NCBI RefSeq assembly: GCF_016313185.1
Contig: NZ_CP066218.1
Span: forward strand, 3,534,001-3,598,000
DNA length: 64,000 bases
Origin: Mycolicibacterium baixiangningiae
GTDB taxonomy: Bacteria > Actinomycetota > Actinomycetes > Mycobacteriales > Mycobacteriaceae
Direction: 5' to 3'
Positions within the stretch are counted from its first letter, which is position 1. Each line of letters begins with the position of its first letter. The position numbers and the translations under genes are program-made. The notes under the pieces are model-generated. The model was not told where the DNA came from and did no database searches. It saw nothing but the letters and a program-made list of their open reading frames with translations. Shown here piece after piece: positions 1 to 64,000 of the stretch.

Positions 1-110
1 ACGCTCACCTCGTGTCCGCGACCCCGCATGACCTCTGCCAGCTGCAGGACGTGGGACTGCACCCCGCCCGGCACGTCGAACGAGTACGGGCACACCATCC
101 CGATGCGCAT
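1..110 (-). CDS. pimA: Phosphatidylinositol alpha-mannosyltransferase PimA, 5' end only
   Basis: Only the first 36 codons are in the window; the gene runs off the left edge. The ATG at 110 begins MRIGMVCPYSFDVPGG, the N-terminus of the GT4 glycosyltransferase PimA, including the glycine-rich loop PGGVQSH. In the known pathway PimA transfers the first mannose from GDP-mannose to phosphatidylinositol on the cytoplasmic face of the membrane, the entry step to PIMs, lipomannan and lipoarabinomannan. The patA stop lies 2 nt upstream, so this is the promoter-distal gene of the thrS-HIT-pgsA-patA-pimA operon. Identification rests on the N-terminus plus context. Confidence 0.93.
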   Translation of the reverse strand, partial: MRIGMVCPYSFDVPGGVQSHVLQLAEVMRGRGHEVS

Positions 111-112
111 CG

Positions 113-1036
113 CTAACCGGCTCCGGCCAGTTTGGCGCGGCGCGCGTCGGACAGGTCGGCCAGCCACTGCGGTTGCAGCATGTGCCAATCCTCGGGGTGC
201 TTGGCGATGTTGATCGCGAACTGGTCGGCCAGCGCCTGGGTGATCGCCCCGACGTCGCCGCCTGAGGTGTCGAGCGGTGCGAAGACCTGCATGCCCCAGC
301 CGTCGTCGTCGAACCAGCAGTGCACCGGCAGCAGCGCCGCCCCGGTCTCACACGCCAGCTTCGCCGGTCCCGCGGGCATCCGGGTGGGCTCGCCGAAGAA
401 GTCGACCGCGACGCCGTGACGGGTCAGGTCGCGTTCGGCCATCAGGCACACCACCCGGTTGGCGCGCAACCGGTCTCGCAGCAGCTGATACGGCGGGCGC
501 TCACCCCCGGACAGCGGGATCACCTCGAAGCCGAGGCTTTCGCGGTAGGCGACGAAGCGGTTGAACAGCGACTCGGGCCGCAGCCGTTCGGCCACCGTGG
601 TGAACGTGCCGTGGTTCTGCACCAGCCACACCCCGGCCATATCCCAGTTGCCGCTGTGCGGCAGTGCCACGACGGCGCCGCGGCCGGCCTCGAGTGCATC
701 CCAGACGTGTTGGATGCCATCGACGGTGAGCTCCCGTCCCAGCTCGCGGTGGTCCATCGCCGGCAGCCGGAACGCTTCGCGCCAGTACCGGGCGTACGAC
801 GCGAGCGATGCGCGCATCAACTCGTCGGGCACGTCGGCCGGCGCGACGCCCGTGACCCTGGCGAGGTTCTTGCGCAGCTGCTCGGGGCCGCCGTTGCGCG
901 CCGAGTACCTGGCCCCGGCGTCGAACATGGTGCGCACCGCGGTATCCGGTAGGGCTCGGACCACCCGCCAGCCGGCGGCGTACCCCCAGTCCTTCAGCTT
1001 GTCGGTGCCGGGCGGCCGGCCGCCGAGTGCGGTCAC
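113..1036 (-). CDS. patA: Phosphatidylinositol mannoside acyltransferase PatA
   Basis: A 307-residue membrane-associated acyltransferase of the LpxL/HtrB-like family. In mycobacteria PatA acylates the mannose that PimA places on phosphatidylinositol. The HX4D-type catalytic signature is visible as PHSGNWD (about residue 130), followed by a conserved AERDLTRHGVAVDFFG segment. The start is the GTG at 1036, which overlaps the pgsA stop as GTGA; the same frame stays open far upstream across pgsA, but that extension is only a shadow. Tight coupling to pgsA and pimA supports the PIM role. Confidence 0.92.
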   Translation of the reverse strand: MTALGGRPPGTDKLKDWGYAAGWRVVRALPDTAVRTMFDAGARYSARNGGPEQLRKNLARVTGVAPADVPDELMRASLASYARYWREAFRLPAMDHRELGRELTVDGIQHVWDALEAGRGAVVALPHSGNWDMAGVWLVQNHGTFTTVAERLRPESLFNRFVAYRESLGFEVIPLSGGERPPYQLLRDRLRANRVVCLMAERDLTRHGVAVDFFGEPTRMPAGPAKLACETGAALLPVHCWFDDDGWGMQVFAPLDTSGGDVGAITQALADQFAINIAKHPEDWHMLQPQWLADLSDARRAKLAGAG

Positions 1037-1701
1037 TGTTGGTCCGCCGCCGGCTTCTCCCCGCCCGGGGGCTGGAGCCGGTCCATCGCACCGGGCGAGG
1101 TCCGCACCGTGTGCACGCGCTGGAGCACGGTGACCACGCTCGCCACGGCGAGGAGCCACATCGCCACCGGCAGCAGCCACGGGATGTGCAGGAACCACAC
1201 CCCGGATAGGCCGGCGCCGGTGATCACGATCACCAGCCGCTCGGGGCGCTCGATGAAGCCGCCGTCCCCGCGCAGCCCGCTGGCCTCGGCGCGCGCCTTG
1301 ATGTAGGAGATGACCTGCGAGGTGATCAGGCAGATCAAGGTCGCCACCACCAGCGACGGGCTGTCCATGCCGAAGGCCGCCCACCACAGCAGGCCCGCGA
1401 AGATCGCACCGTCGGCGATTCGGTCGCAGGTGGCGTCGAGCACCGCCCCGAATGGGGTTCCGCCCCCACTGAGCCGCGCCATGGCGCCGTCGAGCATGTC
1501 GGCGAGCACGAACACCGCAACGGCGAAGGCGCCCCACCACAGCTGCCCGATCGGGAAGAGCGTCAAGGCGGCCAACACCGTGCCCGCAGTGCCCAGGATC
1601 GTGATGCTGTCCGGGGTGAACCCCACGCGCAGGGCCGCTTTGGCGACCGGCCGGGACAGCTTCGTGTATGCGGCCCTGGTCATCAGATAAAAGTTGCTCA
1701 G
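1033..1701 (-). CDS. pgsA: Phosphatidylinositol (phosphate) synthase PgsA1, CTG start
   Basis: A CDP-alcohol phosphatidyltransferase with six hydrophobic segments and the family motif as DMLDGAMARLSGG...GAVLDATCDRIAD (DG..AR...G...D...D). It makes phosphatidylinositol phosphate, the precursor of PI and hence PIMs. The proposed start is a CTG at 1701 overlapping the HIT-gene stop as CTGA. A GGGAGG Shine-Dalgarno lies 7 nt upstream, and the protein from this CTG ([12 protein letters not shown]) aligns residue for residue with the M. tuberculosis N-terminus MSKLPFLSRAAF as I recall it. The nearest ATG, at 1683, has no ribosome site; an ATG-type start further upstream at 1746 would overlap the HIT gene by 49 bp. 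Confidence 0.9.
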   Translation of the reverse strand: MSNFYLMTRAAYTKLSRPVAKAALRVGFTPDSITILGTAGTVLAALTLFPIGQLWWGAFAVAVFVLADMLDGAMARLSGGGTPFGAVLDATCDRIADGAIFAGLLWWAAFGMDSPSLVVATLICLITSQVISYIKARAEASGLRGDGGFIERPERLVIVITGAGLSGVWFLHIPWLLPVAMWLLAVASVVTVLQRVHTVRTSPGAMDRLQPPGGEKPAADQQ

Positions 1702-2369
1702 TGCTCGACCTCCCGTCGATGCGCTCCCCCGTACTGGCGCGCCCACTCCGCCGCGAGCAGTTCGCGCGTCTCACGCAGCAGCTGTGGGATGATCTTGGAC
1801 CCGCCGATGATCGTGATGAAGTTGGCGTCCCCACCCCACCGCGGTACGACGTGCATGTGCAGGTGTTCGGCCAGCGAACCGCCCGCCGACTGCCCCAGGT
1901 TGAGCCCGACATTGAAGCCGTGCGGACGGGACACCGCCTTGATGACGCGAATCGCCTTCTGGGTGAACCCCATGAGCTCGATGCTCTCGGCCTCGGTGAG
2001 GTCTTCGAGTTCGGACACCCGCCGGTACGGCACGACCATGAGGTGTCCGGGGTTGTACGGGTACAGGTTGAGCACCGCGTACACCTGGTCACCGCGCGCC
2101 ACCACCAGCCCGTCCTCGTCGGCCATGTTGGGGATGTCGGTGAACGGCTCCGACGACTGGGACGAGCCCGAACCCTTCTTCATGGGCGACTCTGCGATGT
2201 AGCTCATGCGGTGCGGCGTCCACAACCGTTGCAGGTTGTCCGGATCGCCGACCCCGTGATCGATGATCGTCTGCTCTTCGCGCAAGCGCTCATCGCCGAT
2301 CGTCTGCTCTTCGCGCAAGCGCTCATCGATGATCGTCTGGTCGTCCGGTTCGGTCACGTCCCCACTCAC
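1698..2369 (-). CDS. HIT-family nucleotide phosphorylase/hydrolase (Rv2613c-like)
   Basis: A 223-residue histidine-triad protein; the active-site triad is [10 protein letters not shown] near residue 170. The M. tuberculosis orthologue in this operon position is reported to be a diadenosine tetraphosphate phosphorylase. The start is the GTG at 2369 overlapping the thrS stop (GTGA). The oddity is an N-terminal extension of about 50 residues containing tandem 11-residue repeats ([22 protein letters not shown]) encoded by a 33-bp DNA repeat. These charged repeats lie before the conserved fold and probably do not affect catalysis. If translation began at the internal ATG at 2208 ([12 protein letters not shown]) the repeats would be excluded. 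Confidence 0.88.
2262..2340. repeat. 33-bp in-frame tandem repeat (2.4 copies) in the HIT gene
   Basis: Units at 2262-2294 and 2295-2327 differ at only two positions, followed by a 13-bp partial copy at 2328-2340. The unit length is a multiple of three, so copy-number change keeps frame. It encodes charged 11-residue repeats at the protein N-terminus and could be a variable-number site useful for strain typing. Confidence 0.85.
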
Positions 2370-4420
2370 GTTCCGGCGCCCACCTTGACCAGATCGGCCG
2401 TGGGCACCGCGTTGCGGCGGTCGGCGATCCAGCTCACGATCGCCTCGACCGCCTCGTCGCGCGGCACCCCGTTGATCTGCGTGCGGTCACCGAAGCGGAA
2501 GCTCACCGCACCGGCGTCCACGTCCTTGTCCCCCGCCAGCACCATGAAGGGCACCCGCTGGTTGGTGTGGTTGACGATCTTCTTGGCCATCCGATCGTCG
2601 CTGGCATCCACCTCGACGCGCACGCCACGCGAACGGAGTTGCGCCGCAACATCGTTGAGGTACTCCACATGCCCGTCGGCGACCGGGATGCCGACCACCT
2701 GCACCGGCGCCAGCCACGCCGGGAACGCCCCGGCGTAGTGCTCGGTGAGCACCCCGAAGAACCGTTCGATCGAACCGAACAGCGCCCGGTGGATGAGCAC
2801 CGGCCGCTGCCGGCTGCCGTCGGCCGCGGTGTACTCCAGCTCGAACCGTTCGGGCATGTTGAAGTCCAGCTGGATCGTCGACATCTGCCAGTTGCGCCCC
2901 AGCGCGTCCTTGACCTGAACGGAGATCTTCGGACCGTAGAAGGCGGCGCCGCCGGGATCCGGCACGAGATCGAGGCCCGAGGCCTCGGCCACCTCGCGCA
3001 GCGTCTCGGTGGCCTCCTCCCAGATCTCGTCGGAGCCGACGTACTTCTCCGGATCCTTCGTCGACAGCTCCAGGTAGTACTCGTCGAGGCCGTAATCGGC
3101 CAGCAGGTCGAGCACGAACTGCAGCAGCGAGGTCAACTCGTCGCGCATCTGTTCACGGGAGACGTAGATGTGCGCGTCGTCCTGCGTCATCCCGCGCACC
3201 CGGGTCAGACCGTGCACCACACCGGACTTCTCGTAGCGGTACACCGAACCGAATTCGAAGAGCCGCAAAGGCAATTCGCGGTACGACCGGCCCCGCGAGC
3301 GGTAGATCAGGTGGTGCATCGGGCAGTTCATCGGCTTGAGGTAGTAGTTCTGCCCGGGCTTGCGCACCGCGCCGTCCGCGTCGTACTCGGCGTCGATGTG
3401 CATCGCCGGGAACATCCCGTCGGCGTACCACTCGAGATGCCCGGACGTCACGTAGAGGTGTTCTTTGGTGATGTGCGGGGTGTTGACGAACTCGTAGCCG
3501 GCCTCCAGGTGCTTGGCCCGCGAGTAATCCTCGAGTTCCTTGCGGATGATGCCGCCCTTGGGGTGGAAGACCGGCAGACCCGAACCGAGTTCGTCGGGGA
3601 AGCTGAACAGGTCGAGCTCCACGCCGAGCTTGCGGTGGTCGCGGCGCTGCGCCTCCTCGATGAGCTCGAGGTGGCGGTCGAGCGCCTCCTGCGACTCCCA
3701 GGCGGTGCCGTAGATGCGCTGCAGGCTCGCGTTGGCCTGATCGCCGCGCCAGTACGCGGCCGAACTGCGGGTCAGCTTGAATGCCGGGATGTACTTGGTG
3801 GTCGGGATGTGCGGACCGCGGCACAGGTCACCCCAGACGCGCTCCCGGGTACGGGGGTTGAGGTTGTCGTAGGCCGTCAGCTCGTCGCCACCGACCTCCA
3901 TCACCTCGGGATCGCCGGATTTGTCGTCGACGAGTTCGAGTTTGTAGGGCTCGTGCTGGAGTTCCGTGCGGGCCGCGTCCTTGGACTCGTAGACCCGCCG
4001 GGAGAACAGCTGACCGTCCTTGACGATCTGGCGCATCTTCTTCTCGAGCGCCTCGAGGTCCTCGGGCGTGAACGCCTGCGCTACGTCGAAGTCGTAGTAG
4101 AAACCGTCGGTGATGGGCGGGCCGATCCCCAGCTTGGCCTCGGGGAACAGGTCCTGCACCGCCTGCGCGAGGACGTGCGCGGCCGAATGGCGGATCACGC
4201 TGCGGCCCTCGTCGGTGTCGGCGGACACCGGCGTCACCTCGGCGTCGGACTCCGGCGCCCACGACAGGTCACGCAACCGGCCGTCGGCATCGCGCACCAC
4301 GACGATCGCATCGGGGGCGCCGCGACCCGGCAGACCCGCCTCGCGGACCGCCGCCCCGGCGGTGGTCCCGGCAGCGACCCGGATCAGGGCTGCTGGGGCT
4401 GGGCTGGCGGCGGCGCTCAT
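2366..4420 (-). CDS. thrS: Threonyl-tRNA synthetase
   Basis: A 684-residue class II aminoacyl-tRNA synthetase that charges tRNA-Thr. An N-terminal TGS-like domain is followed by the editing domain with the HXXXH signature ([11 protein letters not shown], about residue 78), then the catalytic core with the zinc/threonine-binding cysteine in [10 protein letters not shown], class II motif 2 in [15 protein letters not shown], and motif 3 plus the anticodon-binding domain at the C-terminus. The ATG at 4420 is the first gene of the leftward operon. A candidate -10 (TAGCAT, minus strand, 4468-4463) and an inverted repeat ATGGTCG-N4-CGACCAT (4447-4464) lie just upstream. I see no T-box leader. Confidence 0.97.
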
Positions 4421-4505
4421 CGGTGTGTCTCCATAGCGGGTCGGGGATGGTCGATCGCGACCATGCTATCGGTGTGGGCCGCCGAACCCCGAGCGTGACC
4501 GAACG

Positions 4506-4955
4506 TCAGGGAGAGCCCACCCCGAGGGGGCTGTTGAGCCACCCGTGCTCGACCCCGAAGAGCTCCCCCGCCCAGTCGACCGCACCCATCAGCCACAGCG
4601 TCGTGAACACCACCACCGCGGTGAGCAGACCACCCAGGATCTGCACGATCGCGGGCTGGCCGTGGAACCAGTCCATCGCCTTGTCGTAGCGCTCCCGCAC
4701 TTTCGCCAGAAGGCTTTGGGCCCAGTCGAACTCGGTGGCCAGGATGCCCAGGCCGATGAACACGATCGCCCACCCGGGTCCCGGGTACGGGATCGCGAGG
4801 ATGCCGAGGCCCAGCACCACCACGCCGACGACCCCGACCGCGATGCGGTAGAAGAACTTGACCCGGGGCCGACGGTGCAGTCCGTCCCGCCACCGTTTCC
4901 ACCGGTCTTTGACCCCCGACCAGCGCGACGGTTGCTCGGTTTCGTTCTCGGTCAC
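4506..4955 (-). CDS. PGPGW-motif transmembrane protein (TIGR02611 type)
   Basis: A 149-residue membrane protein with two closely spaced hydrophobic segments around the family motif YPGPGWAIVFIGLGILATEF (about residues 57-76) and a third hydrophobic segment near residues 104-125. The N-terminus is charged and cytoplasmic-looking. The start is the GTG at 4955, overlapping the upstream thioesterase stop as GTGA, so the two genes are translationally coupled. The family is widespread in Actinobacteria and has no established function. Transcription is leftward, toward thrS. Confidence 0.8.
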   Translation of the reverse strand: MTENETEQPSRWSGVKDRWKRWRDGLHRRPRVKFFYRIAVGVVGVVVLGLGILAIPYPGPGWAIVFIGLGILATEFDWAQSLLAKVRERYDKAMDWFHGQPAIVQILGGLLTAVVVFTTLWLMGAVDWAGELFGVEHGWLNSPLGVGSP

Positions 4956-5587
4956 GGTTGCCCCGGTTTCAGTCGGACGAACAACGCCTCGGCGTCGGCG
5001 AGCACGGTGTCCCCGTCGAGAAGCCGGCCCTCGACGAAGATCTTGCGGCCTTCGATCCGGTTGATGCCGGCCTCGACGCGCAGTGTCTTCTCCACCGGTG
5101 CGATGTTGCGGTAGTTCAGGTGCAGGAAGGCGGTGCGCTGATACCGGCTCTGGGTGAGTTTGTAGGCGGTGTAGCCGAGTACCGAGTCGAACAGCAGGGC
5201 TACCGCGCCGCCGTGTGCGGCGCCGTTGCGGCCGAGATAGAACCGCCGGAACGTGGCCTCGCCGGCGATGCGGCCGTCGTCGGTCTTGGCCAGCACCGTC
5301 GGCACCTGCAGGATGTTCCCCCGGTTGGGTAGGTCCAGCCGGCGCCCGGACGGCGAATGCCACTCGTCGGAGTGGTAAGGCGCCAGCAGGCCGCTGACCT
5401 TCTCGATCAGCCCTGCGGCCTCGGTGATCACCTCGTCGGGGGCGTCGGCAGCGCGGGCGAGGTCCTGCAGATCGCGGACCGCCTCGACGAACCGGCCGTA
5501 ATCGGGCCCGCCGCGGGTGGTCGGTTCCGGCGGGTTGAACCCGCCACCGTCCTGCCCCCGGCTCGATTCGCTGACCACACCGCCCAC
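4952..5587 (-). CDS. PaaI-like hotdog-fold acyl-CoA thioesterase
   Basis: A 211-residue soluble protein with a single hotdog domain in its C-terminal two thirds. The catalytic/loop signature NGAAHGGAVALLFDSVLGY matches PaaI/4HBT thioesterases of the mycobacterial Rv0098/Rv2475-like type, which hydrolyse acyl-CoA esters. The N-terminal 70 residues are less conserved. The frame opens with GTG at 5587; an in-frame GTG at 5578 is an alternative. It is the first gene of a two-gene leftward unit and diverges from the DUF1990 gene, 34 bp away. The substrate cannot be read from sequence. Confidence 0.82.
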   Translation of the reverse strand: MGGVVSESSRGQDGGGFNPPEPTTRGGPDYGRFVEAVRDLQDLARAADAPDEVITEAAGLIEKVSGLLAPYHSDEWHSPSGRRLDLPNRGNILQVPTVLAKTDDGRIAGEATFRRFYLGRNGAAHGGAVALLFDSVLGYTAYKLTQSRYQRTAFLHLNYRNIAPVEKTLRVEAGINRIEGRKIFVEGRLLDGDTVLADAEALFVRLKPGQP

Positions 5588-5621
5588 CGTATGGGGGCGC
5601 GCGCGATGAGAGGGTGGCGGG

Positions 5622-6119
5622 GTGAAGCTCAGCGACCTCGCCGCTCTGCCGTTGACCTATTCCGAGGTCGGCGCGACCGGCGGACCGATGCCCGCCGGCT
5701 ACCACCATGTGCAGGAGTCGGCGGTGATCGGATCTGGTCGCGCGCGCTTCGACCGGGCCGGCGCCGAGGTGATGCGCTGGGGCATGCTCCGCGGCGCCGG
5801 CCTGCACGTGCGCGCCACGACGGAGGTCGCCGAGGTGGGCTCCGAGGTGATCGTGGGCCTGGGCCCGGTGCGGGTCCCGTGCCGCGTCGTCTATGTCATC
5901 GACGAACCCGACCGCCGCGGATTCGCCTACGGCACGCTGCCCGGGCACGCCGAGACCGGCGAGGAACTGTTCGCGGTGCGCTACGACCCGGCGACCGATC
6001 AGGTGTATGCGGAGGTGGCGGCGTTCTCCCGGCACGGCACGTGGTGGAGTCGGCTCGCGGGCCCGGTCACCTCACTGCTGCAACGCGTGGTCACCCGGCG
6101 CTATCTGCGGGCGCTCTGA
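5622..6119 (+). CDS. DUF1990 family protein
   Basis: A 165-residue soluble protein whose pattern (LPLTYSEVGATGG, RGAGLHVRATTEV, RRGFAYGTLPGHAETGEE, FSRHGTWWSRLAGPV) is that of the DUF1990/YndJ-C-like family of actinobacterial proteins of unknown role; the fold is thought to resemble SRPBCC lipid-binding domains. The start is the GTG at 5622 preceded by a GGTGGCGGG stretch. Its 3' end overlaps the convergent membrane-protein gene by 48 bp. Confidence 0.8.
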   Translation: MKLSDLAALPLTYSEVGATGGPMPAGYHHVQESAVIGSGRARFDRAGAEVMRWGMLRGAGLHVRATTEVAEVGSEVIVGLGPVRVPCRVVYVIDEPDRRGFAYGTLPGHAETGEELFAVRYDPATDQVYAEVAAFSRHGTWWSRLAGPVTSLLQRVVTRRYLRAL

Positions 6120-7178
6120 GGTGTCGGTCCGGACAGGGTGCCGGACCGCCACGTCGATCTGATAGGTCAACACCGCCAGCGTGAACAGCCCGATCGACAG
6201 GCTGATCAGTGCGGCGAAGCCCTCGGTCGCGAAGTCGACGAACGCGTTGAGGAACGTGAACAGCAGCGCGGCGTTACGCAGCCAGCGCAGCGGCCACAGC
6301 CGGGTGGTGTGGCGCCGCGCGATCATCGCCGGCACCGCGATCGCCGAGGTCACCGCGGCGGTGATGATCAGGATGACCGACGCCGGGTTCATTCCGTCCA
6401 ACCGCAGGGTGATGTCGTCGTGCTGGTAGAAGTAGCCGCCCAGCGCGATACCGAGCAGCCCGAAGAGCATGCCGCCGACGGCACCGATCACCAGCAGCCA
6501 CCCGACCACCGGCACCCAGCGCGGACTGCGGAAGAACCCGGGAATCAGGCGCGGCGCCCACCGCTGCAGGCGGTAGAGCCGGTCACTGGTGGGGTCCGCG
6601 GCCACCAGCAGGGCCCGCACGCGGCCGACGTCGTCCCGATCCGCCCCCGCTTCCTCGGCCTGCACCAGCAGTGCCAACCCGATCTCCCGGCGGTGGTGGG
6701 CCAGCCCGCGCGCGACCCCGTCGGCGGCGATCGACGTCGCCGAGGCCAGACATTCCCGCGCCGTCAGTGGCCGGAAGTCCCGGACCACCCGGGCGCCGAC
6801 GAGGATGAGGACGACGAGGATGTACATGATCTCGGCGGCCGGCCCGTAGAAGTAGTCGTTGGTCTTGGTGACGAACTTGCCGACCTCGTCGAGGAACAGT
6901 CCGAATCCGACCCCACCCATGATCACCGCGGCCACCCGCGCGCCCGCACCGATCAGCAGCCAGCCGATCAGCAGCGCGAGCATCATCAGCGCACCACCCC
7001 ACAGGGCGTGCGCGATGTGCAGGTCTCCGCTGCCGACCTGCGGATATCCGGTCAGCTCGAGATAGAGACGGGTGATGAGGATAGTGGCGATCGCGATGAG
7101 CACGAACGCTTCGGCCGACGCCGAACCGGTGGCGTCGCGGGTCATCGCACCTCGACGGCTTCGACGGCTGTTGTTCAT
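6072..7178 (-). CDS. Polytopic membrane protein of unknown function
   Basis: A 368-residue protein with about eight hydrophobic segments in two blocks (about residues 20-150 and 235-345) separated by a charged cytosolic stretch of roughly 80 residues (LAHHRREIGLALLVQAEEAG). The second residue block contains FLDEVGKFVTKTNDYFYGP, a conserved hydrophilic loop typical of this uncharacterised actinobacterial family. The start is the ATG at 7178 (MNNSRRSRRG) because GGAGG lies 4-5 nt upstream; an ATG at 7145 is the alternative. It diverges from the ANTAR gene. No function can be assigned. Confidence 0.75.
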   Translation of the reverse strand: MNNSRRSRRGAMTRDATGSASAEAFVLIAIATILITRLYLELTGYPQVGSGDLHIAHALWGGALMMLALLIGWLLIGAGARVAAVIMGGVGFGLFLDEVGKFVTKTNDYFYGPAAEIMYILVVLILVGARVVRDFRPLTARECLASATSIAADGVARGLAHHRREIGLALLVQAEEAGADRDDVGRVRALLVAADPTSDRLYRLQRWAPRLIPGFFRSPRWVPVVGWLLVIGAVGGMLFGLLGIALGGYFYQHDDITLRLDGMNPASVILIITAAVTSAIAVPAMIARRHTTRLWPLRWLRNAALLFTFLNAFVDFATEGFAALISLSIGLFTLAVLTYQIDVAVRHPVRTDTSERPQIAPGDHALQQ

Positions 7179-7238
7179 GCATCCTCCGGCAGATGGAGCG
7201 CGTAGCCTTAAGCAACTTATCGGAGGGACACGATCAAG

Positions 7239-7955
7239 ATGGTGCTGGTGAACGAACCTGCCGGCCTCGACGGAGTGCACCGGCGAATCGCCGAACTGGT
7301 GCAACAGTTGCACGGACAATTCGAGGCAGACCCCGACGCGGTGATCGCCGAACTGGTCGAGCACGCCGCGGTCGAGATCCCGGGCGCCCAATACGCCGGT
7401 GTGACCGTCACCCGCAATGCCAAGAAGATCGAGACACCGGCGGCGTCGCACAAGTGGCCGATCCTGCTCGACGAAATCCAGGAGCGCCACCGCGAAGGGC
7501 CCTGCCTCACCGCGGCCTGGGAGGAGCGCACCGTCCACGTCGCCGACCTGGAGCACGACGACCGTTTCCCGCATTACCGGCGCGATGTCCTCGACCACAC
7601 ACCGATCCGCTCGGTGATGGCGTTCCAGTTGTTCATCGCCGATCAGACGATGGGCGCGATCAACGTGTACGCCGAGACACCCCACGCGTTCGGGCCGGCG
7701 ACCCGTGAGATCGGGTTGATCTTCGCCGCCCACTCCTCGGTGGCCTGGAACTCGGCGCGCCGCGACGAGCAGTTCCGGCAGGCGCTCGCCAGCCGCGACA
7801 TCATCGGTCAGGCCAAGGGCATGATCATGGAGCGGTACACCGTCGACGCGGTGCAGGCGTTCGCGCTGCTGCGCAAGCTGTCGCAGGACTCCAATGTCCC
7901 CCTACTCCAAATCGCGACAGAACTGACGAAAAACGCGAGTTCGGCCGGGATCTGA
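7239..7955 (+). CDS. GAF-ANTAR domain regulator
   Basis: A 238-residue cytosolic sensor. A GAF domain spans about residues 20-165, and a C-terminal ANTAR domain covers about 170-232 with the expected three-helix pattern (SRDIIGQAKGMIMERYTVDAVQAFALLRKLS). ANTAR domains bind paired RNA hairpins and act as antiterminators, so this protein probably controls transcripts post-initiation; the GAF ligand is unknown. The ATG at 7239 follows a GGAGGGACACG leader. Mycobacteria carry several such proteins. Confidence 0.88.
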   Translation: MVLVNEPAGLDGVHRRIAELVQQLHGQFEADPDAVIAELVEHAAVEIPGAQYAGVTVTRNAKKIETPAASHKWPILLDEIQERHREGPCLTAAWEERTVHVADLEHDDRFPHYRRDVLDHTPIRSVMAFQLFIADQTMGAINVYAETPHAFGPATREIGLIFAAHSSVAWNSARRDEQFRQALASRDIIGQAKGMIMERYTVDAVQAFALLRKLSQDSNVPLLQIATELTKNASSAGI

Positions 7956-8026
7956 CGCACGGGGTTTCATCGCGCCGGACCCGGGGCACCACAGTCCTCA
8001 CATAGCAAGCAGAGGGTTGGTGCGTG

Positions 8027-8428
8027 ATGAGTCTCGAATCGAAGCCGGGCGCCGATGCGTCGCTGGGCGAATTGATGAGTCAGCTGTCCGCCCAGACGTC
8101 GCGTCTGGTGCGCGACGAGTTGCGGTTGGCGCAGAAGGAATTCCAGGAATCGGCGAAGCATGCCGGCATCGGTGCCGGATTGCTCAGCGTCGCTGGGCTT
8201 TTCGCATTCCTTGGGCTCGCGACGGTGATCGCCGCCGCGGTGGCGGCGCTGTCGCTGGTTTTGCCCGTATGGGCGGCGGCGCTGATCGTCGCGCTGGTGC
8301 TGTTCATCATCGCCGGGGTCGCGGCACTGGTCAGCAAGAAGCAGGCCGAGGAAATCACCCCGGCGGCTCCCCGAACCGTCGAAACGGTTAAGGCCGACAT
8401 CCAAGAGGTAAAGGACCGAGCGTCATGA
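8027..8428 (+). CDS. Phage holin-X/DUF1469-like membrane protein
   Basis: A 133-residue protein with an N-terminal amphipathic region (LGELMSQLSAQTSRLVRDEL) and two strong transmembrane segments (about residues 48-75 and 80-107), the layout of the actinobacterial holin-X superfamily (formerly DUF1469). Despite the name it is a chromosomal envelope or stress-associated protein, not a lysis gene. The ATG at 8027 is used, with GTG 8024 as an alternative. It overlaps the DUF3618 gene by ATGA and is cotranscribed with it. Confidence 0.8.
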   Translation: MSLESKPGADASLGELMSQLSAQTSRLVRDELRLAQKEFQESAKHAGIGAGLLSVAGLFAFLGLATVIAAAVAALSLVLPVWAAALIVALVLFIIAGVAALVSKKQAEEITPAAPRTVETVKADIQEVKDRAS

Positions 8429-8715
8429 CCGCACCCGACCGCCCCGAACCCGGCCCGGAGGCCGGCGTCGAAGACATCGAGGCTGACATCGAGGCCACCC
8501 GCCAGCAACTCGGCGAGACGGTCGAAGCGCTGTCGGCCAAGCTGGACGTCAAGCAGCAGGCCAAGGACAAGGTCGACGAGACCAAGCAGCGCGTCGCCTA
8601 TACAGCGCAAACCGCCCAGCACGCCGTGACCGACAATCCGCAGAAGGCGATCCCGGTGGCGGCGGCGGTCGTCGCCCTGCTGTTGGTGATCATCGTGTGG
8701 CGCAGGCGCCACTGA
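8425..8715 (+). CDS. DUF3618 protein
   Basis: A 96-residue protein with a DUF3618 signature (EDIEADIEATRQQLGETVEA), a charged helical centre rich in Lys/Asp/Gln, and one C-terminal transmembrane helix ending in RRRH. It is probably tail-anchored with a long cytosolic helix. The ATG overlaps the holin-X stop (ATGA), the standard partnership of these two families in Actinobacteria. The function of the pair is unknown. Confidence 0.8.
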   Translation: MTAPDRPEPGPEAGVEDIEADIEATRQQLGETVEALSAKLDVKQQAKDKVDETKQRVAYTAQTAQHAVTDNPQKAIPVAAAVVALLLVIIVWRRRH

Positions 8716-8772
8716 GGGCCCACAGTTAGCACGGCCCCTTCAGGGGATCCGGTAGCCGCCCTAAAATTCATT

Positions 8773-8789
8773 TGCTCGACTTTCGAGCA
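8773..8789. promoter_or_regulatory. Inverted repeat TGCTCGA-CTT-TCGAGCA upstream of the acidic exported protein
   Basis: A perfect 7-bp palindrome with a 3-bp centre in an unusually AT-rich stretch 89 bp before the ATG at 8878. It could be an operator or part of a promoter region. A weaker hairpin (CCCC-TTCA-GGGG, about 8737-8748) just after the DUF3618 gene may terminate that operon. Confidence 0.4.
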
Positions 8790-8877
8790 TTTACTTCTTT
8801 ATCAGGTTCCTTTAAGGTACGTTTCTCGTCATCCGGCGTGGTCGGGGGGACGATTGATAACCGAGAAGGGGGCCAAG

Positions 8878-10710
8878 ATGTCGGGCGACACCAAAAAATC
8901 CTGCGAATCTGAGTTTGCGCGGAGCGAGGCCGGCCTTGGCCGGTCGCCCCGGATCGGTGGTCGGCATCGTCGTGCGAAAGCTGCAACGACCGCTCTCGCC
9001 GTCGGCACGGGCCCCGGCGTGCACATCTCGCACGCGGCGGACGCACCAGCAAACTCCGCACCGCGCCGGGTACGGCGCCGGCGCGGTTCGTTGCGCCCCG
9101 CCATCACCGGCGGTCTCGCCGTCCTGGGCGCCACCGCGCTGGTCGGAACCTTCGTCACGCCGGCCCCCGCGGAGGCCCGCACCACCGCGTACGCGGTGAG
9201 CGCGCCGACGCCGACGCCACTTCTGGCCGCCCTGGCTCTGCCCTTCGATGCCGTGGAACTCGAGGCCGCGGCGCGAGCGGCGATCGATCTCGATTTCGAC
9301 GCCGTCTTCCGCTTCAACAGCGACCTCGTGGACCTGATGGCACGGCTGGGAGCCAGCCTGCGCCTCGACGTCGACGTCGACCTCGACGCCGAGGCGATCA
9401 CCGCGGCCTTCGCGGATCTGATCAACGCACTCGCCTTCGACGTCAACGGTGCGATCACGGCGGCCAACGGTGCGTTCGACCTCGGTGCCGCACTAGTGGT
9501 CGAGATCGCGACGGCTGCCGCCCTCGCGGGCGCCGACGGGGTGGACGCGATCGCCGGCGCGCTGGTGAGCCTGCTCGCCGCACTCACGCCCGAAGGCGGC
9601 GTGGCTGCCGACCTGTCCGCCGCCATCGGCCTGGCCATCGGCGATATCGGCGACCTGATCGGGACCGGGATCGTCGGCGCGGGTGCGGCGGTTGCCTGGA
9701 AGGCCACGCTGGATGACTTGCTGGTCGACCTGGTGGCGACGGGCGGTATCGCGCTGACCAACGGTGTGGCCGGCAGCCTGGTCGCCCTCCTGGGCGGCAC
9801 GGCCGACCTGCCGGACATCGGCGGCGAGGACGTGGTGCTGGCTCTGGGCAACCTGGTGGAGCTCTTCGCCGACGGCATCAACGGTGGGCTGCTCACCGCG
9901 GGCGGCGCGGTCGAATTGGGCGTGTCGGTGATCGCCGACCTCGCGAGGGCGCTGGCCGAGGCCGGCGTCGGCGTGCGGGCTGACATCACCGGTGCGCTCC
10001 TGGGCGTGCTGGGGGCGCCCGAAGCCCTCGTCGAACTGGTCGGCGACATCTCCGTAGGGATCGACGGCGGGATCCGCGGTGTCGGAGAGGCGATCGCGTG
10101 GAAGTTCACGCTCGACGACGTGCTGGTGGACGTGGGGGTCGCGGGCGGCGTCTCGTTGGTCAACGGACTGACCGCGGCGCTGTTCGGGGGGGCCGGCCTA
10201 CCGGTGCCCGACCTGCCGGATGTCGACTTCGCCGCATCGGTGCGCGCTCTGGTCAATCACTTCGCGGTCGCGTTGGGAATCGACCTCGACCTCGAGGTGG
10301 ACGCCGGCGTCGGCATCGAAGAGGAAATCGAGGGTGAGGGCGACGCGGACATCTTCTCGGCCGGGGCGGACACGCAGCGGACGGGCGTCACGAACGAAGA
10401 GACGGATTCCGAGGGCGATCTGACGCCGATCGGTGAGCTGGACCCGTCCGAAGACGGCGACGACGACCAGCTGCCGGGCAACGATACGACCGGCGACTCG
10501 GGTGACCAGGATCTCGGCGACGAAGACCTCGACGAGGTCGAGCAGCTTCCGGAGGACGACGGCACAGGTGACGTGGTGGACGAGACCGGTGACGAGGCAG
10601 ACGAGGCAGACGAGGCCGAGGACACCGACGACACAGGTGATGCCGGTGACCCCGGAGCCGACACAGGTGGCGACACCGGCGAGACGGGTGGCGACACCGC
10701 GACCGAGTGA
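8878..10710 (+). CDS. Large exported alanine/leucine-rich protein with internal repeat and acidic Thr/Gly/Asp tail
   Basis: A 610-residue protein; the ATG at 8878 has AGAAGGGGG just upstream. A basic N-terminus with a long pre-signal region leads to a hydrophobic segment ending TPAPAEA (about residues 75-100), consistent with export by an unusually long signal sequence. The body (about 110-480) is an Ala/Leu/Asp-rich helical region holding a duplicated module: AVAWKATLDDLLVDLVATGG and AIAWKFTLDDVLVDVGVAGG, each followed by LxNG and GGxxLPD. The last 130 residues are almost entirely Asp, Glu, Gly and Thr. There is no LPXTG or obvious anchor. It is probably a secreted or wall-associated surface protein; I do not recognise a named family. 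Confidence 0.75.
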   Translation: MSGDTKKSCESEFARSEAGLGRSPRIGGRHRRAKAATTALAVGTGPGVHISHAADAPANSAPRRVRRRRGSLRPAITGGLAVLGATALVGTFVTPAPAEARTTAYAVSAPTPTPLLAALALPFDAVELEAAARAAIDLDFDAVFRFNSDLVDLMARLGASLRLDVDVDLDAEAITAAFADLINALAFDVNGAITAANGAFDLGAALVVEIATAAALAGADGVDAIAGALVSLLAALTPEGGVAADLSAAIGLAIGDIGDLIGTGIVGAGAAVAWKATLDDLLVDLVATGGIALTNGVAGSLVALLGGTADLPDIGGEDVVLALGNLVELFADGINGGLLTAGGAVELGVSVIADLARALAEAGVGVRADITGALLGVLGAPEALVELVGDISVGIDGGIRGVGEAIAWKFTLDDVLVDVGVAGGVSLVNGLTAALFGGAGLPVPDLPDVDFAASVRALVNHFAVALGIDLDLEVDAGVGIEEEIEGEGDADIFSAGADTQRTGVTNEETDSEGDLTPIGELDPSEDGDDDQLPGNDTTGDSGDQDLGDEDLDEVEQLPEDDGTGDVVDETGDEADEADEAEDTDDTGDAGDPGADTGGDTGETGGDTATE

Positions 10711-10745
10711 TCACCGCGTCGCGTAGCGGATCGCGGTAGCGCAGG

Positions 10746-10789
10746 ATCGGTTGTGGTACAGCATCATTGGGTGCTGTACCACAACCGAT
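10746..10789. terminator. Perfect 18-bp inverted repeat (hairpin), putative terminator or operator
   Basis: The left arm 10746-10763 (ATCGGTTGTGGTACAGCA) is exactly complementary to 10772-10789, with an 8-nt loop. It sits 36 bp after the stop of the acidic exported protein. There is no T-run on either strand, so it would be a U-tract-less terminator, which mycobacteria are thought to use, or a protein-binding palindrome. Such a long perfect repeat is very unlikely by chance. Confidence 0.55.
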
Positions 10790-10822
10790 GCACGTGTCAT
10801 GGGCGCAACAGCGCGCGAGATT

Positions 10823-10854
10823 TGGTCTCGAATCAGCGGCCTTCCGTGTGTGAG
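10823..10854 (-). repeat. Decayed tRNA-Val(CAC) fragment, probable old attachment site
   Basis: It matches 12251-12282 inside the intact tRNA-Val(CAC) at 28 of 32 positions in the same orientation. The match runs from the anticodon loop (CTCACAC, anticodon retained) to the T-loop, the stretch that tyrosine integrases commonly use as core. It cannot fold as a tRNA. It is read as the distal att copy left by an old insertion at the 3' side of that tRNA. Confidence 0.6.
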
Positions 10855-11055
10855 ATAGCTTGCGGCTCAGGTGGTTTCGTTGTAGCAGTCAGTGCGCTGG
10901 AAGTTCTGCCGCGTGGATTCTGCGACTCGTCCCGTGTCGCAGCCTTGCCGCAAAGTCTGAGTCAGTGGATTGGCCATTCATCGAACGTGTGTTCTAATCA
11001 ATGCGCTCACCGCCAGCCCGCTCACCGCGGGCGATGTTCACTAGGAGATCGCGTA

Positions 11056-11505
11056 ATGATGACCGTAGACACTCTGGCAGCGGAAGCGCCGTCCACCGAA
11101 TCCAGCACTCCCGACGTCGGCAATCCTGCTTTCGAGAGCACCTCGCCTGGTAGCACGCCGCCGCCCGATGCGCTCGCCACTGAAACTTCCGCCGAGACGC
11201 CAAAGAAGTCCCCGGCCAGGAAGGCGGTCGGCAAGAAGACCAAGACTCTCGAGCTGACCCTCACCGTCATCGGCACTGCCGACGGGGAATGGCGCGCCGA
11301 ACTCAAGCAGGGCACCACCCACTTGGCCCGTGACCTCGCAGTCCCGGCCGCCGCCGTATCCCGGGCCGCAAGGGAGCTGCACGAAGACCTCTCCACGCCG
11401 CTCGACAAGGTCATCGAAGAAGCCCGCTCCCAGCAGGCCGCCAGGGTCGCCGCGCTCGAAGCCGAACTAGAGGCCGCCCGCCGGGCCCTCGCCGACTTGG
11501 ACTGA
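11056..11505 (+). CDS. Uncharacterised actinobacterial protein with Thr/Pro/Ser-rich N-terminus
   Basis: A 149-residue protein starting at ATG 11056 with AGGAG eight nt upstream. Residues 1-55 are low-complexity (Ser, Thr, Pro, Glu). A basic patch KKSPARKAVGKKTK is followed by a compact domain (LELTLTVIGTADGEWRAELK...ARDLAVPAAAVSRAARELH) and a C-terminal coiled-coil-like Ala/Glu/Leu helix (about 120-149). The last two segments resemble small nucleoid or regulatory proteins, but no known motif is decisive. It lies inside the decayed islet between the tRNA relic and tRNA-Val(CAC). Confidence 0.65.
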   Translation: MMTVDTLAAEAPSTESSTPDVGNPAFESTSPGSTPPPDALATETSAETPKKSPARKAVGKKTKTLELTLTVIGTADGEWRAELKQGTTHLARDLAVPAAAVSRAARELHEDLSTPLDKVIEEARSQQAARVAALEAELEAARRALADLD

Positions 11506-11696
11506 GCTCCCTGAGCCGACGCGCTCGTCCGCGCCTGATCCGCTTGCGCAGCCTCGTCCGGCTGATCGGGCTGGGCTGACGATCTACTCCCCAATGCCGG
11601 CGGGCAAGGTGTAGAAGTACTCCTACGCGGCCACCATGGAGCCGGGCAGAACGGTGAGCTCTCCGCCGGAGCCGCCTACACCGTGATGAATCGGGG

Positions 11697-11828
11697 TCAC
11701 CACTCGTCGTCGTCCTCGCGCGGTGGATGTGGCTTGCGCATCACCACCACAGCCCAGATCGCGCCACCGATCAACGCTGCGACGATCGCGAGAAACACCA
11801 GCTGTCCCGCCATGTAGGCCATCGTCAT
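11697..11828 (-). CDS. Small single-TM membrane protein
   Basis: A 43-residue protein: one hydrophobic helix (about residues 5-30, GQLVFLAIVAALIGGAIWAV) followed by a charged tail ending REDDDEW. Two ATGs are possible, 11828 (overlapping the upstream frame as ATGA) and 11822, which has a better-spaced GAGGGGG ribosome site. No family recognised. Confidence 0.5.
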   Translation of the reverse strand: MTMAYMAGQLVFLAIVAALIGGAIWAVVVMRKPHPPREDDDEW

Positions 11829-12051
11829 TCCCCCTCGAATTCGCCCAGGAAGTCGGCGACCTGATTCTTCACGGCGGCGATCGCCTTGTCGATCCGTTCC
11901 CGGGGCCACGTCTCAGAGCCCCCGAATGCCTGCATGACGAGAGCTCCCGCAGCTCCCCGATCACGTAGGAAAACTGCGGCAGCTTCAACGGCGCCGCGTA
12001 GGCATCCGACCGAACCTGGTCCACCAGCAGGCCATTGAGTCGATTCCTCAT
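11825..12051 (-). pseudogene. Small coding region that appears frameshifted
   Basis: An ATG at 12051 opens a frame (MRNRLNGLLVDQVRSDAY...) with coding-like third positions, but it stops at 11869. A second frame carrying DKAIAAVKNQVADFLGEFEG ends at 11825 in ATGA overlap with the small membrane protein. The switch would fall around 11935-11960. Either one gene was broken by an indel or two tiny genes overlap. The perfect palindrome at 12060-12077 lies just upstream of the ATG. No homologue recognised. Confidence 0.35.
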
Positions 12052-12059
12052 CGCGTCGT

Positions 12060-12077
12060 GCGGTCTTCGAAGACCGC
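12060..12077. promoter_or_regulatory. Perfect 18-bp palindrome GCGGTCTTCGAAGACCGC
   Basis: A fully symmetric 18-mer without spacer, ending 8 bp before the ATG at 12051 of the leftward frame. The symmetry and position suggest a dimeric repressor operator. It is not followed by T-runs, so a terminator role is less likely. Confidence 0.5.
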
Positions 12078-12242
12078 TGGCGGAGGTTGCTCGCATGAGC
12101 GGTGAGGCCCCGACAGGCAAGTGCCGAAAGATCCCGCCCGCCACGTCTACGCTCCATCGAGACCGACGAGGTCCCGGTGCCAGACGAGTTCGAGGACGAA
12201 GCTGACGGCGCGAACGGCTACCCTCTGAGCATTGCTTTTAGG

Positions 12243-12314
12243 TGGTCCCGGCTGGTTTCGAACCAGCGACCTTCCGCGTGTGAGGCGGACGCTCTCCCAC
12301 TGAGCTACGGGACC
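12243..12314 (-). tRNA. tRNA-Val (anticodon CAC)
   Basis: A 72-nt cloverleaf on the minus strand: acceptor GGTCCCG/CGGGACC, D-arm with TAGCTCAGTGGGAGAGC, anticodon stem CCGC/GCGG with loop CTCACAC (anticodon CAC), T-arm CTGGTTCGAAACCAG. CCA is not encoded. It is oriented opposite to the next three tRNAs. Its anticodon-to-T-arm segment recurs in decayed form at 10823-10854. Confidence 0.95.
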
Positions 12315-12576
12315 TGGTGGGATCAGCCCGAACGAGCGGGCCGAACGACGTCGAAGACTAGCACGTGGCCTCGGGCCGGCAGGAATCCGCTGCTCACTTC
12401 CGGCACGTCCGTCGACTTCTGCACCATGGTTGCGCGCGCGATGCGGCAACGACCCTGGCGTCGAAATCGGCATATCGAGCGGGTTGGAGACCAGTGCGGC
12501 CGAAGGGATTTGTGTGGCCAGGCATGCGTGGACTATCGTTCTGCATCGCAACGGGCGACGATCTCGCCCCGAGCAC

Positions 12577-12649
12577 GCGGATGTAGCGCAGTTGGTAGCG
12601 CATCACCTTGCCAAGGTGAGGGTCGCGGGTTCGAATCCCGTCATCCGCT
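12577..12649 (+). tRNA. tRNA-Gly (anticodon GCC)
   Basis: A 73-nt cloverleaf: acceptor GCGGATG/CATCCGC, anticodon stem TCACC/GGTGA with loop TTGCCAA (anticodon GCC), T-arm GCGGGTTCGAATCCCGT. CCA is not encoded. It is the first of three co-oriented tRNAs. A possible -10-like GACTAT lies near 12531-12536, about 40 bp upstream. Confidence 0.96.
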
Positions 12650-12676
12650 CGAGGTGCAAGAGGCATCAACCCCAGC

Positions 12677-12747
12677 GGTGGAGTGGCCGAGTGGTGAGGC
12701 AACGGCCTGCAAAGCCGTGCACACGGGTTCGATTCCCGTCTCCACCT
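12677..12747 (+). tRNA. tRNA-Cys (anticodon GCA)
   Basis: A 71-nt cloverleaf: acceptor GGTGGAG/CTCCACC with U discriminator, anticodon stem ACGGC/GCCGT with loop CTGCAAA (anticodon GCA), T-arm ACGGGTTCGATTCCCGT. It lies 27 bp after tRNA-Gly and 16 bp before tRNA-Val and is surely cotranscribed. Confidence 0.95.
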
Positions 12748-12763
12748 CCGATGTAGGACCCCG

Positions 12764-12835
12764 GCGCGATTAGCTCAGCGGGAGAGCGCTTCCCTGACAC
12801 GGAAGAGGTCACTGGTTCAATCCCAGTATCGCGCA
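12764..12835 (+). tRNA. tRNA-Val (anticodon GAC), integration site of the element
   Basis: A 72-nt cloverleaf: acceptor GCGCGAT/ATCGCGC, anticodon stem CTTCC/GGAAG with loop CTGACAC (anticodon GAC), T-arm ACTGGTTCAATCCCAGT. The CCA at 12836-12838 is encoded. The 3' portion from the T-loop to CCA (12816-12838) is duplicated exactly at 23686-23708, so insertion rebuilt an intact tRNA. Confidence 0.96.
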
Positions 12836-12838
12836 CCA
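12816..12838 (+). other. attL core (23 bp, T-loop to CCA end of tRNA-Val)
   Basis: Identical to attR at 23686-23708 over 23 bp and then diverging on both sides. It begins TTCAATCCCAG and ends GCGCACCA. Position within a tRNA 3' end plus a tyrosine integrase gene next to the other copy is the classical arrangement. Confidence 0.93.
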
Positions 12839-12852
12839 CGTTTTTGCAGGTC

Positions 12853-12882
12853 AGGCCCGGTAACTCCGGGCCTTTCTTGTTT
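12853..12882 (+). terminator. Rho-independent terminator just inside attL
   Basis: The hairpin AGGCCCGG-TAACT-CCGGGCCT is followed by TTTCTTGTTT. It ends the tRNA-Gly-Cys-Val transcript 15-45 bp after tRNA-Val. It lies on the element side of the att core, so the element supplies it; no equivalent hairpin is seen just right of attR. Confidence 0.8.
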
Positions 12883-12884
12883 CT

Positions 12885-12903
12885 GTGCCCAATACGTGCC
12901 CAA
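12885..12903 (+). repeat. Putative integrase arm-type site, attL side
   Basis: GTGCCCAATACGTGCCCAA, which is two GTGCCCAA boxes separated by TAC, 46 bp from the att core. An identical 19-mer in the same orientation lies at 23546-23564, 121 bp from the attR core. In the excised circle the two copies would flank attP, as arm-type sites do. Confidence 0.65.
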
Positions 12904-12948
12904 CACGGTCGCGTCGGGGCGTCTGCCCTCGCCAGATAGCGTTGCGAC

Positions 12949-13698
12949 ATGTCACTCGACTTCTTCCCGCGATTCGCGACAGGGCCGGTCTACTTCGCTC
13001 CGTCTGGCGGGACGTGGGAGTTCAGTGGCACAGGTGCCATGTACCTGCGCTCGTACGTGATATTGACGGCGGCGCACTGTGTGCCCGATGTCGCGGATGC
13101 CATGTTCGCGTTCCGGTCGCCGATGGAGTCGTTCGCCCGAGTGGTCGAACAGGTGATACGCCACCCGGCGATCGATCTTGCAGCGCTCGTCATATCCAAA
13201 GAGACCGCCGCGCACCCGAATGGGGTCTACTCGGAAATCGGTCATCAGCTGTCCGATGGCGGCGATTTCATCGCGTTCGGCTACCCAGCCGAAGAGGACA
13301 CCAACGTCCCGCGACTGTTCAAGGGCCACTACCAACGGCACTTCCAATATCAGGCTCCCGACGGCCGGGCGTATCTCGCAGCCGAGTTGAGCGTCCCTGC
13401 ACCGGCCGGATTGAGCGGCGGACCAGTGTCAAATGCGCACAGGCCACAAGTTCTAGACGCGATCGTCACAGCAAATCACGATTCGTCGCTGGTCATCGAT
13501 TCCTTCGAGGAGGAGGAACGCGACGGGAAGGTTTGGCGGGGCAAGATCACGCGGGTCGTGTCATATGGCATCGCGGCGATGTTGGTGCCTACTGACGTCC
13601 AGGAGTGGGTAAACACCGTCGTTGCCCTTGCCGACGCAGACACACCCGATATCGCCTCATCGCTGAGCCAGCTGCTGGCGGAAAAAGCGCAATCGTGA
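12949..13698 (+). CDS. Trypsin-like serine protease without signal peptide
   Basis: A 249-residue chymotrypsin-fold protease. The catalytic triad is readable: His43 in LTAAHCVP, Asp76 in AIDLAAL, Ser156 in PAGLSGGPV. The N-terminus (MSLDFFPRFATGPVYF) has no signal sequence or transmembrane segment, so the enzyme should act in the cytosol. The length fits a lone protease domain plus a short acidic C-terminal extension (about 225-249). It is the first gene inside attL, alone on the plus strand and 604 bp before TcmP. Cytosolic trypsin-like domains are known as effectors in several anti-phage systems; a defence role here is inference from location. Confidence 0.8.
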   Translation: MSLDFFPRFATGPVYFAPSGGTWEFSGTGAMYLRSYVILTAAHCVPDVADAMFAFRSPMESFARVVEQVIRHPAIDLAALVISKETAAHPNGVYSEIGHQLSDGGDFIAFGYPAEEDTNVPRLFKGHYQRHFQYQAPDGRAYLAAELSVPAPAGLSGGPVSNAHRPQVLDAIVTANHDSSLVIDSFEEEERDGKVWRGKITRVVSYGIAAMLVPTDVQEWVNTVVALADADTPDIASSLSQLLAEKAQS

Positions 13699-14302
13699 CA
13701 CCACACCGGCCCGCGGTTCGCGGCGAGCGCGGCCCGGCCTGATTGAACCCCACCGGCATTGCGCACACGCTCAACGTCGCCGCGAACGTGTTGGACGTGT
13801 CGCCAGCCGGTCGCTCGTAATTGTGTCGGCGGGACCGGCCAGACGTCCTGCTCTGGCTGCTGATTCGGGCCGGCGGATCAGATCGCCGACAGCCACGGCC
13901 TCATTGCGATCGTCGGGTCGACGGCCACCAACCCCGGCGCTATCGTCCAGGGCCTCGACGTCCCCGCGGCCGCGCGGACAGAACCGCAGGGAGAGACGGG
14001 CGAGCTGGTGCGCGGAAGAGCCCGCCTGCCCGCCTTCACGCAAGCTGCGTTAGACCCGACGCGATCGACTCCGAACTGAGGTTGGTCGGCAGCGGTGCGT
14101 CGCAACTGATTCGAACCGTGCGGCCCGACGGCACTCGACCCGCGTCCCTGCTAAGAAATCCGACACGCCGGACGCAGTGTCAGCATCTACGCGCAGCCGT
14201 CCGCGGCGGCGGTAGAATTCCACAGATGTGTTCACGGCGGAAGGCTCGCGGTCGATGAGTAACCGCGAAGACGCGTTGGCCATCTAGGACGATCCAATCG
14301 CG
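13699..14302. other. 604-bp gap without an intact gene (decayed coding relics)
   Basis: No open frame has both a start and convincing coding character. A plus-strand relic at 13864-14079 reads like protein (listed separately). A short conceptual stretch at about 13742-13819 also looks like a decayed reading frame. The last 100 bp should contain the TcmP promoter, but no clear -35/-10 pair is visible. Confidence 0.5.
13864..14079 (+). pseudogene. Protein-coding relic without start codon
   Basis: A 71-codon frame between TGA 13861 and TGA 14077 lacks ATG or GTG at a sensible place but reads ADQIADSHGLIAIVGSTATN and then LDVPAAARTEPQGETGELVR, typical protein composition. Probably the surviving part of a gene lost from the cargo region. 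No family assigned. Confidence 0.35.
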
Positions 14303-15454
14303 ATGCCCACCGGAACGGACGCCGGGCTGCTGGAAAAGCCCCGACCACAGTCAGTCTTCAAGCACGCGATTCTTGAGCAGTACGTCATCAGATTTGCCAC
14401 GATGACCGCAAGCAAGCTCGACCCGAAGCGGTCAGTACTGTTCGATGGATTCGCCGGCCGTGGCCGCTTCGACACCGGCGAAGCAGGATCTGCCGAACAC
14501 ATGATGCTCGCCGCCCAGAAGGTAAAGGGAGCCACCCAGATCGACCTTCTTCTCGTCGAGAGGAACTCGAAGGACTACGAGTCCCTCAACGCGGTGGCCG
14601 ACGAGTATCGCTCCCGAGGTATCCGCATCGACAGCTACATGGGGGATTGCGGCGACCACATCGGCGACGCCTTGCAGCTGGCCGAGGGAGCAAGTCTGTT
14701 TGTTTTTCTTGACCCCTGCGGCGCCGTGCTCCCGATGGACTCCATCAAGGGCATCCTCCGTGCACGGAGACGTTGGCCTCGGACCGAGGTGCTGCTGAAT
14801 TTCAGCGCCGACCTAATCAGGCGAGCTGGTGGCCAGTACAAGAAGGGCCTAGTCAATCTGGGCGGAGTCGCCAAGACAGACGCCGTGTGCGGCGGCGAGT
14901 GGTGGCGGGATGTGGCGTTGCAGTCTCATCTGACATCCGGAGGGGAAGACTGGGAGTCAGCTGCGAAGGACGTGGCGATCGAATACGCCAGGCGACTCAC
15001 CCAGGGGACCGGGTACGGATTCGTCGTCGCTCCGGTACGGCGTCAGATACATCACCAGCCCGTTTACTACTTGATCTTCCTAACCATGGACACGCACGGT
15101 CACTGGATGTTCGGCGACGCCGGGGCAAGGGCCCGCGAGAAGTGGATCGATTTCCTCGGGCCAGACCCTGACGAGCGAGAGGGAATGCTGTTCGACACAG
15201 TGACAGCGCAGTTCGATAGGGAGCACGCCGACGCCATCGCCCACATCACTGAGAACCTGCGACGGCTGACGGAGGACGGGGAACCGAAGATTGTTGTCCG
15301 CCACGTCAAGGGCGTTTTCGGAGACCTCTACGGCGAAGCCAAGCAGACTGCATACACCTCAGCTCTTCGCGCACTGGTGGCGTCGGGCGAGATCGAATTC
15401 GTGACAAAGGGCCAAAGGCCGCACCAACACGTCATCCGGAAAGCAATCCGTTAA
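14303..15454 (+). CDS. tcmP: Three-Cys-motif partner protein TcmP
   Basis: A 383-residue protein of the TcmP family (TIGR04474), recognised by the N-terminal KPRPQSVFKHAILEQYVIRF, the motif FDGFAGRGRF (47-56) and FVFLDPCG (133-140). The last two sit where class I SAM-methyltransferases carry motif I and the DPP-like motif IV, so a methyltransferase-like fold is plausible. A winged-helix-like C-terminus (YTSALRALVASGEIEFVTKG) may bind nucleic acid. TcmP is defined by proximity to the three-Cys protein, which lies convergently next door and overlaps it by the 4-bp TTAA at 15451-15454. Biochemical function is not established to my knowledge. Confidence 0.85.
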   Translation: MPTGTDAGLLEKPRPQSVFKHAILEQYVIRFATMTASKLDPKRSVLFDGFAGRGRFDTGEAGSAEHMMLAAQKVKGATQIDLLLVERNSKDYESLNAVADEYRSRGIRIDSYMGDCGDHIGDALQLAEGASLFVFLDPCGAVLPMDSIKGILRARRRWPRTEVLLNFSADLIRRAGGQYKKGLVNLGGVAKTDAVCGGEWWRDVALQSHLTSGGEDWESAAKDVAIEYARRLTQGTGYGFVVAPVRRQIHHQPVYYLIFLTMDTHGHWMFGDAGARAREKWIDFLGPDPDEREGMLFDTVTAQFDREHADAIAHITENLRRLTEDGEPKIVVRHVKGVFGDLYGEAKQTAYTSALRALVASGEIEFVTKGQRPHQHVIRKAIR

Positions 15455-16197
15455 ACCGCAGCGGCCCAAGGCATCTCGTCCCAGCGCCGGCCGTCGAGTT
15501 CCCGACCTTCGGCCTTGGGCGTGCGGCCACCCCATTGCTTGAAGAAGAACGCGACGCCGGCGTCCTGGCACACGTCGCGGATCCCACGCACCCATTCGCC
15601 GTCGAGCGGGCGATGATTCGCGCCGGACTCGCCGCCGGCGATCACCCAGTGGATGCCGTCGAGGTTCAGCCCGTCGAGCGGTCCGATCAGCGGCTCACAC
15701 GACAAGAATCGAACGGCCGCGGGAACTTCGCGAAGATGGTCGACCCGAGGCAACGCGTCGGAGTTCTCGACGGACACGCCCATCCATAAATTACTAGGCC
15801 AGTCGAGAGTTTCGCCGAGCCGGCGCAGTCGCAAGCTCCGTTTGGTGAGCACCTGGTAGGTGTGCTGCGGCGTCTCCCGGCAGACGTCGAAAACGTCTCG
15901 GATGAAGCTCACCGGCACGCGCGCGTGGAACAGATCGGACATCGAGTTCACGAACACGACGCGCGGCTGGCGCCAGCGGCGCGGCTCATCGAGCGTCTGC
16001 GGATGAAGAGTGACGCCGAAGCCTGGTCCCGACGTGCGCGGGTCACCGTCGTTCTGATACTTCTCCGAGCCCATGGCTTTCAACCGCTTCGCCAATGTCA
16101 TTGCGTAGCAGTGGTCGCAGCCCGAAGACACGCGATCGCAACCGGTGACGGGGTTCCAGGTGGCTTCGGTCCATTCGATCGCCGATCGGTCAGCCAT
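15451..16197 (-). CDS. DUF5131 / phage Gp37-Gp68 family three-Cys-motif protein
   Basis: A 248-residue protein with the CX6CX2C cluster Cys20, Cys27, Cys30 (TGCDRVSSGCDHCYA), resembling but not identical to the radical-SAM CX3CX2C. Further family motifs are FVNSMSDLFHARVP, YQVLTKRSLRL, WMGVSVEN, FLSCEPLIGPLDG, VIAGGESGANHRPL and FFFKQWGG. Members occur in phages and mobile elements and probably bind an Fe-S cluster and perhaps SAM, in a TIM-barrel related to spore photoproduct lyase. The ATG at 16197 has GAGGTGGG upstream, better than the in-frame start at 16227. Tail-to-tail with TcmP, its standard partner. Confidence 0.88.
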   Translation of the reverse strand: MADRSAIEWTEATWNPVTGCDRVSSGCDHCYAMTLAKRLKAMGSEKYQNDGDPRTSGPGFGVTLHPQTLDEPRRWRQPRVVFVNSMSDLFHARVPVSFIRDVFDVCRETPQHTYQVLTKRSLRLRRLGETLDWPSNLWMGVSVENSDALPRVDHLREVPAAVRFLSCEPLIGPLDGLNLDGIHWVIAGGESGANHRPLDGEWVRGIRDVCQDAGVAFFFKQWGGRTPKAEGRELDGRRWDEMPWAAAV

Positions 16198-16354
16198 GCC
16201 CACCTCTACAAGTCCGTTGCAATTCACCCTAGGTGACTGCGATTGATCATCACATCAGGACCACCGACCGTGTTGTTGCAGATCGCGGCAACGCTGTTCG
16301 ACCGCGAAGATATCGGCGGGGTCCGACACCCAAGCACGGCGAGCACGCGGCGCC

Positions 16355-16570
16355 TTAGTCGTCCGGCCGGGGTTCGGTCGCGGCACACGCGGCGCGGTAT
16401 GCCTGCATCGCCGGCCCGGTCTCGATCCGTACCCGCACCATCCGCCGATACCCGCTCATCCACAGCTTCGGCAGCACCAGCGATTCGCCGTCGGCGTACG
16501 GGTTGCGGTCCCCTGGCTCAGCGACCGAACCCGAGTAGAGCGCGAATATGTACTCGGCGCGCTTCGACAC
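16355..16570 (-). CDS. Small mycobacterial protein, element copy (paralogue of 23895-24092)
   Basis: A 71-residue protein beginning at GTG 16570 (SKRAEYIFALYSG). Its core NPYADGESLVLPKLWMSGYR and RMVRVRIETGPAMQAY matches the chromosomal protein at 23895-24092 almost residue for residue. It is basic and soluble, with a predicted helix around KLWMSGYRRM. I recognise it as a recurrent small mycobacterial hypothetical family but know of no function. Confidence 0.6.
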   Translation of the reverse strand: MSKRAEYIFALYSGSVAEPGDRNPYADGESLVLPKLWMSGYRRMVRVRIETGPAMQAYRAACAATEPRPDD

Positions 16571-16670
16571 CGGCCAAGCATGTACGCGCGCGCTGCCAGA
16601 TCGTTGGACCCACGCCGAGCGCCAGGACCAGGACCACGACGTCGAGGCCGGCCGACGCTCAGTCCGTCGG

Positions 16671-16973
16671 CTAGTTCGGCGCCGCGCCGATCGCGTCCTG
16701 TGTCTTTCGGCGGTACTTCGACCGCAAGCCGGTTCCTGTGCGCTCTCGGTATTCGGCCCGATACTCGCGCGCCTCATTCGCGGCCCACATGCGGCACTCG
16801 TCGCACGTACAGCCCTCGCGCCGGCGGTAGCCCGTCCGGGTGCCGAGCTCCCACCGCTCGGTAGCGGCCCTCACGCACGCCCCGCAACGCCGGCGATCGG
16901 CCGGCGCACTGTCCCGATAGGTCGGCACCAGCCGGCCACAAACGACACACGGCACGTCGGATCTGCGCGGCAC
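16671..16973 (-). CDS. Cysteine-rich zinc-binding-like protein
   Basis: A 100-residue basic protein starting at GTG 16973 with AGGAG 5 nt upstream. Paired cysteines (CVVC at residues 9-12, CGAC at 30-33, CTCDEC at 55-60) suggest one or two zinc ribbons. The C-terminal half is Arg/Glu-rich (EAREYRAEYRERTG). This is typical of small phage and mobile-element proteins related to HNH or DNA-binding factors, but no catalytic His-Asn-His is visible. Last gene of the leftward operon before the small cargo gene. Confidence 0.6.
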   Translation of the reverse strand: MPRRSDVPCVVCGRLVPTYRDSAPADRRRCGACVRAATERWELGTRTGYRRREGCTCDECRMWAANEAREYRAEYRERTGTGLRSKYRRKTQDAIGAAPN

Positions 16974-16981
16974 GTTCGCTC

Positions 16982-17307
16982 CTATCCAGCAATCGTTTTT
17001 TTGGGGGAAACGAGGAGGGGGCAGTGCCTAAGCCTCGGGGGGCGCCGTGGGGTACCCCGATGGGCACCCCGCCCTGGGTGGGCGTGAGCACGTAGACGGG
17101 CCCGCTGGACGCCAGGAGGCACGGCAGGACGTCGGATAGGTCGATGTGGGTTGCGGTGTGGTCTACGAGCAGAGCGTCCAGCACGCGGCCACGCGCGGCG
17201 GTGTCGACAGTTCGTGCTGGGATCGCGACGACCTTGCGGTGGTCCATGCCGAGTTGATTGATCAGGTCGCGGATGCGGTCGTGGTTGGCGGCGACGATGC
17301 CGATCAT
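16982..17307 (-). CDS. Unknown element protein with a -1 slippery site near its 3' end
   Basis: ATG 17307 overlaps the upstream stop (ATGA). About 100 residues: MIGIVAANHDRIRDLINQLG, then ARGRVLDALLVDHTATHIDL and LTPTQGGVPIGVPHGAPRG. The frame reaches CCCCC-AAAAAAA at 16997-17008, with the heptamer A_AAA_AAA in register. A -1 shift there gives a stop five codons later at 16982, 9 nt before the next gene's start. Unshifted reading continues to 16774 through the whole next gene, which looks non-coding. Either programmed frameshifting or a homopolymer indel (natural or from sequencing). I do not recognise the family. Confidence 0.5.
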
Positions 17308-17519
17308 CTCGCGACGTCCTGGTCCTCGACGTCGCTCGACTGTCTGGTCGTCGCCGTGGTGGTGCAGTTGCAGATGCCGCCGAGCGGACCGAGCGGCCGT
17401 GCGGGGCAGGTGTCGACATGGCTTCTGCTGATGCTCACGGCCTGGTCGTCGTCGTTGTGGTGGGCCTGACGGCCGGCGCGCCAGGAAGGTAACCGGGACT
17501 TCCGTCCTGCGCCGGCCAT
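17304..17519 (-). CDS. Small unknown element protein
   Basis: A 71-residue frame beginning MAGAGRKSRLPSW and ending in ATGA overlap with the next gene, which argues that it is translated. It contains HVDTCPARPLGPLGGICNC with three cysteines and an acidic C-terminus. Composition is less typical than its neighbours. It may be a small zinc-binding protein or a coupling leader. Confidence 0.4.
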   Translation of the reverse strand: MAGAGRKSRLPSWRAGRQAHHNDDDQAVSISRSHVDTCPARPLGPLGGICNCTTTATTRQSSDVEDQDVAR

Positions 17520-17537
17520 CAGGTGATCGTGGGTCGT

Positions 17538-18317
17538 TTACCTGTTGAAGCCGGCGGCGTTCGCGCGTGCAGCGTGGTTCCGGGCCTCGGCTTGCGCGTC
17601 CGCCTTCATCTGCGCCGCGCGCGCTTTGAACTCGTCGAGAGTGGCGAGCTTCAACGGAAGGCCACTGCGCGCAAGAATCCACACGCCTACCTCGCGGGCG
17701 CGCTCGTCTCGCGCCATCTCGTACGCGGGAGCCAGCTCGGCGAGACGCGCCGGCGTGAGGACGGTCGCCGAGTCCGCGTTGATCCTGACGCCGGCGACGG
17801 CAGCCAGCGCGTAGAAGCCGTTCGCGGCTGCGGTCCACGCCCTGACTCCGACCTGCGCGTTGTGCAGGTGGGTCATCATGGCGCCGCCGCGGGCGACCGC
17901 GCCGGCGGCATCGTTCAGGTTCACGCCGGCGTTCGCGGCGGCGGCGAGCTTCGCCGAGTGCTCGTCGAGCGCGTCGGCCCACCTGTCGAGGATGTCGTCT
18001 GCGTGGTCGCTGAGTGCGGCCAACATCAGCTGCTCGCTGCGGCTGCGTGCGGCGGCGAGGATGTTCCCCTCGGTGAGTTGCGCATTGAGCGCCATCGCCT
18101 GAATCCCTCTGTCCGAGAGATAGTCGCGGCCCTCCTGGATGGCGTCGAGGACGGCGCGGTGCAGGGATTCTCTCTGGCAGACGGTTTGGCTGGCCGCTGC
18201 GGTGAACGCTTCCGCGTCGGCGAACTGTTCGACGTAGGCGGGGGGCAGCGCGACGTGGAGCGTGTCGGCGGCGTTGGTGACGGCTTGGGCCCTGGTGTGA
18301 GCCGAAATTCTGAACAT
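17538..18317 (-). CDS. Unknown 259-residue element protein, helical
   Basis: ATG 18317 with AAAGGA upstream. It is almost wholly alpha-helical in appearance and Ala-rich, with no membrane segment and no known catalytic motif. Notable segments are ADTLHVALPPAYVEQFADAE, ALNAQLTEGNILAAARSRSE and DEFKARAAQMKADAQAEARN, the last a likely coiled coil. The gene lies immediately downstream (30 bp) of the acidic 111-residue protein and between the DNA-processing genes and the cargo. The size and position would suit a structural, scaffold-like or packaging-redirecting function in a satellite, but this is inference. Confidence 0.65.
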   Translation of the reverse strand: MFRISAHTRAQAVTNAADTLHVALPPAYVEQFADAEAFTAAASQTVCQRESLHRAVLDAIQEGRDYLSDRGIQAMALNAQLTEGNILAAARSRSEQLMLAALSDHADDILDRWADALDEHSAKLAAAANAGVNLNDAAGAVARGGAMMTHLHNAQVGVRAWTAAANGFYALAAVAGVRINADSATVLTPARLAELAPAYEMARDERAREVGVWILARSGLPLKLATLDEFKARAAQMKADAQAEARNHAARANAAGFNR

Positions 18318-18347
18318 GAGGGGGTGTCCTTTCGGGGTGGGTGACGG

Positions 18348-18683
18348 TCAGCTGTAACGGAAGTCGCGGTGCGAGCTGGGATCGCGCTTCGGCGGTGTCG
18401 TGCGGAAGGCGTTCCGGCCGTTCGAGAGGCCGGCGAAGCCGTCGTTCTCGTCGTCGAGGGTGGCGAAAAGGTCTCGCGCCCATTGCCTCTGTTCGTCGGT
18501 GTACTCGCCGGCGTCCTGGTCGTCGTCGTCCTGGTCGCCGGCGTCGTTCGATCCGGTGAACAGGTTCTTCGCGAACCGCTTGTCGCCGTCGCGCGCGCCG
18601 GGGTCTTCCAGGCGTCCGCGGAGTTGGCGAAGCTCGTCGTCGGTCAGGCTCGCGATGAAGCGGGCGCGCTCTTGCTTGTTCAC
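18348..18683 (-). CDS. Unknown acidic 111-residue element protein
   Basis: Starts at GTG 18683 in GTGA overlap with the upstream HTH gene. The N-terminal helix region (NKQERARFIASLTDDELRQL) resembles small regulatory proteins. The centre is highly acidic (DAGDQDDDDQDAGEYTDEQ). The C-terminus is basic and ends RDFRYS. It may bind a partner such as the following 259-residue protein. No family recognised. Confidence 0.6.
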   Translation of the reverse strand: MNKQERARFIASLTDDELRQLRGRLEDPGARDGDKRFAKNLFTGSNDAGDQDDDDQDAGEYTDEQRQWARDLFATLDDENDGFAGLSNGRNAFRTTPPKRDPSSHRDFRYS

Positions 18684-19066
18684 TGCTGCTTCCCTTCCAG
18701 GTGTTGGCGTAGCGCCAGTTCGTCGACGAACCAGCGGCCGGCGATCATCCGACCCCCGAGCTTCGGAGCCACCCGTCGGGCCTGCCTGACCGAGATGCGG
18801 AGGCGGGCAGCGGCTTCGGCGATCGGCACGGTCGGTTGTTCGTCCACGCCGGCAGCCTTTCTGACAGCCGGTGATCCATTGACCGATTGACCGGCTGCGG
18901 CCATCGTTTCGTTGAGTTCGCAGGCCAGGGCTTCGTAGGCTTGGTACGGAACGCCGGACATTTTGCGGTGTTTGACGGCGATCAGGGCGCAGTCCCGCGC
19001 CGCTCGAAGCGCCTGCCCGGAGAGGACCACGACGCCGCCGACGCGCGTCAGGCCGGACTCGCTCAT
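18680..19066 (-). CDS. Helix-turn-helix (excisionase/MerR-like) protein
   Basis: A 128-residue protein. The C-terminal half (about 75-125: VPIAEAAARLRISVRQARRV then GGRMIAGRWFVDELALRQHL) is a winged-helix DNA-binding domain of the excisionase/MerR type. The N-terminal half (LSGQALRAARDCALIAVKHR) is helical and may dimerise. ATG 19066 overlaps the WhiB-like stop (ATGA). It is probably a transcriptional regulator or accessory recombination factor for the element. Confidence 0.65.
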   Translation of the reverse strand: MSESGLTRVGGVVVLSGQALRAARDCALIAVKHRKMSGVPYQAYEALACELNETMAAAGQSVNGSPAVRKAAGVDEQPTVPIAEAAARLRISVRQARRVAPKLGGRMIAGRWFVDELALRQHLEGKQQ

Positions 19067-19398
19067 GATTCCGCCGCGGAGGCGGTGAGCGTGGCCGGCG
19101 TCCTGGTCTTCGCCGGCGTTCCGCCGGCTGTGATCACCAGGCCGGCGATGACGCCGGCTGGACGTCGTGCGGCCGGCAGGGCGGTGAGCCACGCGCGGCA
19201 GCGGGTCTGGGCCTCGCAGGCGCCGCAGAGCCGTAGTGCCTCGCGGCGGGCGTCGTCGACTTCGGTCTTGGTGAGCCGGCCGGTCATGCGGTGCTCGCCG
19301 ACGGTCCGCTCGTAGAGAGCAGATCGGCCTTTGCACCGCGCACCCGGCAGCGCGGGAATGGCGCCCAGCAGCGCCCGCGTCGTGTCCCAGTCGCTCAT
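19063..19398 (-). CDS. WhiB-like iron-sulfur protein of the element
   Basis: A 111-residue protein with the WhiB cysteine set: Cys22, then Cys58-X2-Cys61-X5-Cys67 (LCGACEAQTRCRAW), which in the family holds a 4Fe-4S cluster. The following G[VI]WGG-like turn is AGVIAGLV, so tryptophan and one glycine are missing. The basic C-terminal tail that normally contacts DNA is weak. Mycobacteriophage WhiB homologues interfere with host WhiB2 and influence infection; a similar host-manipulating or regulatory role is plausible. ATG 19398 overlaps the HNH stop. Confidence 0.75.
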   Translation of the reverse strand: MSDWDTTRALLGAIPALPGARCKGRSALYERTVGEHRMTGRLTKTEVDDARREALRLCGACEAQTRCRAWLTALPAARRPAGVIAGLVITAGGTPAKTRTPATLTASAAES

Positions 19399-19814
19399 GC
19401 GACGGCCTCTCGCCAACTGCGCCGACTGCACGGTGTGCAGGACGGGCGCACGTTCTCCAACGTGTGCGGCCCGCGGTGGCGGACCGGCACCGGGTAATGG
19501 TCGAGTTCGTCGAACGGGCCTCCGCAGTGAGCGCACGCGTCGCCATAACGGGCGATGACGTCGGCGCGCGTGAACGTCTCGATAACTGGCTCGAAGCCGG
19601 ACTGGCGGGCGCGCTGGCGGTACATCGACTCCCAGCCGATGTGTGGGTTGGCGGCGGGGTAGGCACGGTGATACTTCGCGCGAGTCTCACGGATGGCGTC
19701 ATGCACCTTGCGGCACGCTTTGCACTGGGCCTGGCGCCCGTCGCCCCTGCCATTGCGTCGGTGGAATGCGTCCAGCGGCAGGGTCTGGCCGCAACTACTG
19801 CACGTCTTGTTCAT
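19395..19814 (-). CDS. HNH endonuclease
   Basis: A 139-residue protein. An N-terminal zinc ribbon (CSSC at 5-8, CKAC at 31-34, with the LPLDAFHRR spacing of the phage-type family) precedes the HNH motif: CAHCGG (94-99), ELDHYPV with the general-base His106, ENVRPSC with Asn121, and CTPC (126-129). In phages such enzymes assist terminase or nick DNA; in an element without terminase it may nick for replication or mobilisation, or cleave competitors. ATG 19814 overlaps the preceding gene (ATGA). Confidence 0.85.
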   Translation of the reverse strand: MNKTCSSCGQTLPLDAFHRRNGRGDGRQAQCKACRKVHDAIRETRAKYHRAYPAANPHIGWESMYRQRARQSGFEPVIETFTRADVIARYGDACAHCGGPFDELDHYPVPVRHRGPHTLENVRPSCTPCSRRSWREAVA

Positions 19815-20083
19815 GGGTCCTGGTCCTGGTCGTTGTCGTGGTCGGTATCGGTCGCGTCATGCAGCGGCTCGCTGAACGAGCGGGTCGGGCGGGTCGCCGC
19901 GGCCTGGTGCTCGACGTCGGTCGGGCTCGGGCTCGGCGGGCAGCGGCGGACGCACGGCACCCGTCGCCGGCGCGGGCCATGGCAGTCGTCTTCGACGAGG
20001 CAGAACTCGCCCGGTTCCGCGCTGCACGTCGGGCACGGCACGTCGATGGCGCCGCGGTACGCCTCAGGAATCGGGCGGCTCAC
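19811..20083 (-). CDS. Small zinc-finger-like protein
   Basis: A 90-residue protein with PCPTCSAEPGEFCLVEDDC and a second cluster VPCVRRCPP, the pattern of the small zinc-binding proteins that accompany mycobacteriophage and actinophage DNA-metabolism genes. The acidic tail DTDHDNDQDQDP is unusual. Both ends overlap neighbours by ATGA, so it is an integral part of the operon. Confidence 0.6.
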   Translation of the reverse strand: MSRPIPEAYRGAIDVPCPTCSAEPGEFCLVEDDCHGPRRRRVPCVRRCPPSPSPTDVEHQAAATRPTRSFSEPLHDATDTDHDNDQDQDP

Positions 20084-21090
20084 GCGGACTCCCTGGCAGC
20101 GATCGCGGCGTCATCGCATCGAGTGCAGTCGGAGGGCGGCACCTTGAGATGGCCGTGGCGTGGGCAGCGCGGCCCGTAGGTTCCTCGAATCCACGACGGC
20201 GGCGGCGGCTTGGGTGCTGGTGCTGGTCGCTCAACCCGCGGTGACTCGGCGACGCTCGACAAGAGCCGCAGCAGTGCGGTTTCCTTCTGGCGCTGCTGCC
20301 ATGCCTCGATCTCGTCGTTGTCTCGCTTGCATGCGCGGCATGGTTCGCCGACGTCGCCGTCGGGGTGCCGCTTGCACTTCGGCTCGGGCCGGCGGTCGAA
20401 GTCGGGCTCCACGATCTCCCCGTCGACAACCGTCCCGCCGTCCGGGCTTTCGACGCGTTGGGTCACCAGCTCGCGGCCGGCCGGTTCGGCAGATTCGACG
20501 TCGTGTGGCTGTTGTTCGTCCTCGGACAAATCTTCCGGGGGGTGGGCGTCTCCTGTGTCGGGGACGGTCTCGACGTCGAGCGGTTCGGGCCTGTCTGGCG
20601 CCGCGCCTCCCTCTAGACCTCCATATAAACCTTCATAGAGAACTACAGGAACGCCATTCTCGCTGGCAGAGGGCGAATCCGCGGCCTGAGTCGTCACCAC
20701 TTCTGGGCCTGAATCGTCACCACTTATGGCACCGCGCGTCACCACTTCTGGGCTTGAGTCGTCACCACTTCCGTAAGTGGTGACGCAATAGTCACCACTT
20801 CCGACCTGCGGAAACCGCAACCGCCACGTGTCGCCGCTGAGATAGCCACGACCCCGTTTTCCTGCTGCTAACCACTCGATGTAACCCGCGGCTTTCAGCG
20901 CGGCGTATGCCCGCTTGATAGATCGCACATCGCGACCCATCCGCTCAGCGACGGTCTTCTGACGAACACAGAACGTGCCGTCGTCGACCGACGTCGAAGT
21001 GCTGAGGTCCATCGCCACGCGGGCGTAGGAGTCGTCGAGCGCCTTGTCCCGAGCAACGGCGCGTAACCATTGGTGCTTGGGAAAGGTCAT
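20080..21090 (-). CDS. Replication-initiator-like winged-helix protein carrying iterons
   Basis: A 336-residue protein starting at ATG 21090 (MTFPKHQWLRAVARDK), which overlaps the upstream stop. Residues 1-85 form a winged helix like plasmid and element replication initiators or helix-turn-helix primosomal factors (QKTVAERMGRDVRSIKRAYA, then LKAAGYIEW). The middle (about 95-260) is acidic and disordered and covers the iteron DNA. The C-terminus has two Cys/His clusters (CKRHPDGDVGEPCRACKRD and CPRHGHLKVPPSDCTRCD). The combination of DNA-binding domain and internal repeats suggests that it binds its own coding DNA to start replication after excision. It has no polymerase or helicase domain, so host enzymes would be needed. 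Confidence 0.65.
   Translation of the reverse strand: MTFPKHQWLRAVARDKALDDSYARVAMDLSTSTSVDDGTFCVRQKTVAERMGRDVRSIKRAYAALKAAGYIEWLAAGKRGRGYLSGDTWRLRFPQVGSGDYCVTTYGSGDDSSPEVVTRGAISGDDSGPEVVTTQAADSPSASENGVPVVLYEGLYGGLEGGAAPDRPEPLDVETVPDTGDAHPPEDLSEDEQQPHDVESAEPAGRELVTQRVESPDGGTVVDGEIVEPDFDRRPEPKCKRHPDGDVGEPCRACKRDNDEIEAWQQRQKETALLRLLSSVAESPRVERPAPAPKPPPPSWIRGTYGPRCPRHGHLKVPPSDCTRCDDAAIAARESA
20692..20800. repeat. Iteron array, candidate replication origin of the element
   Basis: Five direct copies of CGTCACCACTT (20692, 20715, 20737, 20760, and AGTCACCACTT at 20790) and one inverted copy (20775-20785). Spacing is 22-23 bp for the first four, about two helical turns. Copies 4 and 5 form the 10-bp-arm palindrome GTCACCACTT-N4-AAGTGGTGAC at 20761-20784. 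In the overlapping gene the same DNA word is read in two different frames (as SGD and as EVVT), so conservation is at DNA level. Confidence 0.75.
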
Positions 21091-21533
21091 GGGACACCGC
21101 GGTTCTGCTGCTGTGGTGTCCAATGCCGGTCGGGGTGGCATCCGAAGCAGCCCCAAGCGCCGGCCTGGTGGTGCATGATCTGCCCGCAGCCGTCACACCG
21201 GGGCTTGCGGTGAACCTCGCAGACATCGCCCTGGCAGGCAACCTTCATTCGACACGGCCGTCCTGCTGTGGTCGGCTCACCGCAACGCGGATCGCCGTGG
21301 ATGCGTCGGCGCCAAACTGCCGGCAGTGGACCGATCTGTTCGTGTGATTGATCGCCGCTCCCGCACCGGGGGTGCTCGGCGTTCAGCTCCGCGTCGTCGA
21401 TCATCCACAGCGTGTCGCGGCCGTCGTCGGTGACTGCGACTGCGATCGAGTGGCCTGGTGCGCCGACATCACAAAGACAGGCCGATCGTTCCCAGTCGAC
21501 CAGGGCGAACCGGTCCACATCTCCGCCTGCCAT
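21087..21533 (-). CDS. Cys/His-rich unknown element protein
   Basis: About 148 residues from ATG 21533 (GTG 21536 possible). The N-terminal half (SIAVAVTDDGRDTLWMIDDA) looks like a small beta domain. The C-terminal half has four Cys/His clusters (RCGEPTTAGRPCRMKV, CEVHRKPRCDGCG, CFGCH), i.e. several zinc-binding knuckles. Such proteins are common in actinophage early regions. First gene of the long coupled series leading leftward; its stop overlaps the replication-like gene (ATGA). Confidence 0.6.
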   Translation of the reverse strand: MAGGDVDRFALVDWERSACLCDVGAPGHSIAVAVTDDGRDTLWMIDDAELNAEHPRCGSGDQSHEQIGPLPAVWRRRIHGDPRCGEPTTAGRPCRMKVACQGDVCEVHRKPRCDGCGQIMHHQAGAWGCFGCHPDRHWTPQQQNRGVP

Positions 21534-21599
21534 CACGCACCACCGGCGACACGACTCCGCGTCATCCGTCGGTGTGCGGCGCGGATATTAAGCTGGTGG

Positions 21600-21656
21600 G
21601 AGTCCGACGCCGTGGACTCTGATAGAGCCGTCTCGTTGCCCGCGAGGCGGCTTTTT
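21600..21656 (+). terminator. Plus-strand hairpin terminator with no plus-strand gene
   Basis: The stem AGCCGTCTCG/CGAGGCGGCT (21626-21635 and 21643-21652, one G-T pair) with a 7-nt loop is followed by TTTTT, a textbook terminator for rightward transcription. An additional repeat GAGTCC-N8-GGACTC lies at 21600-21619. All nearby genes point left, so it may end an unannotated rightward RNA. It lies in the 136-bp gap between the two leftward genes. Confidence 0.5.
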
Positions 21657-21669
21657 CGTTGGCCGGTCA

Positions 21670-21879
21670 TCAGGCCGCGCCGCGTCGGAGGATCGCGACG
21701 ATCCGATCGCGCTGCTCATCAGTCAGCGGACTCGTCGAGCGCTCTATCTCGCACATGGCAGAGGCGGCGCTGATCCTCGCGACCAGGAGTTCACTCGAAG
21801 TGCCGTCCGGAGGGTCTACGTATAGCGCCCGCGCCTGTTGCCATACCGGATCGTTGACGTAGGTCGCGCGAGTCGCCAT
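21670..21879 (-). CDS. Small unknown element protein
   Basis: A 69-residue protein MATRATYVNDPVWQQARALY..., helical, with LLVARISAASAMCEIERSTS and a C-terminal DEQRDRIVAILRRGAA. Its ATG shares one base with the stop of the excisionase-like gene (TAATG), indicating coupling. It may be an accessory to the HTH protein. No known family recognised. Confidence 0.6.
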   Translation of the reverse strand: MATRATYVNDPVWQQARALYVDPPDGTSSELLVARISAASAMCEIERSTSPLTDEQRDRIVAILRRGAA

Positions 21880-22076
21880 TACGCGCCACCGCCGAAGGGC
21901 TGCATCACAACGTCGTCGATCTCGTTGAGGTCGACGCGGATAAGGCGAGGGCCGTTGCGGTAGCCGGTGATTCGCCCGTCTGCGATCATCTGGCGGATCG
22001 TTCTCGACGTCACGCCGATGTACTCGGCTGCGTCCGCGATTGATCCGTACCGGCGCCGATTGGGAGTGTTCTGCAC
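21879..22076 (-). CDS. xis: Excisionase-like helix-turn-helix protein
   Basis: A 65-residue winged-helix protein: SIADAAEYIGVTSRTIRQMI then DGRITGYRNGPRLIRVDLNE, the canonical excisionase-family (MerR-like) DNA-binding domain. GTG 22076 is preceded by AAGGGAA. It lies 313 bp downstream of int in the same orientation, the usual partnership for a tyrosine-integrase element, and should bend attachment-site DNA to favour excision or regulate the leftward operon. Confidence 0.78.
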   Translation of the reverse strand: MQNTPNRRRYGSIADAAEYIGVTSRTIRQMIADGRITGYRNGPRLIRVDLNEIDDVVMQPFGGGA

Positions 22077-22389
22077 AAGGGGTTCCCTTCTGAACAGGAA
22101 CAGCCGAGCGACAGATAGACCATTTGGGTCTGTTCTGTGCTCGGCTGCCGGTTCAGCAAGTCCCAGTTTGGGACTCAGCGGGTGACCCCGGTTCGGGGTG
22201 TGCGCCGTTCGTCTCAGCTTCTACGATCTCGGCGGTCCGGGGTTCCCGGTTGGTGGTGCGCCGCCGAATCCCGCCTGTGTAGCGGGTGTGTCGCCTGTAA
22301 GCCTCAATTAGCGTCGGTGTTCGGTTGTGGTTCCGAAGGTTAACAGAATGCCGCGACACGTCGCGTAAGGCAGCGACTCCGCGTCTCCC
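22077..22389. other. Control region between int and xis with three hairpins
   Basis: No gene. It contains a long imperfect inverted repeat at 22101-22147 (outer arms CAGCCGAGC/GCTCGGCTG, inner GACAGATAGACC/GGGTCTGTTCTGT), then AGTCCCA-GTT-TGGGACT at 22159-22175 and ACCCCG-GTT-CGGGGT at 22184-22199, both with a GTT loop. Probably holds the leftward operon promoter, the int terminator and operator sites. None has a clear T-run on the minus strand. Confidence 0.55.
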
Positions 22390-23514
22390 TTATCCATTCG
22401 CCGCCAGCTTCGACAGCAGTGCGGCGATCTCGCGATCGCGCCCCTGCGCGGCGTGCTGATACCGCATCGCGGCTTGCGGTGTCGAGTGTCCAAGACGCGC
22501 CATCAGTTCTGCCAAGCTGGCGCCGGTTGCCGCGGCCAGGACGGCGCCGGAATGCCGCAGATCGTGCCACCGCAGATCGTCGCGGCCCGCCTCTGCGCGC
22601 GCCTTATACCAGTGCCGGTAAAGCGTTGACGGCTGTAGATGCTCGCCAGCTTCGTTCGGAAATATGAGCGAATCTGCTTTCTTCTCAACGTACTTCGACA
22701 GATGATCTTCGATCTGCGGGATGATGTGCGGCGGGATCGCGACGTCGCGGATACCGGCGTCCGACTTCGGGGTCGTGACTGCGAACGTGCCGCCTTGCGT
22801 GCGGACCGCGGCGCGGCGAATACGGATCACTTCGTCGCCCAGGTCGATGTCCCCACGGCGCAGCTCGACAGTCTCGCCGAAACGCATCGCGCACCAGGAC
22901 GCGAGGATGACCATCAGTTGCAGCCGCTCGGGCATCGCGGCCGTGACGGTCGCGAGTTCGTCGATCGACGCCGGCCGAATCTTGTGAACGCGCTTGGCGC
23001 GGCCCGCGCCGGTGATCCGGCAGGGGTTCGAGTCGATCAGTTCATCGTTGACGGCGCTCGTCATGATCGTCCGGATCAGGCTGTAGGCGTGGCTGCGCAT
23101 CGTGGGCCGGTCGACGAGCGCGCCGGCGTGCCACTCACGGACGTCCTTCGGGGTAATCGCGGCGATCTGGCGGGCGCCGAACTCCGGTAGCAGATGGTCT
23201 TCGAGGATCGCGTAGTAGTGCTCGCGGGTGCGGTCCTTGATCGGACGTCCGGCGACCTGTCGGCCTTCCACCCATGCGGCGGCGTAGGCGCCGAACGTGA
23301 TCGCCTCCCGCTTCCTCTCGGCCGTCGCGTCCCAGACTCCCCGGTCGATCTCGCGGCGCTTGGCGACGACGAATGCCTCGGCGTCGATCCGGGCGCCGAA
23401 CGTCGCCGGCGCGGTGTGACGCGCGCCGTCCGGGCCGGTGTAGCGGACCTGGAAACGTCCCGACGGTAGCTTGCGAATGGTGGCGAAGGACCGCTTCTCG
23501 CGGGTGCGTGGCAT
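22390..23514 (-). CDS. int: Tyrosine site-specific integrase
   Basis: A 374-residue tyrosine recombinase. An arm-binding-like N-terminus (SFATIRKLPSGRFQVRYTGP), then a core-binding SAM-like domain (about 75-165) and the catalytic domain. Catalytic residues are visible: Arg in WCAMRFGETVELRR (about 210), His317-X-X-Arg320 in WHDLRHSGA, His343 in LGHSTPQAAM, and the nucleophile Tyr352 in MRYQHA. ATG 23514 has GGAG just upstream. The gene lies 172 bp from attR and reads away from it. It belongs to the phiRv2/AICE-like family of actinobacterial integrases that use tRNA genes. Confidence 0.95.
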   Translation of the reverse strand: MPRTREKRSFATIRKLPSGRFQVRYTGPDGARHTAPATFGARIDAEAFVVAKRREIDRGVWDATAERKREAITFGAYAAAWVEGRQVAGRPIKDRTREHYYAILEDHLLPEFGARQIAAITPKDVREWHAGALVDRPTMRSHAYSLIRTIMTSAVNDELIDSNPCRITGAGRAKRVHKIRPASIDELATVTAAMPERLQLMVILASWCAMRFGETVELRRGDIDLGDEVIRIRRAAVRTQGGTFAVTTPKSDAGIRDVAIPPHIIPQIEDHLSKYVEKKADSLIFPNEAGEHLQPSTLYRHWYKARAEAGRDDLRWHDLRHSGAVLAAATGASLAELMARLGHSTPQAAMRYQHAAQGRDREIAALLSKLAANG

Positions 23515-23685
23515 GGCTCTCCGTGGTGGTCAGTATCGCGGCAGCGTGCCCAATACGTGCCCAATGAACCTACATCAGGTTCCATTTGGCTCCACTTGGC
23601 TCACGCGATACTGTCCGTCGTGTCGCCTGGTCAGGTGCCCTTTTGGCAGGTCACGACGCTGACCCGAAAATTGCGACTGGCCTAC
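23515..23685. other. attP-derived arm region between int and attR
   Basis: No gene. Holds the arm-type 19-mer at 23546-23564, a tandem TCCATTTGGC/TCCACTTGGC (23580-23599) and a partial hairpin around 23630-23655. Should contain the int promoter and integrase/excisionase binding sites. Confidence 0.55.
23546..23564 (+). repeat. Putative integrase arm-type site, attR side
   Basis: Identical 19-mer GTGCCCAATACGTGCCCAA to 12885-12903, same orientation, 121 bp before the attR core. Consists of two GTGCCCAA boxes spaced by TAC. Confidence 0.65.
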
Positions 23686-23708
23686 TTCAATCCCAGTATC
23701 GCGCACCA
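23686..23708 (+). other. attR core (23 bp)
   Basis: Exact copy of 12816-12838 (T-loop to CCA of tRNA-Val GAC). The sequence to its left is not tRNA-like, so only the 3' fragment of the tRNA is present. Marks the right end of the element. Confidence 0.93.
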
Positions 23709-23894
23709 GCATTACCGCAGTTCAAATCTGGTTTCAGTCCTCTGGGGCTCGTGCCCGTTGCATGCTCAATGAGGCGTTAGTGTGAGTCCTGCACAGTGTC
23801 GGGGTCGGGCAGCGCGATCGAGCTACAAGCGCAGCAAGGCATTGGAGTGCACAGCGCCCGCTCCGTGGAGATCCCTGCAGATGTCGGTGACCGC

Positions 23895-24092
23895 CTACGC
23901 GCGCCCCCTACGCGCCTGCAGATATGCCTGCATCGCCGGCCCTGTATGGATACGGACGTGCACCATGCGTAGGTAGCCGCGCATCCAGAGTTTCGCGAGG
24001 ACCACGGACCGCCCGGCATACGGGTTTGCGTCGCCGACGTCTGCTAGCGAGCCCTCAAGCAGCGCCCGCGTCGCTTCCTGCCGCAGTGTCAT
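23895..24092 (-). CDS. Small mycobacterial protein, chromosomal paralogue of 16355-16570
   Basis: A 65-residue protein from ATG 24092 (MTLRQEATRALLEG). Its core NPYAGRSVVLAKLWMRGYLR and RMVHVRIHTGPAMQAY is closely similar to the protein inside the element. Basic and soluble. It lies 187 bp beyond attR in a gene-poor stretch. No function known to me. Confidence 0.6.
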   Translation of the reverse strand: MTLRQEATRALLEGSLADVGDANPYAGRSVVLAKLWMRGYLRMVHVRIHTGPAMQAYLQARRGRA

Positions 24093-24424
24093 CGAGCAAG
24101 CATGCAGCCGTGCTGGCCGGAGCGACGGACCCCACGCCGACGACTTGGACCAGGCCGACCGGCGCGTCGACCCTCAGGTCTGCAACTCGCCGCAAAACAA
24201 CTTCGGCGCCCGCTTCCGCAGAGGCCTCGGCCGGCGCCACTTATGCCGTACCGCCGAAATTTCACGACCCGCGGCTTCCGCCATACGAGCGCGCCGGCGG
24301 CCCCCGCCGGCCGCGCGCTGACACGGTGCCGAGCAGAAGTTCGGAACCTGCCCACGAACCGCCGGCCGGACCGGGATACCAGCCAAGCGGCGGTGCCGGT
24401 GGTGTTGGCACGGGATAGTCGTAG

Positions 24425-24637
24425 TGGCGCCTGCAGCGCCTCTGGGGCTTCGCCAACCTTGCGCAGTGGGTGAGGCACCCGCCGGGCCCTCTATGGACCG
24501 CCAACGCTGTTCTTCGGCACGCTCACAATCCGGCGCCGTATCCGCCCAACGCGAATAGGCCGCAGGGAGATCACATCTCGGCGTCGCCTGGCAAATACCT
24601 GTTTCATCCGACGCGTGCCCGGGCATGCGGTCCCTAG
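24425..24637 (+). pseudogene. Coding relic without start codon
   Basis: A 70-codon frame bounded by TAG 24422 and TAG 24635, lacking a usable start. It reads LWGFANLAQWVRHPPGPLWT and NPAPYPPNANRPQGDHISAS, protein-like composition. Probably the tail of a degraded gene. No family assigned. Confidence 0.3.
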
Positions 24638-24725
24638 GTCACGTGGGGTTCAGAAGCGAAGCCTGGCGGGACCGCACTTGGCGGCAGAACGCATGGGACG
24701 GACACGCCGCACGCTCAGACGGCAT

Positions 24726-24760
24726 AAAAAACGCCGCCGCGCACGAAGCGCGGCGGCGTT
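24726..24760 (-). terminator. Rho-independent terminator of the exported-protein gene
   Basis: A perfect 13-bp stem AACGCCGCCGCGC (24730-24742) against 24748-24760 with a 5-nt loop. On the minus strand it is followed by TTTTTT. It lies 8 bp after the stop of the gene at 24768-25142. One of the few canonical terminators in the window. Confidence 0.9.
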
Positions 24761-24767
24761 CTGGAGA

Positions 24768-25142
24768 TCACCAGCTGGCCATACCCGGTCCGTTGCGAGC
24801 CGGCCCCGTCCCGATGTAGGTGCCGATCCCACGGGTGATCGGTGGCACCGCACGGACGCTGTCCTTCACCTGACCGCCCGACGGCGGCAACGGCTCCCCC
24901 TTCGACGAGCGGCGGACATCGGACGTGCCGGCATTCGCCACCCCCTTGCCGCTGGTGCGAACCCCGCCTTCCGGAGCCGGGTTCGCGTCAAAGACCGGAT
25001 TGGGCTTACCGCCGATGTCGATCACGTCGGCATTCGCGGTGCCGGCGCCCAAGGCGAGGAATGCCCCGGCCGCGGCCAGCGCACCGGCCCCCACGAGAGC
25101 CAACTTCTTCGCTTGGCTTGCAACAGCATCGGTGCGTCCCAC
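24768..25142 (-). CDS. Small exported protein
   Basis: A 124-residue protein with a Sec signal peptide: charged start MGRTDAVASQAKK, hydrophobic core LALVGAGALAAAGAFLALGAG, and cleavage after TANA (about residue 38). The mature part is hydrophilic and Gly/Pro/Asn-rich (DIGGKPNPVFDANPAPEGG), without cysteines. AGGGAGG lies a few nt upstream of the start. It is a single-gene unit ended by a strong terminator. The family is mycobacterial; function unknown. Confidence 0.72.
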   Translation of the reverse strand: MGRTDAVASQAKKLALVGAGALAAAGAFLALGAGTANADVIDIGGKPNPVFDANPAPEGGVRTSGKGVANAGTSDVRRSSKGEPLPPSGGQVKDSVRAVPPITRGIGTYIGTGPARNGPGMASW

Positions 25143-25422
25143 CGTCGGCCTCCCTTTCCTCCGGCGGGATCAAAATCCCCGACCTTGATTGCTTGTGCGC
25201 GGAACCTTATCAGCGGCATGCCATGTCGCAGGCACGCTCGTACCAAATCGACAACTCACCTCCGTGCGCAAATTCAAGACCTGCTTTGGGCGCGAATTAG
25301 CCAGAATTGCACTGACAGCTCATCTTTCAACGCTGCCGTGCACAAATGCCCGAGCGTTGGTTCGCGAAACTCTCCCTCACCCAGCGCCGGCAACCGCGGT
25401 CATACGTGCAAACCGCATGGGG

Positions 25423-25821
25423 CTAAGTGCCATAGCGAGGCTCACGGTCACCGTGCTGCCGGTTGGTCCGCAGCGTGGCGCTCGGCTGCGTGCCGAACAC
25501 CCGTCGGTACGCGACGCTGAACCGGCCCGCGTGGGAGAACCCCCACCGGCCCGCGATCGAATTGACGGTGTCGACTGTCGGATCGGCGGCCTGCAGATCG
25601 CGATGGGCCAGGTCCAACCTCACACCGCGCAGGTACTCCAGCGGCGTCACGCCCAAGTGCCTGCGATACATGTACTGCACCGCCCGCGGCGTCAAATTGG
25701 CCGCGGCCGCGATTTCACTGAGACCGATGTCACTGTCGGCGTTCTCATGGATGAACGCTACCGAGCGACGCAGACCCGGCGGTCGATGGCCACCGGTCGG
25801 CAGTTCGTGAAGGTTCGTCAT
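25423..25821 (-). CDS. AraC-family DNA-binding protein (C-terminal domain only)
   Basis: About 132 residues from ATG 25821 ([11 protein letters not shown]). It consists almost entirely of the AraC/XylS two-HTH domain: [20 protein letters not shown] then [19 protein letters not shown] and the second [23 protein letters not shown]. There is no ligand-binding N-terminal domain, so it is a stand-alone DNA-binding module or a truncated regulator. It diverges from the SRPBCC gene 74 bp away, a likely target. Confidence 0.8.
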
Positions 25822-25895
25822 ACCAGTGACGCGTACCCCACGGCAAACTTTCAAAACCCGTTCGCCGGAACGCCGGTGCTGACACGATCGTCGTC

Positions 25896-26372
25896 ATGAC
25901 CGAACGCATCGAAGTCCAGCGCGTGATCCCCGCCTCCCCAGAAGCGATCTTCGACGTGCTCTGCGATCCGCAGGGCCACGTGGCCATCGACGCCTCGGGC
26001 ATGCTGCAGGGTGCCGACGGAAATCCGGTGTCCGCGGCCGGCGACAGCTTCGTCGTGCACATGGACCGGGAAGCGCTCAACGATTTCCCGATGGGGAAAT
26101 ACGAAGTGACCGTGGAAATCCGCGAATTCGAGCCCAATCGGCGCATCGCCTGGACGATCCTGGGCCAGATCCGTCCCCAGATCGGACATGTCTACGGCTA
26201 CACCCTCGAACCCTCGGCGGACGGCACCGTCGTCACCTCGTTCTACGACTGGTCGCAGATCGACGACAAATGGCGCGAAGCCGGCATCTTCCCCGTGATC
26301 TCCGAAAGCGCGCTGCGCGCAACCCTCGGAATTCTCGACCGCGCGGTGCGGCGCGGCTATGTCCGCAGCTAA
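25896..26372 (+). CDS. SRPBCC (START-like) family protein
   Basis: A 158-residue protein with the SRPBCC fold pattern: N-terminal IEVQRVIPASPEAIFDVLCD, a central VTVEIREFEPNRRIAWTI and the C-terminal helix SESALRATLGILDRAVRRGY. Such proteins bind hydrophobic ligands in a helix-grip cavity; several mycobacterial paralogues exist. The ligand is unknown. ATG 25896 follows the divergent AraC-type gene, which may control it. Confidence 0.8.
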   Translation: MTERIEVQRVIPASPEAIFDVLCDPQGHVAIDASGMLQGADGNPVSAAGDSFVVHMDREALNDFPMGKYEVTVEIREFEPNRRIAWTILGQIRPQIGHVYGYTLEPSADGTVVTSFYDWSQIDDKWREAGIFPVISESALRATLGILDRAVRRGYVRS

Positions 26373-26384
26373 AGGCGGCTAGCC

Positions 26385-26430
26385 GTCAACCCGGGGTTGA
26401 CGATTATCGGTGGGTCAACCTACAGTTGAC
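26385..26430 (+). promoter_or_regulatory. clpC2 promoter with two GTCAAC-N5-GTTGAC operators
   Basis: Two identical-arm palindromes, 26385-26401 and 26414-26430, centre spacing 29 bp. The first contains the -35 TTGACG (26397-26402) and the second the -10 TACAGT (26421-26426), 18 bp apart. The predicted transcript start coincides with the ATG at 26433, so the mRNA is probably leaderless. Two HTH dimers would block both promoter elements. Confidence 0.8.
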
Positions 26431-26432
26431 GC

Positions 26433-27149
26433 ATGGCCGACCGCATCACCCACCCCGTCCGACTCGACGACCTCATCGACGTCATCAAGACCGTCCACAG
26501 TGAACCGCTTGACCAGCTCACCGACGCCGTCCTCGCCGCGGAGGCCCTCGGCGACGTCGCCGACCACCTCATCGGCCACTTCGTCGACCAGGCCCGGCGC
26601 TCCGGGGCGTCGTGGACCGACATCGGCCAGTGCATGGGGGTCACCAAACAGGCCGTCCAGAAACGGTTCGTCCCCAAGGCAGAACCTCTCGACCCGAATC
26701 AGGGATTCGCCCGGTTCACCCCGCGAGCGCGCGCCGCGGTGGTGCACGCGCAGAACACCGCCCGCGACGCCCGGCAGTCCGAGATCTCCCCCGACCACCT
26801 ACTGCTCGGCTTGCTTGTCGACACCGAATCGCTGGGTGTGGCGCTCCTCGCCGCGCAGGGTGTCACCCCCGACGCGCTGCGCACGGCCGTCGCGCTGACC
26901 ACCGCCGCAGACGGTGAAGCGCTCGACCTCATCCCGTTCAGCGGACCCGCCAAGAAGGTGCTGGAGCTGACGTTCCGTGAGGCATTGCGCCTAGGACACA
27001 ATTACATCGGCACCGAGCACCTGCTGCTGGCGCTGCTGGAGTCCGAGGACGCCGACGGCCCACTGCACCGCCTCGGCGTCGACAAGCAGCGCGCCCAGAC
27101 CGATCTGATCGGTCTGCTCGACTCCCTCACCACCCCCGAAAAAGACTGA
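26433..27149 (+). CDS. clpC2: ClpC2, HTH plus Clp N-terminal domain protein
   Basis: A 238-residue protein without AAA+ ATPase modules. Residues about 30-80 form a helix-turn-helix (SGASWTDIGQCMGVTKQAVQ), and about 90-235 a double Clp_N repeat (FTPRARAAVVHAQNTARDAR ... SPDHLLLGLL and LGHNYIGTEHLLLALLE) like that of ClpC1. The M. tuberculosis orthologue is reported to bind cyclomarin-type compounds and to repress its own gene. The paired palindromes over the promoter here fit that model exactly. Position before the Rv2668/Rv2669/zapE orthologues matches M. tuberculosis. Confidence 0.88.
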   Translation: MADRITHPVRLDDLIDVIKTVHSEPLDQLTDAVLAAEALGDVADHLIGHFVDQARRSGASWTDIGQCMGVTKQAVQKRFVPKAEPLDPNQGFARFTPRARAAVVHAQNTARDARQSEISPDHLLLGLLVDTESLGVALLAAQGVTPDALRTAVALTTAADGEALDLIPFSGPAKKVLELTFREALRLGHNYIGTEHLLLALLESEDADGPLHRLGVDKQRAQTDLIGLLDSLTTPEKD

Positions 27150-27190
27150 TCTCACGGCGCATGGTGTCGCGGCGTCTACAAGATGTGACG

Positions 27191-27667
27191 ATGCGACCGT
27201 TCGAAGACGTGGTGGCTCAACACGGACCGACCGTGCTGCGGGTGTGCCGTGCCGTCGTCGGCGCCCTCGACGCCGAGGACGCGTGGTCGGAGACGTTCCT
27301 GTCGGCCATGCGGGCCTATCCGGACCTGCCGGCCGACGCCAACGTCGAAGCCTGGCTGGTGACGATCGCGCATCGCCGTGCACTCGACGTCGGCCGCGCC
27401 AACTCCCGACGACCCGTACCGACCGACCCCGTGCCCGATCACCCGGCCACCCGCGCCGACCCCGCCGCCGGCCATCCCGACCTGTGGGCCGCCCTCGAAA
27501 CGCTGCCCACCAAGCAGCGCCAGGCCGTCGCGTATCACCACATCGCGGGGCTGCCGTTCGCCGAGATCGCCGACCTGCTCGGCAACTCCCCCGACGCCGC
27601 CCGCCGCGCCTGCGCCGACGGCCTCAAGACACTGCGCTCGATCTACCGTGAGGACGCCATCTCATGA
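27191..27667 (+). CDS. ECF-type RNA polymerase sigma factor
   Basis: A 158-residue minimal sigma factor. Region 2 is DVVAQHGPTVLRVCRAVVGA ... DAWSETFLSAMRAYPDL and AWLVTIAHRRALDVGR; region 4 is LPTKQRQAVAYHHIAGLPFA ... EIADLLGNSPDAARRACADG. ATG 27191 is preferred because conserved region 2 follows at once. The stop overlaps the ogt start (ATGA), so sigma factor and DNA repair enzyme are coupled. No anti-sigma gene is adjacent. Probably controls an alkylation or stress regulon, including its own operon. Confidence 0.85.
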   Translation: MRPFEDVVAQHGPTVLRVCRAVVGALDAEDAWSETFLSAMRAYPDLPADANVEAWLVTIAHRRALDVGRANSRRPVPTDPVPDHPATRADPAAGHPDLWAALETLPTKQRQAVAYHHIAGLPFAEIADLLGNSPDAARRACADGLKTLRSIYREDAIS

Positions 27668-28254
27668 CCACCGACATGTTCGACTCGCTCGCCGACGACG
27701 CGACGCTGGCACGGCTGCACACCCGGCTGAGCACCGACGCCGACGCCGCCGGCGTGCTCGACGTCGCCTACCGGACCGTCGACACCCCGGTCGGGACGCT
27801 GCTGCTGGCCGCCACCGCAGCAGGCCTCGTGCGCGTCGCCTACGACGTCGAGGACCACACCGCCGTGCTGGCCACGCTCGCCACCAGGATCAGCCCACGC
27901 ATCCTGCGGGTTCCGCGGCGGCTGGACACCGTGGCCCGCCAACTCGACGAGTACTTCGCCAAACAGCGCATCACGTTCGACGTGCCGATCGACCTGCGGC
28001 TGGCCGACGGCTTCCGACGCAGCGTCGTCGAGCAGCTGCGCGGCATCGGCTACGGCGACCGGGCCAGTTACGCCGCGGTGGCCGCCGCGGTCGGCAACCC
28101 CAGGGCGGTGCGGGCCGTCGGCAGCGCCTGCGCCCACAACCCCCTCCCGGTCGTGATCCCCTGCCACCGCGTCGTGCGTTCGGACGGCACCGCGGGCCAG
28201 TACGTCGGCGGGGCAGCCGCCAAGGCGGCGCTGCTGCGGCTGGAGGCCGCCTGA
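27664..28254 (+). CDS. ogt: Methylated-DNA--protein-cysteine methyltransferase
   Basis: A 196-residue O6-alkylguanine-DNA alkyltransferase. The C-terminal winged-helix has the suicide cysteine in PCHRVV (about residue 160) with the Asn-hinge as SACAHNPLPVVIPCHRVV and the arginine-finger region YGDRASYAAVAAAVGNPRAV. It removes O6-alkyl groups from guanine by irreversible self-alkylation. The N-terminal 40 residues are an acidic extension. It is translationally coupled to the sigma factor, suggesting induction by alkylating damage. Confidence 0.93.
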   Translation: MTTDMFDSLADDATLARLHTRLSTDADAAGVLDVAYRTVDTPVGTLLLAATAAGLVRVAYDVEDHTAVLATLATRISPRILRVPRRLDTVARQLDEYFAKQRITFDVPIDLRLADGFRRSVVEQLRGIGYGDRASYAAVAAAVGNPRAVRAVGSACAHNPLPVVIPCHRVVRSDGTAGQYVGGAAAKAALLRLEAA

Positions 28255-28321
28255 CCGTCGAACCCGTGTGGCCCCGGTGTCGGGTGTGCCATCATGCGAG
28301 GCACACCTAGGGAGGGAAACC

Positions 28322-28810
28322 ATGCGACGGCTTCTGATGCTGCTGACCGCCCTGACCGTCGCGGCGGGGCTCACAGCGGCCCCCGCCGCCGCGGTGGAAT
28401 CACCCATCGGCCGCATCGGTCAACCGCTTCGGGTGAACTTCGAGGGCCTGGTCGCCGACGTCACCGTGGTCAGCGTCGAACCGTCGCCGATCCCCCCGGG
28501 CTTCGGCTATCCGCCCCGCCCGCCGCGTAACCAGGTGTGGCGTGCCAACGTCGTGGTCCAGCCGATCAAGGTGCCGGTGCCCTACGCGATGGCGATCACG
28601 TTCCAGTTCCGCGGAGTCACCCCGACCGGCGACGCCTACGAGCCGCGCAACACCGACGCACCCGATTCTCTGCAGGCCGCGCTGGCGAACGCCCCGGCCG
28701 GGTCGACGGTCACCGGCGGCGTGTGGTGGGACTGCTACCGCGACCTGGTGTCGAACGTGGTGCTGATCGACAAGCTCACCGGCGAGCACCTCGCACAGTG
28801 GAACCTGTAG
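28322..28810 (+). CDS. Exported protein (Rv2668-like)
   Basis: A 162-residue protein with a signal peptide (RRLLMLLTALTVAAGL..., cleavage near APAAAVE, about residue 25) and a compact mature domain, probably an Ig-like beta-sandwich like MPT63/DUF1942 antigens (IGRIGQPLRVNFEGLVADVT ... GVWWDCYRDLVSN). AGGGAGG lies just before the ATG. The upstream ogt and downstream GNAT genes match the M. tuberculosis order apart from the sigma/ogt insertion. Function unknown. Confidence 0.78.
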   Translation: MRRLLMLLTALTVAAGLTAAPAAAVESPIGRIGQPLRVNFEGLVADVTVVSVEPSPIPPGFGYPPRPPRNQVWRANVVVQPIKVPVPYAMAITFQFRGVTPTGDAYEPRNTDAPDSLQAALANAPAGSTVTGGVWWDCYRDLVSNVVLIDKLTGEHLAQWNL

Positions 28811-29346
28811 GGCCGCAGGTACTTCCGGCGACCCGGGCCGACCTTCCCGAACTCGCCGCCGTCGCCGCCAGCACGTTCCCGCTGGCGTGTCCGACGTCGG
28901 TGACAGCCGAGAACATCGCGGCATTCGTCGCCGAGAACCTGTCGGAACACCGGTTCGCCGACTACCTCACCGATCCGGACCGCGTTCTGCTCGTCGCCCG
29001 CGACGGTGCCCGAATGGTGGGCTACGCCATGCTGATCCGGGGTGTGCCCGATGACGACGACGTGCAGCAGGCCGTCACGCTGCGCCCGGCCATCGAGGTG
29101 TCGAAGATGTACGTGGTCCCCGAAAGCCACGGTGCCGGCGCATCGTCGGCGCTGATGGCCGAGGCGCTCACGGTGGCCAGGGACACCGGGTACCGCTGCG
29201 CCTGGCTGGGCGTCAACCAGGAGAACCGGCGCGCGCAGAGCTTCTACTCCAAACACGGGTTCGCCGTGACGGGCACGAAGAGCTTCCGCCTCGGCGCCGC
29301 CGTCGAGAACGACTTCGTGATGGTCCGCCCGCTCGCCGACCCCTAG
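28798..29346 (+). CDS. GNAT-family N-acetyltransferase (Rv2669-like)
   Basis: A 182-residue GCN5-related acetyltransferase: LPATRADLPELAAVAASTFP at the N-terminus, acetyl-CoA-binding motif A around IEVSKMYVVPESHGAGASSA (the R/Q-x-x-G-x-G/A loop is SHGAGA), and motif B in NQENRRAQSFYSKHGFAVTG. The start is the GTG at 28798, overlapping the preceding gene by 13 bp. It is convergent with zapE and they share the 4-bp CTAG at the stops. Substrate unknown. Confidence 0.85.
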   Translation: MEPVGPQVLPATRADLPELAAVAASTFPLACPTSVTAENIAAFVAENLSEHRFADYLTDPDRVLLVARDGARMVGYAMLIRGVPDDDDVQQAVTLRPAIEVSKMYVVPESHGAGASSALMAEALTVARDTGYRCAWLGVNQENRRAQSFYSKHGFAVTGTKSFRLGAAVENDFVMVRPLADP

Positions 29347-30380
29347 GTCTCCTGGCCTGCGGCGGTCAGCGCCAGCAGCCGCGACGTCGCCCGCAGGTAC
29401 TTCTTGCGGAATCCGCCGGCGAGCATGTCCTCGCTGAAGATGGTGTCCAGCTTGGCACCCGAGGCCACCACCGGGATGCCCGCGTCGTAGAGCCGGTCGG
29501 TCAGCGACACCAGGCGCAGCGCGACGCTCTGATCGTCGAGTGCGTGCACCCCGGTGATGAACACCTGCGAGACCCCCTCGATCAGCGACAGGTACCGCGA
29601 CGGATGCATGGTCGCCAGGTGCTTGCACAGGGAGTCGAAGTCGTCGAGTGTCGCGTCCGGGGTCTTTTCGGCGCGGTCGGTGACCTCCGCGTCGGTCAGT
29701 GGTTCCGGTGCAGGCGGTAGGTCGCGGTGACGGTAGTCGGGACCCTCGATCCGCACAGTGGTGAAAATCGAAGCGAGCGTGTTGATTTCGCGAAGGAAGT
29801 CGTGCGCGGCGAAGCGGCCCTCCCCCAGCTGTTCGGGCAGCGTGTTCGACGTGGCCGCGATCGACACGCCCCGCTCGACCAGCTGTGAGAGCAGCCGGGA
29901 GATCAGCGTCGTGTTACCCGGGTCGTCGAGTTCGAACTCGTCGATGCAGACCACCACGTAGTCACTGAGTAACTCCACGCTCTCCACGAACCCGAAGACA
30001 CCGGCGAGCTGGGTGAGTTCGCCGAACGTCGCGAACGCTTTCGGCTCGGGCAGCTCGTAGTACGACGACGCCAGCAGATGCGTCTTGCCCACACCGAACC
30101 CGCCGTCGAGGTACACCCCGACGCCGGGCAGCACTTCGCGCTTGCCGAACAGCTTCTTCTTCCCGGCGCGCCGCGTCGCCGCCTCGGCGCAGAAGGCCCG
30201 GCAGGCGTCCACGGCCGCGGCCTGAGACGGCTCGGCGGGATCGGGCCGGTAATTGTCGAAGCTGACGTGGGTGAACGTCGGCGGTGGCACCAGCTGGGCG
30301 ACGAGGCGCTCGGGAGTGACGCTGGGATGCCGGTCGACGAGATGGCCCGGTTGATTCGTCGCACCACTGGACCCATGCAT
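29343..30380 (-). CDS. zapE: ZapE/AFG1-like AAA+ ATPase
   Basis: A 345-residue ATPase. Walker A is DGGFGVGKTHLLAS (about residue 100), Walker B VVVCIDEFELDDPG, sensor 1 SIAATSNTLPEQLG, and a following arginine-rich region FRKKYLRAT is present near the C-terminus. In E. coli ZapE is a division-associated ATPase; mitochondrial AFG1 acts in membrane-protein turnover. The role in mycobacteria is not established. ATG 30380 (MHGSSGATNQ). The M. tuberculosis orthologue lies in the same place, but the ribD-like neighbour found there is absent here. Confidence 0.9.
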   Translation of the reverse strand: MHGSSGATNQPGHLVDRHPSVTPERLVAQLVPPPTFTHVSFDNYRPDPAEPSQAAAVDACRAFCAEAATRRAGKKKLFGKREVLPGVGVYLDGGFGVGKTHLLASSYYELPEPKAFATFGELTQLAGVFGFVESVELLSDYVVVCIDEFELDDPGNTTLISRLLSQLVERGVSIAATSNTLPEQLGEGRFAAHDFLREINTLASIFTTVRIEGPDYRHRDLPPAPEPLTDAEVTDRAEKTPDATLDDFDSLCKHLATMHPSRYLSLIEGVSQVFITGVHALDDQSVALRLVSLTDRLYDAGIPVVASGAKLDTIFSEDMLAGGFRKKYLRATSRLLALTAAGQET

Positions 30381-30500
30381 GGGGGCAGCGTAGCGACGCG
30401 CAGCAATCGTTCCCATGCCCGACGCGGCGGCTGGGACGCAGTTCACAGTGCTGGGACTGTCGAGGCGGTCGCCGACCGCCGCGCCGCTACTGTGGTCAGC

Positions 30501-32063
30501 ATGCGTCGGCACCCCCCGCTGCTCCGGGCCGTGAGCCTGTCGACGGTCGCGCTGGTGCTGGCCGGCTGCGCGCCCGGGCTGGCAGCCAACCCGCGGTACG
30601 CCACCGACAACGGGGCGCGGCCGCAGGGCCAGCCCGAAACCACCCAACCGCAGGCCGGCCCGCCCGCGGTCGAGGTGCCGAAGAACGACCTGTCATGGCG
30701 CAACTGCACCGACCAGGTGTTCGGCGACGCGGCCGTCGATCCGGTGCCGGGTGTGACGCTGGACTGCGCGACCTACGACGCCGACCTCGACCCGATCGAC
30801 GGCGCGAGCGGCACGGTCACCATCGGCGTCGTGCGGGCCACCTCGGCTCGCACGCCCCCCGACGCCGGCCCGGTGGTGATGACGACCGGTTCGGACCTAC
30901 CGTCCTCGGTGCAGCTCCCGGTCTGGCTGGAGCGTTCGCAGGCGCTGCTCGACAAACACCCCGTGGTCGCGGTGGACCGCCGCGGCATCGGGATGTCCGG
31001 GGCACTGGAATGCCGCGACCTCTACGACCGCCAGGAGATGATCGAGCAGGCGCAGTTCTCCTACGGTGACGATCCGGTCGCCAACCTCAGCGCGATCACG
31101 ATGACGGCCACGACCAGTTGCACCGACACCATCGCCCCCGGCGACTCCGCCTACAACAACGCCCACGCCGCCGAGGACCTCGAGCGGTTGCGCAGCACCT
31201 GGGATGTGCCGACCCTGGCGTTGCTCGGCATCGGTAACGGCGCCCAGGTGGCATTGGCCTACGCCGGCTCCCACCCCAACAAGGTGGCCCGCCTGGCGCT
31301 CGACTCGCCCCTGCCGCTGGCGATCGGCGCCGAGGCCGCCGCCGAACAGCGCGTCAAGGGGGAACAGGCCGCGCTCGACGCCTGGGCCGCACAGTGTGTG
31401 GCGATCGGCTGCCCGGCCGCACCCGATCCGAAGGGTGTCGTGGACGGACTGCTGGCCGAGGCGCGCGCGGGTAACGGCCCCGGCGGGGCGTCGGTGGCCG
31501 CGGTCACCGACGCCATCTCCACGGCGCTGGCGTTCCCGAAGGGCGACGGTGTCGCCGCCACCAACGATCTCGGCGCCGCGCTGGCCGGCGCAGCCGACGG
31601 GGACAGCGCCCGGCTCACCGCTCTGATCACCGAATCCGAGGCGCTGCGCCAGACCGACGGGCAGTTCGTCAACTCCTGCAGCGACGCGCTGAACCGCCCG
31701 ACCCCCGACCGGGTGCGCGAGCTGGTGGTCGCGTGGGGCAAGCAGTACCCGCAGTTCGGCGTCGTCGGCGCGCTTGACCTCGTCACGTGCCTCAACTGGC
31801 CGAGCGGATCGGCGCCTCCCGAACCGAAGGACCTGCCGGTGCCCGTGTTGCTGCTCGGCGTCCAGAACGACCCGATCGTGGGCAACGAAGGCGTCGCCGC
31901 GGTCGCGGCCACGATCCTCAACGCCGGGGCCTCCAACAAGCGCGTGATGTGGCAGGGAATCGGCCACGGAGCGAGCGTCTATTCGGCATGCGCACTGGCG
32001 CCGGTGGTGGGTTACATCGACAACGGCACGCCACCGGACACCGACACGTACTGTCCGGCCTGA
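30501..32063 (+). CDS. Exported alpha/beta-hydrolase lipoprotein (Rv2672-like, possible peptidase)
   Basis: A 520-residue lipoprotein: signal peptide with lipobox LVLAGC (lipidated Cys about residue 22), then a Pro/Gln-rich linker and an alpha/beta-hydrolase fold of the TAP/SCO7095 prolyl-tripeptidyl-peptidase type. The oxyanion/strand region VVAVDRRGIGMSGALECRDL and nucleophile elbow LLGIGNGAQVALAYAGSHPN (G-X-G-N-G, where Ser of GXSXG is replaced by Asn) are visible, followed by LLGVQNDPIVGNEG and the late His in GIGHGAS. The apparent lack of the catalytic serine suggests a degenerate or alternative active site. Upstream of aftC. Confidence 0.82.
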   Translation: MRRHPPLLRAVSLSTVALVLAGCAPGLAANPRYATDNGARPQGQPETTQPQAGPPAVEVPKNDLSWRNCTDQVFGDAAVDPVPGVTLDCATYDADLDPIDGASGTVTIGVVRATSARTPPDAGPVVMTTGSDLPSSVQLPVWLERSQALLDKHPVVAVDRRGIGMSGALECRDLYDRQEMIEQAQFSYGDDPVANLSAITMTATTSCTDTIAPGDSAYNNAHAAEDLERLRSTWDVPTLALLGIGNGAQVALAYAGSHPNKVARLALDSPLPLAIGAEAAAEQRVKGEQAALDAWAAQCVAIGCPAAPDPKGVVDGLLAEARAGNGPGGASVAAVTDAISTALAFPKGDGVAATNDLGAALAGAADGDSARLTALITESEALRQTDGQFVNSCSDALNRPTPDRVRELVVAWGKQYPQFGVVGALDLVTCLNWPSGSAPPEPKDLPVPVLLLGVQNDPIVGNEGVAAVAATILNAGASNKRVMWQGIGHGASVYSACALAPVVGYIDNGTPPDTDTYCPA

Positions 32064-32084
32064 CGTCTGGCGCCGTGAGCGCCG

Positions 32085-33401
32085 GTGTACGGTTCGCTCG
32101 TGGCGGCAGTAGACACCCTTCGCACCGGCCTCCTCAACGCCTTCCGACCACGCACGTCCCCGCCGAATACGGCGACGGTGCTGCGCTCGGTCCTGTGGCC
32201 GTTGGCGATCATGTCGGTCATCCATCGATGCTTCGTCCTGGCCACCAACGGCTACGTCACCGACGACTTCGGGCCGGTGTACCGGGCGGTCATCAACTTC
32301 AAGCTCGGCTGGGACATCTACAACGAGCACTTCGACCACGTCGACCCGCACTACCTGTATCCGCCCGGCGGGACGCTTCTGCTCGCGCCGTTCGGCTACC
32401 TGCCCGTCGACGCGTCGCGCTACTGGTTCATCTTCTTCAACACCGTCGCGATCCTGCTCGCCGCCTACCTCCTGCTGAGGTTGTTCGACTTCACGTTGAC
32501 CTCCGTCGCGGCGCCCGCGCTGCTGCTGGCGATGTTCTGCACCGAATCGGTCACCAACACACTGGTTTTCACCAACATCAACGGGTGCCTGCTGCTGATG
32601 GAGGTGTTGTTCTTCCGTTGGCTGCTCGACGGGAGGACGAGCCGCCAGTGGTGGGCCGGCGTGGCCATCGGACTCACGCTGGTGGTCAAGCCCTCGCTGG
32701 CGCCGCTGTTGCTGTTGCCACTGCTCAACCGCCAGTGGCGCCCGCTGGTCACCGCGATCGGTGTTCCGTTGGCGTTCAACATCGTCGCCTGGCCGCTGGT
32801 GAGCGATCCGATGAGCTTCGTCCGGCGCACGATCCCCTACATCCTGTCGACGCGCGACTATTTCAACAGCTCGATCGAGGGCAACGGCATCTACTACGGG
32901 TTGCCGATGTGGTTGATCCTCCTGCTGCGTCTGGCCTTCGTCGTCCTGGCGATCGGCAGCTTGGTACTGCTGTACCGCTACTACCGCGTCCGCGATCCAC
33001 GGTTCTGGATGCTGACGTCCTCGGGCGTGCTGCTGACCACGTCGTTCCTCGTGCTCTCGCTGGGCCAGGGCTACTACTCGATGATGCTGTTCCCGTTCCT
33101 GATGACGGTGGTGCTGCCCAACTCGGTGCTGCGCAACTGGCCGGCCTGGCTGGCGATCTACGGATTCATGGCCATCGACAAATGGTTGCTGACGCACTGG
33201 GTGACCACCGGACGGTTCCTCGAGTACATGCGATTCACCGCCGGCTGGGGGCTGCTGATGGTCGTCGTGTTCACGGTGTTGTACTTCCGCTACCTGGACG
33301 CCAAGGCCGACGGCCGCCTCGACCGGGGTATCGACCCGCCGTGGATGACGGGTCCCGCCGAGGCCCCCGCACGGGCCGAGCGGACCGCGCCGACGGCGTA
33401 G
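32085..33401 (+). CDS. aftC: Alpha-(1->3)-arabinofuranosyltransferase AftC
   Basis: A 438-residue polytopic membrane enzyme of the GT87 (GT-C) type with about ten transmembrane helices. The first extracytoplasmic loop carries the catalytic-type acidic pair in GYVTDDFGPVYRAVINF, followed by WDIYNEHFDHVDPHYLYPPG. AftC adds alpha-1,3 branches to arabinan of arabinogalactan and lipoarabinomannan, using decaprenylphosphoryl-arabinose. The GTG at 32085 gives MYGSLVAAVDTLRTGL, matching the M. tuberculosis start. 21 bp after the hydrolase gene, so probably one transcript. Confidence 0.93.
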   Translation: MYGSLVAAVDTLRTGLLNAFRPRTSPPNTATVLRSVLWPLAIMSVIHRCFVLATNGYVTDDFGPVYRAVINFKLGWDIYNEHFDHVDPHYLYPPGGTLLLAPFGYLPVDASRYWFIFFNTVAILLAAYLLLRLFDFTLTSVAAPALLLAMFCTESVTNTLVFTNINGCLLLMEVLFFRWLLDGRTSRQWWAGVAIGLTLVVKPSLAPLLLLPLLNRQWRPLVTAIGVPLAFNIVAWPLVSDPMSFVRRTIPYILSTRDYFNSSIEGNGIYYGLPMWLILLLRLAFVVLAIGSLVLLYRYYRVRDPRFWMLTSSGVLLTTSFLVLSLGQGYYSMMLFPFLMTVVLPNSVLRNWPAWLAIYGFMAIDKWLLTHWVTTGRFLEYMRFTAGWGLLMVVVFTVLYFRYLDAKADGRLDRGIDPPWMTGPAEAPARAERTAPTA

Positions 33402-33414
33402 TAACTTGGGAGAC

Positions 33415-33825
33415 ATGACTGCTCCGAAGGTGCAACTGACCGACGACGAGTGGCGCAGCAAGCTCACCGCCGAGGAATTCTCGGTCCTGCGCCGGGCCGG
33501 CACCGAGCGGCCGTTCACCGGCGAATACACCGACACCAAGACCGAGGGCATCTACCAGTGCCGCGCGTGCGGCGCCGAACTGTTCCGCAGCACCGAGAAG
33601 TTCGAATCTCATTGCGGCTGGCCGTCGTTCTTCGACCCCGCCGATTCGGACGCGGTGATCCTGCGGACCGACGATTCCCTCGGGATGCGACGGGTCGAGG
33701 TGGTGTGCGCCAACTGCCACAGCCACCTGGGCCACGTATTCGAGGGCGAGGGCTACCCGACCCCGACCGATCAGCGGTACTGCATCAATTCCATCTCACT
33801 GCGGCTGGTGCCGGCGGCCGGATAG
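33415..33825 (+). CDS. msrB: Peptide methionine-R-sulfoxide reductase MsrB
   Basis: A 136-residue protein with the zinc CXXC pairs (CRAC about 45-48, CANC about 96-99), the conserved ESHCGWPSFFD, and the catalytic Cys in QRYCINSISL. It reduces methionine-R-sulfoxide in proteins using thioredoxin. ATG 33415 with GGGAG just upstream. It overlaps the convergent GGDEF-EAL gene by 41 bp. Confidence 0.95.
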   Translation: MTAPKVQLTDDEWRSKLTAEEFSVLRRAGTERPFTGEYTDTKTEGIYQCRACGAELFRSTEKFESHCGWPSFFDPADSDAVILRTDDSLGMRRVEVVCANCHSHLGHVFEGEGYPTPTDQRYCINSISLRLVPAAG

Positions 33826-36115
33826 TCTCCCCGCGCAGCAGCGTCGCGATGGCGGGCGGGCTCAGCGGCGGGCTGTAGTGGAAGCCCTGCGCCACATCGC
33901 AGTTGTAGGCGCGCAAACGCGCGGCGGTCTCCGCGTTCTCCACACCCTCGGCCACTGTCGTCAGCCCGAGGGTCTGCGCGAGTCCGACCACCGCGCGCAC
34001 CACCTCACCGGCCCGGGGGTCCCAGATGATCGGCCCGATGAACCGGCGGTCCAGCTTCACCTCGTCGATCGGCAGCTCGCGCAGATAGCTCAGCGCCGAA
34101 TACCCGCTGCCGAAGTCGTCGATCGCCACCCGTACCCCGTGCGTGCGCAGCGCGCTGAGCACTGCGCAGGACCGTTTGATGTCGGGCAGGATCACATCCT
34201 CGGTGATCTCGATGGTCAGACACTGCGGCGGCAGCCCGCGGGCCTCGAGCGCCGAGACGATCCGGTCGGGCAGCCTGGTGTCGGCCATGGTCGCGGCGAA
34301 CAGGTTGACGGCGATGGGGACGGGGGTGCCGCGCGCCGACCATTCCGCGGCATCGTCGAGCGCCTTGTCGAGCACCAGATCGGTGACCGCCCCCATCAGT
34401 CCGTGCCTGCGGACCAGCGGCAGGAAGTCGTCCGGGCTGAGCACTCCGCGGGAGGAATGCGGCCAGCGCACCAGCGCCTCCAGGCCCGCCAGCTCCGAGG
34501 TCGCGAGGTGGTACTTCGGCTGGTACACCACCGTCAGCTCGAGGCGGTCGATGGCCTGGCGCAGTTCGCCGAGCAGCTGAACGGCCGCCACACCCCCGCC
34601 CTTGACGTCCGGACCTGCCCCCTGCAGCAGACCCGACTGCTCCGGGTACGCCAGCGTCATCTCCGGGGTGAACACGTGCACGCCGTCTGCGCGGGACCGC
34701 TTGGCGGCGTACATCGCCGCGTCTGCGCGTTTGAACAGCTGCTCGCCGAAGGGGTCGGATTCGTCGTCCGGCGCCGCGGCGGCCAGCCCGACGCTGGGCC
34801 GCATCAGCAATCGCTGTCCGTCGACGACGAACGGTGAGTCGAAGGACTCCACGATACGGTGGGCGATCTCCAGCGAGCGGTCGACGGGGTCTTCGATGAG
34901 AACGGCGAACTCATCGCCACCGAGTCTCGCGACGGTGTCACCGGGCCGCACACACCTCACCAGACGGTCGCCGACCTGCGTGAGCAGTTGGTTGCCCGCC
35001 GCGTGCCCCAGGCTGTCGTTGACGACCTTGAAGTCGTTGAGGTCCAGGGAGAGAACGGCGACGGCGCGCGGATCCCGTTCCCGCACCTGCATGGCGTGCG
35101 CCAGCCGGTCGTTGAACAGGGCGAGATTGGCCAGTCCGGTCAGCGGACAACGCAGCGCCTGGTCGGCCACCACGCGCAGAAGCCTGCGGTTCTCCCACGA
35201 GGCCAGGAACTGCCGCAGGCAGATGGCGACGATCACCACGATCACGGTCACTCGCAGCACACCGTCCAGGACCACGACCGTCGCGACGGTACCGCCGAGC
35301 AGAAGGGGCACAAACGGCAACCACAGCGACATGCTGGTGGGCATCTGCGTGGTGCTTTCCGGTGTGACGGGCAGGCCGCGGCTGAGCAGGGCTGCAGCGC
35401 CGAAGAGGGCCGAGCCGCACACCCAGCCCAGGTCGATGGGATGGCCCGGGGAGTAATCCCCGCGTGCGGTGAGCCAGGCGAAGGCGCTGTCGGACAGGGT
35501 GAACAAGACGAGCGCCATGGTGATCAGCGCCAACGGACGCCGCTGACGGGTATGGGCCCGGACCAGGACCAGGCCCGCGACGGCGAGGATCATCAGGTCG
35601 GCTACCGGGTAGGCCAGGGCCAGCCCGACGGTGAACCGGTCCTCCCGGTAGGTCTCGTACACGCTGCGCAGTACCAGCACCCACGACATCAGGAACAACG
35701 ACAGGGCGAAGATCAGACCGTCGAGCACGAGGCGCAGCCGGGACTGCCCGACGGCCCCGATGGGCCACTGCACCAGCGCCACACAGCCGAATATCGGGAA
35801 CAGGATGTACCCGAAGTCGCCGGGCGACGGGAACGTCGCGCTGTCCAGTACCGAGTCCAGATAACCCCAGACCACGGCCCCGGCGGTCCAGCCGCCGAAC
35901 GCGATGGCGAAACAGACCCAGACGGTGCGGAACCGTCCCGTGGCGGCGCGGGCGGCCAGCATGGCGCACACCACCGCATACCCCGCGAAGACCGCGACGC
36001 CGATGTTGTCGGCGACGACGGCGCCGGGCAGACCACCGAGCACCCAGACCGCCAGGATCACGGCCGCGAACGCGGAAGCGGCGATCGCGCTCGCTGCCCG
36101 GGGTCTCGCGCGCAT
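33785..36115 (-). CDS. Membrane GGDEF-EAL cyclic-di-GMP enzyme
   Basis: A 776-residue protein with about nine N-terminal transmembrane segments (residues 10-300), a GGDEF domain (about 322-485) and an EAL domain (about 515-765). The diguanylate-cyclase motif is intact, RLGGDEFAV (399-403), with an I-site R390-P-G-D393 five residues before it. The phosphodiesterase motif is intact, GLEALVRW, as are downstream motifs TIEITEDV, AIDDFGSGYS and AEGVEN. Both activities are therefore possible. The membrane part may sense an envelope signal. ATG 36115; monocistronic and convergent with msrB. Confidence 0.93.
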   Translation of the reverse strand: MRARPRAASAIAASAFAAVILAVWVLGGLPGAVVADNIGVAVFAGYAVVCAMLAARAATGRFRTVWVCFAIAFGGWTAGAVVWGYLDSVLDSATFPSPGDFGYILFPIFGCVALVQWPIGAVGQSRLRLVLDGLIFALSLFLMSWVLVLRSVYETYREDRFTVGLALAYPVADLMILAVAGLVLVRAHTRQRRPLALITMALVLFTLSDSAFAWLTARGDYSPGHPIDLGWVCGSALFGAAALLSRGLPVTPESTTQMPTSMSLWLPFVPLLLGGTVATVVVLDGVLRVTVIVVIVAICLRQFLASWENRRLLRVVADQALRCPLTGLANLALFNDRLAHAMQVRERDPRAVAVLSLDLNDFKVVNDSLGHAAGNQLLTQVGDRLVRCVRPGDTVARLGGDEFAVLIEDPVDRSLEIAHRIVESFDSPFVVDGQRLLMRPSVGLAAAAPDDESDPFGEQLFKRADAAMYAAKRSRADGVHVFTPEMTLAYPEQSGLLQGAGPDVKGGGVAAVQLLGELRQAIDRLELTVVYQPKYHLATSELAGLEALVRWPHSSRGVLSPDDFLPLVRRHGLMGAVTDLVLDKALDDAAEWSARGTPVPIAVNLFAATMADTRLPDRIVSALEARGLPPQCLTIEITEDVILPDIKRSCAVLSALRTHGVRVAIDDFGSGYSALSYLRELPIDEVKLDRRFIGPIIWDPRAGEVVRAVVGLAQTLGLTTVAEGVENAETAARLRAYNCDVAQGFHYSPPLSPPAIATLLRGETIRPPAPAAVRWN

Positions 36116-36250
36116 GCTCGACGCCCCCTCCCGGCCGCTTCACGTGGGGCGCCCGAGCCTCCCCGACGCGGGCGTCCGTCCGCAGGCTAGCAAATGGCCT
36201 CTTGACCGTCGACGCTAATTGAGAACGGAAATATGACGGTGGGCAACGCG

Positions 36251-36955
36251 CTACGGCAGCCGCGTGACGAGCTCCTCGACGCTCACCCGCGGGCCGGTGA
36301 AGAACGGGGTTTCCTCGCGGACGTGGCGCCGGGCGTCGGTGGCACGAAGATCACGCATGAGGTCGACGATGCGGTGCAGTTCGGGCGCTTCGAAGGCGAG
36401 GATCCACTCGTAGTCGCCGAGTGCGAACGCCGGCACGGTGTTGGCGCGGACGTCCTTGTATCCGCGCGCCGCCATCCCGTGTTCGCTCAGCATCCGCCTG
36501 CGCTCGTCGTCGGGCAGCAGGTACCAGTCCAGCGACCGGACGAACGGGTACACGCAGATGTAGTTGCCCGGATCCTCACCGGCGAGGAAGGCGGGGATGT
36601 GGCTCTTGTTGAACTCGGCGGGCCGGTGGAGCGCGACGTTGCTCCACACCGGTGTGCTGGCCCGGCCGAGCGCGGTGGTGCGGCGGAAATCGGCGTACGT
36701 GGCCTGCAGCGCCTCGACGTTGGCGGCGTGGGTCCACATCATGAAATCGGCATCGGCCCGCATGCCCGCGATGTCGTAGACGCCGCGGACCACGACGCCG
36801 CCTTCCTCCTGCTGTTTGAGGAAGGTGGCGGTCTCGTCGACGATCGCCACACGCGCCTGCTCGTCGTAACCCAACTCCCCCGGGCGTACCGAGAACACCG
36901 AGAACATCAGGTAGCGGATGGTGGAGTTGAGTGCGTCGAAGTCGAGCTTGGCCAT
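36251..36955 (-). CDS. chdC: Coproheme decarboxylase ChdC (HemQ)
   Basis: A 234-residue chlorite-dismutase-family protein catalysing the last step of the coproporphyrin-dependent haem pathway, decarboxylating coproheme with peroxide. Family signatures are [51 protein letters not shown] (with the catalytic-type Tyr) and [23 protein letters not shown] 36955, five bp after the cgoX stop. Cotranscribed with cgoX and hemE. Confidence 0.94.
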
Positions 36956-36960
36956 GGTTC

Positions 36961-38331
36961 CTATCGTGCCACGCCGGCGGTGGCCAACGATGCCACCGCC
37001 CTGTTCGCCGACGCCACACACGCGGGTACGCCGATCCCGTCCAGATAGCCGCCCGCGACCACGACCTCACGCGGCAGGCCGGCCCGCAGTTCGGCGACCA
37101 GTTCGGCGTGGCCGGGGCCGTACTGCGGCATCGCGTCGAGCCAGCGCTGCACATGGCTGTCGACCGGCTCGACGTCGATGCCGAACACCGTCGCCAGATC
37201 GGCGGCGGCCCACGCCAGCAGATCCTCGTCCCCGGCCCTGCGGGCCAGATCGTCCCCGAAGCGACCATAGGACAGCCGCACCAGTTCGACGTTCCCCCGC
37301 TGGCCCCACTTCCGTGACGACAGGGTGATCGCCTTGGCACGCAGTCGATTTCGGGCTCCGTGCTCCGCGGTGGCGACCAGCACCCCGGAGTGCTGCGGCA
37401 GCGGCGTGCCGCCGGGCAGCGCCAGCGCGACCACCGCCGCGGAAGCCACCGCGATGCGACGCGCGGCGGCCGCGGTGCGCGGGGCGATGTCCTCGACCAA
37501 CCGCGGCAGCCGCGGCGCGGGCACCGCCAGCACCACGGCGTCAGCCGGCCACCGATGGCCCTCGTCGTCGAGGATCTCGACACCGCGGGCGGTGCGGTCG
37601 ACCCGCTCGACACCGATCTGGGCCCAGTCGATCCCGGCCTGACCGCGCAGCGCGTCCAGCAGGACGGCGTACCCGCCGTCGACCGCCCCGAAGACCGATC
37701 CGGGCGACGGCGGCGGCAACGCCTCGCGCACGGCCTCGGTAAGGCTTCGCGCGCCGCGATCCAGCGCCGCGGCCAGGGTCGGCGCCGCCGCGCGCACCCC
37801 GATGGTGGCGGCAGAACCGGCATAGACGCCGCCGAGGAGCGGATCCACCGAACGGCTGACCACCTGTGTCCCGAACCGGTCGGCGACCAGGTCGGCCACC
37901 GTCGGATCAGCGCCACGCATCCAGCGCAGCGGGCGCAGGGGTTCGTCGGTGATCCGGGCGATCGTCGCCTCGTCGACCAGCCCCACCAGCGACGAAGCCT
38001 GGGACGGGATGCCCTGCAGGGTGCCCTGCGGCATCGGGTGCAGCCGGTCCTGGCTGTAGATGAGCGGGCGCGCGCCGGTGGTGCCGAGCCGGCGGTCGGC
38101 CAGGCCGAGTTCGGCCAGCAGTGCGGGCACCTCGGGACGGCGGGCCACGAAAGCCTCGGCGCCGACGTCGAGCCATTGGCCGCCCACGCGTTCGGTGCGC
38201 AGCACGCCGCCGAGTCGGTCCGCCGGGTCCAGCACGGTGATCGTGGCGTTCGGCCCGCCGGTCACGCGCAGCCGGTATGCCGCGGCCAGACCCGAGATAC
38301 CGCCTCCCACAACGCAGTACGTCGCGCTCAC
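36961..38331 (-). CDS. cgoX: Coproporphyrinogen III oxidase CgoX (HemY type)
   Basis: A 456-residue FAD enzyme. The N-terminal dinucleotide fold is [19 protein letters not shown], followed by [13 protein letters not shown]; the C-terminal FAD motif is [20 protein letters not shown]. In Actinobacteria the HemY protein oxidises coproporphyrinogen III to coproporphyrin III. GTG 38331 overlaps the hemE stop (GTGA); the longer upstream frame is a shadow of hemE. It sits between hemE and chdC, in pathway order with the exception of the ferrochelatase, which is elsewhere. Confidence 0.93.
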
Positions 38332-39392
38332 AACGAATGCACCAGCTCCACGGTGGCCGTCACGATCCCCGGATCGGTCGCGGGCAGCACGCCGTGACCG
38401 AGGTTGAACACATGCCCCGCCGCCCCGGCGTCGACGGCGCGCCTGCCGTCTTCGACCACCGCACGCACCGCGGGTTCGACCACCGGCCACCCGGCCAGCA
38501 GGACGACCGGATCGAGGTTGCCCTGCAGCGCGCTGCCGCGCTCGACCCGGCTCGCGGCGTCGGTCAGCGAGGTCCGCCAGTCCACGCCCACCACACCGGG
38601 CGCCCCCGACGACGCGATCGCCTCGGACATGGCGCCGAGCAGTTCTGCCGTGCCCACACCGAAGTGGGTCATCGGCACACCGGCCGGTGCGAGCGCCGCG
38701 AAGACCCGGGCGCTGTGGGGCAGCACGTAGGTGCGGTAGTCGGCGAGCGACAGGGTGCCCGCCCACGAATCGAACACCTGCAGCGCGTCGACACCCGCCT
38801 CGACCTGCCCCTGCAGAAATGCGATCGTCACGTCGGTCAGCGCCGACATGAGCGCATGCCAGGTGTCGGGCGCACCGAGCATCATCGCCTTGGTGTGTTC
38901 GTGGTGCTTACTAGGACCGCCCTCCACCAGATAGGACGCCAGCGTGAACGGCGCCCCGGCGAACCCGATCAGGGGGACGTCGCCGAGTGCCTCGGTGAGC
39001 ATCCCCACGGCCTGTTCGACGGGGGCGATCGTCTCGCGTTCGAGCGGCCTGATCGCGGCCACGTCGGCGGCGGTGCGCACCGGATGCTCGATCACCGGGC
39101 CGACGTCGGGCACGATGTCGAGCCCGATGCCCGACGCACGCAACGGCACGACGATGTCGGAGAACAGGATCGCGGCGTCCACCCCGTGCCTGCGCACCGG
39201 CTGCAGCGTGATCTCGGTGATCAACTCGGCGTCGAAGCAGGCCTGCATCATGGTGTTGCGCGCCCGAAGCGCCCGGTACTCGGGCAGCGACCGGCCCGCC
39301 TGACGCATGAACCACACCGGGAGCCGGGCGGGTTTGCGGCCGCGGGCGGCGGCGAGATACGGCGAGTCGGGCAGTTCACGGCGGGTGTTCAT
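38328..39392 (-). CDS. hemE: Uroporphyrinogen decarboxylase
   Basis: A 354-residue TIM-barrel enzyme converting uroporphyrinogen III to coproporphyrinogen III. The hallmark N-terminal motif [20 protein letters not shown] is intact, with [43 protein letters not shown] and [14 protein letters not shown] 39392 ([10 protein letters not shown]) rather than the longer upstream frame, because homologues begin here. First gene of the haem operon; diverges from the DUF3000 gene 136 bp away. Confidence 0.96.
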
Positions 39393-39528
39393 CGCCGTCA
39401 ATGCTGCCACGCCGGCGCCGTCGCCCGCGAACACCGCCGGCGGCCGGCGCGAGGTGCCCGCATCACCATCACGAGTCGGTTCGGCGCGCCTGCGTGGCTG
39501 CGCGGCCGAATGGTCTAGCGTCACCGGC

Positions 39529-40110
39529 GTGACCACCGCCGAACCGGCTCAGTTCCGTGCTGCGGTGGCGGCGATGAATGCCACCACCGTACGGCCCGAG
39601 ATCGAGCTCGGCCCGATTCGCCCCCCGCAGCGGCTGGCGCCCTACAGCTACGCACTGGGCGCCGAGATCCGGCATCCGGAGACCGCGATCGTCCCCGAGC
39701 GCTCCGACGGTGACGCCTTCGGGCGGCTGATCCTCCTGCACGACCCCGAAGGCGCCGAGGCCTGGGACGGCACCATGCGACTGGTCGCCTACATCCAGGC
39801 CGATCTCGACTCCACCGAGGCCGTCGACCCGCTGCTGCCCGAGGTCGCGTGGAGCTGGCTGGTGGAGGCGCTGGAGTCCAAGAGCGAGCAGGTGACCGCG
39901 CTGGGTGGCACGGTCACCGCCACCACCTCCGTCCGGTACGGCGACATCTCCGGTCCTCCGCGCGCCCACCAGCTGGAACTGCGGGCGTCGTGGACCGCCA
40001 TCACACTCGAACTCGGCCCCCACGTGCAGGCCTTCTGCGAGGTGCTCGAACACGCCGCGGGCCTGCCGCCCACCGGGGTGACCGACCTCGGTTCCCGCAC
40101 TCGCGCGTGA
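39529..40110 (+). CDS. DUF3000 family protein
   Basis: A 193-residue soluble protein of the DUF3000 family (M. tuberculosis Rv2680 position), with [40 protein letters not shown] and AQSW-like [19 protein letters not shown] patterns. Its stop lies 1 bp before the RNase D start, so the two are coupled; DUF3000 and RNase D are regularly adjacent in Actinobacteria. GTG 39529. Function unknown, possibly RNA-related by context. Confidence 0.85.
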
Positions 40111-40111
40111 G

Positions 40112-41407
40112 ATGAGCGAAACGCCGAACACGGACCCCCAGGTCGAGGACGCCGATCAGCCGGGGAATGACCAGGGGAATGACAACGAGCCGTCGACCAT
40201 CCCGCTGCTCACGCCGGCCGACGGGGTGCCCGACCTCGCGGTCACGACCGACGAGATCCTCGCCGCGGCCGAGCTGCTCGCCGCCGGGCACGGTCCCTTC
40301 GCCATCGACGCCGAGCGCGCGTCGGGATTCCGTTACTCCAACCGCGCCTACCTGGTGCAGATCCGGCGCGAGGGTGCGGGCACGGTGCTCATCGACCCGG
40401 TCAACCACGGCGAGGACCCGACCATGGTGATGGCGCCGCTGGCCGATGTCCTCGACACCGACGAGTGGGTGCTGCACGCCGCCGACCAGGATCTTCCTTG
40501 CCTGGCCGAGCTGGGCATGCGCCCGCCGACGTTGTACGACACCGAACTCGCCGGCCGGCTGGCCGGACTCGCGCGGGTGAACCTCGCCACGATGGTGTCC
40601 GAACTGCTCGGCCTGCAGTTGATGAAGGGCCACGGCGCCGCCGACTGGTCCATGCGCCCGCTGCCCGACGACTGGCTCAACTACGCCGCACTCGATGTCG
40701 AGGTGCTGCTCGAGTTGCGCGACGCCGTCGCCGCCGTACTCGACGACCAGGGCAAAACCGATTGGGCGGCACAGGAATTCGAGCACCTACGAACCTATGA
40801 GGCGGCACCCACCCGACGCGACCGGTGGCGGCGCACCTCAGGGATCCACAAGGTGCGCGATCCCCGTGCGCTGTCGGCGGTGCGCGAGTTGTGGACCACC
40901 CGCGACCACATCGCCCGCAGGCGCGACATCGCACCCGGCCGCATCCTGCCCGACGCCGCGATCATCAATGCCGCCACCACCGATCCGGACACCGTCGAGA
41001 AACTGACCGCGCTGCCGGTGTTCGGCGGCGCCCGCCAGCGCCGCAGTGCGCAGGTGTGGCTCGAGGCGCTGGACCGCGCACGGCACAATCCCGATCCGCC
41101 CGATTCGGCCGAGCCGGCGAACGGTCCCCCGCCGCCGTCGCGGTGGTCGCGCCGCAAACCCGAGGCGGCCGCGCGTCTGGAAGCCGCCCGCGCGGGCCTG
41201 TCCGCGCTGTCGGAGCGGGTGTCGGTGCCGGCGGAGAACCTCGTGACCCCGGACGTGGTGCGCCGGCTGTGCTGGGACTGGCAACCCGTCCCCGACATCG
41301 CCGCTGCGGTCGAGGATTTCCTCGTCGCCGCCGAGGTCCGCCCATGGCAGCGCGATCTGGTGGTGCCGGTGCTGACCGCGGCACTCGCGCCCACCTCCGT
41401 CGAGTGA
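40112..41407 (+). CDS. Ribonuclease D-like 3'-5' exonuclease with HRDC domain
   Basis: A 431-residue DEDDy exoribonuclease. Catalytic residues: Exo I FAIDAERASGF (Asp/Glu), Exo II HAADQDLPCL (Asp), Exo III NYAALDVEVLLEL (Tyr and Asp). An HRDC-type helical domain (about 240-320, SAVRELWTTRDHIARRRDIA) and a C-terminal helical extension follow. The N-terminal 30 residues are acidic and disordered. Acts on structured RNA 3' ends such as tRNA precursors. Directly after DUF3000 (1 bp). Confidence 0.9.
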   Translation: MSETPNTDPQVEDADQPGNDQGNDNEPSTIPLLTPADGVPDLAVTTDEILAAAELLAAGHGPFAIDAERASGFRYSNRAYLVQIRREGAGTVLIDPVNHGEDPTMVMAPLADVLDTDEWVLHAADQDLPCLAELGMRPPTLYDTELAGRLAGLARVNLATMVSELLGLQLMKGHGAADWSMRPLPDDWLNYAALDVEVLLELRDAVAAVLDDQGKTDWAAQEFEHLRTYEAAPTRRDRWRRTSGIHKVRDPRALSAVRELWTTRDHIARRRDIAPGRILPDAAIINAATTDPDTVEKLTALPVFGGARQRRSAQVWLEALDRARHNPDPPDSAEPANGPPPPSRWSRRKPEAAARLEAARAGLSALSERVSVPAENLVTPDVVRRLCWDWQPVPDIAAAVEDFLVAAEVRPWQRDLVVPVLTAALAPTSVE

Positions 41408-41464
41408 CGCACGTCGCGTTTGAGTGATTGACCAACAGGGAACCGCCCATGGGTGGTTAGCACG

Positions 41465-43162
41465 ATGACACCGACGAATTCCGGGGACGAGACGACAAGC
41501 CTGATCCTGGGGCCGGCCCTGAGGCACGTCGGCGAAACGACCGCCGTGGTCTGGGTCCAGACCGACCGTCCCGCGAAGGTGACCGTACTCGGTTGCAGCG
41601 CAGAAACTTTCCAGGTGCAGGAACACCATTACGCGTTGGTCACCGTCACCGGGCTGTCACCGGATTCGGCGACCGAATACCAGGTGCACATCGACGGCGA
41701 ACTGGTGTGGCCGTTGCCCGCGAGCCCGTTCCCACCCAGTGTGATCCGCACCCGCGGACCGGTGAGCACCGAGCGGTTGCGGGCGGTATTCGGCTCCTGC
41801 CGCTACCCCAAGACCGGTGTCGAGGAGATCGACGACAAACTCGGTGCGGACGCGCTGGACCGCTATGCGGACCGGATGGCACGGCTGCCGGTCAGCGAAT
41901 GGCCGGACCTGCTGATCCTGCTGGGTGATCAGGTCTACGCCGACGAATTGACCCCAGAGGCCCGGCGCCATATGACGGGTCGGCGGCACCGGCGCGCCAA
42001 ACACGGGCAGCGCCCGCCGGACGAGGTGGTCAGCTTCGCCGAGTACGAGGGGCTCTACCGGCATTCGTGGTCGGACCCGGAGATCCGCTGGATCATGTCG
42101 ACGGTGCCCACGGCGATGATCTTCGACGATCACGACATCCGCGACGACTGGAACACGTCGGCGTCCTGGCGCGCCGACATGGACAAAGAGCCGTGGTGGC
42201 GTGACCGCATTCGGGCCGGATTGGCGTCGTACTGGGTCTATCAGCACATGGGCAACCTCAGCCCCGACGAACTGGCCTCCGACGAGGATTACCAGAAGAT
42301 GCGCGGCGTCGACGGGGACGTGTGGCCGGTGCTCGTCGAGATGGCCGACCGCGCGGACGCCGAGGTCGACGCGAACAAAGGGGTGCGGTTCAGCTACCGG
42401 TGGGACTTCGGCCGCAAACGTTTCATCATGATGGACACGCGCAACGGACGCATCCTCGACTCTGGTGAGCGCATGATGATCGGCGAGCGCGAGTTCGCCT
42501 GGCTCGAGCAGCAGGCCTCCGACGGGATCGACCAGGTGGACCACCTGGTGCTCGGTTCCTCGGTGCCGTGGCTGATGCCGCCGGTGCTGTCGGACCTGCA
42601 GACCGTCAACGAGATCTCGGCCGATCGCCCGGGGTGGCGCGGTGTGCCCGCCGAGAAACTACGCCAGGCCGCCGATCTCGAGCACTGGCCGGCGTTCGTC
42701 AAATCGTTCCTGCGGTTGACCACGATGATCCGCCGGGCCGCGAGCCACCCGGACGGGCCGGCGACCATCACGGTGCTCTCCGGCGACGTGCACCACAGCT
42801 ACGCCGCGAAAGCGTCCCTGGACGGCGTCGCCGACGATGCGGCCACCGTCCACCAGTTGGTGTGTTCACCGGTGCACAACCACGTGCCGTCGTATGTGAA
42901 GCCGGCGTTCAAGCTGGGCTGGTCGCGGCGGCTCGCGCCGATCATGCGGCGGTGGGCACTGCGGCACGGGTCACCGGAGCTGACTGTCGGCTGGACCAAC
43001 ACGGCCGGCCCGGTGTTCGGCAACACCATTGCGACACTGCTGCTTTCGGGCCGAGACGCCGAGGTGCTGTTCGAGCAGCCCGACGCCTCCACCGAACTGC
43101 ACGAGGTTGCGCGGATCCCGCTCGGCGGGCGCACGCCGACCGTCAGTCCAGTTGCTCGCTGA
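41465..43162 (+). CDS. PhoD-like metallophosphatase (alkaline phosphatase D family)
   Basis: A 565-residue protein. An N-terminal Fn3-like domain (about 10-100) precedes the metallophosphatase core with [37 protein letters not shown] and [11 protein letters not shown], the metal ligands of the PhoD fold. There is no signal peptide, so unlike secreted PhoD it is probably cytosolic or exported by another route. ATG 41465 chosen; GTG 41453 is an alternative. It overlaps the convergent dxs gene by 20 bp. Confidence 0.88.
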
Positions 43163-45056
43163 CTTCCGCCTCCGCCTGTGAGGCGCCGAGGGCGGCCACC
43201 CAGCCGGTGATCTGGCGGGAGATGTTGCGGTCGGTGAGTCCGACGTCGGCGAGCACCTCGCCCCGCGAGGCGTGGTCGAAGAACTGCTGCGGCAGACCGA
43301 GGTCGCGGCACGGCGTGTCGACCTCGGCGCGACGCAGCGCCGCCGAGACCGACGAACCGACTCCGCCGTGCAGGCCGTTGTCCTCGACGGTGACCACCAG
43401 CTTGTGGGCAGCGGCCAACTCGGTGAGGACGGCCGGCACCGGCACCACCCAGCGCGGGTCGACGACGGTGACACCGATGCCCTGGTTGCGCAGGCGTTCG
43501 GCGACGGCCAGCGCCATCGACGCGAACGGTCCGACCGCCACCAGCAGCACGTCGTCGGACAGGCCGTCGGCGGGCTCGACCAGCACATCGACGCCGCGGT
43601 GGCGGCGCAGAGCCGGAATATCCTCGCCCACATCGCCTTTGGGGAAACGGATCGCGGTGGGGCCGTCGTTGACGTCGAGAGCCTCGCCGAGTTCCTCCCG
43701 CAGCCGTGCCCCGTCGCGGGGTGCCGCCACCCGAATACCGGGCACCATGCCCAGCAACGACAGATCCCACATGCCGTTGTGGCTCGCCCCGTCCGGCCCC
43801 GTGACACCGGACCGGTCGAGCACGAGCGTGACCGGCAGCTTGTGCAGCGCGACGTCCATCATCACCTGGTCGAACGCGCGGTTGAGGAATGTCGAGTAGA
43901 TGGCCACCACGGGGTGCAGGCCGCCCATGGCCAGACCCGCCGCGGACGTCATCGCATGCTGTTCGGCGATGCCGACGTCGAAGAAGCGGTCCGGGAACCG
44001 GTCGCGGAACGCGGAGAGGCCGGTCGGCCCCGGCATGGCAGCGGTGATCGCCACGACGTCGCGGCGTTTGGCGCCGTAGTCGACGAGCGCCTCGGCGAAC
44101 GACGACGTCCAGCCCGGCGCCGCCACCTTGGTCGCGCGTCCGGTCGCGACATCGATGACTCCACACGCGTGCATCTGTTCGGCTTCGTCGTTCTCGGCGG
44201 GGGCATAGCCGTTGCCCTTGCGGGTGACGACGTGCACGATCACCGGCGCATTGAACCCGCGAGCGTGCCGCAGCGCCGATTCGACGGCGTGTTCGTCGTG
44301 GCCCTCGATGGGGCCGACGTACTTCAGTCCGAGGTCGGTGAACATCACCTGCGGCGACAGCGCATCCTTGATGCCCGCTTTGACGCTGTGCATGCACTGA
44401 TAGCAGAACTCGCCGATCATCGGCAGCCCGCGGACCGCTTTGCGGCCCTCCTCGAGTACCCGCTCGTAGCCGGGCTGCAGGCGCAGCGCGGCCAGGTGGT
44501 CGGCGAACCCGCCGATGGTCGGCGCGTAACTGCGGCCGTTGTCGTTGACGACGATCACCACGGGGCGGCGGGTGGCGGCGATGTTGTTCAGCGCCTCCCA
44601 GCACATTCCGCCCGTCAGCGCGCCGTCACCGACGACCGCGACCACGTGGCGGTTACGGTGCCCGGTCAGCTCGAAGGCCTTTGCCAGCCCGTCGGCGTAG
44701 GACAGCGCGGCGCTGGCGTGGCTGGACTCCACCCAGTCGTGCTCGCTCTCGGTGCGCGACGGATAGCCCGACAGCCCGCCCTTCTTGCGCAGCGAGTCGA
44801 ACTCGTGGGCACGGCCGGTGAGCATCTTGTGCACATAGGCCTGGTGGCCGGTGTCGAAGATCAACGGGTCGTGCGGCGAGTCGAAGACCCGGTGCAGGGC
44901 AAGCGTCAACTCGACGACGCCGAGATTCGGGCCGAGATGCCCGCCGGTGGCAGCAACCTTGTGGATCAGGAACTGCCGGATCTCTCCGGCCAGTTCTGAC
45001 AACTGAGACTGCGAAAGGTGCTGCAGATCGGCGGGACCGCGGATCTGTTCAAGCAT
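43143..45056 (-). CDS. dxs: 1-deoxy-D-xylulose-5-phosphate synthase
   Basis: A 637-residue thiamine-diphosphate enzyme that condenses pyruvate and glyceraldehyde-3-phosphate, the first step of the MEP isoprenoid pathway feeding decaprenyl phosphate and menaquinone. Motifs are THP-like [20 protein letters not shown], the TPP-binding [37 protein letters not shown], and the transketolase central [18 protein letters not shown]. Full length. Next gene nhaA, 28 bp upstream, reads in the same direction. Confidence 0.97.
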
Positions 45057-45084
45057 TCCGTCAGTCTACGCACGACCCCCGGGT

Positions 45085-46410
45085 TCAGTCGCGGCGAGAC
45101 TGGTACACGTCGGGCACTCCGTCGCGGTCCGTATCGGCCGTCTCCTGCTCCCAAACGGCCCGGTAGTGACGGTTGCGGACCCTCAGCAGCACGGCGGCGA
45201 GCAACGCCGCGACCAGGGACCCGGTGAGGACCCCGACCTTCACAAAATCGTCACGATCGGACCCGAGGCCGTAGGCGAGGTCGCCGACGAGCAGCGACAC
45301 CGTGAAACCGATCCCGGCCAGCATCGCGACCCCGAACACGTCGACCCACCGCAGCGCCTCGTCGAGGCTCGCGCGTGTCACCGCCGCCAGGATCCGGGTG
45401 GTGAGAAAGATCCCAACGGGTTTGCCGATCACCAGCCCGCACACGATGCCCAGGGTGACGGGGTCCGAGATCGCCCGGGTGAAGCCGTCCGGGCCGCCGA
45501 TGGCCACCCCGGCGGCGAAGAACGCGAACACGGGCACCGCCACACCGGCCGAGATCGGGCGCAGGCGGCGTTCGAAGTGCTCGGCCAGCCCAGGACCCGC
45601 CTCCGGTCCCCCGGCGGCCGCGGTGCGCACCACGGGCACCGTGAAACCGAGCAGCACGCCGGCGACGGTCGCGTGCACGCCGGACTCGTGCATCAGCACC
45701 CAGGTCGCGACGGCCAGCGGGATCAGCAGCCACCACGAGCGGATCCGGCGTTGCACACAGAACGCGAACACCGCCAGCGGGACGACCGCGAGCCCCAGGG
45801 CGACGAGGTTGATCTCCTCGGTGTAGAACACCGCGATGACGGTCACCGCCAGGAGATCGTCGACGACCGCGAGGGTCAGCAGGAAGGTCCGCAGCGCGGT
45901 GGGCAGGTGCGTCGAGAGCACCGCGAGCACGGCGACCGCGAACGCGATGTCGGTCGCGGTCGGGATGGCCCACCCGCGGAGCGCGCCGTCGCCGGCGGAA
46001 GCGGCGAACGCCACGAAGACCAGCGCGGGCACCACCATCCCGCCGACCGCGGCGGCGATCGGCAGCGCCGCCCGGGCGGGATCGCGCAGATCACCGGCGA
46101 CGAACTCGCGTTTGAGTTCCAGACCCACCACGAAGAAGAAGATGGCCAGCAGCCCGTCGGCCGCCCAGGTGCCCACGCTCACGTCCAGGTGCAGCCCGAA
46201 CGGCTCGGCACCGATGTGCGCGTCGCGCAGCGAGAAGTAGGCGGCCGACCACGGCGAGTTCGCCCACACCAGCGCAACGGTCGCCGCGGCGAGCAGCACC
46301 GCCCCGCCGACGGTCTCCCTGCGCAGGATCTCGGCGATCCTGCTGGACTCCGCCCAGGTGCCCCGCTCGAGCAGGGCGCGGCGGGTGCGGCGGAAGGGTG
46401 CAGATGCCAA
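45085..46410 (-). CDS. nhaA: Na+/H+ antiporter NhaA with acidic Ca-binding-like tail
   Basis: A 441-residue antiporter with about 12 transmembrane helices. The ion-binding Asp pair is [15 protein letters not shown], and the discontinuous-helix region LGFTVPVV and [15 protein letters not shown] are present. It expels Na+ at alkaline pH. The C-terminus carries [16 protein letters not shown], a calcium-binding-like Asp-rich motif (DxDxDGxxD, thrombospondin type-3 style) not typical of NhaA. ATG 46410. Confidence 0.93.
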
Positions 46411-46495
46411 TGGGAGGCCTCGACAATCGGTTGCGTGTTCACCTCAGGGTTGCCACCCCGGCCGACCAGACTTCCCGGCTCACCGGGACTACACC

Positions 46496-47686
46496 CTACG
46501 TCGGATTCGAGGCGCGTTCACCGTGGGCGTGCGCCAGGCGGTCGAGGACGCACGTCACGTACAGCGCGGTCGCCAGCCCCGGTTCGGTCAGCGACCGGTC
46601 CAGGGTGCGGGCCACCTTCTCCAGGCGGTAGATCAGGGTGTTGCGATGCACGTGCAGGCGATCGGCGGCCCTGGTGGCATTGAACGCGCTGTCCCCCCAG
46701 GCGATCAGCGTGTCCCGCAGCGCGTCCCAGTCCCGGTCGGCGAGCAGCGGCCCGAGCAGACCTTCCGTGAGACGGCGCCGGGAGTCGATCGGGACCACCG
46801 ACAGTGCCTGGTGCAACCGCACCTCGTCGATCGGGTGGATCCGGACGCCGGGTTGCGCGCCGGGACCGACCTGCATCGCGTCGTAGGCGTCCCGCGCCGA
46901 GATGTTCAGCGCGGCGATGCCGGACGCGGGCGACCCGATCGCTGCCCGCAGCAGCAGCCCGCGGTCCGCGGCGGCGGTCAGCAGCTCACCGCAGCGACCG
47001 CGCAGCGAGGGGCTGGCTGGACCGTCGGGGGTGGCCAGCGCGACCACGGTCCGCGAAAGCGGGGCGACGAGGTCGTCGTCCGAGTCGAACACGCGCCGGA
47101 TCAGACGGCTGATGTCGTCGGAGCCGATCTCGCGGTGCCACGCGTCCTGGTCGTCCCACTGGATCAGCACGACCCGGCGCGGCAGTGTCAGGTCGTGCCC
47201 GAGAGTGCGGCCGCGGCGCAGCAGCCGAGCCGTCGGCACGCGGGAGTGGTGCCACTCGCAGATCTCGGCGAGCAGTTCGGTGGTGGCGCGTTCGCGGGTC
47301 ATCCGCAGGCCGATGCGCGCCGCCTCCTGCATCAGGATCTCGGTCTGGCGCTTCACCAGGAGCCCGAACTGCTCGACCTCGTCGGGTGGCCCGGACAGCC
47401 CGATCGTGCCGACCACGCGGTCGTCGGTCACCAGCGGAATCGTCACGCCCGGCAGGGTCCCGACGAGTCCGCGGACATCGTCGCTGGAGTGTGCGATCGT
47501 GCGCCGGCTGCGGATCACCTCGACCGATGCCTCGTGGAACTGCCCGACCCGGGATCCGTCGCCGCTGCCCAGGACGATGCCGTTCTCGTCGGTGATCAGC
47601 ACGTTGCGGCCGATCACGTCGGTGATGTCGTCGGCGATCTGCTGCGCCAGCGCGTTCCCGAGCATCCGCATCCCCTTTTTGGGCAT
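46496..47686 (-). CDS. CdaR/PucR-family transcriptional regulator
   Basis: A 396-residue regulator: an N-terminal sugar-diacid recognition domain (MLGNALAQQIADDITDVIGR then NVLITDENGIVLGSGD), a central GGDEF-like spacer, and the C-terminal PucR helix-turn-helix ADRLHVHRNTLIYRLEKVAR. CdaR-type proteins activate uptake and catabolism of organic acids. It diverges from the symporter-dadA operon 106 bp away, the obvious target. The start codon at 47686 may be shorter at 47674 (MRMLGNAL). Confidence 0.88.
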   Translation of the reverse strand: MPKKGMRMLGNALAQQIADDITDVIGRNVLITDENGIVLGSGDGSRVGQFHEASVEVIRSRRTIAHSSDDVRGLVGTLPGVTIPLVTDDRVVGTIGLSGPPDEVEQFGLLVKRQTEILMQEAARIGLRMTRERATTELLAEICEWHHSRVPTARLLRRGRTLGHDLTLPRRVVLIQWDDQDAWHREIGSDDISRLIRRVFDSDDDLVAPLSRTVVALATPDGPASPSLRGRCGELLTAAADRGLLLRAAIGSPASGIAALNISARDAYDAMQVGPGAQPGVRIHPIDEVRLHQALSVVPIDSRRRLTEGLLGPLLADRDWDALRDTLIAWGDSAFNATRAADRLHVHRNTLIYRLEKVARTLDRSLTEPGLATALYVTCVLDRLAHAHGERASNPT

Positions 47687-47792
47687 TGTGCCTATCTCAG
47701 CCCTGCCTGGTGGGTGAAGACTAGCGTCTTTGCCTAGTGACCACCGTCACGACCGCTCCATACGATGAGGTGGTCGTCGAAAGGACACCCCC

Positions 47793-49217
47793 ATGACACC
47801 CCTCGACTGGGTCCTGCTCGCGGGCTACTTCGCGCTGCTGATCCTCATCGGCGTCCAGACCATGCGCCGGGTGAAGAACCCCGACGACTTCGCCGTCGCG
47901 GGCAACCGGATCGTCTGGCCCGTCTTCTTCGGCAGCCTCGCCGCGGCGTTCCTCGGCGGCGGCGCGTCGATCGGCATCGCCGGCGCCACGATGCGCGACG
48001 GCTACGTCTACATGTTCGCGTTCTGCGCGTTCGGGATCCAGACCCTGCTCGTGGGGTGGTTCATCGCGCCCCGCCTCAAGCACTACCGCGGTGCCCACAC
48101 CGTCGGTGACGTGATGGCCGAGCATTACGGCAAGCCCACCCGGATCGTGACCGGGGTGCTGTCGGTCGCACTGTGCGCGGGCATCCTCGGGGCCCAGGCC
48201 CTGGCGATCGGCACGATCGTCAACGCGACCCTCGACGTCCCCACGGTGCCCGCGGTGATCATCGGTATGGGCATCGTGGTGCTGTACTCGGCGTTCGGCG
48301 GCGCCTGGGCGGTGATCCAGACCGACATGCTGCAGTTCGTCTTCCTCGGCGTGTTCCTCCCGGTGGCACTGTTGATCGGGTTGAACGCCGTGGGCGGGCC
48401 CGGCTCGCTGCTCGACCGGGTCCCCGCCGATCACCTCTCCCTGCTCGGTGACTACACCCCGCTGACGTTCCTCACCCTGTTCGTCGCCTTTCTGCTCGGC
48501 GAGACGCTGGTGCCGCCGTACGCCCAGCGCACGTTCTCCACACCCGACTCCCGCCACGCCCGAATCGGTTTCACCATGGCCGGGATCTTCTCGTTCTGCT
48601 TCTACTTCGTCGCGGCGTCGATCGGCCTGATCGCGCTGGTGCTCTACCCCGACATCGAGACCGACCAGGCGCTGCCCACCGTCGTGATGAACCTGATGCC
48701 CATCGGCATCCTGGGTCTGGTGGTCGCCGCCCTGCTCGCGGTGGTGATGTCCACGGCGAGTTCGTATCTCAACTCGACGGCGGTCGTGCTGACCAAGGAC
48801 GTCTACCAACCGTTGCGGAAAACGCCGGTCACGCCCGCGCGGCGACTGACCATCGAACGCGTCACCAGCGTCGTGGTGGGTGCGGCGGCCACGACCTTCG
48901 CGCTGAGCGTGCCGTCGATCGTCGACGCCCTGCTCTACAGCTACACCCTGTGGGCGCCCACGATCATCGTGCCGCTGATCGGGGCGGTGATGTTCGGGGT
49001 GCGGTCCGCCCCGGCGGCGCTGGCCGCGATCGCGGTGGGCGCTCTGGTCACCGCCGTCTGGCAGTGGGGACTCGACGCGCCGTTCGGCCTCGAGGACGGG
49101 CTGATCCCCGGTGTACTGGCCAACCTCGTGGTGTTCGTCGGCGTCGCCGCGGCCACCGCACACCGCTACCCCCGGCGGCGCCAACCCGCCCTCGTCGCGC
49201 AAGGAGAGCCCGCATGA
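47793..49217 (+). CDS. Sodium:solute symporter (SSS family)
   Basis: A 474-residue transporter with about 13 transmembrane helices. The SSS pattern is LLAGYFALLILIGVQTMRRV, AGNRIVWPVFFGSLAAAFLG with the sodium-site region GGGASIGIAGA, and AVVMSTASSYLNSTAVVLT. The next genes encode a one-TM protein and an FAD amino-acid oxidase, so a D-amino acid or a related zwitterion is the likely substrate. ATG 47793; the stop overlaps the small gene (ATGA). CdaR-type gene divergent. Confidence 0.9.
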   Translation: MTPLDWVLLAGYFALLILIGVQTMRRVKNPDDFAVAGNRIVWPVFFGSLAAAFLGGGASIGIAGATMRDGYVYMFAFCAFGIQTLLVGWFIAPRLKHYRGAHTVGDVMAEHYGKPTRIVTGVLSVALCAGILGAQALAIGTIVNATLDVPTVPAVIIGMGIVVLYSAFGGAWAVIQTDMLQFVFLGVFLPVALLIGLNAVGGPGSLLDRVPADHLSLLGDYTPLTFLTLFVAFLLGETLVPPYAQRTFSTPDSRHARIGFTMAGIFSFCFYFVAASIGLIALVLYPDIETDQALPTVVMNLMPIGILGLVVAALLAVVMSTASSYLNSTAVVLTKDVYQPLRKTPVTPARRLTIERVTSVVVGAAATTFALSVPSIVDALLYSYTLWAPTIIVPLIGAVMFGVRSAPAALAAIAVGALVTAVWQWGLDAPFGLEDGLIPGVLANLVVFVGVAAATAHRYPRRRQPALVAQGEPA

Positions 49218-49354
49218 TCGCCACCCTTCTCTACTACGGAGTGCCGACCGCGGTCATCGCGGTCACCCTGTGGACCGGCTTCCTCGGCTGGCGGTTCTAC
49301 GTCAAAGAGGTGTTGCACGACAACGATGCCGACACCCCCGGAGATGCCCGATGA
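49214..49354 (+). CDS. Small one-TM partner of the symporter
   Basis: A 46-residue protein: short N-terminus, one helix YGVPTAVIAVTLWTGFLGWR, then an acidic tail HDNDADTPGDAR. It overlaps both neighbours by ATGA. Size, topology and position match small accessory subunits found beside other secondary transporters (for example MetS-like or DUF997-type partners), so it probably assembles with the symporter. No assigned family. Confidence 0.72.
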   Translation: MIATLLYYGVPTAVIAVTLWTGFLGWRFYVKEVLHDNDADTPGDAR

Positions 49355-50616
49355 GGGTCGCCGTCATCGGGGCCGGCGTCGTCGGCGTGGCCACCGCGCA
49401 CGCGCTGGCCGAACGCGGACACGAGGTCGCCGTCTACGACCGCCGCACCGAGATCGCATCGGACACGTCGGCATCCACCGGTGGTCTCATCGCCCCCGGG
49501 CACTCCTACGCCTGGGCCTCCCCGAGCGCACCGGTCATGCTGATGCGCTCCCTGCTGGGCGCCGACACGTCGATCCGGGTCAGACCGCGCGCCGACGCCG
49601 CGTTGATCCGGTGGGGCCTGCGCTTCCTGCGGGAGTGCACACCGGCGCGGTCGCGAACCAATACGCTCGCCAAGTTCGCGCTCGCCGAGTACAGCCAGCG
49701 CCTGACCGACGAGGTCGCCGCCCGCGAGGGCATCGAGTTCTGCCACACCGACCGCGGCGTGCTGTACCTGTACCGCGACGAATCGGAATTGGCTGCCGCC
49801 GAACGCAAATCAGCGCTACTGCGGGAGCACGGCCGGGTACAGAAGACCCTGACGCCCGACGAAATCGCCGCGGTGGAACCCGCATTGGCACACGGCCGCA
49901 ACGGATTCGCCGGGGCCATCCACGACGTGACGGACGCCAGCGGTGACCCGCAACGCTTCGCCGCCGGGCTCGCCGAGGCGTGCCGCCGGCTCGGCGTCGA
50001 ATTCCACCTGGGCACCGACGTCACCGGCATGGTCACCGACGGCTCCAGGGTCACCCATGTCAGCACGCCCGACGGGGACATCCGTGCCGACGCGATCGTG
50101 GTGGCCGCCGGTGCCGCCAGCCCGCTGCTGACCCGCACCATGGGCGTGTCGATCCCGGTCTATCCAGCGAAGGGATACTCGATCACCGCCCCCGTCAAGG
50201 ATCCGGCCCGTGCCCCGCGACTCGGAGGCATCGACGAACGCACGCTCGTCGCGTGGTCGCCCTTCGGCGACGAGATCCGGATGTCGGCCACCGCCGAATT
50301 CGTGGGCTACGACCGCAGTTTCACCCCGGCCGACTTCGCGGGCATCCTCGCTGCCGGCGAAGAGCTGTTCCCCGGTGTCGTCGACTGGGACAACGCCCAC
50401 TACCGCACCGGGTTGCGCCCGATGACCCCGGACGGGCCGCCGCTGATCGGCCCGGGAACCCACGAGAACCTCTACTTCAACACGGGGCACGGCCACATCG
50501 GCTGGACGATGGCCTGCGGGTCGGCGCGCATGCTCGCCGATCTGATGGAGGGCCGCCGCCCCGACATCGATCCCACTCCGTATGCCCCCGTGACGCACCG
50601 CCGCCACCCCCGCTGA
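49351..50616 (+). CDS. dadA: D-amino acid dehydrogenase-like FAD oxidoreductase
   Basis: A 421-residue DadA/DAO-family flavoprotein: N-terminal FAD motif VAVIGAGVVGVATAHALAER with acidic YDRR, a central GGLIAPGHSYAWASP, and the C-terminal RTGLRPMTPDGPPLIGPGTH and NTGHGHIGWTMACGSA motifs of D-amino acid dehydrogenases. It would oxidise D-amino acids to 2-oxo acids and ammonia, passing electrons to quinone. Coupled to the symporter and its small partner; control by the CdaR-type regulator is likely. Confidence 0.87.
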   Translation: MRVAVIGAGVVGVATAHALAERGHEVAVYDRRTEIASDTSASTGGLIAPGHSYAWASPSAPVMLMRSLLGADTSIRVRPRADAALIRWGLRFLRECTPARSRTNTLAKFALAEYSQRLTDEVAAREGIEFCHTDRGVLYLYRDESELAAAERKSALLREHGRVQKTLTPDEIAAVEPALAHGRNGFAGAIHDVTDASGDPQRFAAGLAEACRRLGVEFHLGTDVTGMVTDGSRVTHVSTPDGDIRADAIVVAAGAASPLLTRTMGVSIPVYPAKGYSITAPVKDPARAPRLGGIDERTLVAWSPFGDEIRMSATAEFVGYDRSFTPADFAGILAAGEELFPGVVDWDNAHYRTGLRPMTPDGPPLIGPGTHENLYFNTGHGHIGWTMACGSARMLADLMEGRRPDIDPTPYAPVTHRRHPR

Positions 50617-50623
50617 GGATCGC

Positions 50624-51835
50624 TCAGCGGGTCAGCACCGCCACACATTCCACGTGGTGGGTGAGCGGGAACGAGTCGAAGACCCGTACCTCCTCGACCG
50701 TGTAGCCGGCCCGCAGGTACAGCCCGACGTCGCGCGCGAAAGACGCGGCTTCGCAGCCGATGTGGATTATTCGCGGCACACCCGCGGTGCTGATCAGGTC
50801 GATGATCTCGCGGCCGGCGCCCGCGCGCGGCGGGTCGAGCACCGCCACGTCGGCGGCGCGACGCTCGGCCGACAATGCCCGGCGCACCGAATCGGTGACG
50901 ACGGAGACCTGACTCAGGTCGGCCAGCGCGGCGCGCGCCGACCGGCCCGCCGCCCGCGAGGTGTCCACCGTCAACACCCGGCCACCGTCGCCTACCTGCT
51001 CGGCCAGCGCCGCCGCGAAAACGCCTGCGCCCCCGTACAGATCCCACGCCGTCTGCCCCGGCTGCAGCGCGGCCCAGTGGGCGACCAGCTCGCTGTAGCG
51101 GCGCGCGGCGTCGCGATGGGCCTGCCAGAACGCGGTCACCGGCACCCGCCACGTCCGTTGCCCGATGCGCTGGGTCGCCTCGTAGCTGCCCGACACCACC
51201 GTCGTCGGTGCGCCCCGGCCCGTGCGCGGGCCACTCTGCACCACGTGGCGGGCGCCGTCGTCGTCGAGCACGACGTGGACATGGGCACCCGGCGGGAATC
51301 GCCACAGATCCACTTCGTCGAGCAGCCCGGGCGGCAGCTGCGCACAGCGCAGATCGGTGACCAGGTCCGCGCTGTGATAGCGGTGGAAGCCGGCCGCGCC
51401 GTCGGCACCGGTGTCCAGCCGGACCCGGGTACGCCAACCCGTCGCCGCACCGTCGCCGATGGCTTCGGCGCTCGCCTGGTCCTCGTCACACCACTGGTAT
51501 CCGCCCAGTCGGGCCAGCTGATTGGCGACCACGGCGCCCTTGAGCCGCCGCGCTCCCTCCGGGGTGACGAATGCCAGATCGCAGCAGCCGGCCCCGTCGA
51601 CACCGGCGATCGGGCACAGCGAGGCGATGCGGTCGGCGGATGGCTCGAGCACCTCGATCACGTCGGCGTGCCAGTAGGAGCCGCGGTCGGACTGCACCCG
51701 CACCCGCACCGTCTCCCCCGGCAGCGCATGGCGGACGAACACCACACGGCCGTCGTGGCGCGCCACGCAACTGCCGCCGTTGGCGGGTGGGCCGGCCTGC
51801 AGAGTGAGTTCCTGGGGCGTATCGGATTCGCTCAC
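50624..51835 (-). CDS. TrmA/RumA-type RNA methyltransferase (Rv2689c-like)
   Basis: A 403-residue SAM-dependent RNA m5U methyltransferase. The N-terminal TRAM-like beta-barrel (GGSCVARHDGRVVFVRHALP) is followed by the 4Fe-4S-type cysteines (CPIAGVDGAGCC) and the catalytic domain with VTAFWQAHRDAARRYS, AWDLYGGAGVFAAALAE, VAVLDPPRAGAG and the final EVRVFDSFPLTHHVE. The methyl-acceptor Cys of TrmA appears replaced in HIGCEAASFARD, as in RumA-like CNPxTLARD. Substrate (23S rRNA or tRNA) unknown. GTG 51835 overlaps the permease stop. Confidence 0.88.
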   Translation of the reverse strand: MSESDTPQELTLQAGPPANGGSCVARHDGRVVFVRHALPGETVRVRVQSDRGSYWHADVIEVLEPSADRIASLCPIAGVDGAGCCDLAFVTPEGARRLKGAVVANQLARLGGYQWCDEDQASAEAIGDGAATGWRTRVRLDTGADGAAGFHRYHSADLVTDLRCAQLPPGLLDEVDLWRFPPGAHVHVVLDDDGARHVVQSGPRTGRGAPTTVVSGSYEATQRIGQRTWRVPVTAFWQAHRDAARRYSELVAHWAALQPGQTAWDLYGGAGVFAAALAEQVGDGGRVLTVDTSRAAGRSARAALADLSQVSVVTDSVRRALSAERRAADVAVLDPPRAGAGREIIDLISTAGVPRIIHIGCEAASFARDVGLYLRAGYTVEEVRVFDSFPLTHHVECVAVLTR

Positions 51836-53829
51836 TCCAGGAAACCCCTTCGGGCGTCGCCCGGTGCCGACTGCGGTTCCAGGGTCTTGAGCCGCTCGGA
51901 GGAATTCAGCTGCCACGGCACCGAAGTCACCATCACGTTCGGCATGAAGAGCAACCTGCCCTTGAGCCGCAGCGCGCTCTGGTTGTGCAACAACTGTTCC
52001 CACCAGTGGCCGACGACGTATTCCGGGATGAACACGGTGACGACCGTACGCGGGGATTCCTTGGTGACCCGCTTCACGTAATCGAGCACCGGACGGGTGA
52101 TCTCGCGGTAGGGCGAGGCGATCACCTTCAGCGGCACGGTGACGTCGCTGTCCTCCCACTGGTGCACCAGCGCACGCGTATCGGCGTCGTCGACGCTGAC
52201 GGTGATGGCCTCGAGCACATCGGGCCGGGTGGCGCGCGCGTAGGCCAGCGCCCGCATGGTCGGCAGATGCAGTCTGGACACCAGCACCACCGCGTGGTTG
52301 CGGCTCGGCAGCACGATGTCCTCGCCCTCTTCGGCCTCTTGCTGTTCGAGTTCGCGCGAGACCGTGTCGTAGTGCTTGCGGATCGCTTTCATCAGCGCGA
52401 ACAGACCCGCCATGGCCAGGATCGCGATCCACGCGCCCGCGACGAACTTCGTCACCACCACGATGATCAACACGGTTCCGGTGCACGACAACCCGATGCC
52501 GTTGATCACCCGGGACCGGACCATTCTGCTGCGCACCATCGGATCGGTCTCGGTGCGCAACAACCTGGTCCAGTGCCTCACCATGCCGACCTGGCTCAAC
52601 GTGAACGAGACGAACACCCCCACGATGTAGAGCTGGATCAGCGCGGTGACCTGCGCCTGGAAGGCCACGACGAATGCGACCGCGGCCAGCGCCAGGAACA
52701 GGATGCCGTTGGAGAAGGCCAACCGGTCACCGCGCGTGTGCAGTGCGCGCGGCAGGTAGCGGTCCTGGGCGAGAATCGAACCGAGCACGGGGAACCCGTT
52801 GTACGCCGTGTTGGCGGCGAGAACCAGGATGAGCGCGGTGACCCCGGCGATCAGGTAGAGCCCCAGCGGGAAGTTGTGGAAGACGGCGTCGGCGAGCTGG
52901 GCGATCAGCGTCTTCTGCTCGTAGTCCGCCGGCGCCCCGACGAGCTGTTCGGCCGGGCGATCGGCGATCTTCACCCCGGTTTCCTTGGCCAGCATGATGA
53001 TTCCCATGAACAGCGACACCGCGACCACCCCCAGCAGGAGCAGCGTGGTTGCGGCGTTGCGGGACTTGGGTTTGCGGAACGCCGGCACGCCGTTGCTGAT
53101 GGCCTCCACACCGGTCAGCGCCGCGCAGCCGGAGGAGAATGCGCGCGCGATCAGGAACACCATCGCGAAGCCGAGCACGTCCCCGTGCTCGGAGTTGACG
53201 GTGAAGTCGGCGGATTCCGCGCGCAGCGGCTCGCCGAGGACGTAGATCTGGAACATCCCCCAGCCCAGCATGATGTACATGCCGATCATGAAGGCGTAGG
53301 TCGGAATCGCGAACGCGGTACCGGATTCGCGGATGCCGCGCAGGTTGATCGACGCGAGCAGCAGGATCGCGGCCACCGCGAAGAGCACCTTGTGCTGTCC
53401 GATGAACGGCACCGCCGAGCCGATGTTCGACATCGCCGACGACATCGACACCGCCACGGTCAGTACGTAGTCCACGAGCAGGGCGCTGGCCACCGTGAGG
53501 CCGGCGGTGTTGCCCAGGTTGGTGGTGACCACCTCGTAGTCACCGCCGCCCGAGGGATAGGCGTGCACGTTCTGCCGGTAGCTCGCGATCACGATGAGCA
53601 TCACCCCGGCCACCGCGAGGCCGATCCACGGCGTCATCGTGATCGCCGACATACCGGCGATCGACAGCACGAGGAAGATCTCCTCCGGCGCGTACGCCAC
53701 CGATGACAGCGCATCGGAGGCGAAGACCGGCAGCGCCACCCGCTTGGGCAGAAGCGTGTGGGACAACCGGTCGCTGCGGAACGGCCGCCCGAGCACGAGC
53801 CGCCGTGCCGCGGTTGAAAGCTTGGACAC
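51832..53829 (-). CDS. KimA-like APC-superfamily permease (probable K+ importer)
   Basis: A 665-residue membrane protein with about 12 transmembrane helices and a cytosolic C-terminal USP-like domain (about 470-640, HAVVLVSRLHLPTMRALAYA). Both features are those of the KimA/YdaO potassium importers rather than amino acid permeases. Conserved N-terminus RLSHTLLPKRVALPVFASDA ... LSSVAYAPEEI. The start GTG 53829 matches the M. tuberculosis Rv2690c N-terminus. Divergent from ceoBC (TrkA), supporting a K+ role. No ydaO riboswitch lies in the 97-bp gap. Confidence 0.85.
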   Translation of the reverse strand: MSKLSTAARRLVLGRPFRSDRLSHTLLPKRVALPVFASDALSSVAYAPEEIFLVLSIAGMSAITMTPWIGLAVAGVMLIVIASYRQNVHAYPSGGGDYEVVTTNLGNTAGLTVASALLVDYVLTVAVSMSSAMSNIGSAVPFIGQHKVLFAVAAILLLASINLRGIRESGTAFAIPTYAFMIGMYIMLGWGMFQIYVLGEPLRAESADFTVNSEHGDVLGFAMVFLIARAFSSGCAALTGVEAISNGVPAFRKPKSRNAATTLLLLGVVAVSLFMGIIMLAKETGVKIADRPAEQLVGAPADYEQKTLIAQLADAVFHNFPLGLYLIAGVTALILVLAANTAYNGFPVLGSILAQDRYLPRALHTRGDRLAFSNGILFLALAAVAFVVAFQAQVTALIQLYIVGVFVSFTLSQVGMVRHWTRLLRTETDPMVRSRMVRSRVINGIGLSCTGTVLIIVVVTKFVAGAWIAILAMAGLFALMKAIRKHYDTVSRELEQQEAEEGEDIVLPSRNHAVVLVSRLHLPTMRALAYARATRPDVLEAITVSVDDADTRALVHQWEDSDVTVPLKVIASPYREITRPVLDYVKRVTKESPRTVVTVFIPEYVVGHWWEQLLHNQSALRLKGRLLFMPNVMVTSVPWQLNSSERLKTLEPQSAPGDARRGFLE

Positions 53830-53926
53830 GAGGTCCAAGGGTATGCCCAGTGGCGTATGGCTGTAGCGTTCCGGTTGCGGAGATTCGCTACTGGCTTGAC
53901 AGCGGCACTGCCGAAAGGAACCGCAC

Positions 53927-54595
53927 GTGCGTGTAGTGGTGATGGGGTGCGGTCGGGTGGGGGCATCCCTGTCCGACAGCCTGTCGCGGATCGGCCATGA
54001 CGTGGCGGTCATCGACCGGGACAGCACGGCCTTCCACCGGCTCAGTCCCGAGTTCGCGGGCGAGCGGGTGTTGGGCATGGGGTTCGACCGCGACGTGCTG
54101 TTGCGCGCCGGTATCGAAGAGGCGAGCGCGTTCGCGGCGGTGTCCTCGGGCGACAACTCGAACATCATCTCCGCGCGTGTCGCACGCGAGACGTTCGGCG
54201 TGGAGCGCGTGGTGGCCCGCATCTACGATGCGAAACGCGCCGCCGTCTACGAACGTCTCGGCATCCCGACCGTCGCCACCGTGCCGTGGACCACCGACCG
54301 GTTGCTCAACGTGCTGACTCGGGAGACCGAGACCACCAAGTGGCGGGACCCGTCGGGCAACGTCGGGGTGGCCGAGCTTCCGCTGCACGAGGATTGGGCC
54401 GGCCACCGGGTCACCGAACTCGAGGCGGCCACCGGCGGGCGGGTGGCGTTCCTCATCCGCTTCGGCAGCGGGTTGCTGCCGGACCCCAAGACCGTCATCC
54501 AGGCCGGCGACCAGGTGTACATCGCCGCCGTGGCCGGTCACATCGCGGAGGCGATGGCGATCAGTGCGTTGCCGCCCAGTGAGGACGACTCGTGA
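53927..54595 (+). CDS. ceoB: TrkA potassium-uptake regulatory protein CeoB
   Basis: A 222-residue RCK protein. N-terminal Rossmann NAD-binding motif VVVMGCGRVGASLSDSLSRI with acidic VIDRD, then a C-terminal RCK_C domain (VAELPLHEDWAGHRVTELEA). It binds the cytosolic face of Trk channels and gates K+ uptake by nucleotide. GTG 53927 with GAAAGGA upstream. Cotranscribed with ceoC; divergent from the KimA-like gene. Confidence 0.92.
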   Translation: MRVVVMGCGRVGASLSDSLSRIGHDVAVIDRDSTAFHRLSPEFAGERVLGMGFDRDVLLRAGIEEASAFAAVSSGDNSNIISARVARETFGVERVVARIYDAKRAAVYERLGIPTVATVPWTTDRLLNVLTRETETTKWRDPSGNVGVAELPLHEDWAGHRVTELEAATGGRVAFLIRFGSGLLPDPKTVIQAGDQVYIAAVAGHIAEAMAISALPPSEDDS

Positions 54596-54608
54596 AAGTA
54601 GCCGCTTC

Positions 54609-55277
54609 GTGAAGGTAGCAATCGCCGGGGCCGGTGCCGTCGGCCGATCGATCGCGCGCGAACTCCTCGAGAGCAATCACGAGGTGACCCTGCTCGAACG
54701 CAATCCCGACCATGTCGACATCGACGCCATTCCGGCCGCGCACTGGCGGCTCGGAGACGCCTGCGAGATCTCGGTGCTCGAATCGGTGCACCTCGAGGAG
54801 TTCGACGTCGTCATCGGCGCCACCGGCGACGACAAGGTCAACGTGGTGGTCAGCCTGCTCGCCAAGTCCGAGTTCGGGGTCGCCCGGGTGGTCGCCCGCG
54901 TCAACGATCCGCGAAACGAGTGGCTGTTCGACGAGAACTGGGGCGTCGACGTCGCGGTGTCGACCCCGCGGATGCTGGCCTCCCTGGTCGAGGAAGCCGT
55001 CGCCGTCGGTGATCTGGTGCGGCTCATGGAGTTTCGCAAGGGTCAGGCCAGCCTCGTGGAGATCACGCTGCCCGACGACACACCATGGGGCGGAAAGCCC
55101 GTCAAACGCCTCGAACTGCCGCGGGATTCAGCGCTGGTGACGATCCTGCGCGGCTCACGGGTGATCGTGCCCGAGGCCGACGAACCACTCGAAGGGGGCG
55201 ACGAGCTGTTGTTCGTGGCGTCCACCGACGTCGAGGACGAGCTGAGTCGCCTGCTGTTGCATCCCAAACAGCGTTGA
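54609..55277 (+). CDS. ceoC: TrkA potassium-uptake regulatory protein CeoC
   Basis: A 222-residue RCK paralogue of CeoB: VAIAGAGAVGRSIARELLES at the N-terminus, VVIGATGDDKVNVVVSLLAK, and a C-terminal RCK_C domain (SLVEITLPDDTPWGGKPVKR). GTG 54609. The start is preceded by a near-duplicate at 54592 (GTGAAAGTAGCC against GTGAAGGTAGCA) that would hit a stop after six codons. Forms the Trk regulator pair with CeoB. Confidence 0.92.
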   Translation: MKVAIAGAGAVGRSIARELLESNHEVTLLERNPDHVDIDAIPAAHWRLGDACEISVLESVHLEEFDVVIGATGDDKVNVVVSLLAKSEFGVARVVARVNDPRNEWLFDENWGVDVAVSTPRMLASLVEEAVAVGDLVRLMEFRKGQASLVEITLPDDTPWGGKPVKRLELPRDSALVTILRGSRVIVPEADEPLEGGDELLFVASTDVEDELSRLLLHPKQR

Positions 55278-55289
55278 GCGCTGCCGGCG

Positions 55290-55985
55290 TCAGTCGGTTC
55301 TGGTGTCGGTGGTGGTCGGCTGCTGCGTCGGCGCGGCGGCCTGCGCGCCCTGCAGGGCGCGCTGGACGCTCCGGATGGCGAAGTACGTGACGACGGCCGC
55401 GACAGCGGTCAGGGGCCACCCCATCGCGATGCGGGCGAAGCCCAGCCAGCCGGTCTGGTCGGCGTCGTAGAGGTGCTGTTGCACGACGAACCGCGACAGG
55501 AACACAGCCACCCACGTCACCGTGGCGATGTCGAACGCCCGCACAGCGCCGCGCATCCGGCGCCAGTCGTCGCTGTGGCCGTTGAGCCAGCCCCAGATGT
55601 AGCCCACCACGGGACGCCGGATCAGCACCGACAGCGCGAACACACTGGCCCAGAACAGCGACATCCAGATGCCGAGCAGGAAGTAGCCCTTGGACTCGCC
55701 GACGAGATAGGCGATGACCGCGCTGATTCCGACGCCGATGAACCCCGATATGGCGGGCTGGATGGTGTCTTTGCGCACCAGTCGCCACACCAGGATGAGC
55801 GCAGCCACACCGAGAGCGGCGGCGATCGCGGGGACCAGGCCCGCGATGGAGGAGACGGGGACGAACACCAGGACGGGCAGCGAGGAGTAGATCAGGCCGC
55901 TGACGCCGCCCATCTGCGCGAGGATCGCCTGCGCGCCGTTCGGCTTCTCGTCCTCGGCGGTCTTCTCGGGTTCGAGGCCCGTCAC
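55290..55985 (-). CDS. DUF3159 membrane protein (Rv2693c-like)
   Basis: A 231-residue protein with about six transmembrane helices and the DUF3159 pattern (QAILAQMGGVSGLIYSSLPV, RRPVVGYIWGWLNGHSDDWR, FDIATVTWVAVFLSRFVVQQ). GTG 55985 overlaps the OB-fold gene stop (GTGA). The C-terminus is Gln/Thr-rich and disordered. Resembles intracellular septation/YciB-like proteins; function unknown. Convergent with ceoC, 12 bp away. Confidence 0.85.
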   Translation of the reverse strand: MTGLEPEKTAEDEKPNGAQAILAQMGGVSGLIYSSLPVLVFVPVSSIAGLVPAIAAALGVAALILVWRLVRKDTIQPAISGFIGVGISAVIAYLVGESKGYFLLGIWMSLFWASVFALSVLIRRPVVGYIWGWLNGHSDDWRRMRGAVRAFDIATVTWVAVFLSRFVVQQHLYDADQTGWLGFARIAMGWPLTAVAAVVTYFAIRSVQRALQGAQAAAPTQQPTTTDTRTD

Positions 55986-56353
55986 TTCTGGATTTCGTAG
56001 TGCGGGTTGTAGATCGCCTTCGTCCCGTTCTCGAGCTTGCCGACCCGGCCGTGCACCCGCAGCGTCCGTCCGGACTCGATGCCGGCGATACGGCGCTGAC
56101 CGAGCCACACCAGCATCACCGAATCGGTGCCGTCGAACAGTTCGGCGCGGACCCCGCCCGCACAGGTCTTCGAATTCGTCTCCACGCTGCGCAGGGTGCC
56201 GACCATCGTGACTTCCTGCCCGCGCCGGCAGTCGATTGCCTTCTGGGCGCCGGAGTGGGCGGCTTCGTCGCTCAGCTCCTCGACGTCGAGTTGCTGTGGG
56301 TCCTCCGTCAGACGCCGGGTGAGTCGACGCAGATACCCTTCGGCCGTGGCCAT
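55982..56353 (-). CDS. OB-fold nucleic-acid-binding protein (Rv2694c-like)
   Basis: About 123 residues. The C-terminal OB-fold is readable: VTMVGTLRSVETNSKTCAGG, VRAELFDGTDSVMLVWLGQR and GRTLRVHGRVGKLENGTKAI. The N-terminus is helical (YLRRLTRRLTEDPQQLDVEE). Start at ATG 56353 because AGGAGAGGCC precedes it; ATG 56368 is an in-frame alternative. Coupled to the DUF3159 gene. Probably binds single-stranded nucleic acid like tRNA-anti domains. Confidence 0.82.
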   Translation of the reverse strand: MATAEGYLRRLTRRLTEDPQQLDVEELSDEAAHSGAQKAIDCRRGQEVTMVGTLRSVETNSKTCAGGVRAELFDGTDSVMLVWLGQRRIAGIESGRTLRVHGRVGKLENGTKAIYNPHYEIQK

Positions 56354-56501
56354 GGCCTCTCCTGACATTTCGCAGATCCACCGTGGACCCGCTGTTTAAC
56401 CAACGCCACGGTAGACCTGTTGGTTCCCTAATGCCATGCGGGGTGACCGTGCCGCGCCGATCTAATCCTGCCCTGTTTGACGGGCAGTGCACGATCGTGT
56501 G

Positions 56502-57215
56502 ATGGCGGTCGATCTGCGCGGTGTGACGACGGTGCTGTTGCCCGGTACGGGTTCCGACGACGACTACGTCTACCGGGCGTTCTCGCCGACCCTGCACGAG
56601 GTCGGCGCGGTCGTCGTCACCCCGCGCCCGCAACCGCAGCGCCTCATCGCCGGATACCGCGACGCGCTCGACGAGGCCGCCGCGGGGGGACCCGTCGCGG
56701 TCGGTGGGGTGTCGATCGGCGCGGCGGTCGCGGTCGAATGGGTGTTGGCCCATCCGGGCGGCGCGGTCGCGGTGCTCGCGGCGTTGCCCGCGTGGACCGG
56801 ACCACCGGTGACGGCGCCTGCGGCGATGACGGCGCGCCACTCGGCACACGTGCTGCGCCGCGACGGGCTGGTGGCCGCGACGGCGCAGATGCGTGGGTCG
56901 AGCCCGCGCTGGCTCGGCGACGAGCTGACCCGGTCCTGGGTGGCACAGTGGCCGGCGCTGCCCGACGCCATGGACGAGGCGGCCGGATACGCCGCGCCGA
57001 CGTGCGCCGAACTCGAGACGCTGACGGCCCCGATGGGCGTGGCGGCCGCGACCGACGACCCGGTCCATCCGCTGGAAGTCGGGATGGAATGGGTGTCGGC
57101 GGCCCCGCGCGCCGCGCTGCGGACGGTCACCCTCGCCGACATGGGTGCCGATCCCGCGGTGCTGGGGGCGGCATGCCTCGCGGCCCTGGCCGAGGCCGGC
57201 GAGCGGGTGCTCTAG
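56502..57215 (+). CDS. Alpha/beta-hydrolase (Rv2695-like)
   Basis: A 237-residue soluble hydrolase: oxyanion loop VLLPGTGSDDDYVYRAF, nucleophile elbow VAVGGVSIGAAVAVEWVLAH (Ser in GVSIG), acidic residue in GVAAATDDPVHPLE and a late His near EVGMEWV (less clear). ATG 56502; GTG 56487 would add five residues. Convergent with the DUF3710 gene, stops overlapping by 4 bp. Substrate unknown. Confidence 0.78.
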   Translation: MAVDLRGVTTVLLPGTGSDDDYVYRAFSPTLHEVGAVVVTPRPQPQRLIAGYRDALDEAAAGGPVAVGGVSIGAAVAVEWVLAHPGGAVAVLAALPAWTGPPVTAPAAMTARHSAHVLRRDGLVAATAQMRGSSPRWLGDELTRSWVAQWPALPDAMDEAAGYAAPTCAELETLTAPMGVAAATDDPVHPLEVGMEWVSAAPRAALRTVTLADMGADPAVLGAACLAALAEAGERVL

Positions 57216-57961
57216 CCGCCGGTGATGGTGCGGAGCTGCTGCATCGCCGACCCCTGCGCGCTGCGACGGGCCGCGGGCTCCGGAGGTGCTGGCGGCGCCT
57301 GCTGCTGGTCCGGCTGCTGGCCCTGTTGTGCGGCCGCTGCCGACCGCAGCTGGGCCGCCATCGGCTCCGGCAGCTCGACCGGCAGCGGGGTGCGCACAGG
57401 CAGCGGGGTATCGCCGCGGCGGACCACGGTGTCCCGCAGGGCTTCTCGCGCTTCGCGTGTGAGGGCGTCGATGCTGTCGGCGACGCCGTTGACCACGCAG
57501 CGGATCATCCAGCGGTACCCGTCGATACCGATGAACCGGACCATCCCCGATGCCGTGCCGACCACCTCGCGGCCCCACGGGCCGTCCTGGATGCTCACCG
57601 ATGCGCCGTCTTTGCGCAGCGAGTCGGCCAGCTCGCCGGCCACCTCGCGCCACAGCCCGGCGGATTTGGGCGCCGCATAGGCCGCGACGGTGAACCGCCC
57701 GTTCGGGGTGACGACCCACACCGCGCTGGGCACACCCGTCTCGTTGAGTTCGACCTGCACCTGCCCGGCCGCCGGCATGGGCACCAGCACCGAGCCGAGA
57801 TCCAGCCGGCCCTGAGCGGCCACCGCCGGATCGTCGAAGTCGTCGATGTCGAACGGGCCGTCGAGTTCCACCTCGCCGGGCTGCTCGACAGTGGTGCCGG
57901 CGACCGGCTCCTGGGCCGGCTCACCGATCTCGCCGTTGCTCTTACGTTTTCCGAATGCCAT
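57212..57961 (-). CDS. DUF3710 protein (Rv2696c-like)
   Basis: A 249-residue soluble protein. A charged, disordered N-terminus (FGKRKSNGEIGEPAQEPVAG) and the core DUF3710 pattern GPFDIDDFDDPAVAAQGRLD, VWVVTPNGRFTVAAYAAPKS, GWGREVVGTASGMVRFIGID-like DGPWGREVVG, and RWMIRCVVNG. The C-terminus is Gln/Pro-rich. ATG 57961 shares a base with the dut stop (TGATG). Always downstream of dut in mycobacteria; function unknown. Confidence 0.85.
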   Translation of the reverse strand: MAFGKRKSNGEIGEPAQEPVAGTTVEQPGEVELDGPFDIDDFDDPAVAAQGRLDLGSVLVPMPAAGQVQVELNETGVPSAVWVVTPNGRFTVAAYAAPKSAGLWREVAGELADSLRKDGASVSIQDGPWGREVVGTASGMVRFIGIDGYRWMIRCVVNGVADSIDALTREAREALRDTVVRRGDTPLPVRTPLPVELPEPMAAQLRSAAAAQQGQQPDQQQAPPAPPEPAARRSAQGSAMQQLRTITGG

Positions 57962-58425
57962 CACAAACTCGCATGTCCGCCGGAGGAACCGTGGCCGCCA
58001 TCGCCACGGGTGGTCTCGGCCAGTCCGGCTTCGTCGAACGACGTCACCTCGACCAGCTCGGGTAGTTCGACCCGCTGCACGAGCAGCTGGGCGATGCGGT
58101 CCCCGCGACGGATGACAATAGGCGCGCGCGGATCGAGGTTGATCAGTGACACCTTGATCTCCCCCCGATAGCCGGCATCAATCGTCCCCGGGCTGTTGAC
58201 GATCGAAAGCCCCACGCGCGCAGCCAAACCCGACCGCGGATGAACCAGGCCCACCATGCCGTACGGAATCGCCACGGCTATCCCCGTCGGCACCAACGCC
58301 CGCTCCCCCGGAGCCAGTTCGACATCGCAGGCGCTGAACAGGTCGACGCCGGCGTCACCGTCGTGGGCCCTGGCGGGCATCGGTAGCTCGCGGTCCAGAC
58401 GCAGGACCGCCAGAGAGGTGGACAC
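57961..58425 (-). CDS. dut: Deoxyuridine 5'-triphosphate nucleotidohydrolase
   Basis: A 154-residue trimeric dUTPase that hydrolyses dUTP to dUMP, preventing uracil incorporation and feeding dTMP synthesis. The five motifs are visible: [15 protein letters not shown] (1), [20 protein letters not shown] (2 and the first part of 3), [16 protein letters not shown] (3), [11 protein letters not shown] (4) and the Gly/Ser-rich arm [12 protein letters not shown] (5). GTG 58425, giving the length of the M. tuberculosis enzyme. Confidence 0.96.
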
Positions 58426-58450
58426 GACGTCACAGATTACTCTGAGGCGC

Positions 58451-58930
58451 GTGTCCGATACGCGCGCAACCACCCAAACGGTGCGCTACCGCGAACGGCT
58501 CTCGGTGCCGTGGTGGTGGTGGCTGCCCGGACTCGGGCTGGCGGCACTGATCGCCTACGAGGTCAACATGGGTATCGAGGGCCTGCCCGACTGGGCGCCG
58601 TACGCGGTGCTGCTTCCGGTCGCGGCGGTCGTCCTGGCGTGGTTCGGCAGAGCCGAGATCCGCGTGGTCGCCGGCCCGGAGGGCGAAACCGAACTGTGGG
58701 TCGGCGCCGCGCACCTTCCGGTCAGCGTCGTGGCCAAATCGGCGGAAGTACCCAGGACGGCGAAATCCGCGGCGCTGGGCCGCCAACTGGACCCGGCGGC
58801 TTATGTCGTGCACCGGGCCTGGGTGGGCCCGATGATCTTGCTGGTCCTCGACGATCCCGAGGATCCCACGCCCTACTGGCTGGTCAGCACCCGTCATCCC
58901 GAACGGGTGCTGTCCGCGCTCGGCCGCTGA
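58451..58930 (+). CDS. DUF3093 membrane protein (Rv2698-like)
   Basis: A 159-residue protein with two transmembrane helices (about 20-65: [20 protein letters not shown] and [16 protein letters not shown]) and a soluble C-terminal domain ([32 protein letters not shown]) of the DUF3093 family. GTG 58451, 25 bp from the divergent dut start. Convergent with the DUF4193 gene. Function unknown; the gene is a constant neighbour of dut. Confidence 0.85.
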
Positions 58931-58933
58931 CCC

Positions 58934-59236
58934 TCAGGCCGCGCAGTCCGAGCAGATCAACATGCCGTTCTTCTCGCTGGCGAGCCGGCTGCGGTGGTGC
59001 ACCAGGAAGCAACTCGAGCAAGTGAACTCGTCGGCCTGCTTGGGGACCACCCGGACGGACAGTTCCTCCCCGGACAGATCCGCGCCGGGCAGTTCGAAAT
59101 TCTCGGCGGTGTCCGACTCGTCGACGTCGACGACCGCCGACTGCGCCTCGTTCCGCCGTGCCTTGAGTTCCTCGAGCGAATCCTCGGAGACATCGTCGGT
59201 CTCCGTACGCCGCGGGGCGTCGTAGTCGGTAGCCAT
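58934..59236 (-). CDS. DUF4193 zinc-ribbon protein (Rv2699c-like)
   Basis: A 100-residue acidic protein ending in a zinc ribbon: TCSSCFLVHHRSRLASE with CSDCAA, i.e. CXXC-X(about 20)-CXXC. The N-terminal part is Glu/Asp-rich (TDDVSEDSLEELKARRNEAQ). Highly conserved and usually essential-looking in Actinobacteria; probably an RNA-polymerase- or ribosome-associated factor, by composition only. ATG 59236. Confidence 0.88.
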   Translation of the reverse strand: MATDYDAPRRTETDDVSEDSLEELKARRNEAQSAVVDVDESDTAENFELPGADLSGEELSVRVVPKQADEFTCSSCFLVHHRSRLASEKNGMLICSDCAA

Positions 59237-59412
59237 CGTGTTGTCCCCTCCGTGTGCCTGTGCAGCAGTGCTTTGTACCAGCGTCGAACGCATTCCCCAA
59301 ATGATTCGTGCCCGTTGCTCGCTCCGAGCGTCTGTGATTTGCATCACATTCGTGGGTTTCGCAGGTGCGCACCGCGGACGACGAGTGCCGCGGCGGGCTC
59401 TAGAGTGCATGC

Positions 59413-60069
59413 GTGGTCTCCACCATCACCGAAGGCACCGCGTTCGACAGACACGGTCGCCCCTTCCGCCGGCGCAACTTCGTGCCCGGCCTCCTCGCCA
59501 TCGGCGCCCTCGCCGTCGTCGCGATGGTGGTGTGGGTGATCGCGCTGAATCAGCCGGTCGACGTCCGCGAGGCCGCGGTGTGCAACCCACCGCCCCCGGC
59601 CCCCGCCACCGAACCGCCCCCTCCGGTGCTGGGCGAGCAGGTGACGCGCACCGACATGATCGACGTCACGCCGGCGAAGCTGGCCGACACCAGGATCCGG
59701 GTGCTCAACGCGAGCGGTCAGGGCGGTCAGGCCGGTGAGATCGCCGGGGAGCTGCGTGACCTCGGGTTCGCTGCGCCGGAGGCGGCCAACGACCCGATCT
59801 ACGTGACCGCCCGGCTCGAGTGCCAGGGTCAGATCCGGTTCGGCCCGTCGGGACGCGCCGCCGCCGCAGCGGTGTGGCTGGTGGCGCCGTGCACGGAACT
59901 GTTCGAAGACCAGCGTCCCGATCCGACCGTCGACCTGGCGATCGGCACGGAGTTCTCCGAACTGCAGGCCAGCGACGCCATCGACGCGGTGCTGGCGAGT
60001 CTGCGCCCGGACGCCACCGCCCCGGCCGATCCCGAGCTGCTCAAGCGGATCCACACCGGCACCTGCTGA
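59413..60069 (+). CDS. cei: Envelope integrity protein Cei
   Basis: A 218-residue protein: cytosolic N-terminus (about 25 residues, RRRNF), one transmembrane helix (VPGLLAIGALAVVAMVVWVI), then a Pro-rich extracytoplasmic linker (NPPPPAPATEPPPPVL) and a LytR C-terminal domain (about 90-210: RIRVLNASGQGGQAGEIAGE). Orthologue of M. tuberculosis Rv2700 (Cei), required for envelope integrity and virulence. GTG 59413. Between DUF4193 and suhB as in M. tuberculosis. Confidence 0.9.
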   Translation: MVSTITEGTAFDRHGRPFRRRNFVPGLLAIGALAVVAMVVWVIALNQPVDVREAAVCNPPPPAPATEPPPPVLGEQVTRTDMIDVTPAKLADTRIRVLNASGQGGQAGEIAGELRDLGFAAPEAANDPIYVTARLECQGQIRFGPSGRAAAAAVWLVAPCTELFEDQRPDPTVDLAIGTEFSELQASDAIDAVLASLRPDATAPADPELLKRIHTGTC

Positions 60070-60073
60070 CGGG

Positions 60074-60931
60074 TCAGCCGCGCACCCCGGCGCGCCTCAG
60101 CGCCTCGTCGAGTGCGTCGGCGATCCCCGGGGCGGCCGCCACGACGAGTCCGGCGCCTCCGACCGGTCCCGCGGTGGGCGGCAGCGACACCGTCGCCCCG
60201 GCTTCCGCGGCGACCAGTGCCCCGGCCGCCCAGTCCCACACGTTGACGCCGTCCTCGTAGTAGGCGTCCAGCAGCCCGGCGCCCACCATGCACAGGTCCA
60301 GGGCGCAGGAGCCGATCCGGCGCACATCGCGCACGTGGGGCATCAGCTCGACGAGCAGTTCGGCTTGGCGGCGTCGCCGTTCCGGCGCGTAGGCGAACCC
60401 GGTGCCCAGCAGGGCCATCGCGAGCCGGTCGGGTGCATTGGCGCGCAGCCGGCGCACCGTGCCGTGGCGGCGCAGCTGTGCGCCGTGTCCGCGGGCGGCG
60501 GAGTAGACCGCGTCCGCGGCCACATCGGCGACCGCACCCGCCACCGATTCGCCGTCGCGCTGGACCGCCACCGACACGGCGTAGGCCTCGATGCCGTAGA
60601 CGAAGTTCACCGTGCCGTCGATCGGGTCGAGCACCCAGGTGAGCTGGCCGGCACCCGCGTCGGCGGCGCCGCCCTCTTCCTCCCCGAGGATCTGCTCACC
60701 CGGCCGCCGTTCGGCGAGTCTGTCGCGCAGCAGCCGTTCGGTCTCGGTGTCGACGACGGTCACCGGGTCGGTCGGTGTGCTCTTCGCGCTCACCGCACCG
60801 GCCCCGGCATCGCCGGAGGCGCTGAACACTTCGCCGCGCCGCTTCCGCACGAATGCGGCTGCCTCCGCGGCCAACTGCTCGGCCACCTCACGCAACACCA
60901 CCGGGTCGTCTCTTTGTTCAGCGGCGTCCAT
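60074..60931 (-). CDS. suhB: Inositol-1-monophosphatase family protein SuhB
   Basis: A 285-residue Mg-dependent phosphatase. Metal-binding motifs: GEEEGGA, WVLDPIDGTVNFVYGIEAYA and WDWAAGALVAAEAGA. Hydrolyses inositol phosphates, contributing inositol for PI/PIM lipids; SuhB-like proteins also act in rRNA processing in other bacteria. ATG 60931. Convergent with cei (4 bp) and divergent from ppgK. Confidence 0.93.
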   Translation of the reverse strand: MDAAEQRDDPVVLREVAEQLAAEAAAFVRKRRGEVFSASGDAGAGAVSAKSTPTDPVTVVDTETERLLRDRLAERRPGEQILGEEEGGAADAGAGQLTWVLDPIDGTVNFVYGIEAYAVSVAVQRDGESVAGAVADVAADAVYSAARGHGAQLRRHGTVRRLRANAPDRLAMALLGTGFAYAPERRRRQAELLVELMPHVRDVRRIGSCALDLCMVGAGLLDAYYEDGVNVWDWAAGALVAAEAGATVSLPPTAGPVGGAGLVVAAAPGIADALDEALRRAGVRG

Positions 60932-61054
60932 GCCGATATCGCATCATGCCGGCGCGGAAATGTCCTCGCCGGTTGCCGACAGCCGCCCGCACTGCACGGG
61001 TAGCCACTAGTGTGTGGGGCGCGTACCGCCGGGCCGCCACCGTGAGGAGCTTTG

Positions 61055-61864
61055 ATGACCGCCACCGATTCGCCCGTCGCAGACCCGGGCACCACCGGCG
61101 CGTCGGTGCGCCGTGGTTTCGGCATCGACGTCGGAGGCAGCGGCGTCAAGGGCGGCGTGGTCGACCTGGACACCGGGCAACTCATCGGCGATCGTTTCAA
61201 GCTGCCCACCCCGCAGCCGGCCACCCCGGACGCCGTCGCCAAGACGATCGCCGCTGTGGTGCGCGAATTCGGCTGGACCGAGAAGCTGGGCGTCACCTAC
61301 CCCGGCGTCGTCACCAGCGGGGTCGTGCACACCGCCGCCAACGTCGACAAGTCGTGGCTGGGCGTGAACGCCCAGGAGGTCTACACCGCCGCCCTCGACG
61401 GGCAGCCGGTCACGGTGCTCAACGACGCCGACGCGGCGGGCCTGGCCGAGGAGCGGTTCGGTGCGGGCAGGGACAACACCGGCGTCATCGTGTTGCTGAC
61501 CTTCGGCACCGGCATCGGCTCGGCGGTCATCCACAACGGCATCCTGCTGCCCAATACCGAATTCGGTCATCTGGAGGTGGGCGGGCGCGAAGCCGAACAC
61601 CGTGCCGCGTCGTCGGTCAAGGAACGCAAGGATTGGAGTTACGCCCGCTGGACCGAAGAGGTCACCAGCGTGCTCGTCGCGATCGAGAACGCGATCTGGC
61701 CGGATCTGTTCATCGCAGGCGGCGGCATCAGCCGCAAGGCCGACAAGTGGATTCCGTTACTGAAGAACCGCACGCCGGTGGTCGCTGCGGCCCTGCAGAA
61801 CACCGCCGGGATCGTCGGCGCGGCGATGGCCGCTGCGATGGACGTCACAGCTACCAACCGGTAA
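61055..61864 (+). CDS. ppgK: Polyphosphate glucokinase
   Basis: A 269-residue ROK-family kinase using polyphosphate or ATP to phosphorylate glucose. N-terminal phosphate motif GFGIDVGGSGVKGGVVD, sugar-binding ANVDKSWLGVN and NDADAAGLAE, second nucleotide motif LLTFGTGIGSAVIHNG, and the PPGK-type EFGHLEVGGREAEHR. ATG 61055 with GAGGAG upstream. Directly before sigA, as in M. tuberculosis. Confidence 0.95.
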   Translation: MTATDSPVADPGTTGASVRRGFGIDVGGSGVKGGVVDLDTGQLIGDRFKLPTPQPATPDAVAKTIAAVVREFGWTEKLGVTYPGVVTSGVVHTAANVDKSWLGVNAQEVYTAALDGQPVTVLNDADAAGLAEERFGAGRDNTGVIVLLTFGTGIGSAVIHNGILLPNTEFGHLEVGGREAEHRAASSVKERKDWSYARWTEEVTSVLVAIENAIWPDLFIAGGGISRKADKWIPLLKNRTPVVAAALQNTAGIVGAAMAAAMDVTATNR

Positions 61865-61933
61865 CCACACCGCCCCGGCTCGCCCGGGGAGCGCGATTTT
61901 GCCGCTCGGCACGGCGTGGCCCCGCAGTGTCGT

Positions 61934-61939
61934 TACAAT
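61934..61939 (+). promoter_or_regulatory. sigA: Candidate sigA promoter -10 element
   Basis: TACAAT at 61934-61939, a perfect mycobacterial -10, with TGTCG before it but no good -35 at 17-18 bp. A start near 61946 would leave a leader of about 144 nt before the GTG at 62090. The leader has room for structure, but I identified no riboswitch. Confidence 0.5.
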
Positions 61940-62089
61940 GGCTGTCGGCGGCCGCCAACCGAATAGCGGCAGATATCCAAGCTGAGATCACGCCGACATT
62001 CGACATAGCCGACGTTTCGTTGGCGCCTGATCCCCTGCATGCCTGGGGATCCGGGTGCCCACGGGATCCGTAAGACCGAAAGGGTGTAC

Positions 62090-63532
<1,443 letters not shown>

Positions 63533-63535
63533 TCC

Positions 63536-64000
63536 GTGCCGAAGCGTCCGAAGGTGCCGCCGCAGCGGGTGGTGCGCGCGGTCGATCGGATCCGCGCCGG
63601 CCTGCAGCAGCTGCACCGCTCGTCGGCGCCGGGCAATATCGCCCTGCTCGAACTGGCGACCGGCGCCTGGACGACCGCGGCGCTCTACACGGCCGCCAGG
63701 CTCGGAATCGCCGACCAGCTGGCGGCGGGTCCGAAGCGTGCCAACGACGTCGCCGCCCGGATCGGTGCGAACCCGGACGGGGTGTACCGGCTGATGCGCG
63801 CGCTGGCCAGCCGCGGCGTGCTCACGCAACGCGCCGACGGTTCGTTCGCGCTGACCCGCGTCGGTGAGGCCCTGCGCTCGGACGCCGACGGCTCACTTCG
63901 CGACATGGTGCTCTTCATCGGGCATCCGATTCGCTGGGCGGACTGGGGCAATCTCGAACACTCCGTGCGCACCGGCAGCACCGCGTTCTCAGAACTGCAC
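63536..64000 (+). CDS. O-methyltransferase, 5' part (dimerisation-domain family)
   Basis: The first 155 residues, truncated by the window end. They form the winged-helix dimerisation domain of plant-type O-methyltransferases (LLELATGAWTTAALYTAARL, RIGANPDGVYRLMRALASRG, FALTRVGEALRSDADGSLRD); the SAM-binding catalytic domain would follow. GTG 63536, 3 bp after the sigA stop. Such proteins methylate polyketide or phenolic hydroxyls; the substrate is unknown. Usually absent at this place in M. tuberculosis. Confidence 0.82.
   Translation, partial: MPKRPKVPPQRVVRAVDRIRAGLQQLHRSSAPGNIALLELATGAWTTAALYTAARLGIADQLAAGPKRANDVAARIGANPDGVYRLMRALASRGVLTQRADGSFALTRVGEALRSDADGSLRDMVLFIGHPIRWADWGNLEHSVRTGSTAFSELH

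What the first reader, a model, noticed from the sequence alone, without database searches (positions are those of the whole stretch)
12816..23708. Intact-looking 10.87-kb tRNA-Val(GAC) element with integrase, xis-like gene and iterons but no virion or conjugation genes
Seen: perfect 23-bp att repeats, tyrosine integrase with all catalytic residues, excisionase-like gene, ATGA-coupled operon, terminator, candidate iteron origin. No recognisable terminase, capsid, portal, tail, lysis, relaxase or FtsK-like gene. Known: phage satellites and minimal integrative elements have this combination. Inference: this is an under-described mycobacterial satellite or small integrative element that may rely on a helper phage.
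Basis: partly seen in the sequence, partly recalled or inferred. Interest (0 to 1): 0.85.

Follow-up and report, generated by a model that had tools for sequence, protein, structure and literature searches.

The report
Capsid-less mycobacterial phage satellite with cos
This 10.9-kb piece of a mycobacterial chromosome looks like a parasite of viruses: it inserts at a tRNA gene, carries its own likely replication start, and holds a copy of the DNA-packaging signal of a known group of mycobacterial phages, so it probably spreads by getting itself packed into their particles.

Summary
Confirmed and made specific. Window 12839-23708 is a tRNA-Val(GAC) integrative element with 23-bp att repeats, 19-bp repeats inside both ends, integrase, Xis, and a Rep-like gene holding iterons; no capsid, portal, tail or relaxase gene was recognised. 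Relative G002 has an empty site. A 259-aa helical protein (G) marks a Mycobacterium family; in all seven members found beside a tRNA gene (window included), the tRNA's 3' part is repeated 9.6-13.0 kb away. New here: a cos site (16996-17080, minus). A DNA model from five satellites matches the joined ends of cluster G phages (Angel 47.9 bits, Sneeze 42.3; best of 160 shuffled loci 8.9), across Sneeze's published 11-base overhang. Two more genes resemble Sneeze gp64 (last gene before cos) and gp5 (between protease and scaffold genes). Four of 16 members carry TerS, two of these also TerL, at this cos. Other Mycobacterium elements with this cos carry an XY pair or scaffold+capsid instead of G, never two of the three in the loci compared. 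Best reading: a capsid-less, cos-packaged satellite of a cluster-G-like phage. Published mycobacterial candidate PICIs were defined by a capsid gene, so this class falls outside. G's role and helper dependence are untested.

The parts
12764..12838 (+). tRNA-Val(GAC), the integration target
   Evidence: ARAGORN; Rfam
12816..12838 (+). attL core, 23 bp
   Evidence: perfect direct repeat
23686..23708 (+). attR core, 23 bp
   Evidence: perfect direct repeat
12885..12903 (+). candidate integrase arm-binding repeat, left
   Evidence: 19 bp perfect, 0.03 expected by chance with 3 mismatches allowed; role inferred
23546..23564 (+). candidate integrase arm-binding repeat, right
   Evidence: role inferred
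12949..13698 (+). gene A: trypsin-like peptidase, cargo, candidate defence
   Evidence: PF13365 1.7e-8; PADLOC RT-Protease_XI 6e-10, LmuA 1e-6, Avs1b 9.6e-5
14303..15454 (+). gene B: TcmP-like partner of a DUF5131 protein, cargo, candidate defence
   Evidence: TIGR04474 1.3e-36; PDC-M41A 2.5e-8
15451..16197 (-). gene C: DUF5131 protein, cargo
   Evidence: PF07505 4.5e-102; PDC-M41B 2e-110
16355..16570 (-). gene D: homologue of cluster G phage gp5 (RMF-like domain)
   Evidence: PF04957 1.4e-7; phrog_1757 3.9e-15; 138 Mycobacterium phage records; 45% identical to Sneeze gp5 over 58 aa
16671..16973 (-). gene E: zinc-ribbon-like protein, first gene after cos (where the phage has TerS)
   Evidence: 6 of 16 G loci; no phage match by tblastn; weak HNH-family hit phrog_4234, 0.0038, 2.9e-5 for the L026 copy
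16996..17080 (-). cos site; aligned 11-base overhang at 17030-17040
   Evidence: 62.6 bits, the only hit in the window; model matches joined ends of Angel and Sneeze
17083..17304 (-). gene F: homologue of Sneeze gp64, the last gene before cos; its frame has no stop before cos, so probably vestigial
   Evidence: phrog_2074 1.2e-15; 44% to gp64, E 4e-15
17538..18317 (-). gene G: 259-aa all-helical hallmark protein
   Evidence: 18 of 297 genus genomes; no match in phages, plasmids, or two IMG/VR pattern scans; AF2 pLDDT 92
18348..18683 (-). gene H: acidic 111-aa protein upstream of G
   Evidence: 15 of 16 G loci
18680..19066 (-). gene I: HTH protein
   Evidence: weak HTH_17 hit 0.075; 11 of 16 loci
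19063..19398 (-). gene J: WhiB-like protein
   Evidence: PF02467 0.0016, below its cut-off; phrog_472 0.0019; 11 of 16 loci
19395..19814 (-). gene K: HNH/endonuclease VII-like
   Evidence: phrog_1035 5.6e-22; only in the window among 16 loci
19811..20083 (-). gene L: zinc-binding-like protein
   Evidence: weak hits; 6 of 16 loci
20080..21096 (-). gene M: Rep-like protein with N-terminal winged HTH; start uncertain
   Evidence: HTH_36 1.7e-5; phage replication initiation families 5e-4 and 9e-4
20693..20800 (+). iterons: 5 direct and 1 inverted copy of a 10-mer core inside gene M; candidate origin
   Evidence: role inferred
21087..21479 (-). gene N: conserved protein
   Evidence: 6 of 16 loci
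21670..21879 (-). gene O: small conserved protein
   Evidence: 5 of 16 loci
21879..22076 (-). gene P: excisionase-like
   Evidence: TIGR01764 2.7e-10
22390..23514 (-). gene Q: tyrosine integrase
   Evidence: PF00589 1.2e-19; phrog_1 1.7e-63

Best explanation
The element is a capsid-less, cos-type phage satellite. Shown from sequence: it is integrated at tRNA-Val with a tyrosine integrase and Xis gene; it has a Rep-like gene with iterons; it carries a cos site and two genes shared with cluster G (Liefievirus) mycobacteriophages; it has cargo that looks like anti-phage defence. Inferred: when a helper phage of that kind replicates in the cell, the element excises, replicates from its own iteron origin, and the helper's terminase recognises the shared cos, cuts it to cohesive ends and packs the element into heads built from helper proteins; injected DNA circularises through cos and integrates at tRNA-Val in the next host. 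The H-G pair is the family hallmark and may adapt head assembly or packaging to a 10-13-kb genome (weakest step).
For: att repeats; empty site in G002. Family: G in 18 of 297 genomes; 7 of 7 loci in which a tRNA gene was found (window and 6 others) show a 21-45-bp repeat of its 3' part, 9.6-13.0 kb apart, with G between. cos: an HMM from 5 satellites finds it at E<=0.01 in 8 of the 11 other G loci (one of them half a site), across the junction of the joined Angel and Sneeze ends, and in two prophage regions between HNH and TerS; best of 160 shuffled loci 8.9 bits. The Sneeze overhang is 5'-TCCCATGGCAT in print (PMC5356059, passages); this 11-mer stands unchanged in the cos of L085, and that of phage Jane, CCCCATGGCAT, in L083 and L084. 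L026 TerS, right after cos, is 59% identical to Sneeze TerS; HNH-cos-TerS-TerL order in L029 and L030. D is 45% identical to Sneeze gp5 here and 87% in L029. Repeated words of other sequence at 21-33-bp steps near the Rep position in L025, L026 and L027.
Against: No induction, packaging or transfer data. The window genome's resident prophage (capsid and TerL at contig 18-23 kb) has no matching cos, so no helper is visible in the same genome. No Stl-like divergent repressor was recognised. F has no stop before cos and is truncated in L023; K is in 1 of 16 loci; G is broken up in L034 and L036, so not every member is intact. L029, L030 and L035 are missed by the first cos model, and L029/L030 score only 18.7 and 16.0 bits with the second. 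The helper assignment rests on phages of M. smegmatis, not on a phage of this host.
Confidence: 0.87

Rival explanations
1. Remnant of a cluster-G-like prophage that lost its virion genes and kept cos, integrase and some early genes.
For: gp5-like and gp64-like genes and cos are shared with such phages; F looks degenerate; G is broken in two members.
Against: Loci chosen by G share H in 15 of 16 while their integrases are of two types and their replication genes differ; G has no match in 50,697 phage records or in two IMG/VR pattern scans; the att repeats are perfect; length stays at 9.6-13.0 kb in the seven bounded members.
Confidence: 0.07
2. Small integrative element moved by generalised transduction or by conjugation of another element; the cos-like stretch is incidental.
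For: Integrase, Xis and cargo without virion genes fit any integrative element.
Against: No relaxase family in the scans (oriT not tested); the cos match spans the junction of phage ends and recurs beside TerS or HNH in other members and prophage regions.
Confidence: 0.04
3. Member of the capsid-encoding mycobacterial PICI class (phiRv1/phiRv2-like).
For: Same genus, similar size and integrase types; capsid-bearing elements with the same cos share genes such as J, L and N in L081.
Against: No capsid family hit in the element; PF05065 finds none inside the element in the 13 genomes that hold 15 of the 16 G loci.
Confidence: 0.02

Closest known systems
Candidate Mycobacterium PICIs of PMC10654092, including phiRv1/phiRv2
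   Same: Mycobacterium; tyrosine integrase at tRNA genes or serine integrase elsewhere; some with terminase or replication genes (section 9 read)
   Different: those were defined by integrase plus major capsid protein; this family has no recognised capsid gene and has H-G; no cos is discussed in the passages and section I read
cos-type PICIs such as SaPIbov5 and E. coli PICIs (recalled)
   Same: int, xis, rep with iterons, cos shared with the helper, no virion genes
   Different: no Stl/Str pair or primase was recognised in the scans; another bacterial phylum; H-G not known there (recalled)
PICMI of Vibrio (PMC10803314, abstract and passages)
   Same: small and capsid-less; protects its host
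   Different: 6 kb, integrates beside fis, its authors found no cos, pac or terS; here cos is present and 4 of 16 members carry TerS beside it
Liefievirus (cluster G) phages Sneeze and Angel
   Same: cos; gp5-like and, for Sneeze, gp64-like gene; TerS related to that of some members
   Different: 41-42-kb phages with virion genes; no match to G in the phage collection

Membership tests
Phage satellite (general) | integrated element with attachment repeats and recombinase | tested here: met
Phage satellite (general) | no full set of virion genes | tested here: met
Phage satellite (general) | packaging signal or packaging gene shared with a phage | tested here: met
   cos; TerS in 4 of 16 loci, TerL in 2 of them
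Phage satellite (general) | mobilised by a helper phage | not testable with these tools
   needs an infection experiment
PICI | own replication module (rep/ori) | tested here: met
   Rep-like gene with iterons; initiator function inferred
PICI | divergent Stl/Str-type master regulators next to int | tested here: inconclusive
   not recognised; HTH and WhiB-like genes present, regulation unknown
cfPICI / phiRv-like | encodes a major capsid protein | tested here: not met
PICMI | integration beside fis | tested here: not met
   tRNA-Val site
IME mobilised by conjugation | relaxase | tested here: not met
   no relaxase family; oriT not tested

The most novel reading that the evidence does not exclude
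H-G, the XY pair and scaffold+capsid are three interchangeable solutions to one problem in mycobacterial cos satellites: G is a new kind of head-size or packaging redirecting protein, without recognised sequence or fold relative, used by satellites that build heads from cluster-G-like coat protein.
Probability: 0.35. Interest if true: 0.85.

Novelty: new variant of a known kind. Interest (0 to 1): 0.74.

Why it matters
It gives mycobacteria a capsid-less satellite class with a named likely helper group and a base-precise packaging signal, so helper dependence becomes directly testable in M. smegmatis. A review names shared cos/pac sites as a way to pair such elements with helpers (PMC11389934, passages). 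Cluster G includes BPs, a therapeutically useful phage (PMC10465359, title and abstract start seen in the listing; its cluster recalled): satellites sharing such a cos could interfere with those phages or be carried by them. The same cos beside capsid-bearing and capsid-less gene sets also shows how satellites and phages may trade head genes around one packaging site.
Full report
OBSERVATION. The window holds a tRNA-Val(gac) gene at 12764-12838; its last 23 bases recur perfectly at 23686-23708. Inside both ends stands the same 19-mer (12885-12903, 23546-23564); with three mismatches allowed the window has only these two, 0.03 expected. I read them as integrase arm sites (inference). The tyrosine integrase (22390-23514) and the excisionase-like gene (21879-22076) are supported by family models. 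Genes H to M overlap by four bases in a row. The Rep-like gene M (HTH_36 1.7e-5; phage replication-initiation families 5e-4 and 9e-4) contains five direct copies of GTCACCACTT (steps 23, 22, 23, 30 bp) and one inverted copy. L025, L026 and L027 have other repeated words at 21-33-bp steps near the place of that gene, as expected for element-specific iterons; most other loci showed no such set in that simple count.

INSERTION. In relative G002 the tRNA cluster (87% identical) and the right flank (80%) are present with 384 bp between the position of window 12836 and that of window 25440, which lie 12,604 bp apart here; the 21-bp core is kept. Within the 384 bp a 61-bp stretch matches window 24620-24678 (84%), 125 bp from the tRNA end, against 11,784 bp here. 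So the element is missing there together with roughly 0.8 kb to the right of attR, which holds a second gp5-like gene (23895-24092) and may be the trace of an older element. I checked one empty site in detail; other relatives show varied distances that I did not analyse.

FAMILY. G was searched in 297 genomes of the genus: 18 match at E<=0.001. I fetched 16 loci (L023-L038) and one named M. asiaticum locus (L039), dropped L037 (a fragment with a stop) and L038 (contig end) and compared 16 in all: the window, L023-L036 and L039. By tblastn at E<=1e-3 over the whole fetched loci: H in 15 of 16, I 11, J 11, D 12, N 6, E 6, tyrosine integrase 9, serine integrase 5, TerL 2. TerS: L026 and L034 clearly, L029 and L030 weakly (2.7e-5, 9.6e-5), so 4 of 16. 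A G profile finds all 16, but G is split over frames in L034 and L036. tRNA genes were sought in L023-L038 and the window, not in L039; the 7 comparison loci that have one (Val three times, Pro twice, Ser, Gly) all show the tRNA's 3' part repeated, 21-45 bp, at 9.6-13.0 kb with G between. PF05065 was searched in the 13 genomes that hold 15 of the 16 loci: 7 of 13 have capsid hits, none inside an element; the nearest, in G146, starts 5.9 kb past G, beyond a second integrase, and lies within the fetched stretch L024. The single-protein queries for capsid, scaffold, portal, protease, X and Y hit none of the 16 loci, not even that L024 capsid, so they are less sensitive than the family search. G has no match in 50,697 phage records, 72,556 plasmids or in two pattern scans of IMG/VR. 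In a 5.8-billion-protein set 41 relatives passed among the 8000 candidates scored; each organism that a source names in that list is a mycobacterium.

COS SITE. Between G and D the family has a variable packaging slot. L026 and L034 carry TerS (phrog_1459, 8.7e-31 and 2.5e-26); L029 carries HNH, TerS and TerL (phrog_9, 8.5e-55), and so does L030; L028 carries an HNH. L026 TerS is 59% identical to that of Mycobacterium phage Sneeze, L034 TerS 37%. Window gene F is 44% identical to Sneeze gp64, its last gene before the right end; D is 45% identical to gp5, between the head protease and scaffold genes. An HMM built from the DNA of this slot in five satellites (window, L023, L025, L032, L039; no phage) finds the element at E<=0.01 in 8 of the other 11 G loci (L033, L031, L034, L026, L036, L028, L027, and half a site in L024; not L029, L030, L035) and in the joined ends of Sneeze, crossing the junction. 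The best score in 160 dinucleotide-shuffled loci is 8.9 bits. On joined ends of six phages: Angel 47.9, Sneeze 42.3, Ximenita 14.5, TM4 10.4 (little above the noise, but at the junction), Lumos and Giles none; two prophage regions 32.7 and 24.1. A model from 12 satellites gives the window 62.6 bits as its only hit there, and weak sites in L029 (18.7) and L030 (16.0) between HNH and TerS; none in L035 and L038. The published overhang of Sneeze is TCCCATGGCAT and of Jane CCCCATGGCAT, both 3' and 11 bases (PMC5356059, passages). In the window the aligned 11-mer is CCCCGAGGCTT (17030-17040, minus), 8 of 11 equal to Jane's. L085 has the Sneeze 11-mer and L083 and L084 the Jane 11-mer unchanged. Exact long cos patterns gave nothing in IMG/VR.

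OTHER ELEMENTS WITH THE SAME COS. The 12-satellite model hits 45 of 297 genus genomes at E<=0.01, G loci included; the weak ones are uncertain. I fetched 19 of the hits that lack G (the remaining weak hits were not looked at). A G profile finds nothing in these 19 at E<=1, while it finds 16 of 16 G loci. Ten carry protein X (about 186 aa) upstream of cos, 9 of them also Y (about 134 aa): L082-L086, L090-L092, L094, L096. Five carry scaffold and major capsid genes near cos: L081, L088, L093, L097, L098, also by PF05065. Two (L089, L095) carry another 255-aa protein. Two (L087, L099) show HNH, cos, TerS, TerL (56% and 49% to Sneeze), portal and protease in phage order, which confirms the motif as a phage cos; no PF05065 capsid was found beside them, and the fetched stretch ends about 9 kb past cos, so I call them prophage regions. 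Within these 35 loci none has two of G, X and capsid inside one element (L024 has the separate neighbouring capsid told above). L090 shows I and the start of H followed by Y, X and cos, so XY stands where H-G stands. The capsid genes lie on either side of cos, so the equivalence of places is only partial. The loci are related by descent and partly chosen by G, so I give no probability.

MECHANISM. Shown: anatomy, one empty site, family, cos and its phage match. From established knowledge (recalled): terminases of cos phages bind and cut cos and pack to the next cos; PICIs excise, replicate from iterons and are packed by helpers. Inferred: a cluster-G-like helper; cutting at 17030-17040; E, the first gene after cos, might act with terminase (no test). 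G is of unknown function; its exclusion with capsid and XY suggests head assembly or packaging control. Fold searches gave nothing. Cargo: DUF5131 with TcmP (PDC-M41 in PADLOC) and a trypsin-like protein with hits to defence protease domains.

NOVELTY. PMC10654092 (passages; [quoted passage not shown] Searches for mycobacterial satellites with cos or without capsid, judged from listings, showed no paper on such a class; subscription papers and supplements were not seen, and the SatelliteFinder paper was not held. I therefore call it a new variant of a known kind.

Noticed in passing
window 23895-24092 (-): A second gp5/RMF-like gene just outside attR (71% to gene D over 49 aa), in a stretch absent from relative G002: possible trace of an older element at the same site.
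   Followed up: partly
window 14303-16197; L025, L031, L033, L082, L092: The DUF5131 protein is 92-94% identical to the window's in these five satellites, while the TcmP-like partner of L033 and L082 is only 30-32% identical and L025 and L031 have a different partner: partner swapping in a candidate defence pair.
   Followed up: no
L082-L086, L090-L092, L094, L096: Ten elements with the same cos carry unknown protein X (nine also Y) instead of G; X has an N-terminal long-helix hairpin in the AF2 model.
   Followed up: partly
L024 and L047 (G146): An element with a 96% identical integrase, half a cos, a shortened match to the trypsin-like gene, then a second integrase and a nearby capsid gene: a composite or rearranged tandem.
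   Followed up: no
G000 contig 18-23 kb; L044-L045: The genome's only PF05065 capsid and PF03354 terminase hits mark a resident prophage without this cos.
   Followed up: partly
L108 8583-8653 (G000 C1:5433583): Weak cos-like site beside an HNH hit, probably a prophage remnant.
   Followed up: partly
gene F, window 17083-17304: phrog_2074, the family of F, also matches a stretch of the satellite TerL in L029 (E 3.9e-5), so this small cos-side gene may descend from a terminase piece.
   Followed up: no
one search list: Several relatives of G are named aldehyde dehydrogenase in public records, apparently a propagated misannotation.
   Followed up: no
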